This document shows, piece by piece, positions 1 through 64,000 of a DNA stretch of 64,000 nucleotides. The notes under the pieces are model-generated. The model was not told the origin of the DNA. It worked only from the letters and a program-made list of their open reading frames with translations, and searched no databases. The DNA lies in assembly GCA_903642265.1 (NCBI GenBank), contig CAHJWN010000009.1:1-64000 (forward strand). The letters run 5' to 3'. Position numbers and translations under genes: made by a program. Origin of the DNA: Acidobacteriaceae bacterium (GTDB lineage Bacteria; Acidobacteriota; Terriglobia; Terriglobales; Acidobacteriaceae). Positions within the stretch are counted from its first letter, which is position 1, and every line of letters begins with the position of its first letter.

Positions 1-1
1 C

Positions 2-262
2 GCCGAAGTTGGCAGCGGCTTCCTTTGCGCCATCGCCGGAATTACCAACGAGCGGACGGAGCAGAATTCCACCAGCTACATCCAGCACTGGATTGACGCC
101 CTGAAGGGCGACAGCCGCCTTGTCATCACCGCCGCATCAGCGGCACAAAAGGCAGCCGATGAAATCGTCGGCTATGCCTTCGAGAACGAGGATCAGGGCG
201 ACAACACCACAGGGGGGACCGGCGAGACCGGTGCCCCCTTCTATCTCCCACTCGCGGCCTAG
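2..262 (+). CDS. ArdC-like anti-restriction protein, C-terminal part
   Basis: The open frame enters from the left edge and stops at 260-262, giving the last 86 residues of a longer protein. The visible part contains a GSGFLCAIAGI block, then SYIQHWIDALKGD and ITAASAAQKAADEIVG. This matches the C-terminal zincin-like half of ArdC-family proteins (ssDNA-binding plus metallopeptidase-like domain, about 300 residues), which protect incoming plasmid DNA from restriction. The zinc-binding helix itself lies outside the window. A Gly/Thr-rich tail ends the protein. It sits at the edge of the plasmid maintenance module, a usual place for ArdC. The family call rests on recognised sequence pattern only. 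Confidence 0.75.
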   Translation, partial: AEVGSGFLCAIAGITNERTEQNSTSYIQHWIDALKGDSRLVITAASAAQKAADEIVGYAFENEDQGDNTTGGTGETGAPFYLPLAA

Positions 263-366
263 ATCCCAGCCGAGTACCAAATGCGGCACCCCAGATTTAT
301 CGTTCTAAATTTATAAAAGTATAGACATATAAACGCATGTGATTTTAGATTGGTAAAAGGATAAAC

Positions 367-987
367 ATGATCATCGCATTCGCAAACAACAAAGGGGGAG
401 TGGGCAAAACGACCTCAGCCGTCCACTTGGCGGCTTGCCTTCAGCTCACGGGCCCGACCTTGCTCCTGGATGGAGACGATACCCGGAACGCTACGGCATG
501 GAGCCAGAAAGGCGACGGTTTCCCATTCAAAGTCGCCAGCATTGAGCAGGCCGCTAAGCTCTCCCGCAACTACGAGCACACCATCATCGACACTGGCCAG
601 CGCCCGTCGGAAGATGAGTTGAAAGCGCTTATGGAAGGGTGCGACCTTCTCATCATTCCCGCCGTTCCAGCGGGTCTAGACAATGATGGACTGTCTCTCA
701 CGATCAACACTCTTCGCAAGATGAAGAACGATGCCTTTCGCGTTTTGCTGACCAAAGTACCTCCGCCGCCAGAACCACAGGGGCGCGAGCTTAGAGCCGC
801 GCTCCTAGCCGAGGGTGTTCCGCTGTTCTCGGTTGATATTCCCCGGTTGAACATCTTCGACAAGGCCGTAGAAGCGGGCACGACCGTAAACAAGCTGATA
901 GTCCCGAAGAAGGACGCTCCTCGTGCAGCTCGCGCATGGGGCGCATATCAAACCGTTGCAAAAGAGGTGTTGAGCCATGGCAAGTAA
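367..987 (+). CDS. parA: ParA-family partition ATPase
   Basis: A 206-residue ATPase with the deviant Walker A motif KGGVGKTT at residues 9-16, the switch region LLLDGDDTRNATAW, and IIDTGQRP in place of the usual IIDTPP. This is the compact ParA type found on plasmids, which moves plasmid copies by ATP-driven binding to nucleoid DNA together with a centromere-binding partner. Start chosen at ATG 367 after an AAAAGGATAAAC ribosome site. The 3' end overlaps the next gene by 11 bp, so the pair is likely co-transcribed and translationally coupled. The upstream 100 bp is AT-rich (around 299-345) and probably holds the promoter. Confidence 0.93.
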   Translation: MIIAFANNKGGVGKTTSAVHLAACLQLTGPTLLLDGDDTRNATAWSQKGDGFPFKVASIEQAAKLSRNYEHTIIDTGQRPSEDELKALMEGCDLLIIPAVPAGLDNDGLSLTINTLRKMKNDAFRVLLTKVPPPPEPQGRELRAALLAEGVPLFSVDIPRLNIFDKAVEAGTTVNKLIVPKKDAPRAARAWGAYQTVAKEVLSHGK

Positions 988-1279
988 GACCAAGTACGAT
1001 GGGCTTCTGAAGCGCACCGAACCAGCACAGTCCGAGCCTATTGAAGAGGCTTCACAGGCCCCTGAAGCCGCTCCGATACCGCCTGCCGTGCGGAAGCCCG
1101 GTAGGCCAAAAAAGCCTCTTGCCAAGTCAAAAGACCCAAACATGAAGGGCTTTACCATCATCCTCACAATTGATACACACGCCGACGCGAGCTCCCTTTT
1201 GAAGAAGCTGCGTACAGGCGAGGATATGTCCGAGCTGGTCGAGCGCCTGCTTGCAACATGGGTGAAGGAAAACAAGTAG
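977..1279 (+). CDS. small ParA partner, putative centromere-binding protein
   Basis: A 100-residue protein overlapping the end of parA by 11 bp, with a ribosome site (GAGGTGTTGAG) inside parA. The first half is Pro/Ala rich and contains KPGRPKKPLAKSK, an AT-hook-like basic stretch; the second half (residues about 55-100, GFTIILTIDTHADASSLLKKL...MSELVERLLATW) has the strand-helix-helix look of a ribbon-helix-helix domain. Small RHH proteins of this kind (ParG/ParR-like) replace ParB in compact partition systems. I see no ParB homologue. The role as centromere-binding and autoregulatory partner is inferred from position and size, not from recognised homology. Confidence 0.65.
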   Translation: MASKTKYDGLLKRTEPAQSEPIEEASQAPEAAPIPPAVRKPGRPKKPLAKSKDPNMKGFTIILTIDTHADASSLLKKLRTGEDMSELVERLLATWVKENK

Positions 1280-1495
1280 GGAAGGGAAGGAACGGACAGG
1301 TGATTCAGGGAGACCGCCCCGAACCACCCGCTTGAATTCTCCGCTCAGAGCCCACCCAGAGGAGGAGGGCTGCTGATGACCAGTTTATCTAAGCCCATCG
1401 TCTCGATCATGTAGTCTTTCGTGCAAGGTAAAGCCCCCAGCGTTCCCGCGCCGAGGGCCGTGAAACATCCATTCGCATAAGAGGCGAGTGGTCTA

Positions 1496-1522
1496 CAAAC
1501 CCCCGCAGAGGAGGCGGGTTTG
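1496..1522 (+). promoter_or_regulatory. hairpin over the repA ribosome-binding site
   Basis: CAAACCC (1496-1502) pairs with GGGTTTG (1516-1522), with a further CC/GG pair inside, and the purine-rich ribosome site AGAGGAGG lies in the loop and inner stem. The second arm ends exactly where the repA ATG begins at 1523. Such a fold would mask the ribosome site, so it may limit RepA translation and copy number. The pairing is read directly; the regulatory role is inferred. Confidence 0.5.
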
Positions 1523-2530
1523 ATGGACAGAATACCCCAAGAGAAAACCGTTGCGGACCAAAAATCTGTGACCACCGGCAAGGTGAAGAAGGTACGCGAG
1601 CCGGACACTCCTGAAAAAAAAGCACAACGAGCTGCTCGGAAATCGAAAGCAAAACACGCGCAATCCTTCGACATCATGACGAACCCGCCAGATAAGACCT
1701 CCAATGGCAAAGTCATTGCTTACACGCCTTATTTCACCACGCAATTCGGTCTGCCACATAGCCCGGTCGAGGGAGAGAAGTGGGTTCGCAAAGACGGCAA
1801 CCGAACGCTCCGCATCACAGCCGACAGCCGATATGGAGTCCCATACGGGAGCATCCCTCGCCTGCTGATAGCGTGGGTCGCTACGTGGCAAGTACGCCAT
1901 CCTAGCGCAACCAAGATCGAGCTAGGCAAGAATCTGTCTTCGTTTCTAGAAGACGAATTGCATCTGCCCAGGACTGGCAAATATATCCGCAACGTCAAGG
2001 AACAGCTCATTGCCCTTTTCACGTCGAAGATCTCTGTGACGGTGGAAGACGACGTGCCCGATCACTTCGGATACAAGAGCGCCCAGCTCGCAGATGAGAT
2101 CGAGCTTTGGGGTCAGACCGACAACCAGGACGCCCTTTGGAACTCATATATCGCCCTAACCCCGAAGTTTCGGGAATACTTGCTGCTGAACCCGGTCCCG
2201 ATCGACACCCGAGCGTTTCCGATCCTAAGCGGCTCTCCGCTTGCAATCGACTACTACCTCTGGTTTGCCAGGACAATGTTCAGTCTCAGAAAGTCGAGAC
2301 TCGTCACGTGGGCAGAGCTTCATGGGCAATTCGGCTCCGCATACGACTTCACGGACAAACGAGGCCGTCACAACTTCCGCACCGAGTCTAAAAAACAGAT
2401 CGAGACCCGCGTAACTGTGGCATACCCCACTCTGCGCATCAGCTTTGATACCAAGGGGAAGGGAATCATGCTTCACCCCTCTCCTACCCCCGTCCCTGCA
2501 ACGCCTAAAAAGGCGGTTTTACCTTCCTGA
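1523..2530 (+). CDS. repA: RepA-type plasmid replication initiator
   Basis: About 335 residues. After a Lys/Ala-rich N-terminal tail (to about residue 65) the core reads YTPYFTTQFGLPHSPV, YGVPYGSIPRLLIAWVATW and LGKNLSSFLEDELHL, typical of the 'plasmid encoded RepA' initiator family (Pfam PF04796 type), a winged-helix DNA-binding protein that binds iterons to open the origin. The ATG at 1523 follows AGAGGAGG; a TTG immediately before it (1520) is a less likely start. Seven iterons begin only 5 bp after the stop codon, so the gene sits immediately beside its origin. A hairpin covers its ribosome site. Family call is firm; copy-number control is inferred. Confidence 0.88.
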   Translation: MDRIPQEKTVADQKSVTTGKVKKVREPDTPEKKAQRAARKSKAKHAQSFDIMTNPPDKTSNGKVIAYTPYFTTQFGLPHSPVEGEKWVRKDGNRTLRITADSRYGVPYGSIPRLLIAWVATWQVRHPSATKIELGKNLSSFLEDELHLPRTGKYIRNVKEQLIALFTSKISVTVEDDVPDHFGYKSAQLADEIELWGQTDNQDALWNSYIALTPKFREYLLLNPVPIDTRAFPILSGSPLAIDYYLWFARTMFSLRKSRLVTWAELHGQFGSAYDFTDKRGRHNFRTESKKQIETRVTVAYPTLRISFDTKGKGIMLHPSPTPVPATPKKAVLPS

Positions 2531-2576
2531 CTCTGCGTACTTTTACCGGACCGAGGCTCCTCAAAGGGATGGCGCA

Positions 2577-2618
2577 GCGGTAGACAACCGGAGACCCTAT
2601 GTCTACTCTTGTCTACCG
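2577..2618 (-). repeat. 42-bp dyad element, origin copy
   Basis: The plus strand has CGGTAGACAA at 2578-2587 and its reverse complement TTGTCTACCG at 2609-2618. Read on the minus strand, the whole 42 bp matches 14358-14399 at 38 of 42 positions, with differences only at element positions 11, 21, 23 and 30. It lies between iterons 1 and 2. A shared binding site for a plasmid protein (partition, relaxosome or copy-control) is the simplest reading. Confidence 0.85.
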
Positions 2619-2732
2619 CGCGACTCGGGAAAGGCTTTCGGCTTCAGAATTTGCGTACTTTTACCGGACCGCAGCAGTCAATTATGGCTGCGTACTTTTA
2701 CCGGACCTGCGGGGGCGGAATCGGGAGGCCGC

Positions 2733-2741
2733 TTATCCACA
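2733..2741 (+). promoter_or_regulatory. DnaA box
   Basis: TTATCCACA, a perfect match to the consensus TTATNCACA, lying between iterons 3 and 4. Host DnaA probably helps RepA open this origin. Confidence 0.75.
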
Positions 2742-2875
2742 GAAGGGCCTGTGAAGATGCTCAGGTGAAGCGTACTTTTGCCGGACCAGAACCGCTCCAT
2801 TTCGCGTACATCTACCGGACCCGTCGCGTACATCTACCGGACTTCCACAGCGAAAGTGCGTACTTCTGCCGGACC

Positions 2876-3245
2876 AAAAGGGACCTAAGTACATTCAATT
2901 CAAAGGTTTTCCCGCGCTAGTAGTAAAAGCTTCCTGTAGTCGTCTTTATAGAAATATCCAGGTCACCCGTAGTTCTCTTGGTGGAAAAGCGGAAATCCTC
3001 ACGAAGGCCAAAGAAAACAAACAACAACAACACCAAACCAAAAGCAAACCTTCCTAGTGAAAGGTGGGGGCTAGTTGGCGTCGTCGGCTAACGGTCTAGA
3101 AGAGGCGGCAAACAAGCAGAAAGGCCGGTAGGACAGCTTTGTAGGCCTCAGATGATGTCTCTCCCACCCAATCTGTTTTAAAGTGGCTTCTGCGACGTTT
3201 TTGCAAAAGCGGTGCCTTACCCGTCTGGCTTCGGCCCGCGAGTGC
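2876..3245. other. non-coding stretch right of the origin
   Basis: No supported gene in about 370 bp. It contains an A/C-rich low-complexity run at about 3010-3050 (repeated ACAAC/ACCAA units) and is followed by the 3' end of the XRE regulator. The short minus-strand frame 3071-3310 overlaps that regulator in another frame and has no protein character. The region may include the AT-rich unwinding part of the origin, but I see no clear 13-mer repeats. Confidence 0.5.
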
Positions 3246-3710
3246 CTATTTTGACAACGTACGGGATGGCGATTTAGCCCTTGGACGCGGCTCAGGGTTC
3301 GCCTTCGCACCCTTCTTCGTACCAGTCGGTTTCAACGAGGCAGATTCAGACACAATGCGCTCGCGCCGGGGTTTAGGTTTGGGTATCAGCTCAGGATCGA
3401 GTTTCGGGTCTGGTTCCGCATCAACTTCGGGACGAATACTGTGCTTGGCTTGAATCTCTTGGACGGTGAACTCAGGCCATTGGCCCAGGCCATCAAACAG
3501 CTCTACCAATGTGACCCTAAGCGCCTGCGCGATCTTCATTAGGGACCGTAGATTTAGACCGCCCCCCGCTTCGTACTTTCGCCATTGAGTGTCATAAAAG
3601 CCGGTGGAAATCATTATGTCGCGCATGTTCACGTTCTTCTCTTTTCGGAGAAGACGGATTCGCAAGCCAAGCGCCTTTGTAAAACCTTGGAACTCTTCGT
3701 CTGTTAGCAC
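3246..3710 (-). CDS. XRE-family helix-turn-helix regulator
   Basis: 154 residues. Residues about 10-70 form an XRE/Cro-type domain: LGLRIRLLRKEKNVNMRDIM, then FYDTQWRKYEAGGGLNLRSL and MKIAQALRVTLVELF. The rest is a Pro/Lys/Glu-rich tail ending in KSPSRTLSK, probably disordered. The start is GTG at 3710. It is transcribed away from the secretion operon and separated from it by about 430 bp, so it may control the transfer promoter or the replication module. Target sites are not known. Confidence 0.8.
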   Translation of the reverse strand: MLTDEEFQGFTKALGLRIRLLRKEKNVNMRDIMISTGFYDTQWRKYEAGGGLNLRSLMKIAQALRVTLVELFDGLGQWPEFTVQEIQAKHSIRPEVDAEPDPKLDPELIPKPKPRRERIVSESASLKPTGTKKGAKANPEPRPRAKSPSRTLSK

Positions 3711-4141
3711 ATTCGTTGGTCTTCACTTTCCCATTCATTGAATTTGCGATAGCGCTACGGTCCCCCTGCCACTCGACATTTCGTACCGGAGCCAAAAATC
3801 AGGCCTCTTTTTTCTATATAGCAGTACGACCGAGGATTCTACTCGGATGTCGGGATGCAGGTAACGGAACGTATACCCGTCGTTCACATGGAATGGGCTG
3901 TGTCCACGAATAGTGCTACTTTACAATTCACATACTTTTCGTTGCAAGTATAAAAGGCACTACTTGACATGTCAGATATGTAACGTGGTAAAACCTTCTC
4001 ATCACTTCAGGAAATAGCACTTCTGATGTGGGTGAATTACCCAAAAGCCTCAAAAAATCTCGGTAAAGCCGCGTGAAAACGTGTGCGCGGCGTCGTGTCT
4101 GTAAACACAACCCTCAACCCCGTCTGACCAGGAGACCCACC
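3711..4141. promoter_or_regulatory. divergent promoter region before the T4SS operon
   Basis: About 430 bp with no supported gene between the XRE regulator and the first pilin gene. A TTGACA hexamer at 3964-3969 could be a -35 element, although no strong -10 follows at 17 bp. Two similar CACTACTT/GCTACTTT words at about 3912-3964 flank an AT-rich stretch and could be regulator sites. The open frames at 3716-3913 (+) and 3928-4110 (-) have no recognisable protein features. Confidence 0.4.
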
Positions 4142-4540
4142 TTGAACAAGTCACTCGATACCCGCTTCTCCAGCCGCTTCGCCAGCAAGCTTTCCAAGCG
4201 CAACATGTTGTCCGCTGGCCGCACCCTTGCCCCTTTCTTCCTCGCGTTGGCTGCAACGACCGCAGCAAACGCGCAAGGGACCATCGATATGTCGGGGGCC
4301 ACAACCTTAATGACCACTGTGAAGACGTTTGCGGAGTACGCAGGGGCCGTGATCTGCCTTATCAGCCTAATCTTCGCTGGAGTTCAGATGATGAGCGGCA
4401 ACTTTACCCGCGCCATTCCAGCACTTGGCGGCGCGATCTTCGGAGCTGGCGTTCTTGGCTGGGGTGCTGGCTGGATCAGCTCACTCACCGGTCAGTCGGT
4501 CTCGATGATCGTAGTTCATCACAGCCAGTTCCTGGCCTAA
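4142..4540 (+). CDS. virB2: VirB2/TrbC-family conjugative pilin
   Basis: 132 residues from TTG 4142, chosen because AGGAGA lies 6 bp upstream; the same frame is open back to 4073 but without a ribosome site. A long basic leader (to LSAGRTLAPFFLALAATTAANAQ, cleavage expected after ANA) is followed by two hydrophobic segments, AGAVICLISLIFAGVQMM and GGAIFGAGVLGWGAGW, the layout of VirB2/TrbC pilins, which polymerise into the transfer pilus. It is the first gene of the operon and is followed 14 bp later by virB3, the order seen in most conjugation systems. Confidence 0.85.
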   Translation: MNKSLDTRFSSRFASKLSKRNMLSAGRTLAPFFLALAATTAANAQGTIDMSGATTLMTTVKTFAEYAGAVICLISLIFAGVQMMSGNFTRAIPALGGAIFGAGVLGWGAGWISSLTGQSVSMIVVHHSQFLA

Positions 4541-4554
4541 AGGAGACAGAGAAA

Positions 4555-4815
4555 ATGGCCAAGCGAGGAGAACCGTTACCCATCAATCAGGCGATGAATC
4601 GGTCCAGGTCGAAGCTCGGGCTGGAGTTGTCGGCATGGATGGCAATCGTCTTCATTTCGGTGATGGTTTTCCTCGTCGGCTTTCGCATGATGGCCATTCT
4701 CAGCTTCCCGGTGTTGGTTGGCGGGGCGTGGCTTACCGTTCGCAAGCACCCAAAGATGTTCCAGCTCTGGGGGCACAGCCTTTTACAGAAGTCCTACTAT
4801 GACCCTCGCAAATAA
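4555..4815 (+). CDS. virB3: VirB3/TrbD-family inner-membrane T4SS protein
   Basis: 86 residues with strong ribosome site AAAGGAGACAGAGAAA before ATG 4555. The N-terminal part is hydrophilic (GEPLPINQAMNRS), then two adjacent membrane segments at about residues 26-60 (MAIVFISVMVFLVGFRMMAI, LSFPVLVGGAWLTV), and a short tail ending YYDPRK. Size, topology and position directly before the VirB4 ATPase match VirB3/TrbD. Its end overlaps the virB4 start by 17 bp. Confidence 0.85.
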   Translation: MAKRGEPLPINQAMNRSRSKLGLELSAWMAIVFISVMVFLVGFRMMAILSFPVLVGGAWLTVRKHPKMFQLWGHSLLQKSYYDPRK

Positions 4816-7171
4816 TGCAGTGCAGAAACGAATCGCCCCCTGGTACGCGAAGGCCGGTGCAGGTTGCAGTATCGTACCGTTCTCACGTTATGTGAGCCCG
4901 AGCATGCTTGCTCTCAAGACCGGTGGGTATGCCTGCTGGTTCGACTTGACCGGAATGGACGAAGAGAGCCTGACCGATCAGGAGTTAGAGAGCCGGGTGC
5001 GTCTCATTCAGGCGGCCCTTCGAGGGTTACCCGAGGGAGCCTGCCTGTACCAGTACACGCGGGTTCTCTCCGGGTTCGATATTCCTCGACAAAACAAATA
5101 CGACAACCCTGTAACCGAGGCGTTCGTAAAAGACCGCATCAACTTTCTAGACGAGACTGCGGGCTTCCGCCGCATTGATCTTCGCTGGTGCCTCACCATC
5201 GAGCCACCCAAGGGAAACCCGTTCCAAAAAACCCCGTACGAACATGCGGGCGAGAACGCCCGAATGATGGCGAACCTTCAAAAGACCGCGAACATACTTG
5301 TCTCGCATCTCGGCCCCATCGTCGGGCTACGCCTCATGAACAAGCACGAATCCTTCCCGTTTATGTGCTATCTCTACAACCTCGAGCCTTGGGCCGAGCA
5401 TTGCAAACTGGAGAAAGACAGCGGTGTTGATCGGCAGATCGTCAGGAGTCCTCTGACGTGGAACACGGATCATCTCAGGTCAGGGAAGCGGTTCGTCCAG
5501 TTGTTTTCGCTGATGACGACGCCTGAGATTTCTCGCCCCTGCCAGTTCTCCGGATTGATGACGCTCGATTGCGATAGCGTTCTCTGCACAAGCTGGAGGC
5601 CGAAATCGACATCAGCCGCCCGGTCGGAGATCTCGCAGCAAGAAAAATTCATCAGTTTCTTCAAAATTGGTGTTCTCTCGCGTGTGCTGGCCGGTAAGAA
5701 CACAGCTTCGCTCGAAGGCGGGGCCGGAGCCAAAGCCGCCGACAAGAATGTAGACGACCTCAGCGAAGTCATCCGTTCTCTCGACAAGACGGCACAGGGC
5801 GAGTTTACGATGCGCCTGCTGGTAGCTGCTAAAAGCATGGAACAGCTCCATGAGATTGTGCCTGCTGTCCATCGTCAGTTCGTGGATGCTCGCGCCCAGG
5901 TGATCGAGGAGAGCCTTGGTAATCTCTCGGCCTTTTACACCATGTTCCCGGCCAATGGGAAGTTCAACGTCTTTCCGCTATGGCTGGCAGAGAACCATCA
6001 CGCACGGATGTCGTCTGTCTTCGCTCCCCACATCGGCCACTTGAGATCAGAAGACCTCAAAGGCGAATATCTCAACGTGTTTGAGACCAGGACGCGGACG
6101 CCTTTCTTTCAGGACGCGTATGTGAACGGTGTCCGGGTGAAATTAGTCATCGGACCAACCGGCTCAGGCAAGAGCGTCTTAATCAATCAGGAGGCGGCCT
6201 TAGAGCGGAAATATGGGGGTTTTACCTATATTTTCGATATCGGGAACTCTTATGAGAGCCAGGTCGAACTCTACGGCGGCAGGGTGGACCGGGTAGGCAA
6301 GGACGGCCCACGCGTCAATCCGTTCGCATTGGAACCGACCGAAAACAATCTGAAGTTCCTGTACTCCTTCGTCAAACTGCTGCTGACCAACGGCGGTGCG
6401 GAGCTAGAGCCCGAGGATGAAGACGTAATCTACAAGGCCGTCCAGGGCATGTACTACCTTGACGCAAAGACCCGCCGCCTCGCGTTTCTCGGCCTCCCCC
6501 CACGTCTCAACCGCTTTATGGGCAAGTGGGTCAACAACGGGGTGTACGCCAAGATCTTCGACAATCTGGAGGATGAGCTTTCCCTGAGCCGTCTTCAGTG
6601 CTTCGACTTCCAGGGCGTGAACAACGAGCAGTATGCGGACCTAATCGAACCGCTGATGGTGTGGCTACTCCACCGGATCAACGCCGTACTATTTGACCCT
6701 GCAAATCTCGGGGTTCCCAAGCACATCATCATCGAAGAGCTGTTTTCTTCCATGAAGAACAAACAGCTTCTTGACGCGGCTCTTTCTTCCATCAAGACGG
6801 TGCGGAAGAACCTTGGCGGCGTCACGTTGATCGGCCAGTCGGCAAGCGACCTTGGCGAAAATGCCGAGAGCATTGTGAACTCCTGCACATCCTTCGTCTT
6901 CCTGCCCGATGCCACGTTCAACCGGAAGACCTACGGAGAGCTGTTCAAGATGAACGAGCAGCAGCTTGACCTTTTCGAGAGCTTGCGGCAACGGGAAGCC
7001 CTCTATATCAGGCGCGACGGCCTTACCAAGGTGCTCACGCTCAACCTGGACAGCCGCAGCTACGCGAAGTTCTCGACTAAACCGATGGACCGGGTACGCC
7101 GGATGAAACTCGTCGAGCAATACGGGCTCACTGAGGGCATCGAGCGCTTTGCCCTTGGAGAGTCTGTCTAA
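4799..7171 (+). CDS. virB4: VirB4/TrbE-family T4SS ATPase
   Basis: 790 residues from ATG 4799, which overlaps virB3 and is preferred over the upstream in-frame start at 4718 that lies deep in virB3. Walker A IGPTGSGKS at about residues 451-459 and Walker B HIIIEELF at about 641 are clear; the N-terminal half is the CagE/TrbE/VirB domain. VirB4 is the largest energiser of the secretion channel and helps extract pilin from the membrane. The family average is about 800 residues, so it looks complete. No membrane segment is obvious, as in many VirB4 proteins. Confidence 0.95.
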   Translation: MTLANNAVQKRIAPWYAKAGAGCSIVPFSRYVSPSMLALKTGGYACWFDLTGMDEESLTDQELESRVRLIQAALRGLPEGACLYQYTRVLSGFDIPRQNKYDNPVTEAFVKDRINFLDETAGFRRIDLRWCLTIEPPKGNPFQKTPYEHAGENARMMANLQKTANILVSHLGPIVGLRLMNKHESFPFMCYLYNLEPWAEHCKLEKDSGVDRQIVRSPLTWNTDHLRSGKRFVQLFSLMTTPEISRPCQFSGLMTLDCDSVLCTSWRPKSTSAARSEISQQEKFISFFKIGVLSRVLAGKNTASLEGGAGAKAADKNVDDLSEVIRSLDKTAQGEFTMRLLVAAKSMEQLHEIVPAVHRQFVDARAQVIEESLGNLSAFYTMFPANGKFNVFPLWLAENHHARMSSVFAPHIGHLRSEDLKGEYLNVFETRTRTPFFQDAYVNGVRVKLVIGPTGSGKSVLINQEAALERKYGGFTYIFDIGNSYESQVELYGGRVDRVGKDGPRVNPFALEPTENNLKFLYSFVKLLLTNGGAELEPEDEDVIYKAVQGMYYLDAKTRRLAFLGLPPRLNRFMGKWVNNGVYAKIFDNLEDELSLSRLQCFDFQGVNNEQYADLIEPLMVWLLHRINAVLFDPANLGVPKHIIIEELFSSMKNKQLLDAALSSIKTVRKNLGGVTLIGQSASDLGENAESIVNSCTSFVFLPDATFNRKTYGELFKMNEQQLDLFESLRQREALYIRRDGLTKVLTLNLDSRSYAKFSTKPMDRVRRMKLVEQYGLTEGIERFALGESV

Positions 7172-7212
7172 CCCCAACCCCGCACCATCGGCTCCACCGA
7201 CAAGGACACACT

Positions 7213-8073
7213 ATGAAGAACGTACCGATTCTGTTTTTAACATTCGGCCTTGCGGCTGGGGCGACCACAAGCAGCTACGCCGCCACAACCCCGGACCCGA
7301 AGCATGTCCTGCTACCCAGCGCACCGCGAACCGTAATCATCACCGAGACTGACACGCCTCCAGTCATCCGTACCGGACTCCTGCAGGCGACCCTCATAGA
7401 ACTTCCGGCCGAGGAGAAGGTCGCCACTGTGTTTGGAGGAGACACCGTTTCGTGGGTGTTCGATGGAGGCCACGTTGCCAGCCGCTACATCTCCATCAAG
7501 CCCAAGGTGGCGAACAGTACGACCGACGTTCATATCGTTTCCGACCACGGCAATGAGTACACCTTGCAGCTCCGCGAGGTCTCCACAGACGACGATTCCC
7601 ACTTCGATTCAAAAGTGTTCGTGACCCCAGGGGATCAGGCCGGTAAAGACAAGCTGGCGGCAATGCCTGTCTTCGTCCCAGCCGCGGAGCTGGACAAGGC
7701 AAAGCGCGAGGCAGCGGAAGCCCAGGCCAAACAGACGAACGAGCTGAAGGTTGCGCAGACCAAAGCAGAGGCGTATCGGAGCCAGTACCCGGGAGAACTG
7801 CATTTCGATTACGCATGGGACCGGAAGAAGGCCGATGCGTTGGGGTTGCAGCAGGTTTGGCGGGATGACAAGTTCACCTATCTACGCGGGCACTTCCAGG
7901 AGACCCCCGCCCTGTACGAACTGAAGGACGGGAAGGGAAGCCTCATCAACTTCGATTTCAATGACGGCCTTTATACCGTTCCCAAGACTGTCCTCGTGGG
8001 CTATCTGACCATCGGCAAGCAGCGCGTGGACTTCCACCGCACCAGCACGGATCACACCGAAGGAGGCAACTAG
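7213..8073 (+). CDS. virB9: VirB9/TrbG-family outer-membrane-core protein
   Basis: 286 residues; signal peptide MKNVPILFLTFGLAAGA... with cleavage near residue 24. The N-terminal domain has the pattern FGGDTVSWVFDGG...SRYISIKPKVANSTTDVHIVS, and the C-terminal domain reads LHFDYAWDRKKADALGLQ, VWRDDKFTYLRG, ALYELKDGKGSLINFDF and LVGYLTIGKQRV, which is the CagX/VirB9 C-terminal beta-sandwich. It builds the periplasmic/outer-membrane ring with VirB10. An Ala/Lys/Glu-rich linker (about 155-190) separates the domains. ATG 7213 follows AAGGACACACT. Virb10 begins 4 bp after its stop. Confidence 0.9.
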   Translation: MKNVPILFLTFGLAAGATTSSYAATTPDPKHVLLPSAPRTVIITETDTPPVIRTGLLQATLIELPAEEKVATVFGGDTVSWVFDGGHVASRYISIKPKVANSTTDVHIVSDHGNEYTLQLREVSTDDDSHFDSKVFVTPGDQAGKDKLAAMPVFVPAAELDKAKREAAEAQAKQTNELKVAQTKAEAYRSQYPGELHFDYAWDRKKADALGLQQVWRDDKFTYLRGHFQETPALYELKDGKGSLINFDFNDGLYTVPKTVLVGYLTIGKQRVDFHRTSTDHTEGGN

Positions 8074-8077
8074 CGCC

Positions 8078-9442
8078 ATGGCAGATAACCATGAAGTACC
8101 CACCACGACGGACCCCGGAGCTCTGCCAGCGCAGCCAGCGGCAACGCCTGCTATCAAGAAATCGATGCCGTTGATTTTAGGGCTGGGAGCCTTGTTCGGC
8201 ATCGTGGGCCTGGCGAATCTAGCCAACTTCACAGGAGGAGCGAAGAAGGAAGCTCCTCGTAGCAATCTGGCGATGAAGCCCGCTTCACCGAATGCCCAGC
8301 AAGTTCACAGCTTCCAGGCTCAGCAGGCCCTCCAGGCTCAAAAGGATCAGGAGGACCGGCAGCATCAGCAGCAGTTGGCCGACCAGATGGCGCAGCTTCA
8401 GAACCAGCAAGCCGTTCCCGGTCCTGAGTCTGAGACAGCAGCGCCGATGACAGAGGCGCAACGGAAGGCCATTTACGGCGACAGCCCAAATGCACCGAAG
8501 AAAACTTCGAACGTGACCCAGGCCCAGGCCGAAGCCAAGCAGAGGCAGCTTGCCCGCGAGAAGGAGCACCAAGACGCACTCAACAGCGACACCGTAGCGA
8601 TTGACTTCGCCCATTCCGCAACAACGACTACAGCGGCGGAACTGACAAATCCCGCCAACCACGAGAGCGCAAACGTCCTGGCTGCGAAGGAACAAGGCGG
8701 CACGCAGGCGAGTGGAGAAGAGTTCGGCACCCAAGCCTCAGCAGGGAAGACCGGCGGCACCGGACAGCCTGCTTTGCAGCCCGTGTCCGCACAACGAAGC
8801 CTCAGCACAACCACGAACACAGACCCTATGGCCCGCTACGACTTCGACGGCTACCAGGGGCGGCTCTTTCGCGTGTTCGAGGGCACCGTGTTTGAAGGCG
8901 TCGTGACCAACCACATTGACGGCGGGTTGGCCGGTCCCATGATCGTCATGCTGACGACCGACTACTACTCGCATGACCATCAGCAGCTCCTTTTGCCCCA
9001 GGGAACTCGCCTTATCGGAAGCGTGTCGAGCGTCGGCAGTTCGCAAGCGAGGAAGCTATTTGTCACATTCGACCGGGCCATCTGCCCGGACGGTTTCTCG
9101 GTCCAGCTCAACAAGTTCATCGGCCTTGATCCTCTCGGAACGACCGGCCTTGCAACCAACGTCAATAACCACTACCTGAGTTCGTTTGCCGCCGCCGCTT
9201 TGATAGGCGGGATCGGCGGCCTCGCGCAGATCGGCAACACAGGCTCCGTCCTCACTGCCGATGCCGAGCTACGCAACGGGATCTCTGAGCAGACAGCTCA
9301 AGAGAGCGAGCAGATTCTCAATAAGTTCTTGAATCGTCTGCCCGTCATCACCGTAAAGGAGGGTTCCCGCGCCCGCATATACATCACGCAGGACATGCTC
9401 ATTCCTTCCTACGCGGAGCATCGCGTAGACCCAGCTCTCTAA
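8078..9442 (+). CDS. virB10: VirB10/TrbI-family channel protein
   Basis: 454 residues. A short cytoplasmic segment is followed by one membrane helix (about residues 30-50, PLILGLGALFGIVGLANLA), a long Gln/Ala-rich periplasmic linker (about 55-240) and the C-terminal TrbI domain: RLFRVFEGTVFEGVVTN, DGGLAGPMIVMLTTDYYS, LLPQGTRLIGSV, QLNKFIGLDPLGTTGL, and ITVKEGSRARIYITQDM at the end. VirB10 spans both membranes and passes the energy signal to the outer-membrane gate. The CAG-rich linker makes several long antisense frames, which I ignored. Confidence 0.93.
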   Translation: MADNHEVPTTTDPGALPAQPAATPAIKKSMPLILGLGALFGIVGLANLANFTGGAKKEAPRSNLAMKPASPNAQQVHSFQAQQALQAQKDQEDRQHQQQLADQMAQLQNQQAVPGPESETAAPMTEAQRKAIYGDSPNAPKKTSNVTQAQAEAKQRQLAREKEHQDALNSDTVAIDFAHSATTTTAAELTNPANHESANVLAAKEQGGTQASGEEFGTQASAGKTGGTGQPALQPVSAQRSLSTTTNTDPMARYDFDGYQGRLFRVFEGTVFEGVVTNHIDGGLAGPMIVMLTTDYYSHDHQQLLLPQGTRLIGSVSSVGSSQARKLFVTFDRAICPDGFSVQLNKFIGLDPLGTTGLATNVNNHYLSSFAAAALIGGIGGLAQIGNTGSVLTADAELRNGISEQTAQESEQILNKFLNRLPVITVKEGSRARIYITQDMLIPSYAEHRVDPAL

Positions 9443-9461
9443 CCATTTCGCCGAGGCAGAA

Positions 9462-9635
9462 ATGAAACCGCTCAGTCAAAACCGACGCGATCTCATATTT
9501 GGCACGTTGCTCCTTGTCTTCCTTGTTTCTTTGCTCCCCTCAATGGTGAGCGTCGCAAGTCGGGTCGAGGACGCAACCTCAAACTCACTCTCTGAATTAC
9601 TACGGCCAGTCTGGCATGAGCCCGACTATTTCTAA
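9462..9635 (+). CDS. small single-pass membrane protein in T4SS operon
   Basis: A 57-residue frame in the gap between virB10 and the trbJ-like gene. It starts at ATG 9462, 19 bp after virB10, with CGAGGCAGAA as ribosome site, and has one hydrophobic helix (residues about 12-30, LIFGTLLLVFLVSLLPSMV) preceded by NRRD and followed by a hydrophilic tail ending WHEPDYF. Codon use and tight spacing fit a real gene. No homologue is recognised; small TM proteins at this place may be assembly or exclusion factors. Confidence 0.6.
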   Translation: MKPLSQNRRDLIFGTLLLVFLVSLLPSMVSVASRVEDATSNSLSELLRPVWHEPDYF

Positions 9636-9666
9636 CGCTTCCAGAACTCCTCAAAAAGGAGGACGC

Positions 9667-10452
9667 ATGAACATACAGCTCACACGACGCCGGAAGTGGA
9701 TTGTTGCTGGTGTCGTCATTCTCGGAACCGCTACCCCCAGCTTCGCTCTCTTCGGGATAGGGGATATCGTTTTCGATCCAACCAGCTATGCGTCTCTCGT
9801 CTCGCAGCTCACGCAGATGACGACGCAGTACAACATGCTCAAGAACAATCTTGTGCATTTTTCTGTCAAACAGCAGTGGCAGACCGCCCTCACCCAGCTG
9901 GAGCACGTCAACGTCGCCAATCAGTTTGGAGAGACAGGAGGGTTCTCCGTCGCCCTAAACACTAACTCACCCTCCGCTGCTTCGACGGCCTGGGGCAATG
10001 CAACAGTGCCCGTCAACAGCAGCACCTCTACTTACCTTGCCTCGCAGAATCCGAACAGCGCCGGCCGTTCGCAGCTTGCGATGATCGAGGCATCTGACGC
10101 AGCCTCGCCAGATTGCATGAATGCAGTCGGCGCGTACCGTGCCGCCCGCGACACCAATGCTTCGGCCCAGCAAAGTCTGCAGTCTGAGCAGCTTGACGAC
10201 GACGACGACACGAACACGGAGGTTCAGCAGCTCAACCTCCTCAACGCTTCACAGGCCCAGCACCTTCAGGAACTCCAGGCGCAGGGTGTCATCCATGCCT
10301 GTCTCGCGCAACAAATGGCGATTCAGAACATGCAACAGCGAAACGCGGCAGCCCAGGACCTGAATACTTGGGGCAACGTTCAGGCTCAGCATCAGGCTAA
10401 TCCCACGTTCAACGTCACCAGCTCCTCGACGTGGACAACCTACGTTCCATAA
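9667..10452 (+). CDS. trbJ: TrbJ/VirB5-like periplasmic T4SS protein
   Basis: 261 residues from ATG 9667, directly after AAAAAGGAGGACGC. Signal peptide RRRKWIVAGVVILGTATPSFA, then LFGIGDIVFDPTSYASLVSQL, the hallmark opening of TrbJ proteins ('...VYDPTNYAQN'). The middle is Ser/Asn/Gln rich with helical segments around QAQHLQELQAQGVIHACLAQ and a run of five Asp at about 192-196. TrbJ/VirB5 is a minor pilus-tip component. Unusually it ends in WTTYVP, and the next protein ends in WQTYVP (see findings). A start 17 codons upstream is possible but has no good ribosome site. Confidence 0.8.
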   Translation: MNIQLTRRRKWIVAGVVILGTATPSFALFGIGDIVFDPTSYASLVSQLTQMTTQYNMLKNNLVHFSVKQQWQTALTQLEHVNVANQFGETGGFSVALNTNSPSAASTAWGNATVPVNSSTSTYLASQNPNSAGRSQLAMIEASDAASPDCMNAVGAYRAARDTNASAQQSLQSEQLDDDDDTNTEVQQLNLLNASQAQHLQELQAQGVIHACLAQQMAIQNMQQRNAAAQDLNTWGNVQAQHQANPTFNVTSSSTWTTYVP

Positions 10453-10517
10453 CCCAGGCGGTAGCACCGTCAAGCTACGGTGCTACTCCTTTCTTCCTCT
10501 TAGCTTCCGGAGCTTCT

Positions 10518-10787
10518 ATGAACCTTAGCCGTAATCTTTCTACGATTTTACTCAGTGGGCTTCTCGCCTTGACCTTGACGGGTTGCCCAGGACAGCAGCC
10601 GCCCGCGTCTGCCGTACCACCCAAGGATGATGCAGCAAGACTCGCAGCACTCCAGCAGCAGCAGCGATTTCAAGAGGCTCAGGCACGGCATGACGCCGAG
10701 ATGAAGAAGCAGGTTGAGGCGAACAAGAAGAAATCCAACTCCTTCAATAGGGGCGGATCGAAGGTTTGGCAGACCTACGTCCCTTAA
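10518..10787 (+). CDS. small T4SS-associated lipoprotein (VirB7/TrbK-like position)
   Basis: 89 residues from ATG 10518. The N terminus is a lipoprotein signal, SGLLALTLTGCPGQQPP, with lipobox LTGC and lipidated Cys at residue 23. The rest is a charged helix rich in Gln, Ala and Lys (RLAALQQQQRFQEAQARHDAEMKKQ) followed by FNRGGSKVWQTYVP. Position between the trbJ-like and trbL-like genes is where VirB7-like lipoproteins or the TrbK entry-exclusion lipoprotein occur, but sequence similarity to either is not evident. The C-terminal TYVP is shared with the preceding protein. Confidence 0.7.
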   Translation: MNLSRNLSTILLSGLLALTLTGCPGQQPPASAVPPKDDAARLAALQQQQRFQEAQARHDAEMKKQVEANKKKSNSFNRGGSKVWQTYVP

Positions 10788-10820
10788 ATCCAACGCAGCG
10801 CAAAGACGAGAGACGCGAAC

Positions 10821-11732
10821 ATGATGACCCTACTCAACCCGCAAGCATTGGCTCTAGTCATACCCGGCCAGGACTGGCTCTACCAGTTCGTCAATAATCT
10901 CACGAACTTGACGACGGCCAACGGCGGCGCTCTGACCAGTCTAGGGCTCTCGATGCTCAGCTTTATCGCGTTGATGATGCTGGTGAACATGGTTATCACG
11001 TACTCGACGGCCAATATGAGTTTCAGCTTCAATCCGGTTCCCCTGGAGGGTGGAGTCATCATCCAGTTCCTTCTCCGTCTTGCTGTGTGCTGCTTGCTGG
11101 AAACTTATTGGGTCAATCCTGTTCCGGGTACGGGGATCAGCCTCAATCACCTGTTTTCGACCGTTGCCCAAGCCATCGTTTCAGCTCTCGACCAGAACTC
11201 GCTCCAGAACTTCAATCAGCTTCTTGCCGACGCTGGTAGCCAGATGGGAGCCCCAGGGATGTTCTCAATTCCAGAGCAGGCCTGCTATTGGCTGGTGCAG
11301 ATATTTCTCGCATTGGCATCAGCGGTCCTATTTGTGATCAACGTCAGCTCCTTCATCTTCTACGCAATCACGGCTTTGTTCGGACCCTTATTCATTCCGC
11401 TCTACATGACGAATAGCTTTCGAGGTAAGTTCTTTCATTTTGTTGAGGTTCTACTTAGCTTCGCCATGATTCGTGCCGTAGCGTCCGCCTTCATCTTCGT
11501 CTGGGAAGGCTTCATCAACCAATTCATGACGCAAACCTTCCACGGCGACTACTCGATAGGTATGTGGATTGCCAACTTCATTCCCTTCGTGATGGTCTTC
11601 GTCGCGTTCATCATCAACATGCTTTTCATTCCGGCGATCACGCAGGCCATCTTTGGCGGTGGAGCCAGCGTCGCAGGAACCGTTCAGGGTGTCGTCGCTA
11701 AAGCCCTAGCCGTTGCCAAGTTCGCCGCATAA
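10821..11732 (+). CDS. virB6: VirB6/TrbL-family polytopic inner-membrane protein
   Basis: 303 residues with at least six hydrophobic segments, e.g. LSMLSFIALMMLVNMVITY, FLALASAVLFVINVSSFIFY, ITALFGPLFIPLYMTNSF and WIANFIPFVMVFVAFIINML. The ALFGPLFIPLYM stretch after the central helices is the conserved core of TrbL/VirB6 proteins, which form part of the DNA path through the inner membrane. ATG 10821 lies 33 bp after the lipoprotein gene. A Gly/Ala-rich tail ends the protein. Confidence 0.85.
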   Translation: MMTLLNPQALALVIPGQDWLYQFVNNLTNLTTANGGALTSLGLSMLSFIALMMLVNMVITYSTANMSFSFNPVPLEGGVIIQFLLRLAVCCLLETYWVNPVPGTGISLNHLFSTVAQAIVSALDQNSLQNFNQLLADAGSQMGAPGMFSIPEQACYWLVQIFLALASAVLFVINVSSFIFYAITALFGPLFIPLYMTNSFRGKFFHFVEVLLSFAMIRAVASAFIFVWEGFINQFMTQTFHGDYSIGMWIANFIPFVMVFVAFIINMLFIPAITQAIFGGGASVAGTVQGVVAKALAVAKFAA

Positions 11733-11747
11733 GACCAGGAGGGAAGC

Positions 11748-11957
11748 ATGTCCATCTTCTTCGTTCAAGCCCGGCTCCATCCCGTTGCTCGTTGGCTTAT
11801 CAACCTCGTTGGAGGAACCCTGCGGCTTTGCCTTCTGCTGCTCTGCATAGCAGCCGTCGTCTTCACCATGGTTGGGCTGATACGAAATCAGCGCCACCTT
11901 CATCCACTAGCGCACCCAACAGAGCGCGTCCGACCGATCATCGTGCCTTACAAGTAG
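11748..11957 (+). CDS. small membrane protein in T4SS operon
   Basis: 69 residues, ATG 11748 after CCAGGAGGGAAGC. Residues about 8-45 include WLINLVGGTLRLCLLLLCIAA and VVFTMVGLI, one long or two short membrane helices, with a basic tail RNQRHLHPLAHPTERVRP. It lies between virB6 and virB8 and is spaced as an operon member. Not recognised; a role in T4SS assembly or surface exclusion is only suggested by place. Confidence 0.6.
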   Translation: MSIFFVQARLHPVARWLINLVGGTLRLCLLLLCIAAVVFTMVGLIRNQRHLHPLAHPTERVRPIIVPYK

Positions 11958-11989
11958 CCGCCTACTTCACAACGCAAGGAGCCTCACCC

Positions 11990-12835
11990 ATGGCAACCCA
12001 CACCGCCCCTCTCACGGATGCAGCTTGGACACCTAAGGACGCGCTGCTCACCGACACCATCGCCAACGAGGTGTACGCCTCGCACTACTCCGAGCGCAGG
12101 CTGAGCCGCTTTGTGATCGGGATGCTTTCTATGACGTTGCTGGGTTCTTTCGCAGCTATCGTTGCTCTCGCTCATAAACCCGTCCAAAACCGTTACATCC
12201 GCATTGACGATGTGGGCCGCGCTCAAGCCATTGTGTATTCCGACCTCAACTACAGTCCGCGTGAGGGCGAGGTGCGAACCTACCTCACCGATTGGGCTAA
12301 TTACCGCTACACGGTCAGCAAAGACACGATTGCGAAGAAGTATCCGCTCAACTACTACTTCCTCTCCCAGCAGCTTGCAGCCCAAATGATGAACCAGGAC
12401 AACACCGACCATCTGGTCTCCCAAGTAACCGCAGGACAGGTTGAACAGAGCGACGTGGACGTGCGAAACGTCACCATCACCAGCATGTCCGATGAGCAAG
12501 TGCAAGGGCTTCGGATGTCGAAGGGAACTGCCCTAATCGACATCGACAAGCTCTACTCAGCGCGAAACTCTCACGATCCTCGGACAGAGCATTGGATGTT
12601 GAGCGTGACGTACTACCTCAACCCAAAGCAGGTGAGCGATCAAGCCCGCATCTTCCCGCAGTTCGAGACGATCAATCCGCTAGGCATGACCATCACCGAG
12701 TTTCATGAGAACCGGATGGGAGTCGAGCAGCAGTCACCAATAGCGGCAAGCGTCAGGCCACTTACCGCCGTCGGTCCCATGAAGACGATTGTGCCCGCCA
12801 GCCTTCCCCAACTTCCTACAGGAGCGAGCCGTTGA
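11990..12835 (+). CDS. virB8: VirB8/TrbF-family bitopic T4SS protein
   Basis: 281 residues from ATG 11990, after AAGGAGCCTCACCC; the open frame extends upstream through the small TM gene, but that part is out of context. One membrane helix at about residues 41-62 (FVIGMLSMTLLGSFAAIVALA) is followed by a periplasmic NTF2-like domain (VRTYLTDWANYRYTVSKD, PLNYYFLSQQLAAQMMN, YYLNPKQ). VirB8/TrbF links the inner-membrane complex to the core. Its stop codon overlaps the TTG start of virB11. Confidence 0.85.
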   Translation: MATHTAPLTDAAWTPKDALLTDTIANEVYASHYSERRLSRFVIGMLSMTLLGSFAAIVALAHKPVQNRYIRIDDVGRAQAIVYSDLNYSPREGEVRTYLTDWANYRYTVSKDTIAKKYPLNYYFLSQQLAAQMMNQDNTDHLVSQVTAGQVEQSDVDVRNVTITSMSDEQVQGLRMSKGTALIDIDKLYSARNSHDPRTEHWMLSVTYYLNPKQVSDQARIFPQFETINPLGMTITEFHENRMGVEQQSPIAASVRPLTAVGPMKTIVPASLPQLPTGASR

Positions 12836-13809
12836 GCTATCACCTCATTCTTCCGTTCTTTCCGCCCGAGATCCAGGAGTTGCTTCTAGACCCGACCATC
12901 TCCGACCTCATGATCAATGGAACCACTGGCGTCTTCGCAGAACGTAACGGCGTGACTGTGCAGGTCCACCTCACCACGCCATACACCAATGAAAGGCTTA
13001 CAGCCGCGATAGAACGTGTGGCGCGTATTCTCGGCCAGGACCTCACAACGCAGAACCCAATCCTAAACACCCGGCTCCCAGATGGTTCGCGTGTTGCAGT
13101 CGTAGGTCCTCCAGCGTCGATCAATGGCGTGTCTCTCACCATTCGAAAATTCAACAAGTGGTACACGTCGGACGAGCTGGTGATCTCAGGCAGCATCCCC
13201 GAAGAGGTGCGCGATCACGTCATCAGCTTCATCATGACCCGTAAGAACGGAATCATCGCAGGCGGAACAGGCTCAGGAAAGACAACTTTGATGAAAGCGC
13301 TTCTCGATCACATCCCTGAGAGCGAGCGTCTTTGCATCATCGAGCAGCCCGCAGAGTTGAAGGTGTCACAGCCGAATGCCATTCGCTGGGAGGCCGTCGA
13401 AGCTATCCCCGGACAGGCCGCTGTGACCCCTAGTGAATTACTAGCCGCTGCCCTCAGGCATCGTCCAGACCGCATCATCATGGGCGAGATACGCAATGAG
13501 GCAGGATACGACCTGCTCCAGGCAATGAACACCGGCCACGGAGGAACCCTATCAACGATCCATGCAAAGAGCGCATGGGATGCGTTGAACCGTCTTTCTA
13601 ACCTTGCGCTGAGTGCCAGGCCAAATCTAAACCACGGCTTCATGCGGTCTGAGACCGCCGAGGCCATCGACTTCGTTCTGTATTGCGAACGAGCAGCCAG
13701 CGGTCGCCGTCAGGTCCGCGAACTTATCACTGTGAAGGGTTACATCCACGAAGAGCAGCGTTTCGAGACGGATGTGATCTACCGCGCCCCTCATACCCAC
13801 GCAGCCTAA
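12832..13809 (+). CDS. virB11: VirB11/TrbB-family T4SS ATPase
   Basis: 325 residues starting at TTG 12832, which overlaps the virB8 stop (TTGA) with ACAGGAGCGAG just upstream. Motifs are ISDLMINGTTGVFAERNG in the N-terminal domain, Walker A GGTGSGKTT at about 143-151, the Asp-box region RLCIIEQPAELKV, Walker B PDRIIMGEIRN and the His-box TGHGGTLSTIHAKSA. This hexameric traffic ATPase switches the machine between pilus building and DNA transfer. In most trb operons trbB comes first; here it is at the end. Confidence 0.95.
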   Translation: MSYHLILPFFPPEIQELLLDPTISDLMINGTTGVFAERNGVTVQVHLTTPYTNERLTAAIERVARILGQDLTTQNPILNTRLPDGSRVAVVGPPASINGVSLTIRKFNKWYTSDELVISGSIPEEVRDHVISFIMTRKNGIIAGGTGSGKTTLMKALLDHIPESERLCIIEQPAELKVSQPNAIRWEAVEAIPGQAAVTPSELLAAALRHRPDRIIMGEIRNEAGYDLLQAMNTGHGGTLSTIHAKSAWDALNRLSNLALSARPNLNHGFMRSETAEAIDFVLYCERAASGRRQVRELITVKGYIHEEQRFETDVIYRAPHTHAA

Positions 13810-13827
13810 ACCAAGGAGCCAAACACC

Positions 13828-14127
13828 ATGCCACTGTTTTCTGTGAAGACCTCAAAGAAGATCGACACCAACATCAGACTTGAAGAGTCAACGGCAAAAA
13901 TGCTCGATAGATACGCTCACTTCCACAAAGGTCCAGCAGATGACGTTGTGAATGAAGCGTTGGAGTACATATTTACCAAAGATAAGGACTTCCAGCAACA
14001 TCTTCGCGCCAACCCCGAAGAGGAAGTGCCCAGCTCCCTGCGCGTGAAGAAGATTCCCCCAAGCGTCGCAGCAGGTAAGAACGGTAGCAAGAACGGTGCC
14101 GGTGGGAATGGCTCCGGACCCAAGTAG
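13828..14127 (+). CDS. small ribbon-helix-helix-like protein
   Basis: 99 residues, ATG 13828 after CCAAGGAGCCAAACACC. Residues about 8-50 (KKIDTNIRLEESTAKMLDRY...GPADDVVNEALEYIFTKD) show a strand followed by two helices, as in Arc/MetJ-type DNA-binding proteins; the tail is Gly/Asn/Lys rich. It is the last gene of the secretion operon and lies next to the candidate oriT, so it may be a relaxosome component or an operon regulator. No named family is recognised. Confidence 0.6.
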   Translation: MPLFSVKTSKKIDTNIRLEESTAKMLDRYAHFHKGPADDVVNEALEYIFTKDKDFQQHLRANPEEEVPSSLRVKKIPPSVAAGKNGSKNGAGGNGSGPK

Positions 14128-14150
14128 CAGCTCGCGATGCGAGCGACTAC
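14124..14150 (+). terminator. hairpin after the T4SS operon
   Basis: GTAG (14124-14127), GCTCGC (14130-14135), loop GAT, GCGAGC (14139-14144) and CTAC (14147-14150) form a long stem broken only by a two-base mismatch. It includes the stop codon of the preceding gene. No T-run follows, so it is a weak terminator candidate, or part of the oriT structure. Confidence 0.4.
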
Positions 14151-14415
14151 TTAGGTCCTTTGCAGGTGTGCCGGTGATCCCAGCACAGGTGAAAGCAACA
14201 GCCACCCCAACCTCAGCCGCAACAACAACAGCAACAGCAAAGGCACATGCTTCGCATGCGAGGCAAATGGTGACACTCCACCCCTTGCAGGGTGGTGTTT
14301 CGAGCCAAGACGGTAGACAACTGGCAACCGCAACAGAATGAACGGAATAGAGGTTACCGGTAGACAACAGTAGACATTGAGTCTCCAGTTGTCTACCGCC
14401 CTCAAGGAGCAGCTT
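14128..14415. other. candidate origin of transfer (oriT)
   Basis: A 288-bp gap directly upstream of the trwA-trwB-trwC-like genes, where R388-type plasmids carry oriT. It holds three hairpins (14130-14144; CATGC-TTC-GCATG at 14246-14258; CCACCC-CTTGCA-GGGTGG at 14278-14295), a CAACAAC/CAGCAAC-rich run at about 14215-14242, one copy of CGGTAGACAACT at 14311 and the 42-bp dyad at 14358-14399. The word TTGTCTA in the dyad arms resembles the R388 nic core as I remember it. The nick site cannot be fixed from sequence alone. Confidence 0.55.
14358..14399 (+). repeat. 42-bp dyad element, transfer-region copy
   Basis: CGGTAGACAAC at 14358-14368 and its reverse complement GTTGTCTACCG at 14388-14398, with AGTAGACAT and GTCTCC between. 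The 42 bp match the minus strand of 2577-2618 at 38 positions. A single further half-element begins at 14311. It overlaps the region just upstream of the trwA-like ATG (14416), so binding there could also repress that gene. Confidence 0.85.
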
Positions 14416-14811
14416 ATGCAGTCAGGAAGCACAGCCGGACCCATTGATTTTGAGACCAGCCTTCGCCGCTCCCAGGGGCGCACATCGCGAAAGATTGTCG
14501 CCAGCGCGAAGGTCACTGAAGCCGAGCGGGGTGAGCTGGACGCCGCTGCCAAAGCTGAGGGCAAGGCCCTCAGCGAATGGGCGCGGGAGGTGCTTTTGCG
14601 GGAGGCCCGTCGTGCCGACTGTGACCCGGTCCTCACTGAGGTAGTCGCTACTCGGATGTTGCTGGTGAATCTTCTAAAGCCGGTTGCCATGGGGAAGCCG
14701 GTTTCTCAAGAGTGGATCACCGATGCGATGGCCGCAGTACGGAAAGGGAAGCGGAAAGCGGCTCAGGAAGTCATGCAGCAGTACAACGAGGAAGAGGCGG
14801 GAGGCCAATAG
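14416..14811 (+). CDS. TrwA/MobC-like relaxosome accessory protein
   Basis: 131 residues from ATG 14416 after CAAGGAGCAGCTT; the frame is open from a TTG at 14377, but that lies inside the dyad element. Residues about 22-65 (TSRKIVASAKVTEAERGELDA...GKALSEWAREVLLREA) are the ribbon-helix-helix-type domain seen in plasmid mobilisation proteins and TrwA/TraM-like accessories, which bind oriT and help the relaxase nick. The order accessory-coupling protein-relaxase equals trwABC of R388. The next gene starts 2 bp after the stop. Confidence 0.75.
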   Translation: MQSGSTAGPIDFETSLRRSQGRTSRKIVASAKVTEAERGELDAAAKAEGKALSEWAREVLLREARRADCDPVLTEVVATRMLLVNLLKPVAMGKPVSQEWITDAMAAVRKGKRKAAQEVMQQYNEEEAGGQ

Positions 14812-14813
14812 AT

Positions 14814-17153
14814 ATGCCGCAACATTGGGGACGCAAAGAGACGATTATCTGGCCGCCGCACGCTCCGATTGTGAGCTACGGCGCGATTGTTGCCGCGCTT
14901 CTACTCACCTGTTTTTTCATGTGGGAACGGCTCAACTTCAAGATGTCTCCGCTTCAGCAGAGCTACATCACAGAGTACGTTCGTTCAGAAGTCGGAGCCA
15001 CGTTCAAAGCACATCAGAGCTACAAGCTGGTGATGCTGGCTGGCGGGAAGGTGAAGCCCCGTCTGGCTTTGCCTGTGGACTTGACGAACGGAAAGACCAC
15101 GCTCCCGAATGGCAGGACGGTACCTATCGGCCTTTCGGAGCTGGCCGTTGCCCAGGGCTACTCGTGGTTCTATCGTGCTCGGGAAGCGAAGCTACCGGAC
15201 GCCGGGATGCATCGCTGGCTACAGGGTGCGGTCTACGGAAACCAAGGCCTCGCAGAAATGTTTCAGGTCAGCTTCATCGGTGGTGGCGTGTGCCTCGCCG
15301 TTATGCTTTGGTTCGCTATTCCGAAAGACCTGAAAAGGTTCCGGCAGATGAAATACGGCCGAGTTCTGCGCGGCCCGAACATGCTTACCCCGAAGGCTTT
15401 CAACGATGAGTATGAGGAGTCCAAAGCGTTGCAATGGACGTGGACTCGCCTGCAAAGACTGACTCCTTGTGTCACCTTCCCCCAGGTGCAGCGCGGGATG
15501 TTCGCTGGCAAGTTCGAGGCTCATATGCTCCGCAAGCTGCTTCCGACCGTGACGAAGAGAATCGTTCCCCAGCCAACTGAGGGCATCGGTTTCAAGACAA
15601 CTGAGCTGAAGAAGATGATGCGAATTCCAGAGCGGAAAGAGGCGCAGCACATTCAGCTTATGGGTGATACAGGGGTTGGGAAGACTCAATTAATCATGCA
15701 AATCCTGCGGCAGATTCGTGACAGAGGAGACTCTGCCATCGTCTACGACCCAGCCTGCGAGTACATACAGAGGTTCTATGACGAGAAGCGCGGCGATATC
15801 GTACTCAACCCGCTAGACGAGCGGTGTCCCTATTGGGGACCGGCTCAGGAGATGGGATCGAACGCCGAGGCCGATGCCATCGCAGCCTCGCTCTATTCGC
15901 CCGCGACCGACGCCAAAGACGAGTTCTTTCACCAGACCCCGGCGCAGATATTCGCGCACCTATTAAAGCGCGGTCCGACGCCCAAGATGCTCGCCGAGTG
16001 GATGGCCGACGCCGACAAGCTGGAGGAGCTGGTGAAGGGAACTGAGATGAGTTTTTACATTGACCGGAAGGCCGGACCGCAGCGGGCCGGAGTCCTTGCC
16101 TCTCTCGGGTTGGTCGCGAAGTCATTTCGGCTCCTGCCCGAGAAGGGGCAGGCTAGAACGGAATGGAATGCCCGGACGTGGGCCAGGGAACGGCGCGGCT
16201 GGATCTTCATTACGTCTCGGCCGCCAGAGCGTGAAACCCTCCGGCCTTTGCATTCTCTCTGGATCGATCTGCTGGTGATGCGGCTCCTTTCCGCGCCGCA
16301 GCTAGGACAACGGCACGTCTGGTTTGTGATTGATGAGTTGGCTAGTCTCCAGAAACTCCCGCAGCTCCACACGGCCATTACCGAGAACCGGAAGAGCAAG
16401 AATCCGCTGGTACTTGGATTCCAGGGCAAGGCGCAGCTTGAGGTCATTTACGGTCATCTGGCCGAGGTCATGCTGTCCCAGCCCGCGACCAAAATTTATA
16501 TGAAGACCGCCGAGCCGAAAGCAGCGGAGTGGATATCCGAGGCCATCGGCAAAGTCGAAATCGAGCGCGTCAAGGAGACCAAGTTTGACGGTTCGAGGTC
16601 AGGGAAGAACTTCACCATCGACCGGCAGATCGAGCCGCTGGTCATGGGTTCAGAGATCACCGGCCTCGACGACCGTCACGCTTATTTGAAGCTGGGGAAC
16701 AACGTCGCCCGCTTCGACTTCGACTACATCGACCTTCCCACGCCCACAGTTGGTTTCTTGTCCCGCAAGTACGCGGACGGTGGCATGAGCTTCAATCCTG
16801 ACACCCTGGAGCCGCGCAATCCGCAGCCATCCAGCACGGCGGAAGAAGAGCCGGTCGAGCAGCCGACCGCAACAGCGGCAGCCAAAGGTCCAGCCCAGAC
16901 CGGCAACGTAAATCCGTCCCCTCTGGCGCAAGGAAAGAAGCCAGGGCCGATTCCTTGGCCGAAGAATGCCGCCCAGGAACTGGCGCGCGCCGGCGAAAAG
17001 AACCGGCCCGCGCCTGCACTCGAATCCGAAGTCGAACCAAGCCTTGCGACAGCCCAGCAGGAGGAGACTGAGCTTGTGCAGCGGCTCCTCGCAGCAAAGC
17101 ACCACGTAGAACACATCGAGGTAGACGCACCCTCGCTTGAATTGAGGCCCTAA
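14814..17153 (+). CDS. TrwB/TraD-family type IV coupling protein
   Basis: 779 residues from ATG 14814. Two membrane segments (SYGAIVAALLLTCFFMW near residues 20-40 and VSFIGGGVCLAVMLWFAI near 150-170) anchor a cytoplasmic DNA-pumping ATPase: Walker A GDTGVGKT at about 283-290 and Walker B-like HVWFVIDELASLQKL. The C-terminal 100 residues are Pro/Ala/Glu rich, a likely substrate-docking tail. Coupling proteins hand the relaxase-DNA complex to the secretion channel. It lies between the accessory and relaxase genes with 3-bp gaps, so the three are one operon. The long periplasmic loop (about 110 residues) is larger than in TrwB. Confidence 0.92.
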   Translation: MPQHWGRKETIIWPPHAPIVSYGAIVAALLLTCFFMWERLNFKMSPLQQSYITEYVRSEVGATFKAHQSYKLVMLAGGKVKPRLALPVDLTNGKTTLPNGRTVPIGLSELAVAQGYSWFYRAREAKLPDAGMHRWLQGAVYGNQGLAEMFQVSFIGGGVCLAVMLWFAIPKDLKRFRQMKYGRVLRGPNMLTPKAFNDEYEESKALQWTWTRLQRLTPCVTFPQVQRGMFAGKFEAHMLRKLLPTVTKRIVPQPTEGIGFKTTELKKMMRIPERKEAQHIQLMGDTGVGKTQLIMQILRQIRDRGDSAIVYDPACEYIQRFYDEKRGDIVLNPLDERCPYWGPAQEMGSNAEADAIAASLYSPATDAKDEFFHQTPAQIFAHLLKRGPTPKMLAEWMADADKLEELVKGTEMSFYIDRKAGPQRAGVLASLGLVAKSFRLLPEKGQARTEWNARTWARERRGWIFITSRPPERETLRPLHSLWIDLLVMRLLSAPQLGQRHVWFVIDELASLQKLPQLHTAITENRKSKNPLVLGFQGKAQLEVIYGHLAEVMLSQPATKIYMKTAEPKAAEWISEAIGKVEIERVKETKFDGSRSGKNFTIDRQIEPLVMGSEITGLDDRHAYLKLGNNVARFDFDYIDLPTPTVGFLSRKYADGGMSFNPDTLEPRNPQPSSTAEEEPVEQPTATAAAKGPAQTGNVNPSPLAQGKKPGPIPWPKNAAQELARAGEKNRPAPALESEVEPSLATAQQEETELVQRLLAAKHHVEHIEVDAPSLELRP

Positions 17154-17156
17154 GCC

Positions 17157-20100
17157 ATGCTGACCATTTCTAAAGCCCTCAGCTCCGGTCAGGCCAAGAG
17201 TTATCACAAGCTGGAGTTCACGTCTGAAACTCAGAACTATTACAAGCAAGGCGACACAGTGAAGGGAGAGTGGCAGGGCAAACTCTCCGCTTCACTCGGC
17301 CTCTCGGGTGAGGTTGCGCCATTGGAGTTCTCCCGTCTTGCAGACGGCCAGCATCCGCAGACCGAGGAGCAACTCGTAAAGCACCGCCCCGCCCAGGAGT
17401 ACAGCAATGCGGACGGCACGACGACTAAAGCCGTTGAGCATCGGGCAGGGTGGGATGCGACCTTTTCCGCTCCAAAGTCTGTATCTCTGACCTCCCTTGT
17501 CGGCGGCGATGAGCGAGTGCGGGAGGCACATCGGGAGGCAGTGACGACCGCCCTTTCGGAGCTGGAGAGGTACACTCAAGCGCGGATCGGCGGGAACAAC
17601 CCAGCCGAGACGACTGGCAAGTTCATCGCGGCAAAGTTTGAGCACGACACGGCCCGCCCGGTGGACGGCTACGCCGCTCCCCAGCTCCACACCCACGCCG
17701 TAATCTTCAACGTCACCGAACGGACGGACGGGTCTACCCGCGCGGTCCAGCCCCGGGGACTCTTCGAGAGCCAACAGTTCGCAACGGCGGTTTACCAGTC
17801 GGAGCTTACGAACAGGCTCATCAAACTTGGCTATGAACTGGAGACGGGGCGGAGTGGCGCCCCTGAGATCAAAGGCTACTCCCAGGAGTACCTTGATGCC
17901 TCCAGCCCACGCTCACAGCAGATCAAGGAACACCTGGAAAAGATCGGGCGAACCGGGCCGGAAGCCGCCGAGGTCGCCGCGCATTCGACCCGCGACCGTA
18001 AGCAGGTTTTGACCCCCGACCAGGTATTAGAAGCCCACCGGGAAGTGGCTTCCGACTTCGGCAATCAGCCCCAGCAGGTCGTTGCCGCCGCTCAGCAACG
18101 AGCCGAGCGGCAACAGCAAACGCCCCAAGCGACGGAAAAAACCAATACCCAGGCGAAAGAAGCGGTGACCTTCGCCAGGGAACGCATCTTCGAGCGTGAG
18201 GCTGTAGCCGACGAACGAGCCATCATGCGGGATGCGCTACGCCGCAGCTTCGGAGAGGCAAGTTATTCCGAGGTCCGGGCCGAGTTTGAGGCGAGGCGGA
18301 CGGCAGGCAGCTTTTGCAGTGTCCAGGCGGACAAGTACGACTCCGGCCGAAAGTTCACAACGCCCGAGACCATCGCCGCCGAACGCGCCAACGTCGCGTA
18401 TGTTCTGGAAGGCCGGAACACCGTCGCGCCCATCCTCAGCGCCGAGGTTGCAAGAGAAAAAGCCAACTCGCGGGACTTCTTAAACGATTCCCAGCGCAAT
18501 GCCATCGAGCAGGTTCTAAACTCCACCGACCGTATTCACGGTCTACAGGGTTTAGCCGGAACGGGGAAGACGACGACTCTTCAGACCATCAGGGAAGGCG
18601 CGGAATCGAGCGGGTACAAGGTCGAGGGCTTTGCCCCAACTTCGAAAGCTGCGGGGCAGCTCCGCGAGGCGGGGATTGAAGCCACGACTCTCCAGAGCTT
18701 TCTTGCCCGAGGCGACAACCACCCCAGCGCGGACCCTGCCACCCGACATCTCTACATGCTGGACGAGTCCAGCCTTGCCAGCAGCCGTCAGATGCGAGCC
18801 TTCCTCGATAAGTTGAACCCCGAGGACCGCGTTCTCGTGATCGGCGACACTCGCCAGCATCAGGGCGTCGATGCTGGCCGACCCTTCCAGCAGATGCAGG
18901 AGGCCGGGATGCAGACCGCCCAGCTCGACAAGATCATGCGTCAGAAGGACCCCGAGCTGCTAAAAGCGGTCCAGCATCTTGCGACCGGCGAGACTGAGAA
19001 AGGCGTCGCGTTGCTGGCCGAGCAGGGCCGCATCACCGAGATTCGAAACTCCCAAGACCGTGTTTCCGCTATTGCGAAGGACTACGCCGCCTCTCCCCAA
19101 AACACCATCATTGTCTCCCCCGACAACAAGAGCCGACAGCAGATCAATGAGGCCGTGCGCGGCGAGATGCGGCAGAATGGCACCCTGGCCGATGATGGAC
19201 GCGAGTTCCGCACCCTTTCATTCCGCTCCGATATGACCGGAGCCGACCGCACATGGGCCGCGCAGTACCGGCCTGGAGAAATCGTCCAGTACACCACTGG
19301 TAGCAAGGTTGAAGGGATGGAACGCGACAGCTTTGCTACCGTCCGTTCTGTCAATGCCAGAGCCAATACGGTTACGGTGGACCTAGACAGCGGATCGAGC
19401 GTGACTTATGACCCGCGCCGGTTGCGCGGCGTCAACGTCTACACCGAAACCACCCGAGAGTTCACCACTGGAGACCGAATTCAGTTCACCGCTCCAGACA
19501 GAAACCTTAGAGTGGCAAACCGCGATCTAGGAACGGTGAGGAGCCTTAAAGACGGAAAAATCACTGTGCGTATGGACGGGAAAGAGGAGCGTACCGTCAC
19601 CTTCGACCCCAAAGAATACCGGCAGTTCGACCATGGCTACGCCGTGACCTCGCACAGCTCCCAGGGGCTTACGGCTGGCCGGGTGATTGCCAATATCGAC
19701 ACCGATTCAGCGCGAAGCCTCATCAACACCCGGCTGGCCTACGTCTCCATCTCACGCGCGTCAGACGATGCCCGCATTTACACAAACAACGCAGAGACGT
19801 TGGGTGAGCGGCTGGCGACCGACATCTCCAAAACCGCCGCCGTGGACTTCCGCCCACCGAGCCCAACCGAGCAGGCGCGTGAAGCCGTCCAGGCGTTCCG
19901 AGCCAACGAACCGGGGAAGGCCACGGAAATATTGCAGGAGCAGGGCCGGGTCTATGAATACGCAAACGCAGACAGCCGTCTTGCGGCAGTCGCACAGGAT
20001 TATGTGGCCCGCCCGGATCGGACCGTGATCGTAGCGCCCGACCCCGCCGACCGTCAGGAGCTTACGCAGCTCATCCGCGCGGACCTCCAGGCCCAAGGCA

Positions 20101-20843
20101 GGATCCGGGACGAAAGCCGCTCCGTGCCCGTCCTGGTCGAACAGGAGTTCTCCAATAAGAAACTGGCAGCGAACTACCAGCCCGGCGACGAGATCCACTA
20201 CAAGACCGGGAGTCCGATCGCAGAGGGCATTCCGAACAACAGCGCGGCTACCGTGCTCTCGGTGGACGGCAATAAGAACGTCCTTACGGTCGAAACTCAC
20301 GAAGGCGAACAGGTCTCCTACAACCCCGCCCAGCTCAGACGACAGACCGCAGAGAGCACCGTCTACCGCGAGGAGACCCGCGAGCTGGCAGAGGGCGACC
20401 GCATTGCGTTCACCACCACCGACCGTCAGAGCGGCGTCCGGTCTGGCGACTTCGCCACGGTCGAACGAATCGGCGATGACAACTCCATTTCAGCCAGGCT
20501 CGACAGCGGCAGGGCCGTCGAGTTAGACGCCGAAAAGGCCCGGCACATCGACTATGGCTACACCGTCGAAAGCGCCCAACATCTCTCCGCAGACCGGCTC
20601 ATCCTCACCGGAGAAAACAGTCAACTCGCGGGGCAACAGGAGGCCCTGACGAAGCTCAACCCTCACACCCGCGAGGTTGGAATCTACACGTCGGACGGCA
20701 CAAACCCCTTGCAACAAGCGCAAGGAGTCGCTACAGACGTGCAGGTCGCACAGGAAGGGTTCTCCATTGATTCAGCTCTCAGCAACGTACCGGAGCCGAC
20801 TGTCCCTCAGATTGATTTTGAGGGATTCGGACTCGGACTCTAA
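17157..20843 (+). CDS. MobF (TrwC-like) conjugative relaxase-helicase
   Basis: 1228 residues. The N-terminal relaxase domain has Tyr candidates Y16 and Y28/Y29 before GEWQGKL, and the metal-binding histidines H163 (EHDTAR), H178 and H180 (PQLHTHAVIFN). A RecD/TraI-type helicase follows: Walker A GLAGTGKTT 465-473, Walker B YMLDESS about 533-539, and the final helicase motif VTSHSSQGLTA around 830-840. It nicks oriT, stays bound to the strand and unwinds it. Longer than TrwC (966 residues): residues about 922-1150 are a degenerate second copy of residues about 615-850 without Walker A. ATG 17157 lies 3 bp after the coupling-protein gene. Confidence 0.95.
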   Translation: MLTISKALSSGQAKSYHKLEFTSETQNYYKQGDTVKGEWQGKLSASLGLSGEVAPLEFSRLADGQHPQTEEQLVKHRPAQEYSNADGTTTKAVEHRAGWDATFSAPKSVSLTSLVGGDERVREAHREAVTTALSELERYTQARIGGNNPAETTGKFIAAKFEHDTARPVDGYAAPQLHTHAVIFNVTERTDGSTRAVQPRGLFESQQFATAVYQSELTNRLIKLGYELETGRSGAPEIKGYSQEYLDASSPRSQQIKEHLEKIGRTGPEAAEVAAHSTRDRKQVLTPDQVLEAHREVASDFGNQPQQVVAAAQQRAERQQQTPQATEKTNTQAKEAVTFARERIFEREAVADERAIMRDALRRSFGEASYSEVRAEFEARRTAGSFCSVQADKYDSGRKFTTPETIAAERANVAYVLEGRNTVAPILSAEVAREKANSRDFLNDSQRNAIEQVLNSTDRIHGLQGLAGTGKTTTLQTIREGAESSGYKVEGFAPTSKAAGQLREAGIEATTLQSFLARGDNHPSADPATRHLYMLDESSLASSRQMRAFLDKLNPEDRVLVIGDTRQHQGVDAGRPFQQMQEAGMQTAQLDKIMRQKDPELLKAVQHLATGETEKGVALLAEQGRITEIRNSQDRVSAIAKDYAASPQNTIIVSPDNKSRQQINEAVRGEMRQNGTLADDGREFRTLSFRSDMTGADRTWAAQYRPGEIVQYTTGSKVEGMERDSFATVRSVNARANTVTVDLDSGSSVTYDPRRLRGVNVYTETTREFTTGDRIQFTAPDRNLRVANRDLGTVRSLKDGKITVRMDGKEERTVTFDPKEYRQFDHGYAVTSHSSQGLTAGRVIANIDTDSARSLINTRLAYVSISRASDDARIYTNNAETLGERLATDISKTAAVDFRPPSPTEQAREAVQAFRANEPGKATEILQEQGRVYEYANADSRLAAVAQDYVARPDRTVIVAPDPADRQELTQLIRADLQAQGRIRDESRSVPVLVEQEFSNKKLAANYQPGDEIHYKTGSPIAEGIPNNSAATVLSVDGNKNVLTVETHEGEQVSYNPAQLRRQTAESTVYREETRELAEGDRIAFTTTDRQSGVRSGDFATVERIGDDNSISARLDSGRAVELDAEKARHIDYGYTVESAQHLSADRLILTGENSQLAGQQEALTKLNPHTREVGIYTSDGTNPLQQAQGVATDVQVAQEGFSIDSALSNVPEPTVPQIDFEGFGLGL

Positions 20844-20883
20844 GCACCGTAACCGGGCTCCCCGTAGTCCAGAAAGAAGTCGC

Positions 20884-22356
20884 ATGAACCGCTCCCCAAA
20901 ACTCACCGCCGCCCTAAGCGTCCTGTTGGTCTCATCGACCTACGGACAAAGCCACCGAACGACGGTGCTTTCAGATAACGACATCGAGCTTGAGGTACAG
21001 CAGGCGCTTGCCGATGGTGCCTTCAACGGCTCCAGCATCCAGTCCTCCGTCAGCGCGGGTGTCGTCAAGCTGTACGGCAACGTCCGCACCAACGACGAGA
21101 AGACGCTTGCCGAAGCCAAGATCACGACTCTGCGAGGCGTCAAAAGCATCAACGACTTGCTGACTGTGATCGACCGGACCACGGCTCCCATCGCAGCCGC
21201 GAACCCCGTTCTCGCCGCTTCCAAGCCCGTAACCGTTCCCCGAGGAACGACCATCCCCATCCGGCTCTCCGGTGAGATCGACACCAAAACTGCTAACGCA
21301 GGGGACACCTTCACCGGCACCACAGCCGCCAACGTGAGCAACGCCGGAACGACCGTCATTCCTAGCGGAACGCCAGTGACGGGACGGGTTGTCGAGGTCA
21401 AAGCAGCAGGCCGCCTGAGTGGAGCTGCTCTGCTTACTATCGAGCTGGTCAGCATCAAGCTACCTGCCCCAGGTGGACAGCAGCAGGACGTATCCATTGT
21501 CACCAAACAGCTCTCTAGCAAAGACAAGGGTAATGGCACTGGGACTGCCACGAAAACAGCAGGAGGAGCCGGTCTGGGAGCTGTAATCGGAGCTATCGCT
21601 GGAGGTGGACGCGGGGTAGGAATCGGAGCTGTCAGCGGCGGGGCCGTCGGGCTGGGAGCCAGCGCACTTACCCCCAGCAAGCAGATCGACCTCAAGCCCG
21701 AGGCCCTTTTACAGTTCCAGACAGATGCAGCCTTTGACGTGCCGACCACCGTGCCGACGACCACACCGGCATCACCTGCTCTGGCCGTCCGCTCCAACGC
21801 CAGCTCAGGCGCAGCCGCGAGCATACCTAATCAGGCAGATCCCTACACCTTTGATATCCTCGGCCTCAAACTCGGCATGACAGCGAAAGAAGCCTCTGCA
21901 GCGATCAGCAGCCGAGTGCCACAGATCTCCAAATCCGCATTCGAGCCAGGACAGCCGCAGTTCACGCCGACTGCCCGCTACACTCAGGCTTTCTCGGCGA
22001 ATGGACCTCAGTTCAAAGTGCTGGTCACTTTCACGGAGAGCTACCCTTATAACCCCCAGCGCCCCGAACAACTCACCAGCATTTTCTATACGGCCATGAC
22101 TCCTACCGCAGCCGACAGGGGCCGCTTCGAGCAATCGGTTCTGACGAAGTACGGTCAGCCAGTCCGCTACGTCAAAGGCGATTCCGCTGCTTGGTGCAAT
22201 GTCGGCACGCTCAACAGCCCCGGGGTCTACATCTGCGCACCCAATTCACCAAACCTTCTTCTGAAAGGCAGCGGGTTAATACTAGGAGATAACAGCGTGG
22301 CTCTGCGGGAACGTGCCGCTTGGAATGCACAAACGACAAGTGCGCCTCCCATTTAG
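20884..22356 (+). CDS. secreted BON-domain / glycine-zipper protein
   Basis: 490 residues from ATG 20884. Signal peptide (LTAALSVLLVSSTYGQ), then a BON domain at about residues 30-100 (NDIELEVQQALADGAF, VSAGVVKLYGNVRTNDEKTLAEAKI, GVKSINDLL), a middle beta-rich domain (VPRGTTIPIRLSGEIDTKT, IPSGTPVTGRVVEVKAAGR), a glycine-zipper stretch (GGAGLGAVIGAIAGGGRGVG) and a unique C-terminal part with two Cys. BON domains bind phospholipid or help outer-membrane stability. It follows the relaxase by 40 bp on the same strand, so it may be transcribed with it. Its link to conjugation is not known. A long antisense frame here is a shadow. Confidence 0.75.
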   Translation: MNRSPKLTAALSVLLVSSTYGQSHRTTVLSDNDIELEVQQALADGAFNGSSIQSSVSAGVVKLYGNVRTNDEKTLAEAKITTLRGVKSINDLLTVIDRTTAPIAAANPVLAASKPVTVPRGTTIPIRLSGEIDTKTANAGDTFTGTTAANVSNAGTTVIPSGTPVTGRVVEVKAAGRLSGAALLTIELVSIKLPAPGGQQQDVSIVTKQLSSKDKGNGTGTATKTAGGAGLGAVIGAIAGGGRGVGIGAVSGGAVGLGASALTPSKQIDLKPEALLQFQTDAAFDVPTTVPTTTPASPALAVRSNASSGAAASIPNQADPYTFDILGLKLGMTAKEASAAISSRVPQISKSAFEPGQPQFTPTARYTQAFSANGPQFKVLVTFTESYPYNPQRPEQLTSIFYTAMTPTAADRGRFEQSVLTKYGQPVRYVKGDSAAWCNVGTLNSPGVYICAPNSPNLLLKGSGLILGDNSVALRERAAWNAQTTSAPPI

Positions 22357-22582
22357 AGATATAAAATTTTATGCTTTTATAAATATAATCGCCGTCGAGA
22401 GAGCTGGGGGAATGTGGGAGACGCCAGTAGCATCGGCGTCTTCCAAGGAGCGGTGTGAAGGGTGGGAAACGGTTTTATCGTTTTCCATGCTTTGCACCGC
22501 CCCGGCATTTCCACGGCTCTGCTTTTCCTGGGGAGATCGAAAACGGATCCTTGACACAGTGTCCCAAGGTGCTGCCGCAGAG
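22357..22582. other. AT-rich junction after the transfer module
   Basis: 226 bp without a gene. It begins with a markedly AT-rich block (22355-22390) containing the palindrome ATAAAATTTTAT at 22361-22372, unlike the GC-rich surroundings, and contains the strong hairpin at 22415-22445. This marks the boundary between the conjugation module and the cargo genes. Confidence 0.5.
22415..22445. terminator. strong hairpin terminator candidate
   Basis: TGGGAGACGCC (22415-22425) pairs with GGCGTCTTCCA (22435-22445) around a 9-base loop: an 11-bp stem with one G-T wobble. No long T-run follows on either strand. It lies between the end of the plus-strand transfer operon and the 3' end of a minus-strand gene, so it may serve both directions. 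Confidence 0.55.
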
Positions 22583-22930
22583 CTATGGCCTGCGTCTTGC
22601 GGTAAGACGATCCAGCTTCTCGCCCCTCCTTATCCTGGCAGCCTGCTTATGTAGATGGGCCACTGGATTCTCAGGGCCGCCCTCGTTATCGTCCTCAGCA
22701 TCCTCGTTCGACTTCTCCTCAAGAACGTGTTCTACCTGAGGTTGCGCCATGACGCTAAGCTCTTGCAACGCGTTTCCCAACGATACGGAACTTGGGTAGA
22801 AACCCCAGTTGCTCTTGCCTTGCCTTTTTCGTCGTCGCCATCGATATCGTTGAAAAAAGAAAGCAATGGCAATAAAAGCGCAGAACAAACAGAGCCCGCC
22901 AAGGAGCATACCGTCCAGATTCTGTTTCAC
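22583..22930 (-). CDS. small single-pass membrane protein, unknown
   Basis: 115 residues if read from GTG 22930, which has GAGGA 5 bp upstream; the frame is open to a GTG at 22975. One membrane helix at about residues 6-25 (DGMLLGGLCLFCAFIAIAFFF), then a basic stop-transfer RYRWRRRKRQGK and a hydrophilic acidic stretch (EEKSNEDAEDDNEGGPENP). No family is recognised. Base composition and the sensible topology make it more likely than the overlapping plus-strand frame. Confidence 0.5.
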   Translation of the reverse strand: MKQNLDGMLLGGLCLFCAFIAIAFFFQRYRWRRRKRQGKSNWGFYPSSVSLGNALQELSVMAQPQVEHVLEEKSNEDAEDDNEGGPENPVAHLHKQAARIRRGEKLDRLTARRRP

Positions 22931-23018
22931 TTGTGTCCTCACAGTTCGTCTAACAGGCGTGACTAAGCGCCGCACGCAAGAGCGTGGTGATCACTTCATG
23001 CGGCTGTCGTCTGGCTGT

Positions 23019-23363
23019 TTAGGCGAACAAGGGCGGAGGCGGTCTTTGGAAAAGCGAGGGGCGGCAGGTCAACGGTCGAGCACTTGGCTCTTCTAGTGAG
23101 CCAGGCAACCATGAAGCCGTTTGTCTCTCAATGATCCCAAATAGGAACAGAGGCAACAAGAGAATCGTTGCGAGCACTGTTCCATGGTGGGTCTGAGGAT
23201 GAGGAATCAGCAGTGCAAGCAATAAGGTGACCGTCACTGTCAGCAGGACGATTGTTCGGAACCACCTTTTTTCCTCGCGGGCATCCATTGCGCTCCAGTA
23301 TATAGAAGCGTCTTCCGTGTCAGCTGAGACGCGAAACGCTTCCAAACGAGCAGTCGTTAGCAT
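23019..23363 (-). CDS. two-helix membrane protein, unknown
   Basis: 114 residues if started at ATG 23363; the frame is open to 23528. A charged N-terminal part (EAFRVSADTEDASIYWSAMDAREEKRW) is followed by two membrane helices, FRTIVLLTVTVTLLLALLIP and GTVLATILLLPLFLFGIIE, and a Pro/Arg-rich tail. The start has no clear ribosome site, so a leaderless transcript is possible. No homologue recognised. Confidence 0.45.
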   Translation of the reverse strand: MLTTARLEAFRVSADTEDASIYWSAMDAREEKRWFRTIVLLTVTVTLLLALLIPHPQTHHGTVLATILLLPLFLFGIIERQTASWLPGSLEEPSARPLTCRPSLFQRPPPPLFA

Positions 23364-23496
23364 CGACCGAATCAAGACACTATACTGCATTATCTTATTC
23401 ATAAGAAAAGACTTATGTCTGATAAGCCTCCTTACGTATAGTCGATCGCGGGTAATGGCATTATCGGACGCAAGGCTCCCAAGAATGCAAACAGTT

Positions 23497-23520
23497 GATC
23501 CTCCGCGGACGCGCAGGATC
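23497..23520 (-). terminator. hairpin after HU gene, copy 1
   Basis: GATCCT and AGGATC arms with an inner GCG/CGC pairing, 24 bp downstream of the first HU-like gene. The equivalent place behind the second HU copy (37262-37285) has the same length and the same outer stem, so the element is conserved between the duplicates. Confidence 0.4.
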
Positions 23521-23544
23521 GCTTTCACTGCTCTGATGGACTCG

Positions 23545-23922
23545 TTACTTCGTCGGTGCGATCAGGTCCTTGGCTGCCTTCGCAACGCGGAACTTGACGG
23601 CCGTTTTGGCTTTGATCTTGATGGCTTCACCTGTCTGAGGGTTACGGCCGATGCGAGCTGCACGTTGAGCCTTCACCAGCTTCCCGAGGCTTGGAATCGT
23701 GAACTCGCCGTTCTTCTTGGTTTCCTGGATAGCAGTTGTCGCGAGTAAATCAAAGAATGCTGCAGTCTGCTTCGAGGACAACTCCATCTTCTCTGCGAGC
23801 AATTTGACTAGCTCCGACTTCGTCATCTTCTTGATGGAAGTCGTCTTCTTCGCTGGAGCGGCGCTGGTCTTTGCTGCCATCGGCGCAGCAGTCTTCTTTG
23901 CGGGTGCTTTCTTCGTTGCCAT
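23545..23922 (-). CDS. HU-family DNA-binding protein with histone-like tail, copy 1
   Basis: 125 residues. Residues 1-32 are a Lys/Ala/Pro-rich tail with KKAPAKK-type repeats, like eukaryotic histone H1 tails; residues about 33-125 are a complete HU/IHF domain (MTKSELVKLLAEKMELSSKQ, GEFTIPSLGKLVKAQRAARIGRNPQTGE, KAKTAVKFRVAKAAKDL). HU proteins bend and compact DNA. It differs from the second copy (37302-37679) at only 8 of 125 residues. Next upstream in the same direction is a small basic protein gene that is also duplicated. A plasmid-encoded nucleoid protein may silence or stabilise the plasmid in new hosts. Confidence 0.92.
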   Translation of the reverse strand: MATKKAPAKKTAAPMAAKTSAAPAKKTTSIKKMTKSELVKLLAEKMELSSKQTAAFFDLLATTAIQETKKNGEFTIPSLGKLVKAQRAARIGRNPQTGEAIKIKAKTAVKFRVAKAAKDLIAPTK

Positions 23923-23934
23923 GAAATCCTCAAG

Positions 23935-24163
23935 ATCGAACGGGTTAGTAGGTCACTTCTGCTTTGCAGGGGTCTTCTTGGAGGCCGCTTTCTTTGCTGG
24001 AACGGCAGTTCCCTCCTTCGGAGGTGAGACGTAAGCCATGACGGACGCGCCGAGCTCACGCGTTTCCGCGGTCGTCAACATACTGGGCGATTTCAACGCT
24101 TTCTGCGCGAGCTTCTTGATCTTGGGAGATGTGATTGCTGCAGGTGCTTTGGGCATCTCGTAA
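23935..24163 (-). repeat. 229-bp perfect direct repeat, copy 1
   Basis: From ATCGAACGGG to CTCGTAA this block is identical, base for base as far as I can read, to 37691-37919, in the same orientation and 13.8 kb away. It contains the entire small basic protein gene. Similarity continues leftward through the HU gene at lower identity, and decays within 40 bp on the right. Confidence 0.9.
23953..24156 (-). CDS. small basic Lys/Ala-rich protein, copy 1
   Basis: 67 residues, MPKAPAAITSPKIKKLAQKA..., ending VPAKKAASKKTPAKQK. The middle (SPSMLTTAETRELGASVMAYV) is helical; the C-terminal tail resembles the Lys/Ala/Pro tail of the neighbouring HU-like protein. It is probably a second nucleoid-associated protein encoded upstream of HU in a two-gene unit (30 bp gap). 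The protein is identical to the one at 37709-37912. No named family is recognised. Confidence 0.7.
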   Translation of the reverse strand: MPKAPAAITSPKIKKLAQKALKSPSMLTTAETRELGASVMAYVSPPKEGTAVPAKKAASKKTPAKQK

Positions 24164-24229
24164 TTCTACGTTCTAGAGCTCTCTGAATTTTTTAGAAGAG
24201 GTGCTCAGAGAGCATGGATAGATATAAGT

Positions 24230-24263
24230 CCCTCACGTTGCAGTCGCTGGTGCAACGTGAGGG
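24230..24263. terminator. perfect 13-bp-stem hairpin
   Basis: CCCTCACGTTGCA (24230-24242), loop GTCGCTGG, TGCAACGTGAGGG (24251-24263). It lies between the 3' end of the binding-protein gene and the start of the HU unit, both on the minus strand, so it most likely ends the former transcript. The stem is very stable; no T-run is present. It is absent from the second HU copy. Confidence 0.6.
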
Positions 24264-24311
24264 CTAGAATCCTGGAGATTTATCCGATCCATTCCGCGGA
24301 TTTGAGAAACT

Positions 24312-25049
24312 TCATCGCCAGCCCCACTTTACAAAGATGGCGTGAGCTTGAGGGGATTGCAGGAACTTGATGAAAGCGGCCGCCTGTTCGGAGTGTGTGG
24401 ACCGTTCGGCCACCGCAATAGGCGTCCCGCGATATAAGCGTTCGTCTTCCGGCAAACGCACCAGAGCCGTTGTCGTCGGAAGACGCTTCACCCAGGATTC
24501 GTACGTGATCCATGCATCTAGTTCGGGGTGGGCGTCCCACGCTTTAACCCCGTCAGCAGTATTGGACACTGAAAGGGCGATGTTCCGTTGGAACTCAGCG
24601 ATCAGATGAAGACGACCTATCAGGTCCTCCCACGCTCCGACTTGACCAGCGCCATTGACGTCAAGGATGCGGACGCCTGGACCCGTAAGGTCGCTCAGCG
24701 AACGAATCGCTTTCGGATTTCCGGGACGGACGAGTATACCCATGGCGCGATCATAAAGCTCTACACGCGAACCCTTACGAAGGAAGCCTTCGTGATCAAG
24801 GGCAAACTGAGTCAGCATATAGTCAGCCCCTCCAAAGATTAGATCAGCGTCTCGTTGTGCAGCCGGAAACCATTCCTTCTCAGGCCCTCCCTCTACGACG
24901 ACCTCAAGACCACTGCTCTTCTGGTAGACGGCTGCACACTCCTTCATCACTGCGAGTGGACCTCCGGGACCGTACAGGTGCAAGGTTTGGGCCGAACAGG
25001 AGCAGGACATCGCAATCGATGCTGAGGCAAGGTAACAAGCGACTTTCAT
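24312..25049 (-). CDS. AcfC-like periplasmic substrate-binding protein
   Basis: 245 residues from ATG 25049, after GGAGAACGA. Signal peptide MKVACYLASASIAMSCSCSAQ, then LHLYGPGGPLAVMKECA, VVVEGGPEKEWFPAAQRDADLIFGGADYMLT, LYDRAMGILVRPGNPKAI and AWITYESWVKRL. The YGPGGP and DADLIFGG blocks are those of AcfC-type proteins, a branch of the sulfate/molybdate-binding fold (type II periplasmic binding protein). The ligand is unknown; an oxyanion is likely. No ABC permease or ATPase is nearby, so it may be a sensor or scavenger. A 23-codon longer start is less likely. Confidence 0.7.
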   Translation of the reverse strand: MKVACYLASASIAMSCSCSAQTLHLYGPGGPLAVMKECAAVYQKSSGLEVVVEGGPEKEWFPAAQRDADLIFGGADYMLTQFALDHEGFLRKGSRVELYDRAMGILVRPGNPKAIRSLSDLTGPGVRILDVNGAGQVGAWEDLIGRLHLIAEFQRNIALSVSNTADGVKAWDAHPELDAWITYESWVKRLPTTTALVRLPEDERLYRGTPIAVAERSTHSEQAAAFIKFLQSPQAHAIFVKWGWR

Positions 25050-25287
25050 TCGTTCTCCGACGGAGCCAGAGGCCCCGATCTTTATCAAATGTAAGGGTAG
25101 AGAGCAGGTTGGAGGCATAGTCTACGAAGTGAGATGCTGGCTGCGGTTTGTGGTCATTGTTGAGCCCAGCAGACATAAATGGCAAGTGGACCGATTACGC
25201 AGGCATAGTTCACTTGGCTCCACAAACCGTTGATGTATTCGTTTGTCCTGACGCCGTGGTGACCTGGAGGCAGCTTACAACAACTCC

Positions 25288-25303
25288 CGAATCGCGAGAT
25301 TCG
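25288..25303 (-). terminator. short hairpin behind the yeiH remnant
   Basis: CGAATC-GCGA-GATTCG, a perfect 6-bp stem with a stable tetraloop, 15 bp downstream of the minus-strand stop codon at 25318. It could be the old terminator of the decayed exporter gene. Confidence 0.35.
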
Positions 25304-25317
25304 TGATCAGAACCCGG

Positions 25318-26040
25318 CTAGATCGAGATCAGGCCCGTGTAGATCGCGGCCAGTGAAGCTGAGCCAACGATAATCCACAGGATGACGCCCTGCAGGAAAG
25401 GCTTGATGCCGACAGCCTGCAATGTCTTCTTGGAAAGCGACGTGCCGATCAGGAACAAGGTCGCTGTCAGACCGGCCTTGCCGAGCTTGTTCAAATCGAG
25501 ATACGTCCCATGAAGCGTGGTACATAGGTGCTGAGCACGGAGGCACCGATGAAAAGAAAGATGAACCACGGGACCTTCACCTTTGCTTTGGGCCCTGTGC
25601 TTCCCGCTGCTCTCGATGCCTTGCCCATGTAGGCAGCGGTGATCAGCGAGACCGGCACGATCCAGAGAGCGCGGGCCAGTTTGACTGTTGTGCCGATCGC
25701 GAGAGCTTGAAGACCATATTTCGCTGCTGCCCCCACGACCGAAGAAGTATCGTGAATGGCCAGCGCAGCCCACAAGCCGAATTGGTTCTGGCTTAGGTGC
25801 AACCACCATCCGATAGCGGGAAACAAGAGGAGCGCAACGGAGTTGAGTAGAAAAACTGTGCCCATTGAGACCGAGATCTCTTCTTCGTTCGCATCCGTGA
25901 TGGGCGCAATGGCTGCAATTGCCGAACCGCCACAGATCGCCGTTCCTGGGGTGAACCCAACAACGCTGTCACCAAGGGCAATCTGTGACGGTGTTTTCCG
26001 GCGGTCAGTCCTGGTCGGTGCTCTGTAGAGCCCTACAAAG
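25318..26040 (-). pseudogene. decayed YeiH-family (putative sulfate exporter) gene
   Basis: Two minus-strand frames together give the C-terminal two thirds of a YeiH/PSE-family protein: GTAICGGSAIAAIAPITDA, ISVSMGTVFLLNSVALLLFP, LAIHDTSSVVGAA, VKLARALWIVPVSL, then VPWFIFLFIGASVLSTYVP in one frame and LGKAGLTATLFLIGTSLS...PFLQGVILW in the other. A 1-base slip at about 25512 separates them. The first third of the gene is missing: homology begins at GTAICGG, exactly where one arm of a 38-bp inverted repeat ends (25948). Normal family length is about 340 residues. It follows a LysR gene, a usual YeiH neighbour, and a sulfite oxidase operon. Confidence 0.75.
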
Positions 26041-26251
26041 GCGGTTTTGTCGCAAATCTTGTAAGTTTCGCGATGAATCTTGCTCCTTCAGATATCAGCC
26101 AAATGTGTGTCGCAGAAGTCGGCCTTGAAAGTAATCTCTATTGCAGTATGTTTTGCGATGGATCAAAGCAAATTTCCCGCGCAGGCACCCGGCGGAGGCC
26201 GATTTGGTGCCATCAGATTGCCCCTGGTGACAGCGTTGTTGGGTTTACCCC
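25948..26251. repeat. 38-bp inverted repeat flanking 228 bp
   Basis: The minus strand of 25948-25985 and the plus strand of 26214-26251 are the same 38-mer except for two C/T changes, starting CAGATTGCCC and ending ACCCC. The enclosed 228 bp have no recognised gene. One arm fuses in frame to the truncated yeiH remnant. This could be a small non-autonomous mobile element or the scar of an inversion. The rest of the gap to 26364 shows no gene. Confidence 0.75.
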
Positions 26252-26364
26252 TAGTTAGCCGGCGAAACGTTTACGCACACCTGCTTGTCCGATCACCTTC
26301 ATTGCGCCTAGTCAATTTGTAGCGACTCCTTCTGCCAAGTGCTTTCCCATTCACTGAACGGCGT

Positions 26365-26742
26365 TCACGATATGACCCGTGCTCCATATGCACCCAAGGC
26401 AATGCCCAGAATTCCTGCAATGAGGCTCACCATAAGATAAAGAGAACCGATCCGATAGTCTCCGCTCACGAAGTCCGACCACACTTCCCATTCAAACGTT
26501 GAGAAGGTCGAGAACGCTCCCACAAAACCGATCGCGAACGAATATCTCCAAAAGGGATGCACTCCAGCGTGCAGCTTCAGGTACTGCAATGTGAAGCCGA
26601 TCATGAGGCATGCCGCCAGATTGATCGATAGTGTTCCAAGTGGAAAACGAGCGTTGAAACGTTGGGCCGCTAGAGCGCCGACGTAGAAGCGCAGCATAGC
26701 GCCCAATGCGCCGCCAAACGCCACCAAGGCATATCGTTGCAA
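26365..26742 (-). CDS. crcB: CrcB/Fluc-family fluoride channel
   Basis: 125 residues if read from TTG 26742, which has AAAGGGG 8 bp upstream; an earlier TTG at 26760 lacks one. The motifs GGALGAMLRFY, LGTLSINLAACLMIGF and IGFVGAFSTFSTFEWE are the conserved helix 1, helix 2 Asn and the TM3 break of Fluc channels, which function as antiparallel dimers to expel fluoride. Four membrane helices are visible. Length is normal for the family. I see no fluoride riboswitch upstream. It follows the LysR gene by 131 bp on the same strand. Confidence 0.9.
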   Translation of the reverse strand: MQRYALVAFGGALGAMLRFYVGALAAQRFNARFPLGTLSINLAACLMIGFTLQYLKLHAGVHPFWRYSFAIGFVGAFSTFSTFEWEVWSDFVSGDYRIGSLYLMVSLIAGILGIALGAYGARVIS

Positions 26743-26873
26743 AGCGGTAACCCCTTTCAAAGCGCGGTAAACTACAGCATTCCCCTAAAGACAGTTGATG
26801 CATGCGGTTCCCAATGTGCAGCCGTTAGGCTTCAGGTTTCAACACGACCTCGGGCCGCACCAGCGCTGGGTAC

Positions 26874-27818
26874 CTAATTGCTAGATGCTTTTGCGCGTTT
26901 GTCCTTAGCATTTTTTCTTCCATGCTGAAGGTTCTGGGCGAGTAGGAGACCGCGAAACGCACCAACGCTGCCCGTCGGTTCAGGGCCGGCCTGATAGGCC
27001 ATCGAGAAGCTTCGGAAAAGCTTCAATCCCTTAACCCTGGAGAGCTTGAGCGTTCCAAGCGCCAGCTGATTGCGCACCGCCCATCGGGAAACGAAGGTGT
27101 AGCCAAGGCCAGCCTCCACGGCGTTCAGCAAGGCTTCATTCGAATCGAGTTCCATGCCCGGCGTCAGTTCTTTCATCTTCAGACCCGCTTCTGCGAGGCA
27201 ACTTTCGATGATTCGACGAGTACCGGAGCCGAACTCGCGCATCAGCACGGGCTCCGTCCGGAGATCTTCCAGTGTGATCTCCTGCTCTGCCCAGCCATGA
27301 TTGGCGGGCACTACCAACACGAGTTGATCTTCCATGAATGCTTCAATATGTACATCTTTGCGTTGATCCAAACCTTCTATTAAGGCGATCTGAACGTCAC
27401 CGGCGACCAACGCCTCCAACATCTGCTCGGTGTTTCCACTCCGAGCAGTGACACGGATTTTCGGATGGGTCTTTACAAAGGCGGCTACAAACCTAGGCAA
27501 AAGATATTGACCAATCGTCTGAGATGCGCCGATCGCCAACTCGCCAGCGTGTTCTCCGTAGGCACCTGCAATTGCCGCGATCGCCTCCTCTTCAAGAACT
27601 TTCATTCTGTCTGCAAAGGGGAGCAAGGCCTTACCCCCTGGGGTGAGCACGATCTTACCTCCTCCACGGTCGAAGAGCGGGACGCCAATCTGGTCTTCAA
27701 GCGCTTTAATCTGCTGGGTGACCGCAGGCTGCGTGAGGAGAAGCTCCTCCGCAGCCCTGCTGAAATTGAGGTGGTGGGCTACTGTTCGGAAGACTCGAAC
27801 TCGGAAGTTCTCGATCAT
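26874..27818 (-). CDS. LysR-family transcription regulator
   Basis: 314 residues. N-terminal winged helix: FRTVAHHLNFSRAAEELLLTQPAVTQQIKALEDQIGVPLF; C-terminal effector domain with LAIGASQTIGQYLLPRFVAAF and DVQIALIEGL. It starts at ATG 27818, sharing one base with the sulfite oxidase stop (TGATG), so it is translated as part of that operon. Together with the sulfite oxidase and the yeiH remnant it is likely to respond to a sulfur or cysteine-pathway compound, as YeiE/CysB-type regulators do; the effector is unknown. Confidence 0.9.
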   Translation of the reverse strand: MIENFRVRVFRTVAHHLNFSRAAEELLLTQPAVTQQIKALEDQIGVPLFDRGGGKIVLTPGGKALLPFADRMKVLEEEAIAAIAGAYGEHAGELAIGASQTIGQYLLPRFVAAFVKTHPKIRVTARSGNTEQMLEALVAGDVQIALIEGLDQRKDVHIEAFMEDQLVLVVPANHGWAEQEITLEDLRTEPVLMREFGSGTRRIIESCLAEAGLKMKELTPGMELDSNEALLNAVEAGLGYTFVSRWAVRNQLALGTLKLSRVKGLKLFRSFSMAYQAGPEPTGSVGAFRGLLLAQNLQHGRKNAKDKRAKASSN

Positions 27819-28900
27819 CAGCGGACGACCACTTCGATCCCAAACGTGTGGTGAATCACATAGGTGCCGAACTTCTTATCGTGCTGGTCAGGCTGCACAT
27901 TACCCTGGCTATCCGTTGCTCTCGATTTCAGAATGTACGTTCCCTTCTCTGATGGAACCTTCCACTCGAACTCCCAACGACGCCAGACGAACGGGACTGC
28001 GTCATCGATGAACGTCACAGGTTCCCAGGTCTTTCCGTCGTTGGTTGATACTTCCACCTGTTCGACGACTGTGTCACTCCCCCACGCTGCGCCAAAAACT
28101 CGGTAGTTCTCTCCTGCGGGGATGAATTCACGTGTACGTGGTCGGGCAATCGCCGATTTCAAGGCCATCTGTCCGAGGGCTCGACGCATAGGATTATTGT
28201 TTTCGTCATAGTCCCAATAGGCGTAATCAGAGGTCTGCCAGTACCCTTTGAAAGGCTCAGTCAAGATACGGATGCCGGTAAGCCATTTGACTGAAGCCAT
28301 GCCGTAGTGGCCCGGCACGATGGCTCTCAACGGGAAGCCATGGTCGAGCGGGATCTCTTCCCCGTTCATTTGGTACGCGATTATCACGTCCTCGGCCTTC
28401 GCTATCGCAAGACTGCGAGCGTATTGTGTCTCCCCAGGAGGTACGGGCTCCTCCCTCGGAGTTCCTTTATCGCGAGCTTCAAACAGGATCTCGCAGGCCT
28501 CAGGGCTCACTCCCGCTCGCTCCAGCAGCGCAGAGAGTGGCACCCCTGTCCAATTGGCGGTGCTGACTGCACCAAGCTGCCATTGAGCACCTTTCACCTG
28601 CGGAACGAGAAAGATGCGCCCGTTTCCCGCGCATTCGAGGGTCGCAGGACGTGTCACGCTCGGGAGAGCCAGCAACTCCTCATAGCTAATCTTGAACGGT
28701 TTCTCGACTGCACCATAGATGGCCAGCTCATAGGAATGACGATCGAGAACCGGAGCTTTGAAGTGGCTGCGAATGTAGAAGAGATCGTTGGGCGTGAGGA
28801 ACTCATCGAGTTCATCAAACGGATACTCGAGGTTCAGGGGATCCCGCTCGCGGATAATGAGACCAATGTTTGGCTCGGCGGCGACTGAGGCTGTAGGCAT
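27818..28900 (-). CDS. molybdopterin sulfite oxidase-family protein
   Basis: 360 residues, ATG 28900 after ACAAGGAGAATTT. The molybdopterin domain contains ATLECAGNGR with the Mo-binding Cys at residue 90, VSTANWTGVPLSALLERAG, IPLDHGFPLRAIVPGHYGMASVKWL and the Mo-co dimerisation domain at the C terminus (VFGAAWGSDTVVEQVEVSTNDGKTW, FEWKVPSEKGTYILKSRATD). This is the SorA/sulfite oxidase family that oxidises sulfite to sulfate. I see no signal peptide and no haem domain, so the protein appears cytoplasmic and of unknown electron acceptor. In context it can remove sulfite made by persulfide dioxygenases at 38-44 kb. Confidence 0.88.
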   Translation of the reverse strand: MPTASVAAEPNIGLIIRERDPLNLEYPFDELDEFLTPNDLFYIRSHFKAPVLDRHSYELAIYGAVEKPFKISYEELLALPSVTRPATLECAGNGRIFLVPQVKGAQWQLGAVSTANWTGVPLSALLERAGVSPEACEILFEARDKGTPREEPVPPGETQYARSLAIAKAEDVIIAYQMNGEEIPLDHGFPLRAIVPGHYGMASVKWLTGIRILTEPFKGYWQTSDYAYWDYDENNNPMRRALGQMALKSAIARPRTREFIPAGENYRVFGAAWGSDTVVEQVEVSTNDGKTWEPVTFIDDAVPFVWRRWEFEWKVPSEKGTYILKSRATDSQGNVQPDQHDKKFGTYVIHHTFGIEVVVR

Positions 28901-28918
28901 AAATTCTCCTTGTACCGA

Positions 28919-30190
28919 TTAGGATGAGGTTGGAACTTCGCTTGAAATGGCGTAAAGCGAACGCTTTGAAAGGGAACGTGCAACGAACCAGGCAAGAAGG
29001 TTGAGCAGCAGAAGCCACGGAAGAAGATGATACTGCCCAGTCAGCTCGACTGCCATGAAGCCGGCCATGAACGGAGCGTGCGTCACGGCAGCAAGCAAGG
29101 TGCTTAGTCCGACTAAGGCGAGAAATATCGGAATATTCGCGTGGACGAGTTGTGCTGAAGCAAGGCCAAGGGCAGCTCCAGCGAACAGGGTCGGCGTAAA
29201 AACTCCACCGACTGTCCCTGCTCCGACGCAAAGAGTCGTTGCGAGCAGCCGGAGCGCGAGAACTAAAGCGACGCTCGCCAAGGCGTGGTCTCCTTTGAGC
29301 ACATTCATAAGCGCCAGATCGCCATTGCCCCAGACGGTGGTGCGAGAGATGCCCAAGAGACCCACGCCCAAACCGGCCCATACAAGTGCGAGAGGCCAGC
29401 GACCGATGAAGTGGAAGGTGCGGAGCAGCTTCTGGTATATCGGCCCACCAACCCCAAGTAGCACCGCAAGGGGCAACGCCCACAGAGCATTTGCTGTTAG
29501 TGAAACTGCACCCGGAACTCCCAAAAGCGGCCCTGCGCCCAGAATCAGGCGACTCATCAGCCAGCCAGCCACTGACGCCAGAGCGAGTTGAGGAACCTCA
29601 GCCCAGGCCCATTCTCCAAGCACAATCTCCAAAGCAAAGAAGACTCCAGCTACGGGTGCCTGGTATGCCGCTGCAACGGCTGCGGCTGTCCCATAAGCAA
29701 CTTGCCTCGATAGAGGGACGGACGTCCAGCGGGCGCGGGCGCCGAGCCAGGATGTGGTCGCGGCGGCAAATTGAATCATCGAGCCTTCTCGACCTACGGC
29801 TGCACCGGTCGCAACGGAGAAAGCGGAGGAAACGGTCTTCCAGAGAGTGGACGTGAACGGGATGTTGCCGTTGTCGACTTGAACTGCCTCGACATACTCA
29901 ACAGCGGATTCAGCACGGGACCATCGCTTGACCGCAAAGAGCACGAGGGTCGCACACAAGGCTCCCAAAACGGGTGTAAGAAGCCGTCGTCCTGGCGAAA
30001 GGAGGCTGGCAGCCTCAGGTAAAAGTCCGGAGCTTTGCGTGAAAATCCACTGAAGACAACGAAACACGAGCCGAACGGCAACACACGCGAGGCCGCTCGC
30101 GGTCCCCAAAGTGAGAGCCCAAAGCCCAGCCTTTGCTTTTTCCGCAACTCTGCTCTGAGTATCGGCCGTTTGTTGAAAGACACTAGTCAC
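28919..30190 (-). CDS. ClC-family anion channel/transporter (ClcB-like)
   Basis: 423 residues from GTG 30190, which overlaps the stop of the previous gene (GTGA); the open frame runs further upstream but inside that gene. About ten membrane segments; ESAVEYVEAVQ replaces the usual GSGIPEVE, then GREGSMIQFAA (the GREGP filter region) and GGVFTPTLFAGAALG (the GxFxP region). These are ClcB-like features. Substrate is a monovalent anion, chloride or possibly fluoride given crcB downstream. It sits 18 bp before the sulfite oxidase gene in the same operon. Confidence 0.85.
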   Translation of the reverse strand: MTSVFQQTADTQSRVAEKAKAGLWALTLGTASGLACVAVRLVFRCLQWIFTQSSGLLPEAASLLSPGRRLLTPVLGALCATLVLFAVKRWSRAESAVEYVEAVQVDNGNIPFTSTLWKTVSSAFSVATGAAVGREGSMIQFAAATTSWLGARARWTSVPLSRQVAYGTAAAVAAAYQAPVAGVFFALEIVLGEWAWAEVPQLALASVAGWLMSRLILGAGPLLGVPGAVSLTANALWALPLAVLLGVGGPIYQKLLRTFHFIGRWPLALVWAGLGVGLLGISRTTVWGNGDLALMNVLKGDHALASVALVLALRLLATTLCVGAGTVGGVFTPTLFAGAALGLASAQLVHANIPIFLALVGLSTLLAAVTHAPFMAGFMAVELTGQYHLLPWLLLLNLLAWFVARSLSKRSLYAISSEVPTSS

Positions 30191-31623
30191 CAGGCGGCTA
30201 CCCCAGCACGAGAAGCTGTTTTCGTCATCTGAGATGACGTGAAGGCAGGAGCATAGTGGATCGCCGTGGTCCTGATGCATCCTGTCAGGATTGAGGCTAA
30301 AGCTACCGCTTGCTCGCGGATCTCAGGAATGGCGATAGATTCGAGTAGATTTCCCAAGCGCCCCGGTCCGAGATTGAACAGAATCTTTGAAGCTTTACCG
30401 GTTTTTCCAATCAACGCTCCATGCTCGGAGCAGTTGAACCCTCCACCGAGGGGACCGGCTGTAGCCGCTCCCTGCGAGAAAAGGCTTTGCAGAAGAGCTG
30501 AGTTGACCTTGCGATAGTTCATGCTCGGTCCGGTGCAGTTGATCACTCTCGCACTGGTGAACTTTCCCACGTTATGTCCGGCTTTGATCATTACGGCAGC
30601 GCCCATCCCAGTAGCCTCCACGCTCGTAAGATGCCCTTCCCGGATGATTAATGTGCCAGCGGCAAGTTCGGCATCCACGGCGTCTGCTACCGAGGGAGCC
30701 ATGCGATGCCTCACCACGTCCCAGCGACGCTGCAAGTGGCGGCGAAAGCGCTGCTGTTCGTTGCGGGGAAGCGCAAGCCACAGGTCGTTGGTTGTTGAGC
30801 GCAAGCTATCAACCACGGCGCGCCATTCCGCGCCGCCACGAATCGAGAGACGGAACGCTCTCAAGTAGGCGACACAGGTTGCAGGCGTACCCAGGGGGAC
30901 CGCAGGGGTGCTCAGAGAGGTATAGCTTGCGTGCCGCTTCGGGAAGACACCGTGCCTCGAAACAGCGGTAATGATGCCTCGATGGCCTAGCTCCCGAAGC
31001 CTTTGAAGAACATCCACGCCAGTCAGGCCGGTTCCGATCAAGGCGACCGGCGCTGCTGCGTCCAGCCCGTCAAAGGTATCCGGCAACCAGGCATTGTGCC
31101 GGTATACCCCAGAAGAAATGACCTCCTCACTGATACCCGAAAGTGAGGATGGATCAAAATTGCCTGTCGCCAGCACAACGAGATCCGCATGCAATTCGCT
31201 TCCGTCATTCAGGCGAAGGGAAGCGCCGTCAAACTGGGCAGTGTAACGAACGACCGAAGCTTGTATCTGCTCGATTTCCCGTAGTCCTGTCAGGATGGAT
31301 TGGATATAGCGCCCAAAGATCGCTCGTGGTGCAAAGGTAGCGGCGGTGGCATCTACGTCATAGTTAGCGCGAAGCCAGTTGAGAAAGTGATGCGGATCGC
31401 TTGGAAGAGCACTGATCTTCCCTGCTGGGACGTTGAGCAAATGTCGCAAGCTTGAGGTCGAGTATGCGAGCCCGAGGCCCAGCTCTGGGCGGGGCTCAAT
31501 GACGATGATGCGGGCCTGAACATTCTGTCGGCTGAGGTGATAGGCGGTAAGAGCGCCACTCACGCCTCCGCCGATAATCGCGATCGTGCTGGCCGTGCGG
31601 TTCGTTTCCTGTCCTGTCGTCAT
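30187..31623 (-). CDS. FAD/NAD(P)-binding protein (FAD-NAD(P)-binding domain family)
   Basis: 478 residues from ATG 31623 after AGAGGAAGTAACG. N-terminal Rossmann fold IAIIGGGVSGALTAYHLSRQ, then VIEPRPELGLGLAYSTS, LLNVPAGKISALPSDPHHFL and a second nucleotide site PVALIGTGLTGVDVLQRLRELG; VINCTGPSMNYRKVNSALLQ near the end. This is the family with a 'FAD-NAD(P)-binding' domain seen in proteins annotated as HI0933-unrelated hydroxylases or oxidoreductases; the substrate is not known. It is first in the operon with the ClC channel, sulfite oxidase and LysR, and its promoter faces a divergent secreted protein across a perfect inverted repeat. Confidence 0.8.
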   Translation of the reverse strand: MTTGQETNRTASTIAIIGGGVSGALTAYHLSRQNVQARIIVIEPRPELGLGLAYSTSSLRHLLNVPAGKISALPSDPHHFLNWLRANYDVDATAATFAPRAIFGRYIQSILTGLREIEQIQASVVRYTAQFDGASLRLNDGSELHADLVVLATGNFDPSSLSGISEEVISSGVYRHNAWLPDTFDGLDAAAPVALIGTGLTGVDVLQRLRELGHRGIITAVSRHGVFPKRHASYTSLSTPAVPLGTPATCVAYLRAFRLSIRGGAEWRAVVDSLRSTTNDLWLALPRNEQQRFRRHLQRRWDVVRHRMAPSVADAVDAELAAGTLIIREGHLTSVEATGMGAAVMIKAGHNVGKFTSARVINCTGPSMNYRKVNSALLQSLFSQGAATAGPLGGGFNCSEHGALIGKTGKASKILFNLGPGRLGNLLESIAIPEIREQAVALASILTGCIRTTAIHYAPAFTSSQMTKTASRAGVAAW

Positions 31624-31683
31624 CGTTACTTCCTCTGTCACTTACGTTAGGAGACGGGGACACGGAAAGGAATTCGCAAATAC

Positions 31684-31728
31684 TTATGGGGTATAAGCGG
31701 CAGCTCTCAACGTCCTTATACCCCATAA
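31684..31728. promoter_or_regulatory. perfect 14-bp inverted repeat operator in a divergent promoter
   Basis: TTATGGGGTATAAG (31684-31697) and CTTATACCCCATAA (31715-31728) separated by 17 bp, midway between the FAD-protein gene and the divergent gene at 31793. Each arm carries a TATAAG/CTTATA word that may be part of a -10 element. The arms resemble ATACCCC-type sites of CsoR/FrmR-family repressors, but no such regulator is in the window; the operon's own LysR is another candidate. Confidence 0.6.
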
Positions 31729-31792
31729 CGATTACTGCTTGGACGAGGGCACACCGCCGGCTCGACACTGGATTTCGACAAGGAGAAACACC

Positions 31793-32500
31793 ATGAACAA
31801 GATCCTCACTCGTACCCTGATCGCCAGCCTCACCTTAGTATCCACAGCAATTACGCCCCTCGTTTGCCAGGCACAGATCCGGTCAAAGTCGGGGGAACTT
31901 GTTGTGGTCGAACCGCGAAGCCTCCCGGAGCAGGCTCAGTTGGGCGGAAACTCCTTCTTCCTGCACAGTGACAATGCTGGCAGCACCTACCTCTATGTGG
32001 AACAGCAGCAAGGCGCAAGGCTTACTGTCTTCGAAGTGACGGACCCAAGCCGCATCAAGATGGTCTCGACGACGCCCTTGACGGTAGATGGTCCCTTCGA
32101 CTTTGTTCGATCGCTCGATGGAAATGCGGAACTAATCCGTTTCCGCGACGGGAAAACCGTTGCAGTCCTCGATCTGCGTAAGGCGAACAAGCCGAGCCTC
32201 CACGTCGTTTCAGGACTTTTGGACCCAGGACCGACTGAACCGCTTGGTGAGACCGGTTTTCTCGGAGTCAATGAACCTTACAACTATGTTCGGGCTATGC
32301 CTCGCGACTACCAGGTCGTTGACATCTCAACACCTGCCGAGCCTGTTTTGCTCACTACGATCAGACAGGTCAAGCACCGCGTGGTGAACGAAGAGACTGG
32401 GACGACGTTCCTGCTCGGGGTCGATGGATTGACGGTCATTCGGCGCATCAGCGTCGAGAATGATTACAAGACGCACCAGATGCAGATGAGTTCCAACTAA
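31793..32500 (+). CDS. secreted protein of unknown function
   Basis: 235 residues, ATG 31793 after CAAGGAGAAACACC. Signal peptide MNKILTRTLIASLTLVSTAITPLVCQA. The mature part is beta rich, with repeated patterns such as STYLYVEQQQGARLTVFEVTDPSRIKMVS and YQVVDISTPAEPVLLTTI, similar to LVIVD-type beta-propeller repeats, although only about three units could fit. It is transcribed divergently from the sulfite oxidase operon and shares its operator region, so it may be regulated with it. Confidence 0.65.
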   Translation: MNKILTRTLIASLTLVSTAITPLVCQAQIRSKSGELVVVEPRSLPEQAQLGGNSFFLHSDNAGSTYLYVEQQQGARLTVFEVTDPSRIKMVSTTPLTVDGPFDFVRSLDGNAELIRFRDGKTVAVLDLRKANKPSLHVVSGLLDPGPTEPLGETGFLGVNEPYNYVRAMPRDYQVVDISTPAEPVLLTTIRQVKHRVVNEETGTTFLLGVDGLTVIRRISVENDYKTHQMQMSSN

Positions 32501-32542
32501 GCGGCTCCCCTAAGCAGCAAATGGGATGATCGAGATGATGTC

Positions 32543-32572
32543 GCACTCCTCAGCATCCGAGCTGAGGAGTGC
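32543..32572 (+). terminator. 12-bp-stem hairpin terminator
   Basis: GCACTCCTCAGC (32543-32554), loop ATCCGA, GCTGAGGAGTGC (32561-32572), perfect stem, 43 bp after the secreted-protein gene and before the DUF202 gene. A T-run is missing. Confidence 0.6.
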
Positions 32573-32608
32573 TCTACCCATACCAGAATCAATCGAGGTA
32601 AACGCAAC

Positions 32609-32989
32609 GTGACACCCATTCCAGAAAAAGATCCCCGAGTGTACTTTGCAGCAGAGCGTACTTTCCTGGCCTGGATTAGAACTGGATTGGGACTAATGGG
32701 AGTCGGCTTTGCAGTGGCTCGTTTTGGCTTGTTCCTGAGGCAAATGCGAGCGAGCGAAACCCATTCTGTTGTTCATAGCTCAGGCCTTTCCCTCTGGTCG
32801 GGAGTTGCTATCGTCTTCCTTGGTGTCATCGTTCTTGTGTCATCAGTCATGCAACATCTGACCTTGATCCGCGAGCTTCAGACCGGATCATGGGTTCCGG
32901 GCCGCATCTCTAGAAGTGCGGTTATCCTGGCTTCGCTGCTTGCGCTAGTTGGACTGGGCATGAGTATCTATCTGCTAGTGCTCAGATGA
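32609..32989 (+). CDS. DUF202 (YidH-like) membrane protein
   Basis: 126 residues from GTG 32609 with GAGGTAAACGCAAC upstream. RVYFAAERTFLAWIRTGLGLMGVGFAVARF is the DUF202 signature; three membrane helices (about 22-45, 60-82, 100-124). Family members are small inner-membrane proteins of unknown role. The stop region overlaps the end of a TetR remnant on the other strand. Confidence 0.85.
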   Translation: MTPIPEKDPRVYFAAERTFLAWIRTGLGLMGVGFAVARFGLFLRQMRASETHSVVHSSGLSLWSGVAIVFLGVIVLVSSVMQHLTLIRELQTGSWVPGRISRSAVILASLLALVGLGMSIYLLVLR

Positions 32990-33104
32990 GGTGACAAACC
33001 TTGTTCACTCCGGCGCGACTAAGGATCTCGGTCATTCCAGTAGCCGTATACTCGTCAGTCTGGAGAGCCTCGAGCCCTGCTTCAATGAGGATGTTCACGA
33101 CTTG
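32982..33104 (-). pseudogene. remnant of a TetR-family regulator gene
   Basis: Read on the minus strand from 33104 the frame gives QVVNILIEAGLEALQTDEYT, then ATGMTEILSRAGVNK, the first helices and the helix-turn-helix of TetR proteins up to the point where GSFYHYF would follow. Instead VCHLI and a stop come, formed by the end of the DUF202 gene. An in-frame TGA also lies before residue 1. The remaining about 150 residues are gone. Confidence 0.7.
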
Positions 33105-33169
33105 AGGAACTCATCTCTGAAGACTTATGTCAGCTAATGGAGATTACGTCCGGTCGATACAATTAGTCC

Positions 33170-33361
33170 GTGAGCAACCAGGATCAACTACAAAGACTGG
33201 TCATCAAGTGGACCGCTGTCAGTGAGGAATACAGAGCGGAGGCACAACGCCTAGAGCTCAACGATCGAAGTCGTCATGCAACGTCGATAGCGATGCTCGA
33301 AGCTTCGGCCCAGGCAATCGACCGGTGCATCCTCGAAATCAAGACCGCGTGCCAGTGCTAG
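33170..33361 (+). CDS. small helical protein, unknown
   Basis: 63 residues from GTG 33170: MSNQDQLQRLVIKWTAVSEE then mostly helical charged sequence ending ILEIKTACQC. It reads like a genuine coiled or helical-hairpin protein, with two Cys at the C terminus, but the ribosome site is weak. No family recognised. The rest of the gap to 33558 shows no gene; it has the word GCATCGGACT at 33361 and 33497. Confidence 0.45.
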   Translation: MSNQDQLQRLVIKWTAVSEEYRAEAQRLELNDRSRHATSIAMLEASAQAIDRCILEIKTACQC

Positions 33362-33558
33362 GCATCGGACTGCGATTACGGTACTTCCCCTCCACTAAGG
33401 CCGAATACATTTTGCGCAGACCTGTCATTCGCCCGATGCCTTTCCCTTGCGGTCGTGCGGCGGACCATATGTTAGCGAACAGATCCGTGGATGCGTGCAT
33501 CGGACTAATACCAGCAACTGAGGATCGTGCTCACGTAGGCGCGAGATTTCCAGAGCAT

Positions 33559-34203
33559 TCAGCGGATGACGCCTTTCCGCACCGCATAGAGGATCAGTTC
33601 AGGGACGGAGTGTAGATTCAGCTTCTGGAGAATGTTGCCCCGGTGTGTTTCCACGGTATATACGCTTAGGCCAAGCTGGTTGGCGATGTCTTTGTTGCTC
33701 TGCCCCTCTGCGATCAACTGCAACACCTCGCGTTCCCTAGTCGACAGAAGATCATAGCTATCTTCAATTCCACGATCGCGCATCTGGCGCACATAGTCTT
33801 CGACCAGCAAAGCACTGACGGACGGGCTGAAGAATGCTTTTCCAGAATGAACTGTCCGTATAGCCGTCATAAGGTCCGCCTCAGCGGATTCCTTGACAAG
33901 GTATCCGCGCGCACCTGCCTTCAAGGCTCTAAGCACATAGGCTTCATCGCTGTGCATACTGAGCACAATCACTCGGGTTTTCAGGTGCTTGGCTAGAAGC
34001 TGAGATGTTGCCTCAGCCCCATTGAGCTTTGGCATGCCGATATCAGTGACGACGACATCGGGAGTGGTTTCATCCACCACGCGAATCAATTCACGTCCAT
34101 CACCGGCTTCCCCCACCACCTGAAAGTCGCGTTGACGTTCCAGCAGAGACCTAAGTCCGGCCCGCAACACGATGTGATCATCTGCAAGAACAATACGGAT
34201 CAT
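33559..34203 (-). CDS. NarL/FixJ-type response regulator
   Basis: 214 residues. Receiver domain with the acidic pair at D8/D9, phosphorylation site D54 (VVVTDIGMP) and K103-type region (RGYLVKESAEADL); LuxR-type helix-turn-helix at the C terminus (LLSTREREVLQLIAEGQSNKDIANQLGLSVYTVETHRGNI). It overlaps the kinase gene by 4 bp (ATGA), so the pair is translated together. Target genes unknown. Confidence 0.93.
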   Translation of the reverse strand: MIRIVLADDHIVLRAGLRSLLERQRDFQVVGEAGDGRELIRVVDETTPDVVVTDIGMPKLNGAEATSQLLAKHLKTRVIVLSMHSDEAYVLRALKAGARGYLVKESAEADLMTAIRTVHSGKAFFSPSVSALLVEDYVRQMRDRGIEDSYDLLSTREREVLQLIAEGQSNKDIANQLGLSVYTVETHRGNILQKLNLHSVPELILYAVRKGVIR

Positions 34204-35561
34204 CCAAGCCTTCCTGCTTCTTCCACAGCCGGGGCCGGGAGTGTGATGTGGAGGGACGTTCCTCTATTTGGTCGTGATACAACCTGCACCTGCCCTAGGA
34301 GTCTCCCGACTCGCTCTTCGATACCGAGGAGGCCCATGCCTTTCTCCAAGTCGGGCCTAAAGCCTTTTCCGTCGTCTTCTATCGTGAGCAGAAGTACGTG
34401 TTCGTTTGGCTTGAACACGACGACAGCCGAACTGGCCGAGGCGTGCTTCACGGTATTGTGGAGAGCCTCCTGAACGACACGGTAGATGCAGGTCCGATAA
34501 GCATCCGGCAGGAAGTCGCCGTTGTCTTCGGCATCAACGCGAACGGACAAACCGGATCGTCGGGCAACTTCTCGACCTTGCCAGCGAAGAGCTGGAACCA
34601 AACCGAGGTCATCGAGCATGGCTGGGCGAAGCACCAGGGCGATATCTCGAATGGAACGCATACTCCCTTCCAGCTCTGCTTTAACACGCGCGAGTTGCTG
34701 TCTCGTGCCGTCATCTTCAACCATCTCATTCTGGATTCGACTTAGTTCGACAAGGGCCGCCGCCATCGTTTGCCCGAACTCGTCATGAAGCTCCCGAGAT
34801 AAGGCCCGCCGCTCTTCTTCTTGCGCATGTTCTAGCCGCCCAGTGAATAATTGGAGCTCTGTCCGTGCCTGAACTACCTCTCTATATTGACTTTCGGCAT
34901 ACCTCTCAGTTCTTCGGATCCGAAAGGACATTCCAGCGATGAGCACAAAGACCAAAGCCAAAGCGATCAAGGAGGAGACAAGAAGCTCAGCTTGCAGTCG
35001 GGTCTGCTCTGCGTGAAGCTGTGTCTCGGCACGATCCTGCTGCTCTCTGTTTAAGGCATTGATCTGGCGAGCGATATGTCTTATTTGTCTCCGTTCCGGC
35101 GAACCCGCGGACGGCCTTGCTGCTGGTGGAAGCTTTCCATTCTGCTCTCGTAGATCGGGTAAAGCAGCCCAGTAGTGATCGATGGAATCCCTGAGCTCGG
35201 CCAGCTTTTCCTCAGTGTTCTTGTCACTGCCTGCTTCGATGGAACTTCCGAACTGTTCAAGGAGTCGATTGGCCCGCTCATGTGTTGCTGGAAGTTCGCT
35301 TGCATCCATCGCGCGTTCATTGCCACTGTCGGGGGAGAGAGCGGAACGAAGCATCAAGCCTCGCAACCCGTCTAGCAGCCGAGTTCGTTGCCGAAACGCT
35401 GAAGTCACTGCATCGCTCCTGGCCGCTGTCTTGCGGAGGGAGTAGACAATATCGGCAGTGCTGATACACATGACCGCCAGGATTAAGGCGCAACCGAGCC
35501 ACAGGATCTTCCTCCCGGAAAAGAGCGATGGAGCGATGAGGTTAGGCTTATCTGGCTTCAT
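34200..35561 (-). CDS. NarX-type sensor histidine kinase (HisKA_3)
   Basis: 453 residues from ATG 35561. Membrane helices at about 18-40 and 194-213 enclose a 150-residue periplasmic helical sensor; then coiled coil, HisKA_3 box ALSRELHDEFGQ with phosphorylated His 259, and an HATPase domain (VVQEALHNTVKHASAS, LTIEDDGKGFRPDLEKGMGLLGIEERV). The sensor part has no recognised ligand motif. It is the partner of the overlapping response regulator. A 9-codon longer TTG start is possible; neither start has a strong ribosome site. Confidence 0.9.
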   Translation of the reverse strand: MKPDKPNLIAPSLFSGRKILWLGCALILAVMCISTADIVYSLRKTAARSDAVTSAFRQRTRLLDGLRGLMLRSALSPDSGNERAMDASELPATHERANRLLEQFGSSIEAGSDKNTEEKLAELRDSIDHYWAALPDLREQNGKLPPAARPSAGSPERRQIRHIARQINALNREQQDRAETQLHAEQTRLQAELLVSSLIALALVFVLIAGMSFRIRRTERYAESQYREVVQARTELQLFTGRLEHAQEEERRALSRELHDEFGQTMAAALVELSRIQNEMVEDDGTRQQLARVKAELEGSMRSIRDIALVLRPAMLDDLGLVPALRWQGREVARRSGLSVRVDAEDNGDFLPDAYRTCIYRVVQEALHNTVKHASASSAVVVFKPNEHVLLLTIEDDGKGFRPDLEKGMGLLGIEERVGRLLGQVQVVSRPNRGTSLHITLPAPAVEEAGRLG

Positions 35562-35877
35562 AGGGCAGCAAAGAGTGCAACCATCCAAGATTCAGGATAT
35601 CCCTGCCTTTCAAATGCTTCCATACCGTCGAGAGAGTAGGAGGAGCCGGCGCGGTAAATGCTTGGGCCGTCCCTCCGCGAAGATGAAACGACTCTCGGTC
35701 TAGATCAATCGTTTCAAATTCATCCATTTCCCAAGCATCTGCTCTTCGCACCATACCCTATGGAGGGCAGGAGAAATACCCTCTCGACGGGAGGAGAATT
35801 TGCTGTGATTTTGCATTCATACACATAGACCGCGTACTTGGGTATTGACGAACTTAGGGACCAAAAGGAGCAACACT
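35562..35877. promoter_or_regulatory. divergent intergenic region
   Basis: About 315 bp between the kinase gene (minus) and the small secreted protein gene (plus). No supported gene. Two GGGAGG/CCCTC-containing words near 35760-35800 and a GC-poor stretch at 35800-35850 suggest a promoter for the plus-strand gene. The minus-strand frame 35548-35754 is not convincing. Confidence 0.4.
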
Positions 35878-36234
35878 ATGAATTTGAAATGCTTAATCGT
35901 TGCAGTTTCTCTCGGAGCAATCCCGGCAGCAAGCGCTCTGGCGCAGCAAACGACCTACAAACAGCGTCATACGGTTAACGCACGAGACGCCCGCCAGCAG
36001 GCACGTATTAACAAGGGTGTGGCCGATGGCCAGATCACTCCGAAGGGTGCTGCGGCTGCTGATGTCCACCAGGCCCGTCTGAATTCCGAACAAAGCAACA
36101 TGCGGGCCGCCGACGGCGGTCATCTCACAAGCCAGGATCGGCATAAGCTGGCCCGTCAGCAGGACCGCACCTCTCAGCGCATTTATGATCGCAACCACAA
36201 TGCCGCGACCGACCCGGGCGTCCCCCCAAGCTAG
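35878..36234 (+). CDS. small secreted protein, helical repeat type
   Basis: 118 residues, ATG 35878 after AAAGGAGCAACACT. Signal peptide MNLKCLIVAVSLGAIPAASALA, then two related helical units: RDARQQARINKGVADGQITP and NMRAADGGHLTSQDRHKLARQQDRTSQRIYD. Proteins of this pattern occur as small periplasmic proteins in many soil bacteria; function unknown. Ends with DRNHNAATDPGVPPS. Confidence 0.7.
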   Translation: MNLKCLIVAVSLGAIPAASALAQQTTYKQRHTVNARDARQQARINKGVADGQITPKGAAAADVHQARLNSEQSNMRAADGGHLTSQDRHKLARQQDRTSQRIYDRNHNAATDPGVPPS

Positions 36235-36330
36235 GGTTCGCTCTCTCTCTATTCCACTCTCAAAACGTTTCCCGCAATCGGCTAGTATTCACCTGCTGAA
36301 AACTTAGGCACAAGAGGAAGAGGCAGAAGC

Positions 36331-36516
36331 ATGGATGAGCTCAGTTCCATCGGACATCATCCCAGCAACGTAGCCATACGCACCTATGGCGTGCGGCGGA
36401 CCTGCGAATACGTGAGCGGTCACTTAGCGTCAAAGTTGATGTTGGAGCGCAAACGTTGCCTCGATTTCCAGGCATCATTGATGCAACATTTTGGCCGCCC
36501 TCGCGTTCCAAACTGA
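36331..36516 (+). CDS. possible small protein, doubtful
   Basis: 61 residues starting at ATG 36331 with AGAGGAAGAGGCAGAAGC upstream, a convincing ribosome site. The sequence (MDELSSIGHHPSNVAIRTYG...MQHFGRPRVPN) shows no domain or signal. It lies 112 bp before the secreted repeat protein. It may be real or chance. Confidence 0.35.
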   Translation: MDELSSIGHHPSNVAIRTYGVRRTCEYVSGHLASKLMLERKRCLDFQASLMQHFGRPRVPN

Positions 36517-36628
36517 ATGATGGAGCATCGAGGGATGAACTTTGAAGACGCCATGAAGACGGTCTTGCTCTGTATCGACCATCAGGATCGTAGGCTCAAA
36601 TCTAGAACAAAGAGGAAGGAAGTTAGCT

Positions 36629-37033
36629 ATGAGGTATCTACGGCATCTCTCGTTGGCTGGAGTCGTGGCAGGGTTGTGCTTGGCCGCGAGCAAACCGATG
36701 TCAGCATCTCCGTTGTCCCTAGGCGGTAGCCTGTCCCCGGTAGCTGGGTTTCATGCCCAGATCGTGGTGGGTTGGCATAACGGCCGGTACTGGGATGGAA
36801 ACCGTTACTGGCGGCGTCGTGAATGGTACGCGGCACATCCGGGATGGAACGGCGGTTGGGGGCCGGGGTGGAACTATCGGCCGGAAGCTGTCGTGGGCGG
36901 GCCAGGACTTACAATTGGCTGGTACAACGGTCGCTATTGGGATGGCCACCGCTATTGGGATCATGATGGCTGGTACAGGGCCCATCCTGGATGGCGCGGC
37001 GGCTGGGGTCCTGGTTGGCACTATCGTCCATAG
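36629..37033 (+). CDS. secreted Trp/Tyr/Gly-rich tandem-repeat protein
   Basis: 134 residues, ATG 36629 after AAGAGGAAGGAAGTTAGCT. Signal peptide to about residue 26 (LSLAGVVAGLCLAASKPMSA). The mature part is two 38-residue units, residues 48-85 and 97-134, both with the pattern GW.NGRYWDG.RYW, W(Y)..HPGW.GGWGPGW.YRP. No Cys. Such aromatic-rich envelope proteins (YXWDG-type) may bind surfaces or carbohydrate, but the function is not known. The repeat encodes also a near-duplicate at the DNA level. Confidence 0.75.
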   Translation: MRYLRHLSLAGVVAGLCLAASKPMSASPLSLGGSLSPVAGFHAQIVVGWHNGRYWDGNRYWRRREWYAAHPGWNGGWGPGWNYRPEAVVGGPGLTIGWYNGRYWDGHRYWDHDGWYRAHPGWRGGWGPGWHYRP

Positions 37034-37301
37034 TATGGTGGCGACTTGGTTCACCTGCCCGAAAGAGTGGAGTGATGTCCGTCGCTCCACCCTTCGGGTG
37101 AGTTTCGAGTGCGGCTCGAAAGCATTTCCAGGAAAGCACCCTGCTGCAATGCATCTATGTCAAACGAAGAGGCAAACATCTGATAACCCATTGATTAGGT
37201 ATGGTCAATCGCGGGTTCAAAGCATGGTCGGACCTATGTTCCTTCGAGGACCTAAATAGTCGATCCTCCGCCGACGCGAAGGATCGATTGTTATCTACTC
37301 G
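37034..37301. other. convergent intergenic region with hairpins
   Basis: No gene. Hairpins CACCC-TTC-GGGTG (37088-37100), TTTCGAG-TGCGG-CTCGAAA (37103-37121) and GATCCT...AGGATC (37262-37285). They lie between the 3' ends of a plus-strand and a minus-strand gene and are probably terminators. Confidence 0.5.
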
Positions 37302-37679
37302 TTACTTCGTGGGTGCGATCAGGTCCTTGGCTGCTTTCGCGACCCGGAACTTGACGGCCGTCTTGGCTTTGATCTTGATCGCTTCACCTGTCTGGGGATT
37401 ACGGCCGATGCGAGCCGCACGTTGAGCCTTCACCAGCTTACCGAGGCCAGGGATAGTGAACTCGCCGTTCTTTTTGGTCTCCTGAATCGCAGTCGAAGCG
37501 AGAAAATCGAAGAATGCTGCAGTCTGCTTCGACGACAACTCCATTTTCTCTGCGACCAATTTGACCAGCTCTGATTTCGTCATCTTCTTGGTGGAGCTTG
37601 TCTTCTTCGCTGGAGCGGCGCTGGTCTTGGCCGCCACGGGAGCAGCGATCTTCTTTGCGGGTGCTTTCTTCGTTGCCAT
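37302..37679 (-). CDS. HU-family DNA-binding protein with histone-like tail, copy 2
   Basis: 125 residues, a paralogue of 23545-23922 with 8 substitutions (T11I, M15V, T28S, I30T, L42V, L59F, T62S and S78G, numbering from the other copy). All residues of the DNA-binding arm (RAARIGRNPQTGE) are the same. The N-terminal Lys/Ala/Pro tail is kept. It belongs to the same two-gene unit with a small basic protein, and to the long duplicated segment. The two HU chains could form homo- or heterodimers. Confidence 0.92.
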   Translation of the reverse strand: MATKKAPAKKIAAPVAAKTSAAPAKKTSSTKKMTKSELVKLVAEKMELSSKQTAAFFDFLASTAIQETKKNGEFTIPGLGKLVKAQRAARIGRNPQTGEAIKIKAKTAVKFRVAKAAKDLIAPTK

Positions 37680-37690
37680 AGATCCTCAAA

Positions 37691-37919
37691 ATCGAACGGG
37701 TTAGTAGGTCACTTCTGCTTTGCAGGGGTCTTCTTGGAGGCCGCTTTCTTTGCTGGAACGGCAGTTCCCTCCTTCGGAGGTGAGACGTAAGCCATGACGG
37801 ACGCGCCGAGCTCACGCGTTTCCGCGGTCGTCAACATACTGGGCGATTTCAACGCTTTCTGCGCGAGCTTCTTGATCTTGGGAGATGTGATTGCTGCAGG
37901 TGCTTTGGGCATCTCGTAA
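37691..37919 (-). repeat. 229-bp perfect direct repeat, copy 2
   Basis: Identical to 23935-24163, same orientation. The perfect identity over a full gene plus flanks, beside an HU gene that differs at several positions, points to recent gene conversion or a patchy duplication. Confidence 0.9.
37709..37912 (-). CDS. small basic Lys/Ala-rich protein, copy 2
   Basis: 67 residues, identical in protein and DNA to the gene at 23953-24156. Start ATG 37912. It precedes the second HU gene by 29 bp on the same strand. See copy 1 for sequence features; function unknown, nucleoid-associated role inferred from the basic tail and the conserved pairing with HU. Confidence 0.7.
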   Translation of the reverse strand: MPKAPAAITSPKIKKLAQKALKSPSMLTTAETRELGASVMAYVSPPKEGTAVPAKKAASKKTPAKQK

Positions 37920-37981
37920 CTCTACGTTCTAGAGCTTCCTCAGGTTTTCAGAAGAGGTGCTTAAACATCACGAGGACAAGT

Positions 37982-38143
37982 ATGCCGTACCTTGCGCAAA
38001 GCGATAGCCAATACATCGGAAGGACGCAAGGAGGCCCAGCACATAGGCATTCGCGTCGATTTGAAGTCAGTATTGCCCAGGATCTTGAAGATCCGGGCGT
38101 GCAGGCAATTCTCCAGGAAATCGGCCAGCGCAGCAACGAGTGA
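37982..38143 (+). CDS. possible small protein, doubtful
   Basis: 53 residues from ATG 37982 with ACGAGGACAAGT upstream: MPYLAQSDSQYIGRTQGG then RRFEVSIAQDLEDPGVQAIL and QEIGQRSNE. The acidic helical second half looks protein-like, but two other open frames overlap it (37992-38246 plus and 37961-38203 minus), and none is clearly better. The surrounding 330 bp (37913-38242) otherwise holds nothing I recognise. Confidence 0.3.
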   Translation: MPYLAQSDSQYIGRTQGGPAHRHSRRFEVSIAQDLEDPGVQAILQEIGQRSNE

Positions 38144-38242
38144 GGCAGTTCTGGGAGGGATTACTACGTGTGGCCCGAATGAGGACCACACGTCTGGATG
38201 CATTAGTCGTTGCGCACATCGAACCCCCCTGGCTCTTCCCGC

Positions 38243-38671
38243 CTAGCGGCCAGCTTTAATGTAGGTCCAACCCTGTTCCTGCTTCTTTACGACTTCCACG
38301 ATTCCGGCAGGCACGATTTCGACGCCCGACACCAAGTCCGCCGGTTCGAGTCCCTGCTTCTTCATTGCGTTGGCACAAGCTGCGAAGTGAACGTGCATTG
38401 ACTCCAGCTTTAGAATTTCATCTGCGTCTGAACCGTTCTTCTTCAAAAAGGCGATGCCAGGGCCATAGGATACGACCTCAACTTCCACAGCTTCGGGAGC
38501 CAAGCCGGTCATAAGATTGCGCACGTTGTTCAATGTGAGTTTCCAATCAGTCTCATCAGGAGATGTCAGTGCAAAGACGACCTTATGAACTTTCACCTGA
38601 GCACGCATGGGCAGAACGCACAGGATGGCTCCTGCGACGATTAAGACAGGCACCATAAGTTTTCTCAGCAT
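38243..38671 (-). CDS. DsrE/F-like sulfur-carrier-family protein, secreted
   Basis: 142 residues, ATG 38671 after TTGAGGAGAACAA. Signal peptide MLRKLMVPVLIVAGAILCVLPMRAQ, then KVVFALTSPDETDWKLTLNNVRNLM, VEVEVVSYGPGIAFL, VHFAACANAMKKQGLEPADLVSGVEIVPAGIVEVVKKQEQGWTYIK. This is the DsrE-like fold; Cys in FAACANAM is at the place of the sulfur-carrying Cys of the family. Export suggests a periplasmic sulfur-handling role. It is the last gene of the sulfide cluster, 9 bp after the TauE-like gene. Confidence 0.8.
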   Translation of the reverse strand: MLRKLMVPVLIVAGAILCVLPMRAQVKVHKVVFALTSPDETDWKLTLNNVRNLMTGLAPEAVEVEVVSYGPGIAFLKKNGSDADEILKLESMHVHFAACANAMKKQGLEPADLVSGVEIVPAGIVEVVKKQEQGWTYIKAGR

Positions 38672-38680
38672 TTGTTCTCC

Positions 38681-39049
38681 TCAACGGCCGAAGGCAAGCT
38701 TGATTGCCAGTGCGACGAGTAAAACAGCAAAACCTCGTCGCAGCATTACATCTGAAAGGTGTTGTGCCCAGATCCCGCCGAACCACCCTCCCACAGCGAA
38801 ACCGACTGCAATCAGCAGAGCCAGCTTCAGATCGACATGACCAGCTTTATAGTAAGTCCAGAAAGCGAAGATGCCGATAGGAAGAAGCAGAGTAGCGACA
38901 GAAGTGCCCTGTGCCGTCTTTTGCGACATCCCGTAGAAGAAGACGAGTGCCGGAATCAAAAAGGCCCCGCCCCCAATCCCAATCATGCCTGAGATGACCC
39001 CGATTATCAGACCGAGCGTAAGGCCACCAGCGATCGCGACAGTGCTCAT
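38681..39049 (-). CDS. half-size TauE/SafE sulfite exporter
   Basis: 122 residues with four membrane helices and the TSUP signature GLIIGVISGMIGIGGGAFLIPALV, then KTAQGTSVATLLLPIGIFAFW and GFAVGGWFGGIWAQ. Full-length TauE/SafE proteins have two such halves (about 250 residues); half-size forms in sulfide oxidation clusters probably dimerise. It should export sulfite or a related anion made by the persulfide dioxygenases. Located 95 bp downstream of the sulfide:quinone oxidoreductase gene. Confidence 0.85.
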   Translation of the reverse strand: MSTVAIAGGLTLGLIIGVISGMIGIGGGAFLIPALVFFYGMSQKTAQGTSVATLLLPIGIFAFWTYYKAGHVDLKLALLIAVGFAVGGWFGGIWAQHLSDVMLRRGFAVLLVALAIKLAFGR

Positions 39050-39144
39050 AGAAGCACCGTCGTAGAAGCGAATGAACCAAAACGGCAGGACTCACGCCAT
39101 CTTATAGTCCGATGTTCGGCGCTACAGTCGTTCATAGGATCCCT

Positions 39145-40356
39145 TTAGGCCCAGCCCTTCAGCATGAAATGCCAATAAAGACGGGGCAGGACGTACTTCT
39201 TCACCAGGAACATGCTGTAACGTTCTTTGGACTGGTCGATAGGAAACGTCTCCGCAGGCTTGCTCTCGTAATCGAACTCTGCCATCACAAGGCTTTTGTA
39301 CCCCGTGACCAGCGGGCATGATGTATAGCCGTCGTAGCGAGCGCGTTCGGGAGAGCCCTTCATCACGGATATCATATTGCGTGCAGCCACAGGAGCTTGC
39401 TTCCGAATGGCCGCTCCGGTCTTAGACGTCGGTAGGCCACTTGCATCGCCCAAGCTGAAGACATTTGGGAAGCGGACATGCTGCAGCGAATCTTTATCGA
39501 CATCGACCCAACCATCTTTGTTGGCCAGGGATGACTGCTTCACCACGTCCAACGCGCTCTGAGGGGGCGTAACGTGAATCATGTCGTAATGCATCGCCAC
39601 CTCTTCCTTTGTGTCCAAGTTCTGGAAGACTGCTTCCTTTATCTCAGGACGGAGTGCGACGAGATTGTGCTTGAAGTGGGTCTCGATTCGTTTACGCTTG
39701 AGCACCTGCTCCAGGGTGTCTGCATACTTTTTGACCGAGAAGATGCCGCCCGCAGCCGAGCAAAACACAACCTTGGATTTGTCTCGTATGCCTGAGTTCT
39801 GAAAATAATCTTCGGCCAGATACATGATCTTCTGAGGTGCACCGCCGCACTTGATTGGGGGGTTCGGCTGCGTGAAAATAGCCGTGCCGCCCTTGAAGTT
39901 GCGGATGTTCTCCCAAGTTGAGTCCACCGTCTCAAATGAATAGTTGCTGCAGACGCCGTTTTTACCGACGCTCTCAGCGAGGCCTGGGATCTTGTTCCAA
40001 TCGATCTTAAGACCGGTAGCGACGATGAGGTACTCGTAATCAATGCGCTGGCCTGATTGCGTGACCGCGTAATTCTCTTCGGGGCAAAAGCTTGCCACAG
40101 CATCTTTGATCCACGTGGCATCGCGTGGAATTAGGCTAGCTTCGGGCCTTTGCGAATATTCCTTAGGGTAGATTCCTCCACCCACGAGCGTCCACATTGG
40201 CTGGTAGTAGTGAACCTCGGACGGCTCGAGGATGGCGACAGAATACCGTTTCTTCAGTACGGAACCCATTCTTAGAAGCAGATGCGCTGCGACAGTGATG
40301 CCTGCGCTGCCTCCGCCGACTACCAGAACTCCTACCTTCTTGATGTTTTCGATCAT
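39145..40356 (-). CDS. sqr: sulfide:quinone oxidoreductase
   Basis: 403 residues from ATG 40356, overlapping the stop of the upstream dioxygenase gene (ATGA). FAD site VLVVGGGSAGITVAAHLL; PSEVHYYQPMWTLVGGG is typical of SQR; redox cysteines C170 (PNPPIKCGGAPQK) and C347 (YTSCPLVTGYKS) match the catalytic pair of mitochondrial-type SQOR, and C136 is a third Cys; the second FAD contact is NVFSLGDASGLPTSKTGAA. It oxidises sulfide to persulfide and passes electrons to quinone at the inner membrane. The end is hydrophobic (LYWHFMLKGWA), suiting monotopic membrane attachment. Confidence 0.93.
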   Translation of the reverse strand: MIENIKKVGVLVVGGGSAGITVAAHLLLRMGSVLKKRYSVAILEPSEVHYYQPMWTLVGGGIYPKEYSQRPEASLIPRDATWIKDAVASFCPEENYAVTQSGQRIDYEYLIVATGLKIDWNKIPGLAESVGKNGVCSNYSFETVDSTWENIRNFKGGTAIFTQPNPPIKCGGAPQKIMYLAEDYFQNSGIRDKSKVVFCSAAGGIFSVKKYADTLEQVLKRKRIETHFKHNLVALRPEIKEAVFQNLDTKEEVAMHYDMIHVTPPQSALDVVKQSSLANKDGWVDVDKDSLQHVRFPNVFSLGDASGLPTSKTGAAIRKQAPVAARNMISVMKGSPERARYDGYTSCPLVTGYKSLVMAEFDYESKPAETFPIDQSKERYSMFLVKKYVLPRLYWHFMLKGWA

Positions 40357-41765
40357 GCGCCGGCCTGCCCTTTCTCTTTCAAGACTGGAGAAGAATGAAA
40401 GGCCTGCCACGCGCCCATTCCTCCAACAACGTTATGCACATTCGTGAATCCGGCGCGCTCCAGGAGAGAAACTGCGGCAATAGACCGATAGCCCCCTTGG
40501 CACATGACCGCGACTGGAGTGTTGCGATCGGGAAGTAGCGTATCCACATCACGCTCCAGATGCGAAAGCTCCAGCGAGATAGCCCCGTCTACATGCGCCG
40601 TTTTGTACTCACCGGGCTTTCGGACATCAACAAGCGCCGTGATCGCATGGCTGGACAGCATATTCTGTAGTTCATCTGCGGTCAATTGAGGGGTCTCTTG
40701 CAGATCATGACCTGACGCAGTCCAAGCTCCCACACCACCCTGAAGATAGCCAGCAACGGATTCGATTCCCACACGGGCCAGTCGAAGCGCTGCTTCTGCA
40801 ATGGCTTCATCATCTTCTGCGATCAGAATGATAGGCTGCTCCATTTTAAGCAGCACACCTGCCCAACTTGCGAACTGGCCGCCAAGACCAATGTTGATGG
40901 AGCCGGGAACGTGCCCGGCAACAAAGTCCTGAGATGGACGTACATCGAGAGGAACTGCGCCTTCCGAGATCATCTGTGTGACTTCAATAGGGCTGAGCGC
41001 CGCCGGAAAAGGTCTGGTCGCAAGCGCCCCTGCACCCTGACGATTGATTTCAGCGTCCTGTGAGAAATACGACGGGGCTTCTGGTAGATCAGAGGTCATC
41101 ATCGTGACGAACTCGTGGCGTCCCATTGGCTGAAGTGCGTAGTTGGTGCGGCGCTGCAGATCAAGAGTGGAGGAGGTGTCCTTCGAGATGTTGCGACCGC
41201 ACATGGAACCCGCGCCATGGGCAGGGTAAATCTCGGTGCTATCCGGCAAGGGAAGGATTATGGTTCGAAGGCTGTCATAAAGCATTCCAGCCATGTCGGC
41301 CGCGGTAAACCCTTTGGAACCGGCCAAGTCTGGACGACCGACGTCGCCAATGAACAGGGTGTCGCCCGTGAGGAGCTTGGCCGGCGCAGATGGGTCGTTA
41401 TCGTCTGAAATGAGGAGACAGATACCCTCGGGAGTATGTCCGGGCGTGGCGAGCACTTTGAGCGAGAGGCTCCCAACTCTTAAGATCTCACCATGTCGAA
41501 CGGGTTTGTGCGGGAAGGCGGCACGGGCATCAGCCCCAAACACGATCTCGGCTCCACTCCGTTGCCCAAGTTCATGATGACCGCTGACGAAGTCGGCATG
41601 AAGATGAGTTTCGACCACATATTTGATAGTGAGTCCCTGTGTTTCAGCTTCCCTAAGATACTGCTCAACATCCCGCTGGGGGTCTACAACGACCGCTTCG
41701 CCTTCAGAGCCGATGAGATACGAAGCGTGAGCGAGACAGCCGAGATAAAACTGCTTGAAGTACAT
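40353..41765 (-). CDS. persulfide dioxygenase-rhodanese fusion 1
   Basis: 470 residues. N-terminal metallo-beta-lactamase domain like ETHE1: THLHADF with H54, H56 and D58, VLATPGHTPEG, LLTGDTLFIGDVGRPDL and YPAHGAGSMCG. Two rhodanese domains follow: the first (about 260-360) has no Cys at the active loop (ILIAEDDEAIAEA), the second has C422 in VAVMCQGGYRSIAA. Such fusions oxidise glutathione persulfide to sulfite and move sulfane sulfur. It is first in the operon with SQR, TauE-like and DsrE-like genes. A second, different fusion lies at 42836-44218. Confidence 0.92.
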   Translation of the reverse strand: MYFKQFYLGCLAHASYLIGSEGEAVVVDPQRDVEQYLREAETQGLTIKYVVETHLHADFVSGHHELGQRSGAEIVFGADARAAFPHKPVRHGEILRVGSLSLKVLATPGHTPEGICLLISDDNDPSAPAKLLTGDTLFIGDVGRPDLAGSKGFTAADMAGMLYDSLRTIILPLPDSTEIYPAHGAGSMCGRNISKDTSSTLDLQRRTNYALQPMGRHEFVTMMTSDLPEAPSYFSQDAEINRQGAGALATRPFPAALSPIEVTQMISEGAVPLDVRPSQDFVAGHVPGSINIGLGGQFASWAGVLLKMEQPIILIAEDDEAIAEAALRLARVGIESVAGYLQGGVGAWTASGHDLQETPQLTADELQNMLSSHAITALVDVRKPGEYKTAHVDGAISLELSHLERDVDTLLPDRNTPVAVMCQGGYRSIAAVSLLERAGFTNVHNVVGGMGAWQAFHSSPVLKEKGQAGA

Positions 41766-41966
41766 GGTCTAAACCGCCTAACTTAAGCTGCCTGACCAGT
41801 GTGCTTCCAGACTCTACGACCCGTATTGTATGAAATTGCGGTCTGACGGCTTTGACATTTTCTTCCAAGAATTGACGCAATGGAGTCCAGGTCCTTGGTT
41901 CCGCTCAGCGCGCTAGCAGCTAAAACCTATCCGGCGTTCATTCTTCAGACATGACTGGTGGTTATG

Positions 41967-42449
41967 TCATACATTCGCCCTTTCCGGATCGTTCCAAGGC
42001 ATGCGGCCCAGCAAAGACGCCATCATGCAGTTGTCACTCACGCCAGCATAGACAAGTCCTGCTCCGACCAAGGCGGCCCCGAGGAAGAACTTCCGTGAGC
42101 TCACCAGACCAAGGCCAAAGAAGGTCAGGACGAGAGACCCTGCTGTGATGCGGACCTGACGCTCCATCGACCACGGTCCGTTCGCTGCGACGGCTATTGG
42201 CTTGCCTGCACTCACCCACGCATCCATGCCGCCGTCCAAAACCTTAAGCGATGTGAAGCCTCTACCGGCAAGTGTCCTTTTGGCCTGTTCCGCGCGGCGT
42301 CCAGTGCGGCAAATCAACGTCAGCGGCGCGGAAAGATCCCAATCCGCGCTTTCCTTCGCAAGCGTTCCGAGGGGAACGAGTTGAGCCCCTTCGATATGGC
42401 CCGCGGCAAATTCCGGATATTCCCGTACATCGATCAAACGAGCGTCCAT
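41967..42449 (-). CDS. rhodanese with DUF2892 membrane tail (YgaP-like)
   Basis: 160 residues from ATG 42449 after ATGGAGGTACCT. Residues 1-90 are a rhodanese domain (LIDVREYPEFAAGHIEGAQLV, LICRTGRRAEQAKRTL with the active Cys, VLDGGMDAW), followed by two membrane helices of DUF2892 type (ITAGSLVLTFFGLGLVSS, FLGAALVGAGLVYAGVSD). E. coli YgaP has the same layout and is an inner-membrane sulfurtransferase. It is divergent from the ArsR gene, 52 bp away, so probably under its control. The 200 bp between it and the previous gene (41766-41966) hold no gene. Confidence 0.9.
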   Translation of the reverse strand: MDARLIDVREYPEFAAGHIEGAQLVPLGTLAKESADWDLSAPLTLICRTGRRAEQAKRTLAGRGFTSLKVLDGGMDAWVSAGKPIAVAANGPWSMERQVRITAGSLVLTFFGLGLVSSRKFFLGAALVGAGLVYAGVSDNCMMASLLGRMPWNDPERANV

Positions 42450-42501
42450 AGGTACCTCCATCCGAAACCACTCTATGCCTCTATAGTGATATATTCAAGT
42501 C
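42450..42501. promoter_or_regulatory. divergent promoter/operator of the ArsR regulator
   Basis: 52 bp between the rhodanese-DUF2892 gene and the arsR-like gene. TATAGTGATATATTC at about 42482-42496 is an AT-rich imperfect palindrome of the sort bound by ArsR/SmtB and BigR-type repressors and could overlap a -10 element. The assignment is inference. Confidence 0.45.
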
Positions 42502-42855
42502 ATGCCCATGAGCGACAAAATGCTCGATTTGGTGGCGCGGCGGTTCCGTAATCTGGGGGAGCCCTACCGCCTGCGTATTCTCGAGGAATTAGAGCGCGGC
42601 GAAAAGTCTGTCGGGGAGCTGGTTTCCGCTCTGACTGGGAACCAACCCAACATCTCCAAGCATTTGCAAGTTCTTTTCGACGGCGGGCTGATTTCTCGTA
42701 GGCGCGAAGGCACATCAATTCTTTACGCAATTAGCGATCCCATGGTCTTCAAGCTATGCGCTCTGGTGTGCAGCAGCGAAGCGGAAAGGAGCCGGCGAGA
42801 GTTCGAGGCGTTGGCAGGACAGCGAGGGGGGAGCGGTGAAAATAAAGCAATTTGA
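42502..42855 (+). CDS. ArsR-family regulator (BigR-like context)
   Basis: 117 residues; winged helix RFRNLGEPYRLRILEELERGEKSVGELVSALTGNQPNISKHLQVLFDGGLISRRREGTSILYAI. Two Cys near the C terminus (LCALVCSS). No ArsR metal box ELCVCDL. BigR/SqrR-type members sense persulfides through two Cys, one in the N-terminal region, which I do not see here, so the sensing mode is open. Gene content around it (dioxygenases, SQR, rhodanese, TauE) is that of BigR regulons. ATG 42502 or 42508 could be the start. Confidence 0.85.
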   Translation: MPMSDKMLDLVARRFRNLGEPYRLRILEELERGEKSVGELVSALTGNQPNISKHLQVLFDGGLISRRREGTSILYAISDPMVFKLCALVCSSEAERSRREFEALAGQRGGSGENKAI

Positions 42856-44218
42856 AGTCGCAGGGCTGGCACAATACTCCTACGTCCTCTCTTCGGAAGG
42901 CGAAGCGATCGTCATCGACCCGATGCGTGACTACGACCGTTACACGGCGTACGCGCAGGCAGAGGGGTTGACCTTAAAGTTCGTTACGGAAACCCATATT
43001 CATGCCGATTTCGCTTCGGGGGCGCTTGCTTTGGCCGACGCCGCCGGAGCCGAGCTGGCAGTCAGTTCCTACGATCAGGATCCTTACTGTTACAGCATGG
43101 AGCATCATGCGTTGCGCGATGGCGATGTATTGCGAGTTGGGAAGTTGCGGCTGGTGGCCCTTCACACGCCGGGCCACACACCAGAGCACCTAAGCTTCGT
43201 CCTCTTTGATGAAGAGCGGGATGCGTCTGAACCTGTTGCTCTCTTCAGCGGCGACTTTCTGTTTGTTGGATCTGTTGGCCGACCGGACCTCTTGGGAGAT
43301 GATTCCAAACGACAGCTGGCGCACGAGCTCTACCGGAGTCTTCACAGTACGATCGCTTCCCTACCCGACGGGGTGCAGGTGTATCCGGGCCATGGCGCAG
43401 GCTCTTTGTGCGGATCCGGCATGAGTGACCGGCCCGAGTCCACGCTTGGTTATGAACGTCGGACCCAGCATTTGTTCAAGCTGGAGGAAGAGGCATTTGT
43501 ACGAGAGATTATTGATAGCGTGCCGCCCATGCCGTCCTATTACCCAGGCATGAAGGAGCTAAATTCCGCAGGCGCTGCTGACGTCTCTGCCTCATTGAGT
43601 GTGGAAGCTGTGTCTCCTGTGCGCTTTACAACGTTCCTTTCGGAAGCTGGGGTCACCCTTATCGACTTGCGTCGGCCCGAAGCTTTCGGTGGCGCTCACA
43701 TACCTGGCGCTATCAATATAGGCGCAGGCCAGAACCTATCTTTGTGGGCGGGCTGGTTGATCGATGCGGAGCGCCACCTGCTGCTTGTAAACGACACGGG
43801 AGATGATGAGGAGGCACGTCGTTCGCTGGTTCGCGTGGGCCTGGATCACATCGACGGCTTCTTGCAGCATGGTATGGCCAACTGGATTGAGCATGGACTG
43901 GAGCTCACGAGGACGATCCAGTTTTCGACGAAAGATGTGGCCGCGCGGGCTTTCGGCACTCACATCGTGGATGTGCGCAGTGACAAGGAATGGGAAAATG
44001 GACACATAGAGGGTGCTGTCCACATCCCTTTGGGTGAGTTGCGGGAACGGCTCGGAGAGCTTACGAAGACTTCCAGTATTGTCACAGTTTGCGGGAGTGG
44101 CTATCGTTCGAGCATCGCTGCAAGCCTCCTTCAGGCAGAAGGCTTTCCAAACGTCAGCAGTATGAGCGGCGGCATGACGGCATGGAATGAGCAATGTCTG
44201 CCAGTGACGTCAATCTGA
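42836..44218 (+). CDS. persulfide dioxygenase-rhodanese fusion 2
   Basis: 460 residues from GTG 42836, with GAGGGGGGAGCG upstream, overlapping arsR by 20 bp. Same architecture as fusion 1: THIHADF with H54, H56 and D58, ALHTPGHTPEH, LFSGDFLFVGSVGRPDL, YPGHGAGSLCG, a first rhodanese domain without active Cys (LLLVNDTGDDEEA), and a second with C419 in VTVCGSGYRSSIAA. The two fusions are clearly diverged in sequence, so this is not a recent duplication; they may differ in substrate (glutathione or bacillithiol-like persulfide) or induction. Confidence 0.92.
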   Translation: MKIKQFEVAGLAQYSYVLSSEGEAIVIDPMRDYDRYTAYAQAEGLTLKFVTETHIHADFASGALALADAAGAELAVSSYDQDPYCYSMEHHALRDGDVLRVGKLRLVALHTPGHTPEHLSFVLFDEERDASEPVALFSGDFLFVGSVGRPDLLGDDSKRQLAHELYRSLHSTIASLPDGVQVYPGHGAGSLCGSGMSDRPESTLGYERRTQHLFKLEEEAFVREIIDSVPPMPSYYPGMKELNSAGAADVSASLSVEAVSPVRFTTFLSEAGVTLIDLRRPEAFGGAHIPGAINIGAGQNLSLWAGWLIDAERHLLLVNDTGDDEEARRSLVRVGLDHIDGFLQHGMANWIEHGLELTRTIQFSTKDVAARAFGTHIVDVRSDKEWENGHIEGAVHIPLGELRERLGELTKTSSIVTVCGSGYRSSIAASLLQAEGFPNVSSMSGGMTAWNEQCLPVTSI

Positions 44219-44257
44219 AGCCGCGACTGTTGGAACAGCTTCGGGAGCTTCCAAGAT

Positions 44258-44626
44258 TCAAAAGCTCGGCAGGTATGGATAGAGAAATAGAAACGTGAGC
44301 AGGCTGAGAGCCATTACATCTGCATACAGCAGCAGCAACACCCCTGCATGATAGAAATCCCACCGTTTTCTCATACATCTGGCTGTGTCAAAGATACCGA
44401 TGAGGGTGAGAAGTACCGGAAAGACCATAAAGAGTGTTGCATGCGTGTGCGCAAAGCCGGCCCACCAGGAAGAAAACGGGATACCCGCAAAAGATAAAGC
44501 GGTGCCGCTGGCTAATGAACGCATGCGCCAGTTGAAGAATGGAATGTGCTGAAGAGAAGGGCGGCCCCTGTTTGGCCCCGAAGACCGTATGGTGAAAGCA
44601 TCGGCCGTCAGATCAAACTCGCGCAT
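44258..44626 (-). CDS. three-helix membrane protein, unknown
   Basis: 122 residues, ATG 44626 after GGGAGGAACT. N-terminal 40 residues hydrophilic, then three membrane segments: SFAGIPFSSWWAGFAHTHA, LFMVFPVLLTLIGIFDTA and HAGVLLLLYADVMALSLLTFL. His and Trp residues in the first segment could bind a cofactor or metal, but no family is recognised. It lies between the dioxygenase gene and the AraC regulator and is divergent from the latter. Confidence 0.65.
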   Translation of the reverse strand: MREFDLTADAFTIRSSGPNRGRPSLQHIPFFNWRMRSLASGTALSFAGIPFSSWWAGFAHTHATLFMVFPVLLTLIGIFDTARCMRKRWDFYHAGVLLLLYADVMALSLLTFLFLYPYLPSF

Positions 44627-44746
44627 AGTTCCTCCCTAGGAGATTAGAAGAGATCAAGCGGGGAATCGTCTTGTACGATATTGCGGCGTTCGCGAGCGCT
44701 TCTTGCGTCAAACGTTCTAGGTCAGTGGAGGCTAGGGAGAAGAAGG

Positions 44747-45592
44747 GTGAAAGAGCAAACCAGATGCACTACCCTCAATATCGCAGGGCGAATCGAGGTT
44801 TTGCATGCTCGTTATTACGAACACGCGTTCGCCCCGCACTGGCACGAAGAGTATGCGATTGGGTTGATTGATGCGGGAGTCGAGCGGTTCAAGTATCAGG
44901 GCGTCACTCACCAAGCGGTAGAAAGTGAAATTGTTCTTCTAAACGCGGGCGACGTCCATACCGGCGAAGGAGCTGATGAGCGCGGTTTCGGCTTTCGCAT
45001 GCTGTATATACCTGAGACGACTATTCGAGAGATAGCACTGCCCAGCCGGCACCCTCAAGACAGTTTTCACTTTCAGAATGCGGTGCTCAAGAGCAGAAGC
45101 GTAGCGAGACATCTGTTAGCAGCTCACCGAAGCCTGGAAAACGGCGCCTCCTCCCTAGAGTCCGAGAGCCTCTTTATCGGTGCAATCGCGGGAGTCCTGC
45201 GTGAGGCGAGTTCCTGGGCAACTCCAGAGCGCCTTATCGGTGCTCCGTCGGCTATACTCGCCGCGCGCGAGTATCTACACGACCACTTGTTTGAAGATGT
45301 TCCCTTGATTGAACTGGCCGCAACAGCCGGAATCAGCAGGTTTCACTTCCTGCGAGCCTTTCGAAACCGGTTCGGCCTTCCTCCGCACGCTTACCAACTC
45401 CAGCAGCGGATCTTCGCGGCGAAGAGGCTCCTCAAAGTGCTGCCGCCGACCGAGGTTGCCCACAACTGCGGATTCGCGGACCAGAGCCATTTTCACCGGG
45501 TATTCAGAGCGATGGTGGGAACCACACCCGGGCGATACGCAGAGCAATTTCGTTCAATACCGCCAGAGGGCTTTGCGGCTATCGTCAGGTGA
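44747..45592 (+). CDS. AraC-family regulator
   Basis: 281 residues from GTG 44747 after GGGAGAAGAAG; the frame is open from 44681. N-terminal cupin-like sensor domain (YYEHAFAPHWHEEYAIGLIDAGVERFKYQG, VLLNAGDVHTGEG) and C-terminal double helix-turn-helix (DVPLIELAATAGISRFHFLRAFRNRFGLPPHAY, PTEVAHNCGFADQSHFHRVFRAMVGTTPGRY). It is 42 bp upstream of the cytochrome oxidase gene on the same strand, so it may be its regulator. Inducer unknown. Confidence 0.88.
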   Translation: MKEQTRCTTLNIAGRIEVLHARYYEHAFAPHWHEEYAIGLIDAGVERFKYQGVTHQAVESEIVLLNAGDVHTGEGADERGFGFRMLYIPETTIREIALPSRHPQDSFHFQNAVLKSRSVARHLLAAHRSLENGASSLESESLFIGAIAGVLREASSWATPERLIGAPSAILAAREYLHDHLFEDVPLIELAATAGISRFHFLRAFRNRFGLPPHAYQLQQRIFAAKRLLKVLPPTEVAHNCGFADQSHFHRVFRAMVGTTPGRYAEQFRSIPPEGFAAIVR

Positions 45593-45634
45593 GAAGGGAA
45601 GATATGTTCCCTATTTCGTCGCAGAGGATATGCC

Positions 45635-47302
45635 ATGGCTTCCGTCAGCACTATCGTTTCCCTTCCGAATCAGCAGACGGCTACCCTGCCTAAGCGCACC
45701 TATCTCAACAATGAGCACGGCTTGATGAGTTGGCTGCTTACGGGCGATCACAAGCGCATAGGCATCCTCTACCTCATCTCGATCACGTTCTTCTTCTTCC
45801 TGGGCGGTCTTTTCGCCGGGATGATTCGATTGGAGTTGCTGACTCCCCAGCCAGACCTCGTTGCCTCCGACACCTACAACAAGTTCTTTACGATGCACGG
45901 CATCATCATGATCTTTCTCTTTCTGGTGCCTTCCGTGCCAGCAACGCTTGGCAATTTCCTTGTACCGATCATGATCGGTGCCAAAGATCTCGCATTTCCT
46001 AAACTCAATCTGCTGAGTTGGTATCTCTATTTGACGGGGGGGCTGTTCACACTAGCGGCTCTAGCTCTAGGCGGAGTCGATACAGGCTGGACGTTCACCA
46101 CGCCGCTTTCGACTCACTACCTCAACACTCATGTCATCACGGCAGCTACAGGTATCTTCATTGCCGGTTTCGCGTCGATCTTCACGGGATTGAACTTTAT
46201 CGTCACCATTCATCGGATGCGTGCTCCTGGAATGACCTGGTTTCGTCTACCTCTGTTCGTCTGGTCAAACTATGCCGCCTCTATTCTCATGGTCCTGGGC
46301 ACCCCCGTGCTTGCAATCGCGCTCCTTCTGGTCGCCCTCGAACGTACTATCGGCATCGGAGTGTTCGATCCAACAAAAGGTGGCGATCCCCTTCTCTTCC
46401 AACATCTCTTTTGGTTCTACTCGCACCCTGCCGTTTACATCATGATCCTTCCGGGGATGGGGATCATTTCCGAGATCATCTCAACGTTCAGCCGCAAGCG
46501 CGTCTTTGGTTACACCGCGGTCGCGTTCTCGTCTGTAGCAATCGCCGTCTTCGGCTTTTTCGTCTGGGCTCACCACATGTTCATCATGGGTGTGTCGAAC
46601 TACTCGGCGTTGGTGTTCTCCCTGCTCACCATGCTGGTCGCGGTGCCCTCCGCCATAAAGATCTTCAACTGGGCCTTCACCTTGCAAAAGGGATCGATCA
46701 CTTTCGAAACGCCGATGCTCTATGCCTTTGCCTTCATCGGCCTGTTCACGATAGGCGGCCTTACGGGTGTTTTCCTGGGATCGCTGGGAATGGACATTCA
46801 CCTTACTGAGACCTACTTCATCGTCGCCCATTTTCACTATGTAATGGTTGGCGGCATGCTTATGGCGTTCCTTGGCGGCATTCACTTCTGGTGGCCGAAG
46901 ATGACGGGCAGGATGTATCCGGAATCCCTGTCAAAGCTCTCTGCGGTCACGAGTTTCATCGGTTTCAATCTAACCTTTATGCCGCAGTTCATCCTTGGCT
47001 ACCTCGGGATGCCCCGTCGCTATCATGCGTACCCTCCAGAATTTCAAGTTTTAAACGTTCTTTCGACCGCCGGAGCCACTGTTCTCGGTATCGGATTCCT
47101 CATGCCAGTTCTGTATTTGGCATGGTCGCTGAAGTATGGTGCCATCGCCGGCAACAATCCATGGCAGGCAACAGGCTTGGAGTGGCAGATTCAGTCGCCG
47201 CCGCTCACTGAGAACTTCCTTGCAACGCCAATCATGGATCATGAAGCTTACGATTACGAATGGCTCGAACGGAAACATGCTGAGGAAGTCACCGTAGCTT
47301 AG
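45635..47302 (+). CDS. ctaD: cytochrome c oxidase subunit I, A2 type
   Basis: 555 residues, twelve membrane helices, ATG 45635 after AGAGGATATGCC. Conserved features: [30 protein letters not shown] (about 258-275), [16 protein letters not shown] with the CuB histidines, [16 protein letters not shown] with the haem ligands. The D-channel glutamate of HPEVY is replaced by Ala and is preceded by Tyr-Ser, the YS motif of A2-type haem-copper oxidases (as in Rhodothermus caa3). It should reduce oxygen and pump protons, but needs subunit II for the CuA site; no subunit II or III gene is found in this window. Confidence 0.95.
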
Positions 47303-47401
47303 CGTCAGTTCTCAGCGCTGAGTTCGTTGGTTCCCCTTAAGCGGCGGCTTCGTACTTTGCAAAGTTGCTATTGAACGATCAATCGCCAGTTGGAGGACCA
47401 C

Positions 47402-47908
47402 ATGACACAAACGAACTCTGAATCTCAGCAACCAATTCTGCCACTAACGCTTCCAGGTATATTGCTTGGTGTTGGTCTCGGTGGATTCTTTGACGGAATC
47501 TTCCTGCACCAGCTTCTGCAGTGGCACCACATGTTCAGCAGCAAGATCACAGTGGACACCGTTCAAGGTTTACAGATGAACACCTTGGGCGACGGCGTCT
47601 TCCATACCGTCACGTGGATCTCTGTATTAGTCGGTCTGTACATCCTTTATTCACGCGTGACCGAATCACGCCGAAAGGTGTGGGGTTCGAGCGTCCTGTG
47701 GGCCTGGATACTGTCGGGCTGGGGCTATTTCAACGTGGTTGAAGGCATTCTCGATCACCAGATTCTCGGTCTTCATCATGTGCGTTCCGGCCCGAACCAG
47801 TTGGCCTGGGACATGAGTTTCCTTGCTCTCGGAGTGATCCTGCTCGTTATCGGTAGGTTGATTCGGAGCAAGGCCAAGCCGGTGGCACAGACGCTCGCGC
47901 ACGCTTAG
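47402..47908 (+). CDS. DUF2243 membrane protein
   Basis: 168 residues from ATG 47402 after TTGGAGGACCAC. Four membrane helices with LPGILLGVGLGGFFDGIFLHQLLQWHHM, GDGVFHTVTWISVLVGLYILY and WGYFNVVEGILDHQILGLHHVR: the DUF2243 pattern with many conserved His and Asp residues (DGIFLHQ, EGILDHQ, LHH), possibly metal or haem ligands. The gene is 99 bp after ctaD and 12 bp before ctaG, so an accessory role for oxidase assembly or copper supply is likely. Confidence 0.88.
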   Translation: MTQTNSESQQPILPLTLPGILLGVGLGGFFDGIFLHQLLQWHHMFSSKITVDTVQGLQMNTLGDGVFHTVTWISVLVGLYILYSRVTESRRKVWGSSVLWAWILSGWGYFNVVEGILDHQILGLHHVRSGPNQLAWDMSFLALGVILLVIGRLIRSKAKPVAQTLAHA

Positions 47909-47920
47909 CAAGCTGGGGTC

Positions 47921-48745
47921 ATGATGATGATGCATGGAGACGGGCCCACGATGATCGTTCCAGTGATCCTGGTGGGCCTGCTTGCAGTTGGCTATTTTGC
48001 GTTGGCTATGCGACAGCATCTCGGTCCACGTGGCTGGAGTGCGTGGCGCACCGCCTCATTTCTTGGTGGCAGCGGTATCCTTACGCTCGGTTTGCTGCCT
48101 CGATATCTGCCCTACCCTGCGGGCGACTTCCGCAAGCACATGCTGGAGCACCTCATCATCGGCATGATCGCTCCTCTCGGGCTGGTAATGGCGGCTCCGA
48201 TGACGCTGGTGCTCAGGACTGTACCTACACGTTGGGGCCGGGCTATCAGCCACTTCATGCAGAGCCGTATTCTCCAACTCGTTGCCAATCCTGTCAGCGC
48301 GCTTGCTCTGAATCTGGGAGGGATGGCTGCCCTCTACTTCACGCCGCTCTATATGGCGATGATGATGCATCCAGTTCTGCACTATGCCGTGCACTTTCAC
48401 TTCCTTGCGGCTGGTTGTCTTTACACGTGGGTTATTGCTGGCCCAGACCCCGCGCCCCACCGGCCCTCGGTTCCAGCACGGCTTGTCATCCTTGGGATCG
48501 CAGTCGTCATGCACTCCGTAATTTCACAAATGCTGTACGCAGGCCTGTTCGTTTCGATCATGGCTCCAGTGGAACAGCTTCATCGCGGAGCGGAACTGAT
48601 GTACTTCGGAGGGGACATCTCTGAGATGCTGCTCGCATTTGCCTTGGTTACAACATGGCATCCAGTACGCAAGGTGATACCACTCGAAGCGGCGAGTCGC
48701 CTTCAGCCACAACCTTTACTGAATTTGAGCCCCTCCGATCACTGA
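47921..48745 (+). CDS. ctaG: CtaG (caa3-type oxidase assembly) family protein
   Basis: 274 residues; seven membrane helices and the motifs FRKHMLEHLIIGMIAPLGLVMAAPMTLVLR, ALNLGGMAALYFTPLY, HPVLHYAVHFHFLAAGCLYTWVIAGPDP and LMYFGGDISEMLLAFALV of the Caa3_CtaG family, needed for CuB/caa3 oxidase assembly in Gram-positive bacteria. Four Met codons open the gene with HGDG next; the exact start is not certain. With ctaD and DUF2243 it forms a three-gene operon. Confidence 0.9.
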   Translation: MMMMHGDGPTMIVPVILVGLLAVGYFALAMRQHLGPRGWSAWRTASFLGGSGILTLGLLPRYLPYPAGDFRKHMLEHLIIGMIAPLGLVMAAPMTLVLRTVPTRWGRAISHFMQSRILQLVANPVSALALNLGGMAALYFTPLYMAMMMHPVLHYAVHFHFLAAGCLYTWVIAGPDPAPHRPSVPARLVILGIAVVMHSVISQMLYAGLFVSIMAPVEQLHRGAELMYFGGDISEMLLAFALVTTWHPVRKVIPLEAASRLQPQPLLNLSPSDH

Positions 48746-48924
48746 ATATGAAACCGGCCGACGATGTGCTGCCCAACTTGAATTGTCAGCTACAGTTCAT
48801 CAGTCTAGGCTCGCGAAGCCGTCAGTTGGTTAGTAGACATCTATCGTTGGCGAATATGCATCAATGCTATGTGCAGATGTACTCTGGCATCAGCTGTAGC
48901 ACGGAGCCGGCATTGTCTCTCAAA

Positions 48925-49284
48925 ATGGTCCATCGCGTTACTTTAGCTCGCAGGTGTGCCTTTTTATTTCTGGCGTTCGCCGTCTTCTGCCTTGGTCTAC
49001 AAGCGCGCCTCGTGTTGTACAGCGCAAACCCGCCTGTCCAGATTGCGGCTGCGAAGCTGTCTACCGAGAGGCATTCTGCAGAGGCACTTCGATCGCTGGA
49101 GGTTAGAAGCGATGACCTGCAACCGATCACTCAGAACGTTCTTGCGGTTCTGCTTAGTCAGGTTGATGATCTCCTAAGCCCAGTACCTGTCCAACGGACA
49201 GTTGCAGTGGCGCTTTCGGACCCCATCCGATCACAGTTGCGCTGTGTCACTTCTCTGCGTCGCCCCCCGCCTTCTGCTATCTAG
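48925..49284 (+). CDS. single-pass or secreted protein of unknown function
   Basis: 119 residues if started at ATG 48925; the frame is open back to 48655 inside ctaG. Hydrophobic N terminus (CAFLFLAFAVFCLGLQARLVLY) is a membrane anchor or signal; the rest is a short Ser/Leu/Asp-rich domain (EALRSLEVRSDDLQPITQNVLAVLLSQVDDLL) and basic tail. No ribosome site is clear. Its place before an efflux operon is similar to that of small regulatory or periplasmic proteins, but nothing in the sequence confirms this. Confidence 0.4.
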   Translation: MVHRVTLARRCAFLFLAFAVFCLGLQARLVLYSANPPVQIAAAKLSTERHSAEALRSLEVRSDDLQPITQNVLAVLLSQVDDLLSPVPVQRTVAVALSDPIRSQLRCVTSLRRPPPSAI

Positions 49285-49418
49285 CTCTTGCTCCGAGCTG
49301 TGAACCGCTGTGACTCTTCGCCCCACATGAGGAACATCGGCTCTAGTGTGCCCGGAATGTCAGGAATGCATGGCGAAGGCTTGGCTCTGCCTGAGATGAG
49401 AGTCTGACAGGAACGTCA

Positions 49419-49820
49419 ATGAGAGTACCTCCGGTTCCCCTAGAACGTGGGGTCCAGAACCTACCGCTTAGCCTTACCTCCGTGCTCCTCGTTGAAGTTG
49501 ACCGCGAATTGAGAGATTCTAGGAGGCTTCTTCTGAGCTCGCTTGACCAGCCGGTGTTGGCAGTATGTGGCTACCGAGAGGTAGTCTCATTACCGGCAGG
49601 GAGCAATTGCAGCCTCGCGGTAATTGGCGTTGCACCGGATGAGATCGCAGCCGTCCGAACCGCCTCGCACGTGCGGCACACATGGCCGGCAGCCAAGATC
49701 CTTCTGCTCGGTAGGCCTTCCGAGCTGTTTGATGATCCTCTTTACGACGAATCCGTCGTAGCGTCCGGCAATCCAGCTGGGGTTGTAGGGGCGGCACGCC
49801 GTCTTCTCCAAAGTCCATGA
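49419..49820 (+). CDS. degenerate receiver-like protein
   Basis: 133 residues, ATG 49419 after CAGGAACGTCA. Residues about 20-130 follow the receiver fold (SVLLVEVDRELRDSRRLLLSSL, SLAVIGVAPDEIAAVRTASHVR, AKILLLGRPSELFDDP, VVGAARRLL), but the phosphorylation Asp position reads AVIGVAPDE and the first acidic cluster is EVD, so it probably cannot be phosphorylated in the usual way. Pseudo-receivers act by protein contact. It lies 96 bp before the RND efflux operon. Confidence 0.65.
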   Translation: MRVPPVPLERGVQNLPLSLTSVLLVEVDRELRDSRRLLLSSLDQPVLAVCGYREVVSLPAGSNCSLAVIGVAPDEIAAVRTASHVRHTWPAAKILLLGRPSELFDDPLYDESVVASGNPAGVVGAARRLLQSP

Positions 49821-49916
49821 GAACTTTTCTCGCTGATTACATCATCGTGCCGCAAGCACTTACGCCTCTGCTGAACATTTACTTGTGTTAGACCCGCCCC
49901 TCGAAAGAAGGTCTCC

Positions 49917-51164
49917 ATGCGCTCTAAGCGCCTAGTTCTTATCCTGACCTGCATCCTTGCAGCTCTGGTCGTTATCTATGTCGTCCATCGACATCGCGGA
50001 GCCGAACCAACGGCGGAAGCTCCACTTCCACTGCCAACCGTGTCGGTAGCTACCGCACACAGCGGTTTTATCGCCAACCAGCTCACCGTTGCAGGTATAT
50101 TCCAGGCCTTTCAGGAGATCGACGTTCACGGCAAGGTGTCGGGCTATATACGTCACATTTACGTGGACATCGGCGACCGGGTTCGCCAGGGCCAGACTCT
50201 TGCCGTCCTTGAAGTTCCGGAGCTTCAGGCGCAGGTAGCGGGAGCCCAGGCAGGGATTTCTCAAACTCAGCAAAATATCATCAGGCTGCAAAACGAGGTA
50301 GCACGCGAGCAGGCCGGCTATGCTGCCGTCCACGCGAACTATGTTCGGCTGAAGCAAGCCTCGGATCAGCAACCCGGACTGGTTGCAGCGCAGGAACTCG
50401 ACGACGCCTTAGCCAAAGATCGGTCGGCCGCCTCGCAGGTGGACGCGGCGAAGTCGGCCGTCGCAGCAGCACAGGGCCAACTCGGCGTCTCCCGAGCTGA
50501 AAATCTCAGAGTGAGCAGCATGGCGCAGTACGCCACCATCACGGCACCTTACAACGGCGTGGTCACGATGCGTTACGCAGATACCGGATCTCTCATTCCG
50601 GCCGGCACCGCCGAAGGTTTGAACCAAGCTGTTGTTCGCTTGGCCCAAAGCGATGTTCTCCGCTTGCGCATGCCCGTCCCTGAAAGGGACGTTCCCTTCG
50701 TTCACGTCGGTTCTGTCGTCACAGTTCATGTGCAGGCTACCGGCCAGCAATTCCCGGGTACCGTTGTCCGCTTCACACGGGATGTTTCGAATGCGACCAG
50801 GACGATGATGACCGAGGTTGACGTGCCGAACCCGGCCCTGACGCTTACGCCAGGAATGTACGCCGATGTGACCTTCAATCTAGAGCAGAAGAACGGTGCT
50901 CTGATCATCCCCGCCAGTGCCGTCATGCAGGGAGACCAGCCATCGGTGATGCTCGTGGACGCCAACAATCGAGTACAGAAAAGGCCGGTTGATCTGGGGA
51001 TCGCCGGTGCGAACCAGCAGGAAGTAGCCTCCGGCTTGCACCCTGGGGATCGAGTCATCATCGGTGGGATTTCCACCCTGCAACCCGGTCAGCAGGTGAC
51101 ACCGCAAGAGGCATCGAGCAAATTGACCGAATTTCAGAGCGCAAACCAGAAGGGCGGCAAATAA
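49917..51164 (+). CDS. RND efflux periplasmic adaptor (HlyD/AcrA family)
   Basis: 415 residues, ATG 49917 after GAAAGAAGGTCTCC. N-terminal membrane anchor (LVLILTCILAALVVIYVV), lipoyl/barrel-sandwich domain (EIDVHGKVSGYIRHIYVDIGDRVRQGQTLAVLEVPEL), alpha-helical hairpin of about 90 residues, second lipoyl half (ITAPYNGVVTMRYADTGSLI), beta barrel and membrane-proximal domain. It links the RND pump to the TolC-like channel. The pump gene starts 2 bp after its stop. Confidence 0.93.
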   Translation: MRSKRLVLILTCILAALVVIYVVHRHRGAEPTAEAPLPLPTVSVATAHSGFIANQLTVAGIFQAFQEIDVHGKVSGYIRHIYVDIGDRVRQGQTLAVLEVPELQAQVAGAQAGISQTQQNIIRLQNEVAREQAGYAAVHANYVRLKQASDQQPGLVAAQELDDALAKDRSAASQVDAAKSAVAAAQGQLGVSRAENLRVSSMAQYATITAPYNGVVTMRYADTGSLIPAGTAEGLNQAVVRLAQSDVLRLRMPVPERDVPFVHVGSVVTVHVQATGQQFPGTVVRFTRDVSNATRTMMTEVDVPNPALTLTPGMYADVTFNLEQKNGALIIPASAVMQGDQPSVMLVDANNRVQKRPVDLGIAGANQQEVASGLHPGDRVIIGGISTLQPGQQVTPQEASSKLTEFQSANQKGGK

Positions 51165-51166
51165 GC

Positions 51167-54100
51167 ATGTCCTTCTTCGCTATCAAGTACCCGTTTTTTA
51201 TCCTGATGTCGTGCATGATCGTGGTCGTCGTAGGCATAGCTGCCATCATGAATATGCCCGTTGATCTCTTCCCCCCCGTGAAGATTCCGGTGGTGGTTGT
51301 CGCAACCTTCTACGCGGGCATGCCACCGGAACAGATCGAATCCGACATCACTGACAGTGATGAACGTTTCTTCACCCTGGGGAGCAACATCAGCCACATC
51401 GAGTCACGCTCGATGAGCGGCGTCAGCCTGATCAAAATATACTTCCAGCCCGGTACCGATCCGACAGCGGCGGTAAGTGGCATCTCTAACCTTGCGATGG
51501 CCAACCTGCGCCGCCTCCCACCCGGCACACTGCCCCCAGTCGTGCTCAGCTTCGATGCTGCGAACTTGCCGGTCTGCCTGATCACCTTGAAGGGTGCCGG
51601 CATGAACCAAACGCAACTCAAAGATCTAGCCCAGTTCAGCGTTCGCAATCAGGTAGCAAATGTTCCGGGTGCGTCCGTTCCGCAGCCCTATGGTGGTACG
51701 TACCGGCAGATCATGGTTTACGTCGATCCACTGAAGCTGCAGGCCTCACAGCTTGGGGTGATGGACGTCGTCCATGCAGTCAACGAATCCAACCTGATTC
51801 TTCCCGCCGGTGACGTTCGTATCGGTCCCAAGGACTACAACATCTATGCGAACAGCCAGGTACCGACCCCCAACGATGTGAACAGTATCCCGCTGCGTAC
51901 TGTTGGCAACGCCTCCATTCTGGTGGGCGATGTAGGCCATGCCGTCGACGGCGGGCAGCTTCAGACCAACATCGTAAGAGTGGATGGCCAGCACTCTGTC
52001 TACATCCCCGTCTTGAAGCAGGGAGGCAATTCCAACACCATCACCATCGTGGATGGCATTCGGAAGGCCACAGCTCATCTGCTCGACATTCCAGACCAAC
52101 TGAAGACGGCGGTGGTGTTCGACCAATCGGTCTTCGTGAAAACAGCTATCAAGAACGTCATCAGCGAAGGTGCCATCGGTCTTTGCCTCACCGGCATCAT
52201 GATTCTGCTTTTTCTTGGGAATGTCCGAGCGACGGTCGCCGTGCTACTTTCCATTCCCATCTCCTGTATCGCCACGTTCCTGATCTTGGATGCCTTCGGA
52301 ACCTCGATCAACACCATGGTTCTTGGCGGCATGGCGCTCGTGCTCTCTCGGCTTATCGACAATTCCGTGGTGGTGCTCGAAAACATCTTCCGTCATTTCG
52401 AGATGGGCGAAGACAGCGTTAGGGCTTCCCAGGAGGGAGGCAAGGAAGTTCAACTTGCGGTGCTGGCCGCTACCGTCAGCACGGCCATCGTCTTCTTTCC
52501 GGTTGTCCTCCTTACCGGTGTCAGCAAGTACCTTTTCACCGCGCTCGCGCTTGCGGTCGTAATCGCCCTCTTCTGCTCCTACGTGGTGGCCATGACCGTT
52601 GTGCCGCTCTTCTGCTCCAAATTCATCAAGCACACAGGGCATGGCGAGGAGCACGAATCAGCGGAAAGCGACGATCCAGTGCCGGAGCACATGCGCGGAG
52701 GTCATGGACAGAAGAACCTCTTTGCGAAGATCGTCCATTCCTTCAACAAGGGGTTCGGTTGGCTTCAGGCACGCTACGACGGAGCGATTCACTACTGCCT
52801 GGGACGCCCAGGCTGGGTGATAGTTAGTTTTTCCATCTTTGTGGTCCTGAGCTTCGCTCTCGCACCGTTTCTTGGTAGAGCATATTTTCCGCGCACAGAC
52901 CCTGGACAGTTCGTCATCAGTGTCAAAGCTCCTACGGGGACACGCATTGAACTCACCGACCAGTACATCGCTCGCGTAGAGGAAGATGTGCGATCGGTGG
53001 TGGCGCCTAAAGATCTCAACATGATCGTCTCCAACATCGGCGTTACCCCGGATCTTTCCGCGATCTACACGCCGAACTCTGGGATGCACACGGCCTTCGT
53101 TCAGGTAAGCCTCAAGGAGGAGCACAGCCTCAGCAGCTTCGCCTACATTGATCGAGTCCGCGCCAAATTGGCATCGGATCTCCCTTCGGTCCAGACCTAT
53201 TTCCAAACAGGCGGGTTGGTCGATTCCATTGTCAACCAGGGTCTGCCGGCTCCTTTCGACGTCCAGGTCAGCAGCAACGACATGGCGGGTGGATACGCAA
53301 CGGCGCAGCAGCTCGCTCGGAAGATGAGCGCGCTCCATGGCGTGAGTGACGTCCTGATTCCTCAGGATGTCGACTATCCCGGTTTGGCTCTCAACATCGA
53401 TCGTCAACAGGCAAGCCTGGAAGGGCTAACCCCGAAGACGATCGTCGATAGCGTCATCACGGCCATGACCTCGAATGGAGTCGTTGCACCCAGCTATTGG
53501 ATCGATCCAAAGACCGGCAACAACTACATGTTGACTGTCCAGTACCCAGAGTCGCAGGTGCAAACTCTGAATGACTTCAAGCAGATCCCGCTGCGCTCCG
53601 CGGACGGGAAGTCAACGACGCCGCTCGAAACAGTCGCCTCCATCAAGTCGATCAACACGCCCACCGAGGTGGATCACTATCAGCTTCGGCGCGTCTTCGA
53701 CGTGTACATCATGCCGAAGAAGGAAGATCTAAAAGCAATGAACGCTGACGTGAACAAGGTCGTCGCTCAGATGAACCTTCCGAAAGGCACGAAGGTCACA
53801 GTACGCGGCTCGGTCGTCAACATGAATGATTCCTTTAGATCGTTTGCGATCGGTCTCATACTGTCCATTATTCTCGTCTTCCTTATCCTGATGGCGCAGT
53901 TTGCATCCTTCGTCGACCCATTCATCATCCTGCTTGCGATACCGCCCGGGATTTCCGGTGTGATCTTGTTCCTGCTGTTGACCGGCACCACCATCAACAT
54001 CATGAGTTTGATGGGTGTGCTCATGATGACCGGCATCGTCGTGTCGGACAGCATTCTGATCGTCGAGTTCACAGGGCAGTTGCGCGAACAGGGTAGAGAT

Positions 54101-54388
54101 CTGGAAGACGCGATCATCACAGCGTGCAAGGTTCGTCTACGGCCCATCCTCATGACAACGCTAGCCACAATTCTAGGACTCATTCCTATGGCACTCGCAC
54201 TTGAAGCCGGCAGCGAGCAGTACGCGCCGCTAGCTCGAGCGATTCTGGGCGGCCTCACCGTATCGGGTGTGGTCACGGTCTTCCTCGTACCTAGTGCCTA
54301 CCTGCTCATTCACAGGCGAATCGAAGCGCGGAAAGCAAGATCCGCAGGATCGGGCTTGACCGGGCAGGCGATGGAGGCGACAGCATGA
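51167..54388 (+). CDS. RND-family efflux permease
   Basis: 1073 residues with the RND layout: TM1 at the N terminus, two large periplasmic loops and TM groups around 340-490 and 880-1050. In TM4 the proton-relay region reads LSRLIDNSVVVLENIF; AcrB has two Asp here, and in this protein the second is Asn, as in a separate subgroup. A His/Glu-rich insert HTGHGEEHESAESDD lies between TM6 and TM7 in the cytoplasm. GTSINTMVLGGMALV and MSLMGVLMMTGIVVSDSIL are conserved. Substrate unknown; a metal is possible from the His-rich segment. The stop overlaps the start of the outer-membrane gene (ATGA). Confidence 0.92.
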   Translation: MSFFAIKYPFFILMSCMIVVVVGIAAIMNMPVDLFPPVKIPVVVVATFYAGMPPEQIESDITDSDERFFTLGSNISHIESRSMSGVSLIKIYFQPGTDPTAAVSGISNLAMANLRRLPPGTLPPVVLSFDAANLPVCLITLKGAGMNQTQLKDLAQFSVRNQVANVPGASVPQPYGGTYRQIMVYVDPLKLQASQLGVMDVVHAVNESNLILPAGDVRIGPKDYNIYANSQVPTPNDVNSIPLRTVGNASILVGDVGHAVDGGQLQTNIVRVDGQHSVYIPVLKQGGNSNTITIVDGIRKATAHLLDIPDQLKTAVVFDQSVFVKTAIKNVISEGAIGLCLTGIMILLFLGNVRATVAVLLSIPISCIATFLILDAFGTSINTMVLGGMALVLSRLIDNSVVVLENIFRHFEMGEDSVRASQEGGKEVQLAVLAATVSTAIVFFPVVLLTGVSKYLFTALALAVVIALFCSYVVAMTVVPLFCSKFIKHTGHGEEHESAESDDPVPEHMRGGHGQKNLFAKIVHSFNKGFGWLQARYDGAIHYCLGRPGWVIVSFSIFVVLSFALAPFLGRAYFPRTDPGQFVISVKAPTGTRIELTDQYIARVEEDVRSVVAPKDLNMIVSNIGVTPDLSAIYTPNSGMHTAFVQVSLKEEHSLSSFAYIDRVRAKLASDLPSVQTYFQTGGLVDSIVNQGLPAPFDVQVSSNDMAGGYATAQQLARKMSALHGVSDVLIPQDVDYPGLALNIDRQQASLEGLTPKTIVDSVITAMTSNGVVAPSYWIDPKTGNNYMLTVQYPESQVQTLNDFKQIPLRSADGKSTTPLETVASIKSINTPTEVDHYQLRRVFDVYIMPKKEDLKAMNADVNKVVAQMNLPKGTKVTVRGSVVNMNDSFRSFAIGLILSIILVFLILMAQFASFVDPFIILLAIPPGISGVILFLLLTGTTINIMSLMGVLMMTGIVVSDSILIVEFTGQLREQGRDLEDAIITACKVRLRPILMTTLATILGLIPMALALEAGSEQYAPLARAILGGLTVSGVVTVFLVPSAYLLIHRRIEARKARSAGSGLTGQAMEATA

Positions 54389-55815
54389 GAACCGTTCTTC
54401 TGATCTTTTTGCTGGCACCGTTGCCGATGTTTGGACAGTCAGATGAAAGCCTGCCTCAGGCTCCATTAAGCTCGCCTCGTGTCTTCGACACGGCGATGTT
54501 GGGTCAAACCTCGCCTGCACCTCAGACAGGTGCAGGCCGAGGACAGCAACCTCCGTTGCTGGATCCCGGCAATCCGGGCACTCCCATCACGCGGTCTGAA
54601 GCTGAAACGCTGGCTCTAAAAAACAATCCACGTATCACGGCCAGTACTCTGCTCGCACTCGCCGCCGGCCAGATTACCCGACAAACCCGGTCGAACGAGT
54701 TGCCCCAGATCTATGGGGCGGCCACCGCAGAAAAAGCTGAGGACGGCGGACGCATCGGGGCTGGTTCCCTCACCGATTCTCGCCTTTACACTCATGCAGG
54801 AGCTGGCGGTACGCTTACACAGCTCATCACAGACTTTGGGCACACCAGAGACCTTGTCGCCACAAACAAGCTTCAGCAGAAGGCACAGGATAAGACCACG
54901 ATCGCAACGCAACAAGACGTCATGATGGCGACCGACACGGCGTTTTATCGTTTGCTCAATGCGCAGTCACTACTCCGCGTCGCGAAAGCTACGGTGGCGG
55001 CTAGAGCTGACACGCAGAACCTTACCTCTGCTCTTACAAAAAGTGCGCTGAAGAGTGATCTCGACCTGAACGTTGCGTCAGCCGATCTCTCTCAGGCGCA
55101 ACTCTTACTGTTGGATGCGGAGAATGCAGTGGCCTCCGCGAGTGCAGCGCTGGCGTCCGTCCTCGCCGCATCACCCGATACGGTTTACGCGGCTGAGGAA
55201 GACTCCTCAGCTCCGCCACCTCCGCCACCTTCTCCGGATAGCTCAAATGCTTTGAACGCAGAGGCACAAAAGCAGCGACCGGATCTCCAGGCATTGCAAC
55301 TCAATGCTCAAGCGTACGAGAAGTTTGCTCGTGCGCAGCAGCTACAGCATCTACCAACCATTTCAGCGTTGGCCACGGGAGGTATCACCCCAGTGGCTCC
55401 GGACAACGTCTTCGTCCCGAACTTCTACGCTGCTGGAGGAGTCAATCTCTCGGTCCCTTTCTTCACAGGCTTCCGCATCAGCGCACAAGCCGAGGAAGCA
55501 AGGCTGAGACAAAAGGCGACCGAAAAGCAGGCCCAGGATTTGTCCAACACCATATCCCGGGATGTCCGAATTGGAGTTCTGAACGCTGAAACCGCCTTCC
55601 GCAGGATCGCGGTAGCGGACCAGTTTCGCAACCAAACAGCTCAGGCTCTCGCACTCGCTCAAACACGATATAAGCTAGGCCTCAGTTCGATCGTCGAACT
55701 CAGTCAGGCTCAACTCCAAGGCACACAGGCAGCGGTCGCGGCGGTGAACGCACGATACGATTATCTGCTGGCACTTCGAACCCTGGACTACGCGCGTGGC
55801 CAGCTTGCCCCGTAG
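54385..55815 (+). CDS. TolC-family outer-membrane efflux protein
   Basis: 476 residues from ATG 54385, overlapping the permease stop. Signal peptide MRTVLLIFLLAPLPMFGQ; two OEP repeats: SEAETLALKNNPRITAS...QIYGAATAEKA...LITDFGHTRDLV and NLSVPFFTGFRISAQAEEARL...RYKLGLSSIVELSQAQLQ. A Pro run (APPPPPPSPDSS) sits in the middle of the sequence between the two repeats. It completes the tripartite pump. Confidence 0.92.
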   Translation: MRTVLLIFLLAPLPMFGQSDESLPQAPLSSPRVFDTAMLGQTSPAPQTGAGRGQQPPLLDPGNPGTPITRSEAETLALKNNPRITASTLLALAAGQITRQTRSNELPQIYGAATAEKAEDGGRIGAGSLTDSRLYTHAGAGGTLTQLITDFGHTRDLVATNKLQQKAQDKTTIATQQDVMMATDTAFYRLLNAQSLLRVAKATVAARADTQNLTSALTKSALKSDLDLNVASADLSQAQLLLLDAENAVASASAALASVLAASPDTVYAAEEDSSAPPPPPPSPDSSNALNAEAQKQRPDLQALQLNAQAYEKFARAQQLQHLPTISALATGGITPVAPDNVFVPNFYAAGGVNLSVPFFTGFRISAQAEEARLRQKATEKQAQDLSNTISRDVRIGVLNAETAFRRIAVADQFRNQTAQALALAQTRYKLGLSSIVELSQAQLQGTQAAVAAVNARYDYLLALRTLDYARGQLAP

Positions 55816-55857
55816 AAACGAACTCCGCGCTTCCTAACTCGTTTCGGAAGGAGACGA

Positions 55858-57186
55858 TTGCTAACCGCTCAGCAATTCCCAAGTGAGAGTCTGGGACGAC
55901 AGATCGAAAGCGCCCAGCCGAATGTGGCAGCCGCCACGCCCGATTCTGCGTCGATGACACTCAAAATGTGGGTTATGGTGCTTCTCACAGGAACAGGAGC
56001 GGGCCTCACCAGCGGATTGCTGATGAGGCTGCTTCGCTTGGCTCAACACCTCACCTTTTCCTACTCATCCGGGGACTTTCTTCTAGGAGTGCGCCACGTC
56101 TCGCCGATGCACAGACTCCTGGCGGTCTCGCTGGGAGGCGTAATCGCGGGGTTATCCCTCTATATCTTGCGGCGAATGACGGGTGGGTCGGGGGCGGAAG
56201 TGACCGGATCCATCTGGCATAAACAGGGCCGTTTCGAAGCCGGCCCGACGATTGCAAAGTCCATCATTTCGATTGTGATTGTAGGCATGGGTGCCGCCAT
56301 CGGCCGCGAAGCTGCTCTCAAGGACACGGGGGCCACCGTCGCAGGCAAGATATCCGACTGGACCAGCATGTCACTTCCACAAAGGCGGCTGCTCGTGGCG
56401 TGTGGGGCAGGAGCCGGAATGGCAGCAGCCTACAATGTGCCTCTGGGCGGCGCACTCTTCGCAATCGAGGTTCTTCTGGGAACCATGTCCCTGACGAATG
56501 TCCTGGCGGCCGTACTCGCCTCTGTCACCGCTGTGGCAGTCTCTTGGTTGCTTCTTCCGAACGCACCTACGTTCCAAGTGGCGCAGCTCTCGATCAGCCC
56601 CTCTTTAATATTATGGGCCGTGATCGCAGGTCCGCTTCTTGGGGCAGCTTCTGCCGTATACGTCCGGTTCATCGGCTGGTCCGAATCGGGCAAACCAAAA
56701 GAGTACATGGTGATTCTTGCTCCGATTCTCGTGTTCATCGGTCTGGGCGTTCTTTCTATGCGCTTTCCCGAAGTTCTTGGAAACGGTAAGAACGTTGTCC
56801 AGGAAGCCTTTGGAAGCCAGCTAGGAACGGGTTTGCTCTGTTGGTTGCTGATACTCAGGCCGCTGGCAACAGCTATGTGCCTCAAGTCCGGCGCACCAGG
56901 CGGACTATTCACGCCCACGATGACGTTTGGAGCGCTACTCGGGGGCCTGTTCGGGGAGGGGTGGAGCCATCTCGCTCCATCGGTTTCCAAAGATAGCTAT
57001 GCCATTGTTGGAGCTGGCGCAATGCTGGCGTCGGCGTCGCAGGGGCCGATCTCATCGGTTGTCTTCATGTTGGAGTTGACGAATCACACGGACGCCCTGA
57101 TCGTTCCTTTGATCATTGCAGTCGCTGGTGCCACCCTGATGGCGCGAAGAATGGAAGTCCACTCTATCTACTCCATCCGCGGCTGA
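55858..57186 (+). CDS. ClC-family anion channel/transporter
   Basis: 442 residues from TTG 55858 with GGAAGGAGACGA directly before it. About ten membrane helices; GGSGAEVTGSIWH at the first filter region, AAIGREAALKDTGATVAG where GREGP is usual (Gly-Pro replaced by Ala-Ala), GAPGGLFTPTMTFGALLGG at the GxFxP region. The changes at the filter suggest altered anion selectivity. It follows the efflux operon by 42 bp. It is not close to the ClcB-like protein at 28919-30190. Confidence 0.85.
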   Translation: MLTAQQFPSESLGRQIESAQPNVAAATPDSASMTLKMWVMVLLTGTGAGLTSGLLMRLLRLAQHLTFSYSSGDFLLGVRHVSPMHRLLAVSLGGVIAGLSLYILRRMTGGSGAEVTGSIWHKQGRFEAGPTIAKSIISIVIVGMGAAIGREAALKDTGATVAGKISDWTSMSLPQRRLLVACGAGAGMAAAYNVPLGGALFAIEVLLGTMSLTNVLAAVLASVTAVAVSWLLLPNAPTFQVAQLSISPSLILWAVIAGPLLGAASAVYVRFIGWSESGKPKEYMVILAPILVFIGLGVLSMRFPEVLGNGKNVVQEAFGSQLGTGLLCWLLILRPLATAMCLKSGAPGGLFTPTMTFGALLGGLFGEGWSHLAPSVSKDSYAIVGAGAMLASASQGPISSVVFMLELTNHTDALIVPLIIAVAGATLMARRMEVHSIYSIRG

Positions 57187-57300
57187 CGTTCGCTTTGCCC
57201 ACAAGCCGAGCATGTGAGGCGTTTGGCAAGTGCCAGCTAACAAGCTTCCTAGATATCGAGAGAATATCGCTGCTGGTCCCTCATGCTGCCGCCCAAATCG

Positions 57301-58866
57301 TTATGTCGGCTGCGGCGATCCTTCGAATGGAAGAAAGACTGCGAACACCGTTCCGTGACGTCCGTTGCCATGGCTCGATCGAAACGTCAGGCGGCCCTGA
57401 TGGCGTTCGATAATCTCCGATGAGACCCACAAGCCAAGACCCGAGCCGCCGATCCCCTTGGTTGTGAAGAAGGGTTCAAAGATATGTTGCTGGTCGCGCT
57501 TTGCCATGCCGGCACCCGTGTCCGCAACCGTTATCACTAACCCCTTTTTACCCGTAGTCCACTCCGTGGCCTCGCGGCTTCGAACCAGCAACCGGCCGCC
57601 CTTCGGCATAGCATCCAGGGCATTGCCTACGAGATTATTCAATACCTGACGAATATCGCCTTCGTAAATCTCTACCGTTCGGGAGGCCCGCTTCCTCTTT
57701 TCGACTTGGATGGCAGCATTCCGCAATCGGCTCTCGTACATGCTAAGCACAGATGAGATCAAGTCAATGCAGGAAACTTTTGTTGGATTGGAGGGCTGGC
57801 GGTGAAAGCGAAGAGTCTGGTTTACGATGTTGCCGACGCGTCGAAGTTCGCGGTCAGCGTCGTCCAAATAGGACTGCACCTTTCCAAGGTCAGTTTCCGT
57901 CCGAGCGATGTAGAGGAGATTGGTCACTGCTTCTAGCGGATTATTGATCTCATGGGAGATCGAGGCTGCCATCCGTCCCACTGCTGCCAACTTCTCCGCG
58001 CGGATCAAGAGCCGTTCACGTTGCTTATCCTCAGTGATGTCGCGGTAGAAGACCGTAATCCCCTCATCTGTCGGCTGGGCAGAGATGGACAGCCAGATAT
58101 TCAATGGCTCCGGATAGAACGCTTCAAAAGATCCGGAGATCCCTTCAAACATGGCGCTATAGTAATGCTTCAGATAGGGTGATCCTTCATACACGGTCGC
58201 GGGGAAGCTCTCCCAGACCGTGGTTCCCAGCACGTCTTCTCCCCGTCCCATCACTTGGTAGCAACGAGGATTGATGAACGTAAACCTCCATGCGCGATCC
58301 AGACTGAAGATGGCATCGGAAGTAGCGCTCATAACGCTGTCCAACTGATCGGCAGTTGTCTTCAGCGCCAAGCGGTCCTTCACCGCTTCGGTCACATCCG
58401 CGCAAACCACAAACACGCCCGCGATGGAGGTACCTTCAAACGCTGGACTATAAGAATAGTTCCAGTAGAGGTCCGTCAGTTCACCGTCTTGCTCCAGAGG
58501 CACCAGAATGCCCTCATGCGAAACGCTTTCACCTGTCGCAAGCACATGTTTGATCTCCGGCCCGACGATATGCCACGCCTCCTGCCACACCTCACGGGCA
58601 GGTGCGCCAAGGGCTCCAGGGTGCTTGATGCTTGTGATTGAGCGTGCAGAATCGTTGTAGATGAGAAGCGACTCTGGCCCCCAATAAATAAACATGGGCA
58701 GGGGCGAAGCCAAAATGATGTTTACGAGGGAAAGGAGTTCCTTCGACCAATCCTTGATTGGACCAACGACGCTTTCTGCCCAGGGAAATGTTCGCACCAG
58801 GTCGGCCATCTCCCCGATTCCAACAATGACATTAGCGGAAAGCGAGTTGTTTGGCTTTGCGGACAT
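57301..58866 (-). CDS. PAS-domain sensor histidine kinase, soluble
   Basis: 521 residues. No membrane helix. A GAF/PAS-like region at about 20-165 (TFPWAESVVGPIKDWSKELLSLVNIILASPLPMFIYWGPESLLIYND), a second PAS at about 170-285 (DQLDSVMSATSDAIFSLDRAWRFTFINPRC), then HisKA AAVGRMAASISHEINNPLEA with His 305, and HATPase (QVLNNLVGNALDAM, ITVADTGAGMAKRDQQHIFEPFFTTKG, GSGLGLWVS). No response regulator is adjacent. It converges with the ClC gene; the 114 bp between them hold no gene. Confidence 0.92.
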   Translation of the reverse strand: MSAKPNNSLSANVIVGIGEMADLVRTFPWAESVVGPIKDWSKELLSLVNIILASPLPMFIYWGPESLLIYNDSARSITSIKHPGALGAPAREVWQEAWHIVGPEIKHVLATGESVSHEGILVPLEQDGELTDLYWNYSYSPAFEGTSIAGVFVVCADVTEAVKDRLALKTTADQLDSVMSATSDAIFSLDRAWRFTFINPRCYQVMGRGEDVLGTTVWESFPATVYEGSPYLKHYYSAMFEGISGSFEAFYPEPLNIWLSISAQPTDEGITVFYRDITEDKQRERLLIRAEKLAAVGRMAASISHEINNPLEAVTNLLYIARTETDLGKVQSYLDDADRELRRVGNIVNQTLRFHRQPSNPTKVSCIDLISSVLSMYESRLRNAAIQVEKRKRASRTVEIYEGDIRQVLNNLVGNALDAMPKGGRLLVRSREATEWTTGKKGLVITVADTGAGMAKRDQQHIFEPFFTTKGIGGSGLGLWVSSEIIERHQGRLTFRSSHGNGRHGTVFAVFLPFEGSPQPT

Positions 58867-59096
58867 AGGCGTTTATTCTAGCCGTTCGTCGCCCGCTACC
58901 GCGTCTCTGTCTCGCCCTGCAGGCCATTATGGAAATGTGACTTCTGGCCTGAACCCTCCGTTGCGCTGATTCAACCTAGATTGCCATACGATGCTTGTAG
59001 GCAGCATGAGCGGAAGCGGTGATTTCGCGGTTACGGCGTTCCCGAGCCAACGGGCTCAGGGTACATGTGGACGACTGTCCCGCTTTGCCGGTCAGG
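58867..59096. other. gap between kinase and recombinase module
   Basis: 230 bp without a supported gene. It is the likely left border of the recombinase/defence block, but I see no clear direct repeats or tRNA end that would mark an attachment site. Confidence 0.4.
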
Positions 59097-59567
59097 TCAC
59101 GCCCGTCGACCTACCCGTCCCTTTCCAGTCGCCACTCGGAAGTCAGCAAACAACGGAACATCCTTCTCCAGCGGCGTCACCGACACAAAGTTCAATCCGA
59201 CCTGCTCGTGACCCTCCGGGTGCTGCTCTCTCCAGAGCACACGAAGGAACTCCGGCCAATTGTCCTGGACGTAGAAAGTGCGCGAGACCTTCGCATGGCA
59301 CGACAGACAGAGCGTAATCATCGTAGCCGGATCATTGTTCCCCGGCTCCCGATGGTGAACTGCGACGGACCGCTTGCCTCTCTTTAGCGTCGTACAGCCG
59401 ACCACGCGGCAACGGTAGCCGTCCCGCTTTAACACTTCTTCGCGATGGCCACCGAAGTAAGCCTCATCCTGGCGCTTCAGCGTGTAGCAGGTAGCACAGA
59501 GGCCCCTCGCCAGCACTTTCGGCTGACCGCAAGGACAGTGCATCACGCGTTGAGTCCCGGCTTTCAC
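59097..59567 (-). CDS. HNH-endonuclease-like zinc protein
   Basis: 156 residues from GTG 59567, overlapping the stop of the recombinase gene (GTGA). N-terminal zinc ribbon-like MHCPCGQPKVLARGLCATCY, then the HNH region KRDGYRCRVVGCTTLKRG...VAVHHREPGNNDPATMITLCLSCHAKV with the HH pair and the two CxxC-type Cys pairs. HNH nucleases cut DNA in homing, restriction or packaging. The tail (about 50 residues) is not typical. Tight coupling to a serine recombinase suggests they act as one module. Confidence 0.8.
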   Translation of the reverse strand: MKAGTQRVMHCPCGQPKVLARGLCATCYTLKRQDEAYFGGHREEVLKRDGYRCRVVGCTTLKRGKRSVAVHHREPGNNDPATMITLCLSCHAKVSRTFYVQDNWPEFLRVLWREQHPEGHEQVGLNFVSVTPLEKDVPLFADFRVATGKGRVGRRA

Positions 59568-60172
59568 TTCCCTGCCCCTGCAACGTATCTATATAGAGTC
59601 TGACGACTGATGCCCAACTCGCCGGCAAGCGCAGTTTTGGATTCGCCGGCCGCAACTCGCCGCCGAAGATCTTTCGCCTGTGAGGGGTTGAGACAATGCT
59701 TCCGGCCCACATAAGCTCCTTCGCGTAGCTTCGCCAAAGCAATTCCCTCCCGCTGGCGTTCTCGGATCAGGTCACGCTCAAATTGAGCGAACGCTCCCAT
59801 GACATTGAGGAGCAGATGCGACATCGGCGAGTCTTCCCCGGTGAAGGTAAGGTTCTCTTTCTCGAAGCGGACGTGTACGCCGCGATCCGTGAAGCCGAGG
59901 ACCACCTTGCGAAGATCGTCCAGGTTGCGGGCCAGCCGGTCCATTGAGTGGCAGATCACCGTGTCGCCCTCACGCACGTAGCCGGTCAACTGCTCCAGCT
60001 GCGGCCGGTGGAGATCCTTACCAGAAGCCTTATCTACAAAACGCTTGTCGAGCGTAAAGCCGTCGAGCTGTCGCAGTTCCTTCTGATCGAGAGAGCTTAC
60101 ACGCAGGTAGCCGACGAGTTGGCCCGCCCTGCGCCGCCCTTTTGTCACTTTAGGTTCTTGAGGATTGACCAT
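59564..60172 (-). CDS. serine recombinase (resolvase/invertase family)
   Basis: 202 residues. Catalytic Ser in GYLRVSSLDQ (Ser 26), then VICHSMDRLARNLDDLRKVV, GVHVRFEKENLTF and MGAFAQFERDLIRERQREGIALAK, with a C-terminal helix-turn-helix (PSQAKDLRRRVAAGESKTALAGELGISRQTLYRYV). These are Tn3-resolvase/DNA-invertase features. There is no transposase next to it. A 16-residue basic leader precedes the usual start of the family. Candidate sites lie in the 120 bp upstream. Confidence 0.93.
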   Translation of the reverse strand: MVNPQEPKVTKGRRRAGQLVGYLRVSSLDQKELRQLDGFTLDKRFVDKASGKDLHRPQLEQLTGYVREGDTVICHSMDRLARNLDDLRKVVLGFTDRGVHVRFEKENLTFTGEDSPMSHLLLNVMGAFAQFERDLIRERQREGIALAKLREGAYVGRKHCLNPSQAKDLRRRVAAGESKTALAGELGISRQTLYRYVAGAGK

Positions 60173-60295
60173 CTCGTGTCACAATAACAGAACCGCGACC
60201 CTTGTGAGACGTGATTCTGTCACACATCCCATGTACCGCAGGGGTATACCCATCCACGACAGCGCAAATCTGGTTGCGCCTAGGAAGAGGTTGAG
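60173..60295. promoter_or_regulatory. divergent region with candidate recombination sites
   Basis: Between recombinase (minus) and the next gene (plus). TGTCACAATAACAGAA at about 60177 and TTCTGTCACA at about 60215 are inverted partners, GGGTATACCC at 60242-60251 is a perfect palindrome, and GCGCAA-ATCTGG-TTGCGC at 60262-60279 is a hairpin just before the plus-strand gene. They could be res subsites or operators; none is proven. Confidence 0.45.
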
Positions 60296-60895
60296 ATGTT
60301 TCCCGATTTTCCCGAATTGAAAAAGACGGTACTGGAACAGGCTCACGCAACCATGCGTCGCATGGTGCATGAAAAGCATCCTGTGCTGGCGGAAATAAAG
60401 AGCTATACCCAGCACGAAGGCCGCTCTATGAGGTATGAACAAGTGGGCTACGGTGAAAAGCAGGAAGATCTAACCGCCGCTTCCTTCCCCATCGAGATTA
60501 CATTTGATGAGGTTCCCTCTCTCATTGGTGACAAGCTCAGCGAGAAGATGGCAAAACTCGCGGATGCGGTAGGTGAACATCAAATGAATCTCTTGCTCAC
60601 AAAGCACAACGAAGCAACGGAGATGACGGGTAATCGGATTGATGCGAGAGGACGCCCCATGAATGGGGACCTGCTTCTTCAAATGATGGAAACAATGCCT
60701 ATGGACTTCGATTCGGCTGGAAACATCCTTCCCACGACAACGCTCTTAACCCATTCAGCCATGGCTCCTTCATACCAAGCCGCGATCAAAGAGATTGAAA
60801 ATGACCCAGAGCTACAGTCCCGGCACCGAGCAGACGTCAACCGGCAATACAACGATTGGCTTGATCGAGAGAATAATAGAAAACTGGTTGACTAG
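60296..60895 (+). CDS. unknown protein A of candidate defence pair
   Basis: 199 residues, ATG 60296 after GAAGAGGTTG. Soluble, mostly helical and charged: MFPDFPELKKTVLEQAHATMRR at the start, an ITFDEVPSLIGDKLSEKMAKLADAVGEHQMNLLL helix in the middle and EIENDPELQSRHRADVNRQYNDWLDREN at the end. I recognise no domain or catalytic motif. It overlaps the next gene by 95 bp in another frame, an unusually long overlap, so the two are surely one operon. The downstream gene has a nuclease-like domain, which makes this a candidate sensor, regulator or immunity partner. Confidence 0.7.
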   Translation: MFPDFPELKKTVLEQAHATMRRMVHEKHPVLAEIKSYTQHEGRSMRYEQVGYGEKQEDLTAASFPIEITFDEVPSLIGDKLSEKMAKLADAVGEHQMNLLLTKHNEATEMTGNRIDARGRPMNGDLLLQMMETMPMDFDSAGNILPTTTLLTHSAMAPSYQAAIKEIENDPELQSRHRADVNRQYNDWLDRENNRKLVD

Positions 60896-62435
60896 CGCAA
60901 GCGAGCGAAGCTTCCAGATTCCCTTTTGCCAGCTCCTATCAGCCCAAGGCGAGAAACTGCTGTACATCGCGAGCCATGGCCAGTTCGAAAAAGGCAAGGA
61001 TGTCGTCACGGAGACTTCAGGCGGACAGCTCCGCGCTTATCAAATGAAGGGCGGCGACATCAAGCTTGCTCAATGGCGAGAAATAGACAAGCAGATAAAC
61101 AACCTGGTTGAGCTTCCTATTCAGCTTCCATCTGTGAGAAGTACGGACTGGCATGAGCCCTTTTTGGTCACCAACGGACGTGTCGAAGATGCCGTTCTGG
61201 ACTACATCAACACTGCTAATTTAGGTTGGTCTCGAAGAAGCTTTCCCTTTCCCCTCAGGACGATTGAGAAGAGCAATCTCGTTCGTCAATTCACCGAACT
61301 TCATGGAACGTTCCTTCCAAAAGAGACAAGAGACTTTCAGGCACTTCTCAGTCTTATACTTCGCGATGGTCGCGCACCCCTCGACAAGCCCGCGTTCGCC
61401 GCCTTCATAGAAGGAACTCTCCCGTTAGAAACAGCCACGCTTGCCAAAAAGCGGGATGGTGCTCGTGCGATCACCAGTTGCCTTCTTCTCACCAGTTACA
61501 TTCTCGGAAGCTCGGTTGCTGTCTCTAACCATTGGCCACAGTTTGAGGCGTGGACTATGGTATGCAGCTACATCTTGTGCATGGCTACGCGCTATTCCCT
61601 AGCTAAGGAGTATTGGAAGGATTCTTACGATCTTGCGCTGATATCGGCACGCCGGGCGCTGGCGGATCTTATACAGGAGTGCCAGGAACGAACTGAATAT
61701 GTTGAAGGTCATCCTCTTGGAGACGGTTATTTTTACGGAGCGCGACAAACACTGTTATCTGGTCTTGTTGCTGCCTGGGCCTTGAACCAACGGAGGGCTG
61801 GGAATCCATCTTCCTTCCCGGCAAAGTTCTACAGGCAATCATTGCGTAAGAGTTTTTATTGGGGTGAGTCAGCCGCTCCATATCTGGCGTTAGCCGCAAT
61901 AGACCTAGAGATGAACTGCCAGTCAGCTAGTGCAGAGAACCTAATGTTCCAGATCCTTCAAATCGCCAGCTCTGCCAACGAACCGAATAGAAGGGGTATT
62001 CCCGACATCTTCACCTCGGTTGAAGATGCACTGGTCTTCCAGCATCGACTGAAGCCATTTCAACCGGAAAGCTACGCTGGATTCTCCTACGTCATTGAAT
62101 TCACTACGGAGTACCTTGCCAGGCGTTGGCGGCGACAGGGATTAGCGCAGCGGTGGCGAGGTCTCACCCAGATCTCTCTGATGACCTCAGTACCTAATGA
62201 AGAATGGGAGTGGTTCCGCTGGCGGGCCGAGAACCTTTCGTTAGCCTCAAGACGCTACCCAGAACCCCAGAGTTGGCAAAGTCTACGAACCGAAGCTGAA
62301 GCGCGAAACGCATCTGGTTTGCCTACACTCCTCCAACAGGAACCTGAGTTTTTGTCCTATTTCGTCATGGTCTTTCCGCATCGGCTTAATGTACATACGA
62401 TGAGGGGCCTTGAATTGGCGTTTGGTGCCTGCTAG
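60801..62435 (+). CDS. unknown protein B with candidate Mrr-like nuclease domain
   Basis: 544 residues from ATG 60801; a TTG 6 bp earlier is also possible. Residues about 20-100 look like a PD-(D/E)xK nuclease of the Q-x-K kind: E36 in ERSFQIPFCQLLSAQG, D67 in HGQFEKGKDVV, then Q81 and K83 in LRAYQMKGGDIKLAQW. The remaining 440 residues are helical, Trp/Arg/Leu rich, with no motif I can name, and could be a sensor. The domain call is pattern-based and needs a profile search. The stop codon shares bases (CTAG) with the stop of the convergent HEPN-like gene. Confidence 0.7.
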   Translation: MTQSYSPGTEQTSTGNTTIGLIERIIENWLTSASERSFQIPFCQLLSAQGEKLLYIASHGQFEKGKDVVTETSGGQLRAYQMKGGDIKLAQWREIDKQINNLVELPIQLPSVRSTDWHEPFLVTNGRVEDAVLDYINTANLGWSRRSFPFPLRTIEKSNLVRQFTELHGTFLPKETRDFQALLSLILRDGRAPLDKPAFAAFIEGTLPLETATLAKKRDGARAITSCLLLTSYILGSSVAVSNHWPQFEAWTMVCSYILCMATRYSLAKEYWKDSYDLALISARRALADLIQECQERTEYVEGHPLGDGYFYGARQTLLSGLVAAWALNQRRAGNPSSFPAKFYRQSLRKSFYWGESAAPYLALAAIDLEMNCQSASAENLMFQILQIASSANEPNRRGIPDIFTSVEDALVFQHRLKPFQPESYAGFSYVIEFTTEYLARRWRRQGLAQRWRGLTQISLMTSVPNEEWEWFRWRAENLSLASRRYPEPQSWQSLRTEAEARNASGLPTLLQQEPEFLSYFVMVFPHRLNVHTMRGLELAFGAC

Positions 62436-63037
62436 GGCTGTTGGTCCTCAGATTCAGCAACTAGAGAACGTGTCACAACTGACCATGAGCGGGGTTGCAA
62501 ACCTTTCATCGTTAAAGCGTCCTCTTCCGTAGATTCTGGAATGCGCGCCAAGAGTTTTGTCAGTTCTTCAACGATGTCCCACACGGACTTATGGGCCAGC
62601 TTCAGCTCATCTATCGAGAGCGTTCTAAAGTCTCTTTCGCTCTCCTTTTGATGTGGCAATGCGGCTGAAAACGCAGTGCCAAAGATTTCCTCGTCGCTAG
62701 AACGCGCCCAGCAAAAATGCGCAAACCGGTTCCTCATGCCCCGAGCAACGTCAATAGCTGGATTGATCTTGTTAATCGCCTGCAGCAGGTCATAGTCGAG
62801 GACGCGGCAACAGTACCGGACACGCTGAATTTCTACAGCTTGAGTGATGGCTTTCTGGAGCTGCACCGCTCCCATCTGATCGGTGTACACACGGCCAAGG
62901 AACTCGGGGGTCATGAGCACTCGGCTAAGGAGCTGACCAAGAAGAAACTCTACGTTCGACCACTCGATTCCGATGCGGCCGATAAGCTCCGCTTGTTCCG
63001 TGGTCAGATCCGAATATGCGTTGTGATTCAGTGACAT
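62432..63037 (-). CDS. HEPN-like protein (RX4H motif)
   Basis: 201 residues from ATG 63037, with AGGGG 6 bp upstream; ten more codons are open upstream. An all-helical protein: AELIGRIGIEWSNVEFLLGQLLSRVL, then DLLQAINKINPAIDVARGMRNRFAHFCWA. The string RNRFAH (R102 to H107) is an RX4H motif at the end of a helix after an IDVARGM lead-in, as in HEPN ribonucleases of toxin and defence systems. I see no MNT or other antitoxin next to it. It could also be a non-catalytic HEPN dimerisation protein. Confidence 0.65.
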   Translation of the reverse strand: MSLNHNAYSDLTTEQAELIGRIGIEWSNVEFLLGQLLSRVLMTPEFLGRVYTDQMGAVQLQKAITQAVEIQRVRYCCRVLDYDLLQAINKINPAIDVARGMRNRFAHFCWARSSDEEIFGTAFSAALPHQKESERDFRTLSIDELKLAHKSVWDIVEELTKLLARIPESTEEDALTMKGLQPRSWSVVTRSLVAESEDQQP

Positions 63038-63090
63038 AGCTAACCCCTGACGTTTTCTGACTATCAACGAAAATACTCTACGCAGCCTTG

Positions 63091-64000
63091 CTAAGCGGGC
63101 CAGTAGATCTTTTTTAGGGGCAGGAGAACCCGCGTCTCGGCGTCCATGTTGTCGTAATGCTCCATTACCGACTTCCCTAGACCATCTAGATCCAAGAGAG
63201 CGAGGTGATGATTCGCTCTTTCCGCCTCATATCGCGCTTCGCGTGTGAATCCTCCTGTCGATACGTACAGACCGTTATCCCGCTGGCGCAGGCCGCCCAA
63301 AAATGCACGGACATCGGGAGCTCCTATTGTGCCTTTTCGATGTTTTACCTCTACGAGGATGCGTGGTTCCTGAAATCCGAAGCCATCGGGTGATGCGATG
63401 ATGTCGCGCCCTCGATCGGCACCAGGAGCCGAGACTTGCGTCTTATAACCCATAGCTCTCAATAGCCCTGCTACAAGCTCCTGCATTTCATCCCATTCAA
63501 GACGGACGATGCGATCCTGAAGGAATTCCAACGCCTTCTGCTCGATGTCACGTCGAATGTCTGATTCGGCAGCGATTGCCTCTGTCGGCGTTGCGAGCGG
63601 TGCTTCGCTGAGCACATCATTTGCCGCGGTCTCCACGTGGCCCGAAAGCCGGTCGAATATCTCCTTCGTTGCTTCATCCGAGATACAAAAGATGGTTGCA
63701 ATGGACCCAAGTGAGTTCTTTGTTTGAGGTGTGAGAACATCCCGGCTCACTTCTTTGTCCCATTGGACTGCCTTGGTGTGTCGCAGTTCCTCGTCGGCAA
63801 GTGGGTTATAAATATAATCCCCTGTTACGGTGCCAACACGGTACATCCGATTCGCAGGTTCGTACATCAATACTGTGCTTCCCTGCACCAGCTCTTCCTT
63901 GAAACGGAAGATCTGCCCCGTTGCATTTGCGAGTCGCAGTCGGTTGTAGTCACCGAACTCCGCCGACACTAAAGCCGAGATCTCCTCACGGGTATGAACG
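63091..64000 (-). CDS. Mrr-type restriction endonuclease, partial
   Basis: The frame stops at 63091 and is open through the right edge, with residues VHTREEISALVSAEFGDYNR before the GTG at 63969, so the true start lies outside. N-terminal part: GQIFRFKEELVQGSTVLMYEP, YRVGTVTGDYIYNP and HTKAVQWDKE, a PUA/EVE-like or Mrr-associated domain. C-terminal Mrr_cat domain: MQELVAGLLRAMGYKTQVSAPG, ADRGRDIIASPDG, ILVEVKHRKGTIGAPDVRAFLGGL with catalytic D and ExK. Such Type IV enzymes cut modified DNA. It follows the HEPN-like gene direction and ends the island in view. Confidence 0.88.
   Translation of the reverse strand, partial: VHTREEISALVSAEFGDYNRLRLANATGQIFRFKEELVQGSTVLMYEPANRMYRVGTVTGDYIYNPLADEELRHTKAVQWDKEVSRDVLTPQTKNSLGSIATIFCISDEATKEIFDRLSGHVETAANDVLSEAPLATPTEAIAAESDIRRDIEQKALEFLQDRIVRLEWDEMQELVAGLLRAMGYKTQVSAPGADRGRDIIASPDGFGFQEPRILVEVKHRKGTIGAPDVRAFLGGLRQRDNGLYVSTGGFTREARYEAERANHHLALLDLDGLGKSVMEHYDNMDAETRVLLPLKKIYWPA

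Follow-up and report, generated by a model that had tools for sequence, protein, structure and literature searches.

A conserved overlapping gene pair, A-B, with a predicted Mrr-type nuclease: an apparently undescribed candidate defence system

Two overlapping genes of an Acidobacteriaceae bacterium, here called A and B, form a fixed gene pair and, judged by sequence, look like a small defence system that is apparently undescribed. The window analysed (64,000 nucleotides, positions 1 to 64,000 of contig CAHJWN010000009.1) carries both on the forward strand: A (60296..60895), a 199-aa open frame without a recognised family, and B (60861..62435), 524 aa from a conserved TTG at 60861, in which a predicted N-terminal Mrr-type nuclease domain is followed by about 400 unrecognised residues. 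The whole unit spans about 2.1 kb. We found eight such pairs: Acidobacteriota account for six, and the other two come from Roseomonas and a Rhodococcus plasmid. Each of the seven homologues of A lies directly upstream of a B gene. From these and the following observations, we infer that B would be a nuclease acting in a complex with A and that the pair would move horizontally and serve defence; a two-gene, horizontally moving nuclease system directed against phages (foreign DNA) is what we consider most likely, at about an even chance.

The end of A covers the start of B by 35 bp (60861..60895, forward strand), B being read in the +1 frame of A. The preliminary description had put this overlap at 95 bp, which presupposes a start of B at the ATG at 60801 (forward strand, open to 62435, 544 aa), whereas the conserved overlap is 35 bp; the 199-residue length that it gave for A agrees with the open frame. 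A is directly 5′ of B, overlapping it in the same frame, in all eight pairs. An NTG codon lies at exactly 35 bp of overlap in seven of them (TTG 60861 in the window), the eighth has an ATG at 32 bp, and the B gene of one pair (L021) offers no earlier start codon after the preceding in-frame stop; together, these observations make a start of B 35 bp inside A, with a 524-aa product, the more likely arrangement. Across pairs, protein A measures 191 to 234 aa, and the seven complete B proteins measure 511 to 552 aa. A sigma-70 scan of 60100-63100 returned no promoter-like site.

Both genes travel together. A and B were each searched for in a class sample of 399 genomes, both samples being drawn with the same settings, and the same five genomes were positive in both searches, all with A and B adjacent; an intact A or B alone occurred in none of the 399. 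A sixth genome matched by B (G503) holds a C-terminal remnant, which aligns to profile positions 459-545 only, stands behind an antitoxin-like start (by eye), and was dropped from the pair count. A sixth genome matched by A (G747) gave two weak matches (E values of 0.004 and 0.008), and the one examined falls in an 826-aa open frame with PAS domains in its preceding part. Loci were counted once each where one is identical to another (L020 and L009) or lies on the contig of another (L014 on that of L009; L006 on that of L011). The two proteins also diverge in parallel: in a mirror-tree comparison of seven pairs, with the overlap region excluded and L023 omitted since its B is cut, r was 0.96, a value equalled by 1 of 5,040 relabellings. 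The similarity among divergent A proteins is beyond chance, as left-out homologues scored 36.9 (L023), 28.6 (L004), and 116.4 bits (L010) against A profiles built without them, versus 4.1, 4.4, and 5.7 bits, respectively, for the best of 500 shuffles each. The partnership of A and B proposed in the preliminary description is thus well supported by co-occurrence (eight pairs in total, the window included, and both genes in 5 of 399 class genomes), by adjacency, and by the shared overlap.

The pair is sparsely distributed. As single queries, window A and window B found no relative in 296 further phylum genomes or in viral contigs, and window B found none in a scan of genome contigs. No A-B pair occurred in the viral-contig scans or in the phage records searched with the window proteins, and 72,556 plasmid records held one. 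A two-row B profile searched against 396 genomes of the phylum returned the window's own genome, G159, and the G307 fusion and nothing else; the G159 match lies within an apparent AMP-forming ligase (by eye) and was rejected. Also rejected, as due to chance, was a match to A in Paracoccus (E = 6e-3) that runs from the end of sucD into the beginning of the gene that follows. The G+C content of A and B is below that of the whole fetched locus in six of six loci compared and below the window average of 55.8%. Such low G+C could reflect the genes themselves and not recent transfer.

The predicted function of B derives from its nuclease core (60876..61199, forward strand; residues 26-133 in ATG numbering, used throughout for B). 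Mrr-type PD-(D/E)xK nucleases have a catalytic site that includes an upstream glutamate, and the corresponding pattern, D...(D/E/Q)xK with an upstream E, is present in B as E35 (codon 60903..60905), D67 (60999..61001, within the motif HGxxExGKD), and Q81-x-K83 (61041..61049), all on the forward strand. These four predicted catalytic residues are invariant in all eight B proteins. The preliminary description had named D67, Q81, and K83, all of which proved to be kept in every B homologue, but had placed the glutamate at residue 36, which is an arginine. A check of B against housekeeping families gave no match in the libraries searched. The core of window B resembles that of Rhodococcus B with an E value of 8e-12 in a two-sequence comparison. 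Rhodococcus B is the sole member of the eight to pass the Pfam cut-off for Mrr_cat (PF04471; 22.8 versus 21 bits); the N-terminal piece of the L023 protein reaches 19 of 21 bits, and window B and five other B proteins have no Mrr_cat match in Pfam. The last ~400 residues of B are unrecognised in the libraries searched, and kinship between the C-terminal parts of Rhodococcus B and window B is not shown by their alignment score, which 97 of 2,000 shuffles reached.

PMC12707154 gives PD-QxK as the catalytic site of EcoKMrr and the MspJI family and describes enzymes of these types as responding to modified DNA. This likeness raises the alternative that A and B are the obligate subunits of a restriction enzyme of the type IV kind, A recognising modified or foreign DNA and B cutting it directly, such that the host survives; the Mrr-type QxK site and an overlap suggestive of fixed proportions fit such an enzyme. 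We nevertheless hold it to be decidedly unlikely: no known modification-reading domain scores above the Pfam cut-off in either protein. Mrr and other type IV enzymes share with B the predicted E...D...QxK arrangement, but B carries its nuclease at the N terminus ahead of the long unrecognised region and would act with a separate partner. The nuclease module itself occurs in at least two protein architectures, the A-B pairs and a fusion seen in Pyrinomonadaceae (L011) and on a viral contig (L012). The domain of these two proteins matches the core of B (hhalign, 97%) but sits at the C-terminal end after ~415 residues in which no similarity to the remainder of B could be detected, and no A gene is present in 12.2 kb of either locus.

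Protein A is recognised by none of the libraries searched: window A has no match above cut-off in Pfam, PADLOC, PHROGs, or NCBIfam, in keeping with its earlier description as free of recognisable motifs. Six residues are invariant among the eight A proteins (M1, E41, A89, G112, R195, and L197). Given this near absence of invariant polar residues, A is probably a binding partner rather than an enzyme. The gene layout, in which a small gene comes first and overlaps the effector gene that follows it, is shared with type II toxin-antitoxin modules, and B could be a DNA-cutting toxin held by a first-encoded antitoxin, A, maintaining mobile DNA or bringing about dormancy or death on stress, with any effect on phages a by-product. 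The co-inheritance of the small gene with the nuclease gene, the few invariant residues of A, and the location of some pairs outside obvious defence islands would all suit a toxin-antitoxin module. Typical type II toxins are much smaller than 511 to 552 aa, however, and in A, with its 191 to 234 aa, no domain of a DNA-binding or antitoxin type passes its cut-off; the libraries searched likewise gave neither A nor B an above-cut-off match to a family of toxins or antitoxins. We regard this alternative as possible though unlikely. All the observations would agree with a two-component pair of sensor and effector.

We also considered whether A descends from an HK97-type phage capsid-like protein and serves as a mimic or decoy to which assembly factors of a phage would bind, thereby releasing B to cut DNA. 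In the PDB, a five-row A profile matched best to the phage major head protein 9m66 Gp6 (E = 0.39), collinear with A residues 37-113; this capsid match was not recovered in PDB with eight-row or four-row profiles. Compared by hhalign with a profile of 10 aligned capsid proteins (an eleventh, L053, was left out), eight A rows scored 21.1 (P = 0.032), rising to 22.5 (P = 0.02) without L023 and falling to 18.7 (P = 0.078) without L023 and L004, and four A rows scored 23.9 (P = 0.012). Among the controls, reversed A scored 11.4, B against the capsids scored 12.4, and 60 column shuffles averaged 12.9 with a maximum of 24.3, which exceeds the eight-row score. Searches of phages with two A proteins (tblastn, E up to 10) reached no gene annotated as capsid, and all matches had E values of at least 2: for one A, 14 records (“structural protein,” “pectate lyase,” sliding clamp, and hypothetical proteins), and for the other, a single major tail protein. 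A capsid origin of A is not supported, and we give the decoy mechanism with such an origin almost no credence.

Recognised defence genes adjoin three of the eight pairs, and they are of three different kinds: type III restriction-modification (R-M) and PDC-S02 genes on the window contig, one gene for a PDC-M23B/HamB-like helicase together with OLD/AriA-like genes in Rhodococcus, and DISARM DrmMI and DrmD in L021. Contig ends truncate two of the other five loci. Inspection of all five, mostly by eye, revealed no defence gene in the stretches covered (the PADLOC check there took in two L009 proteins and one L010 protein). The defence role suggested earlier is hence plausible on circumstantial grounds, favoured by the three pairs beside defence genes but not by the remaining five. 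Mobile genes also occur near the pairs, namely, a serine recombinase in the window, an L009 gene weakly matching TnsB (E = 9.4e-5), and IS110-like genes near L022 (by eye), as might be expected if A and B maintained or processed DNA for a carrier element without any link to immunity. These mobile genes vary among loci while A-B stays constant, and together with the three defence settings, this makes a function for the carrier element very improbable. In PADLOC-DB 2.0.0, window A has no match, window B matches just PDC-M18B (E = 0.038, 36 residues), and Rhodococcus A and B have none at an E value of 0.01; the pair is therefore missing from the defence-gene library used, as far as these two scanned pairs go.

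Within the window, the surroundings of the pair resolve into separate units. On the reverse strand, divergent from A, lie the serine recombinase (59564..60172; PF00239, E = 8.7e-33), whose presence at the border is confirmed, and an HNH-like protein (59097..59567) that overlaps it by 4 bp; the HNH assignment holds in PHROGs (family 8048, E = 6.1e-8) but falls below the cut-off in Pfam (E = 0.049). Convergent with B, also on the reverse strand, are a HEPN-like gene (62432..63067, ATG at 63037) and an Mrr-domain gene (63091..64000, running to contig position 64110), the latter matching the PADLOC candidate PDC-S02 and, with a PF04471 E value of 6.4e-25, a real Mrr endonuclease gene at the window edge, as described earlier. 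The HEPN-like protein has the reported RX4H motif (RNRFAH), which fits the Rx4-6H form with a polar residue following R described in PMC3710099; its similarity to PF18736 is weak (E = 0.033; 14.4 versus a cut-off of 26.6 bits), and searches of 150 further class genomes, and of plasmids at an E value of 0.001, yielded no relative. Both genes continue as res and mod (contig 64123-68516) and are part of a type III R-M operon extending beyond the window, not of A-B. The four neighbouring nuclease genes, grouped together in the preliminary description, are accordingly two units, A-B on the forward strand and the HEPN-like and Mrr genes on the reverse. The PDC-S02 gene encodes an Mrr-type nuclease like B but differs from it in the N-terminal region, and window B matches no PDC-S02 model. 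Relatives of the PDC-S02 gene adjoin restriction genes on two plasmids. A flanking chloride-channel-like gene, searched for in 20 relatives, gave matches of at most 46% identity.

In the anti-phage reading that we prefer, A is encoded first and, because translation of B begins within the end of A, the two would probably be produced in fixed proportion. B would be the effector: the invariant E...D...QxK predicts that the Mrr-type PD-(D/E)xK domain at its N terminus cuts DNA, and the long C-terminal part of B may sense a trigger or hold the partner; A would probably bind B and keep it inactive or aim it. If the pair does restrict phages, it would constitute a rare, compact two-gene system, spread over three phyla, with a partner, A, of no recognised family.

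Genes A (60296-60895, plus strand, 199 aa) and B (plus strand, ending at 62435) constitute a real, conserved, and co-inherited two-gene unit. As the preliminary description had it, A carries no recognisable motif, finding no match in the libraries scanned, and window B has only sub-threshold matches there. A tblastn search of plasmids with B identified one place, on a Rhodococcus plasmid (L004), where the gene is annotated "restriction endonuclease" and is preceded by an overlapping gene for a 195-aa hypothetical protein. This protein was not linked to A by BLASTP (best E, 0.13); their global alignment scored above 2,000 of 2,000 shuffles (z 5.1), and a profile made from six other A proteins gave the Rhodococcus protein 28.6 bits, where the highest of 500 shuffles came to 4.4. 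For the C-terminal parts of window B and Rhodococcus B, the shuffle test was not significant (score reached by 97 of 2,000). A 2-row B profile applied to 396 phylum genomes recovered a fusion protein in genome G307, a second scan of genome contigs yielded four loci (L008 and L009 from Acidobacteria MAGs, L010 from Roseomonas nepalensis, and L011, which holds the G307 fusion), and a 5-row B profile applied to 399 class genomes supplied three additional pairs (L021, L022, and L023), for a total of eight, window and Rhodococcus included. Omitted A and B proteins were recovered by profiles built from the remainder.

Profiles of A (E up to 0.01) and B (E up to 0.001), each run on 399 class genomes drawn with identical settings, matched six genomes apiece: both found G000, G686 (from the same family as the bacterium of the window, with L009 as its identical contig), G713, G729, and G430, with G747 added by the A profile at E 0.004 and G503 by the B profile. 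In the genomes found by both, B is either complete or interrupted where a contig stops; the G503 match is a C-terminal remnant. When all frame segments of at least 40 aa were scanned in 12 loci plus the window, A appeared in the eight pairs only, and not in L011, the viral contig L012, or the G503 locus (L025). With the overlap removed, the pairwise divergences of A and B correlate at r = 0.96 across seven pairs, a value reached by 1 of 5,040 relabellings, the true one. Positions 6540-6980 of L025 contain an open frame of 146 aa in which an antitoxin-like start (by eye) runs into the final ~87 positions of the B profile; it is probably a remnant left by deletion.

B lies in the +1 frame of A in all eight pairs. 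An overlap of 95 bp had been proposed; the overlap itself holds, and its length probably does not. The figure of 95 bp takes the ATG at 60801, whose equivalent exists in only three loci (window, L008, and L009). The codon at a 35-bp overlap is TTG (window, L008, and L010), GTG (L021 and L022), ATG (L004), or CTG (L009), L023 has an ATG at a 32-bp overlap instead, and L021 lacks any earlier start after the preceding in-frame stop, so that a B start at 60861 is more likely than one at 60801. A caveat is that a Shine-Dalgarno-like sequence was seen by eye in L004, L021, and L022 only, with none seen in the window.

Judged from sequence, B is a predicted Mrr-type nuclease, paired with an unrecognised partner protein. 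Counted from the ATG at 60801, residues E35, R36, H59, G60, E63, G65, K66, D67, Q81, K83, and G85 are identical in all eight B proteins; D67, Q81, and K83 of the arrangement first read from the window are thereby borne out, and its glutamate is E35, residue 36 being arginine. The PD-QxK site is given as catalytic for EcoKMrr and the MspJI family in PMC12707154, and PMC11037411 reports it in further fusions of the Mrr catalytic domain. The Mrr_cat cut-off is exceeded by Rhodococcus B and narrowly missed by L023, and window B and five others have no Mrr_cat match. The fusion proteins of L011 and L012 share the B-type nuclease module, but at the C terminus (hhalign, 97%), and nothing in their remaining part detectably resembles the rest of B. 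In L011 (2634-6402; Pyrinomonadaceae), the fusion nuclease comes after an NsnA-like gene (E 1.1e-60 in PADLOC) and a 189-aa gene with no PADLOC match; in L012 (3035-6393), a contig of the IMG/VR viral collection, it lies behind an ATP-grasp peptide-modifying enzyme-like gene (by eye) and a possible 212-aa precursor gene. As for A, only M1, E41, A89, G112, R195, and L197 are invariant in the eight proteins, and so few invariant residues argue for a binding partner rather than an enzyme. A capsid-like fold of A, compared with one capsid family, was not supported.

In the window, which takes up the first 64,000 positions of a contig 74,378 bases long, A is preceded by minus-strand genes for a serine recombinase (family profile match) and an HNH-like protein (profile match), and B is followed by convergent, minus-strand HEPN-like and Mrr genes. 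Past the window edge, upstream of Mrr and on its strand, lie genes for a type III restriction subunit (res, 64123-66708; PF04851; PADLOC REase_III, E 2.7e-185) and methyltransferase (mod, 66714-68516; PF01555; PADLOC MTase_III, E 2.8e-187), the Mrr, res, and mod genes being separated by 12 and 5 bases. The Mrr protein matches the PADLOC candidate PDC-S02 (E 2.6e-87), and relatives of the protein adjoin restriction or methyltransferase genes on two plasmids, one from Proteus and one from Salipiger; PMC3710099 connects no fewer than 16 HEPN clades with restriction-modification (R-M) systems. The HEPN-like, Mrr, res, and mod genes look like a single operon of a known kind. Since this arrangement is missing from the other A-B neighbourhoods listed, the four genes are outside the A-B unit, and the HEPN and Mrr genes, previously counted with A and B, are reassigned to a type III R-M operon on the opposite strand. 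Farther along the rest of the contig (L003, 6747-12377), UmuC-like, UmuD-like, DUF6946, and SRAP genes (profile scan) and an ArdC-like gene (by eye) suggest a longer mobile island. Two of the eight A-B loci have an SRAP (SOS-associated peptidase) gene nearby (L003, 10043-10762, by Pfam match; L021, 9574-10308, by eye). A chloride-channel-like gene (by eye) at 55858-57186 has four further matches in the genome.

Recognised defence genes adjoin three of the eight pairs: type III R-M and PDC-S02 in the window, PDC-M23B/HamB-like helicase and OLD/AriA-like genes in L004, and DISARM DrmMI and DrmD in L021. The pairs of L008, L010, and L022 lie amid ordinary or transposase-like genes (by eye), and at L009 and L023 the contig stops within the neighbourhood. 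Because PADLOC covered few proteins of these five loci (two from L009 and one from L010), three of eight may be an undercount. The G+C content of A and B is below that of the whole fetched locus in all six loci compared, as well as below the window average, which fits moved DNA and does not prove it. In L010 (9797-11283), the start of an EF-Tu gene is present twice, the first copy interrupted by an ambiguous stretch, probably an assembly artefact.

Literature searches on the Rhodococcus accessions and locus tag and on two-gene Mrr-type or unassigned defence systems, with most subscription papers outside their coverage, returned no description of the pair, an absence that is weak evidence of novelty. 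The A-B pair is probably a defence system and, until experiment or structure tells more, we place it among the Mrr-type nuclease systems, as an apparently undescribed variant.
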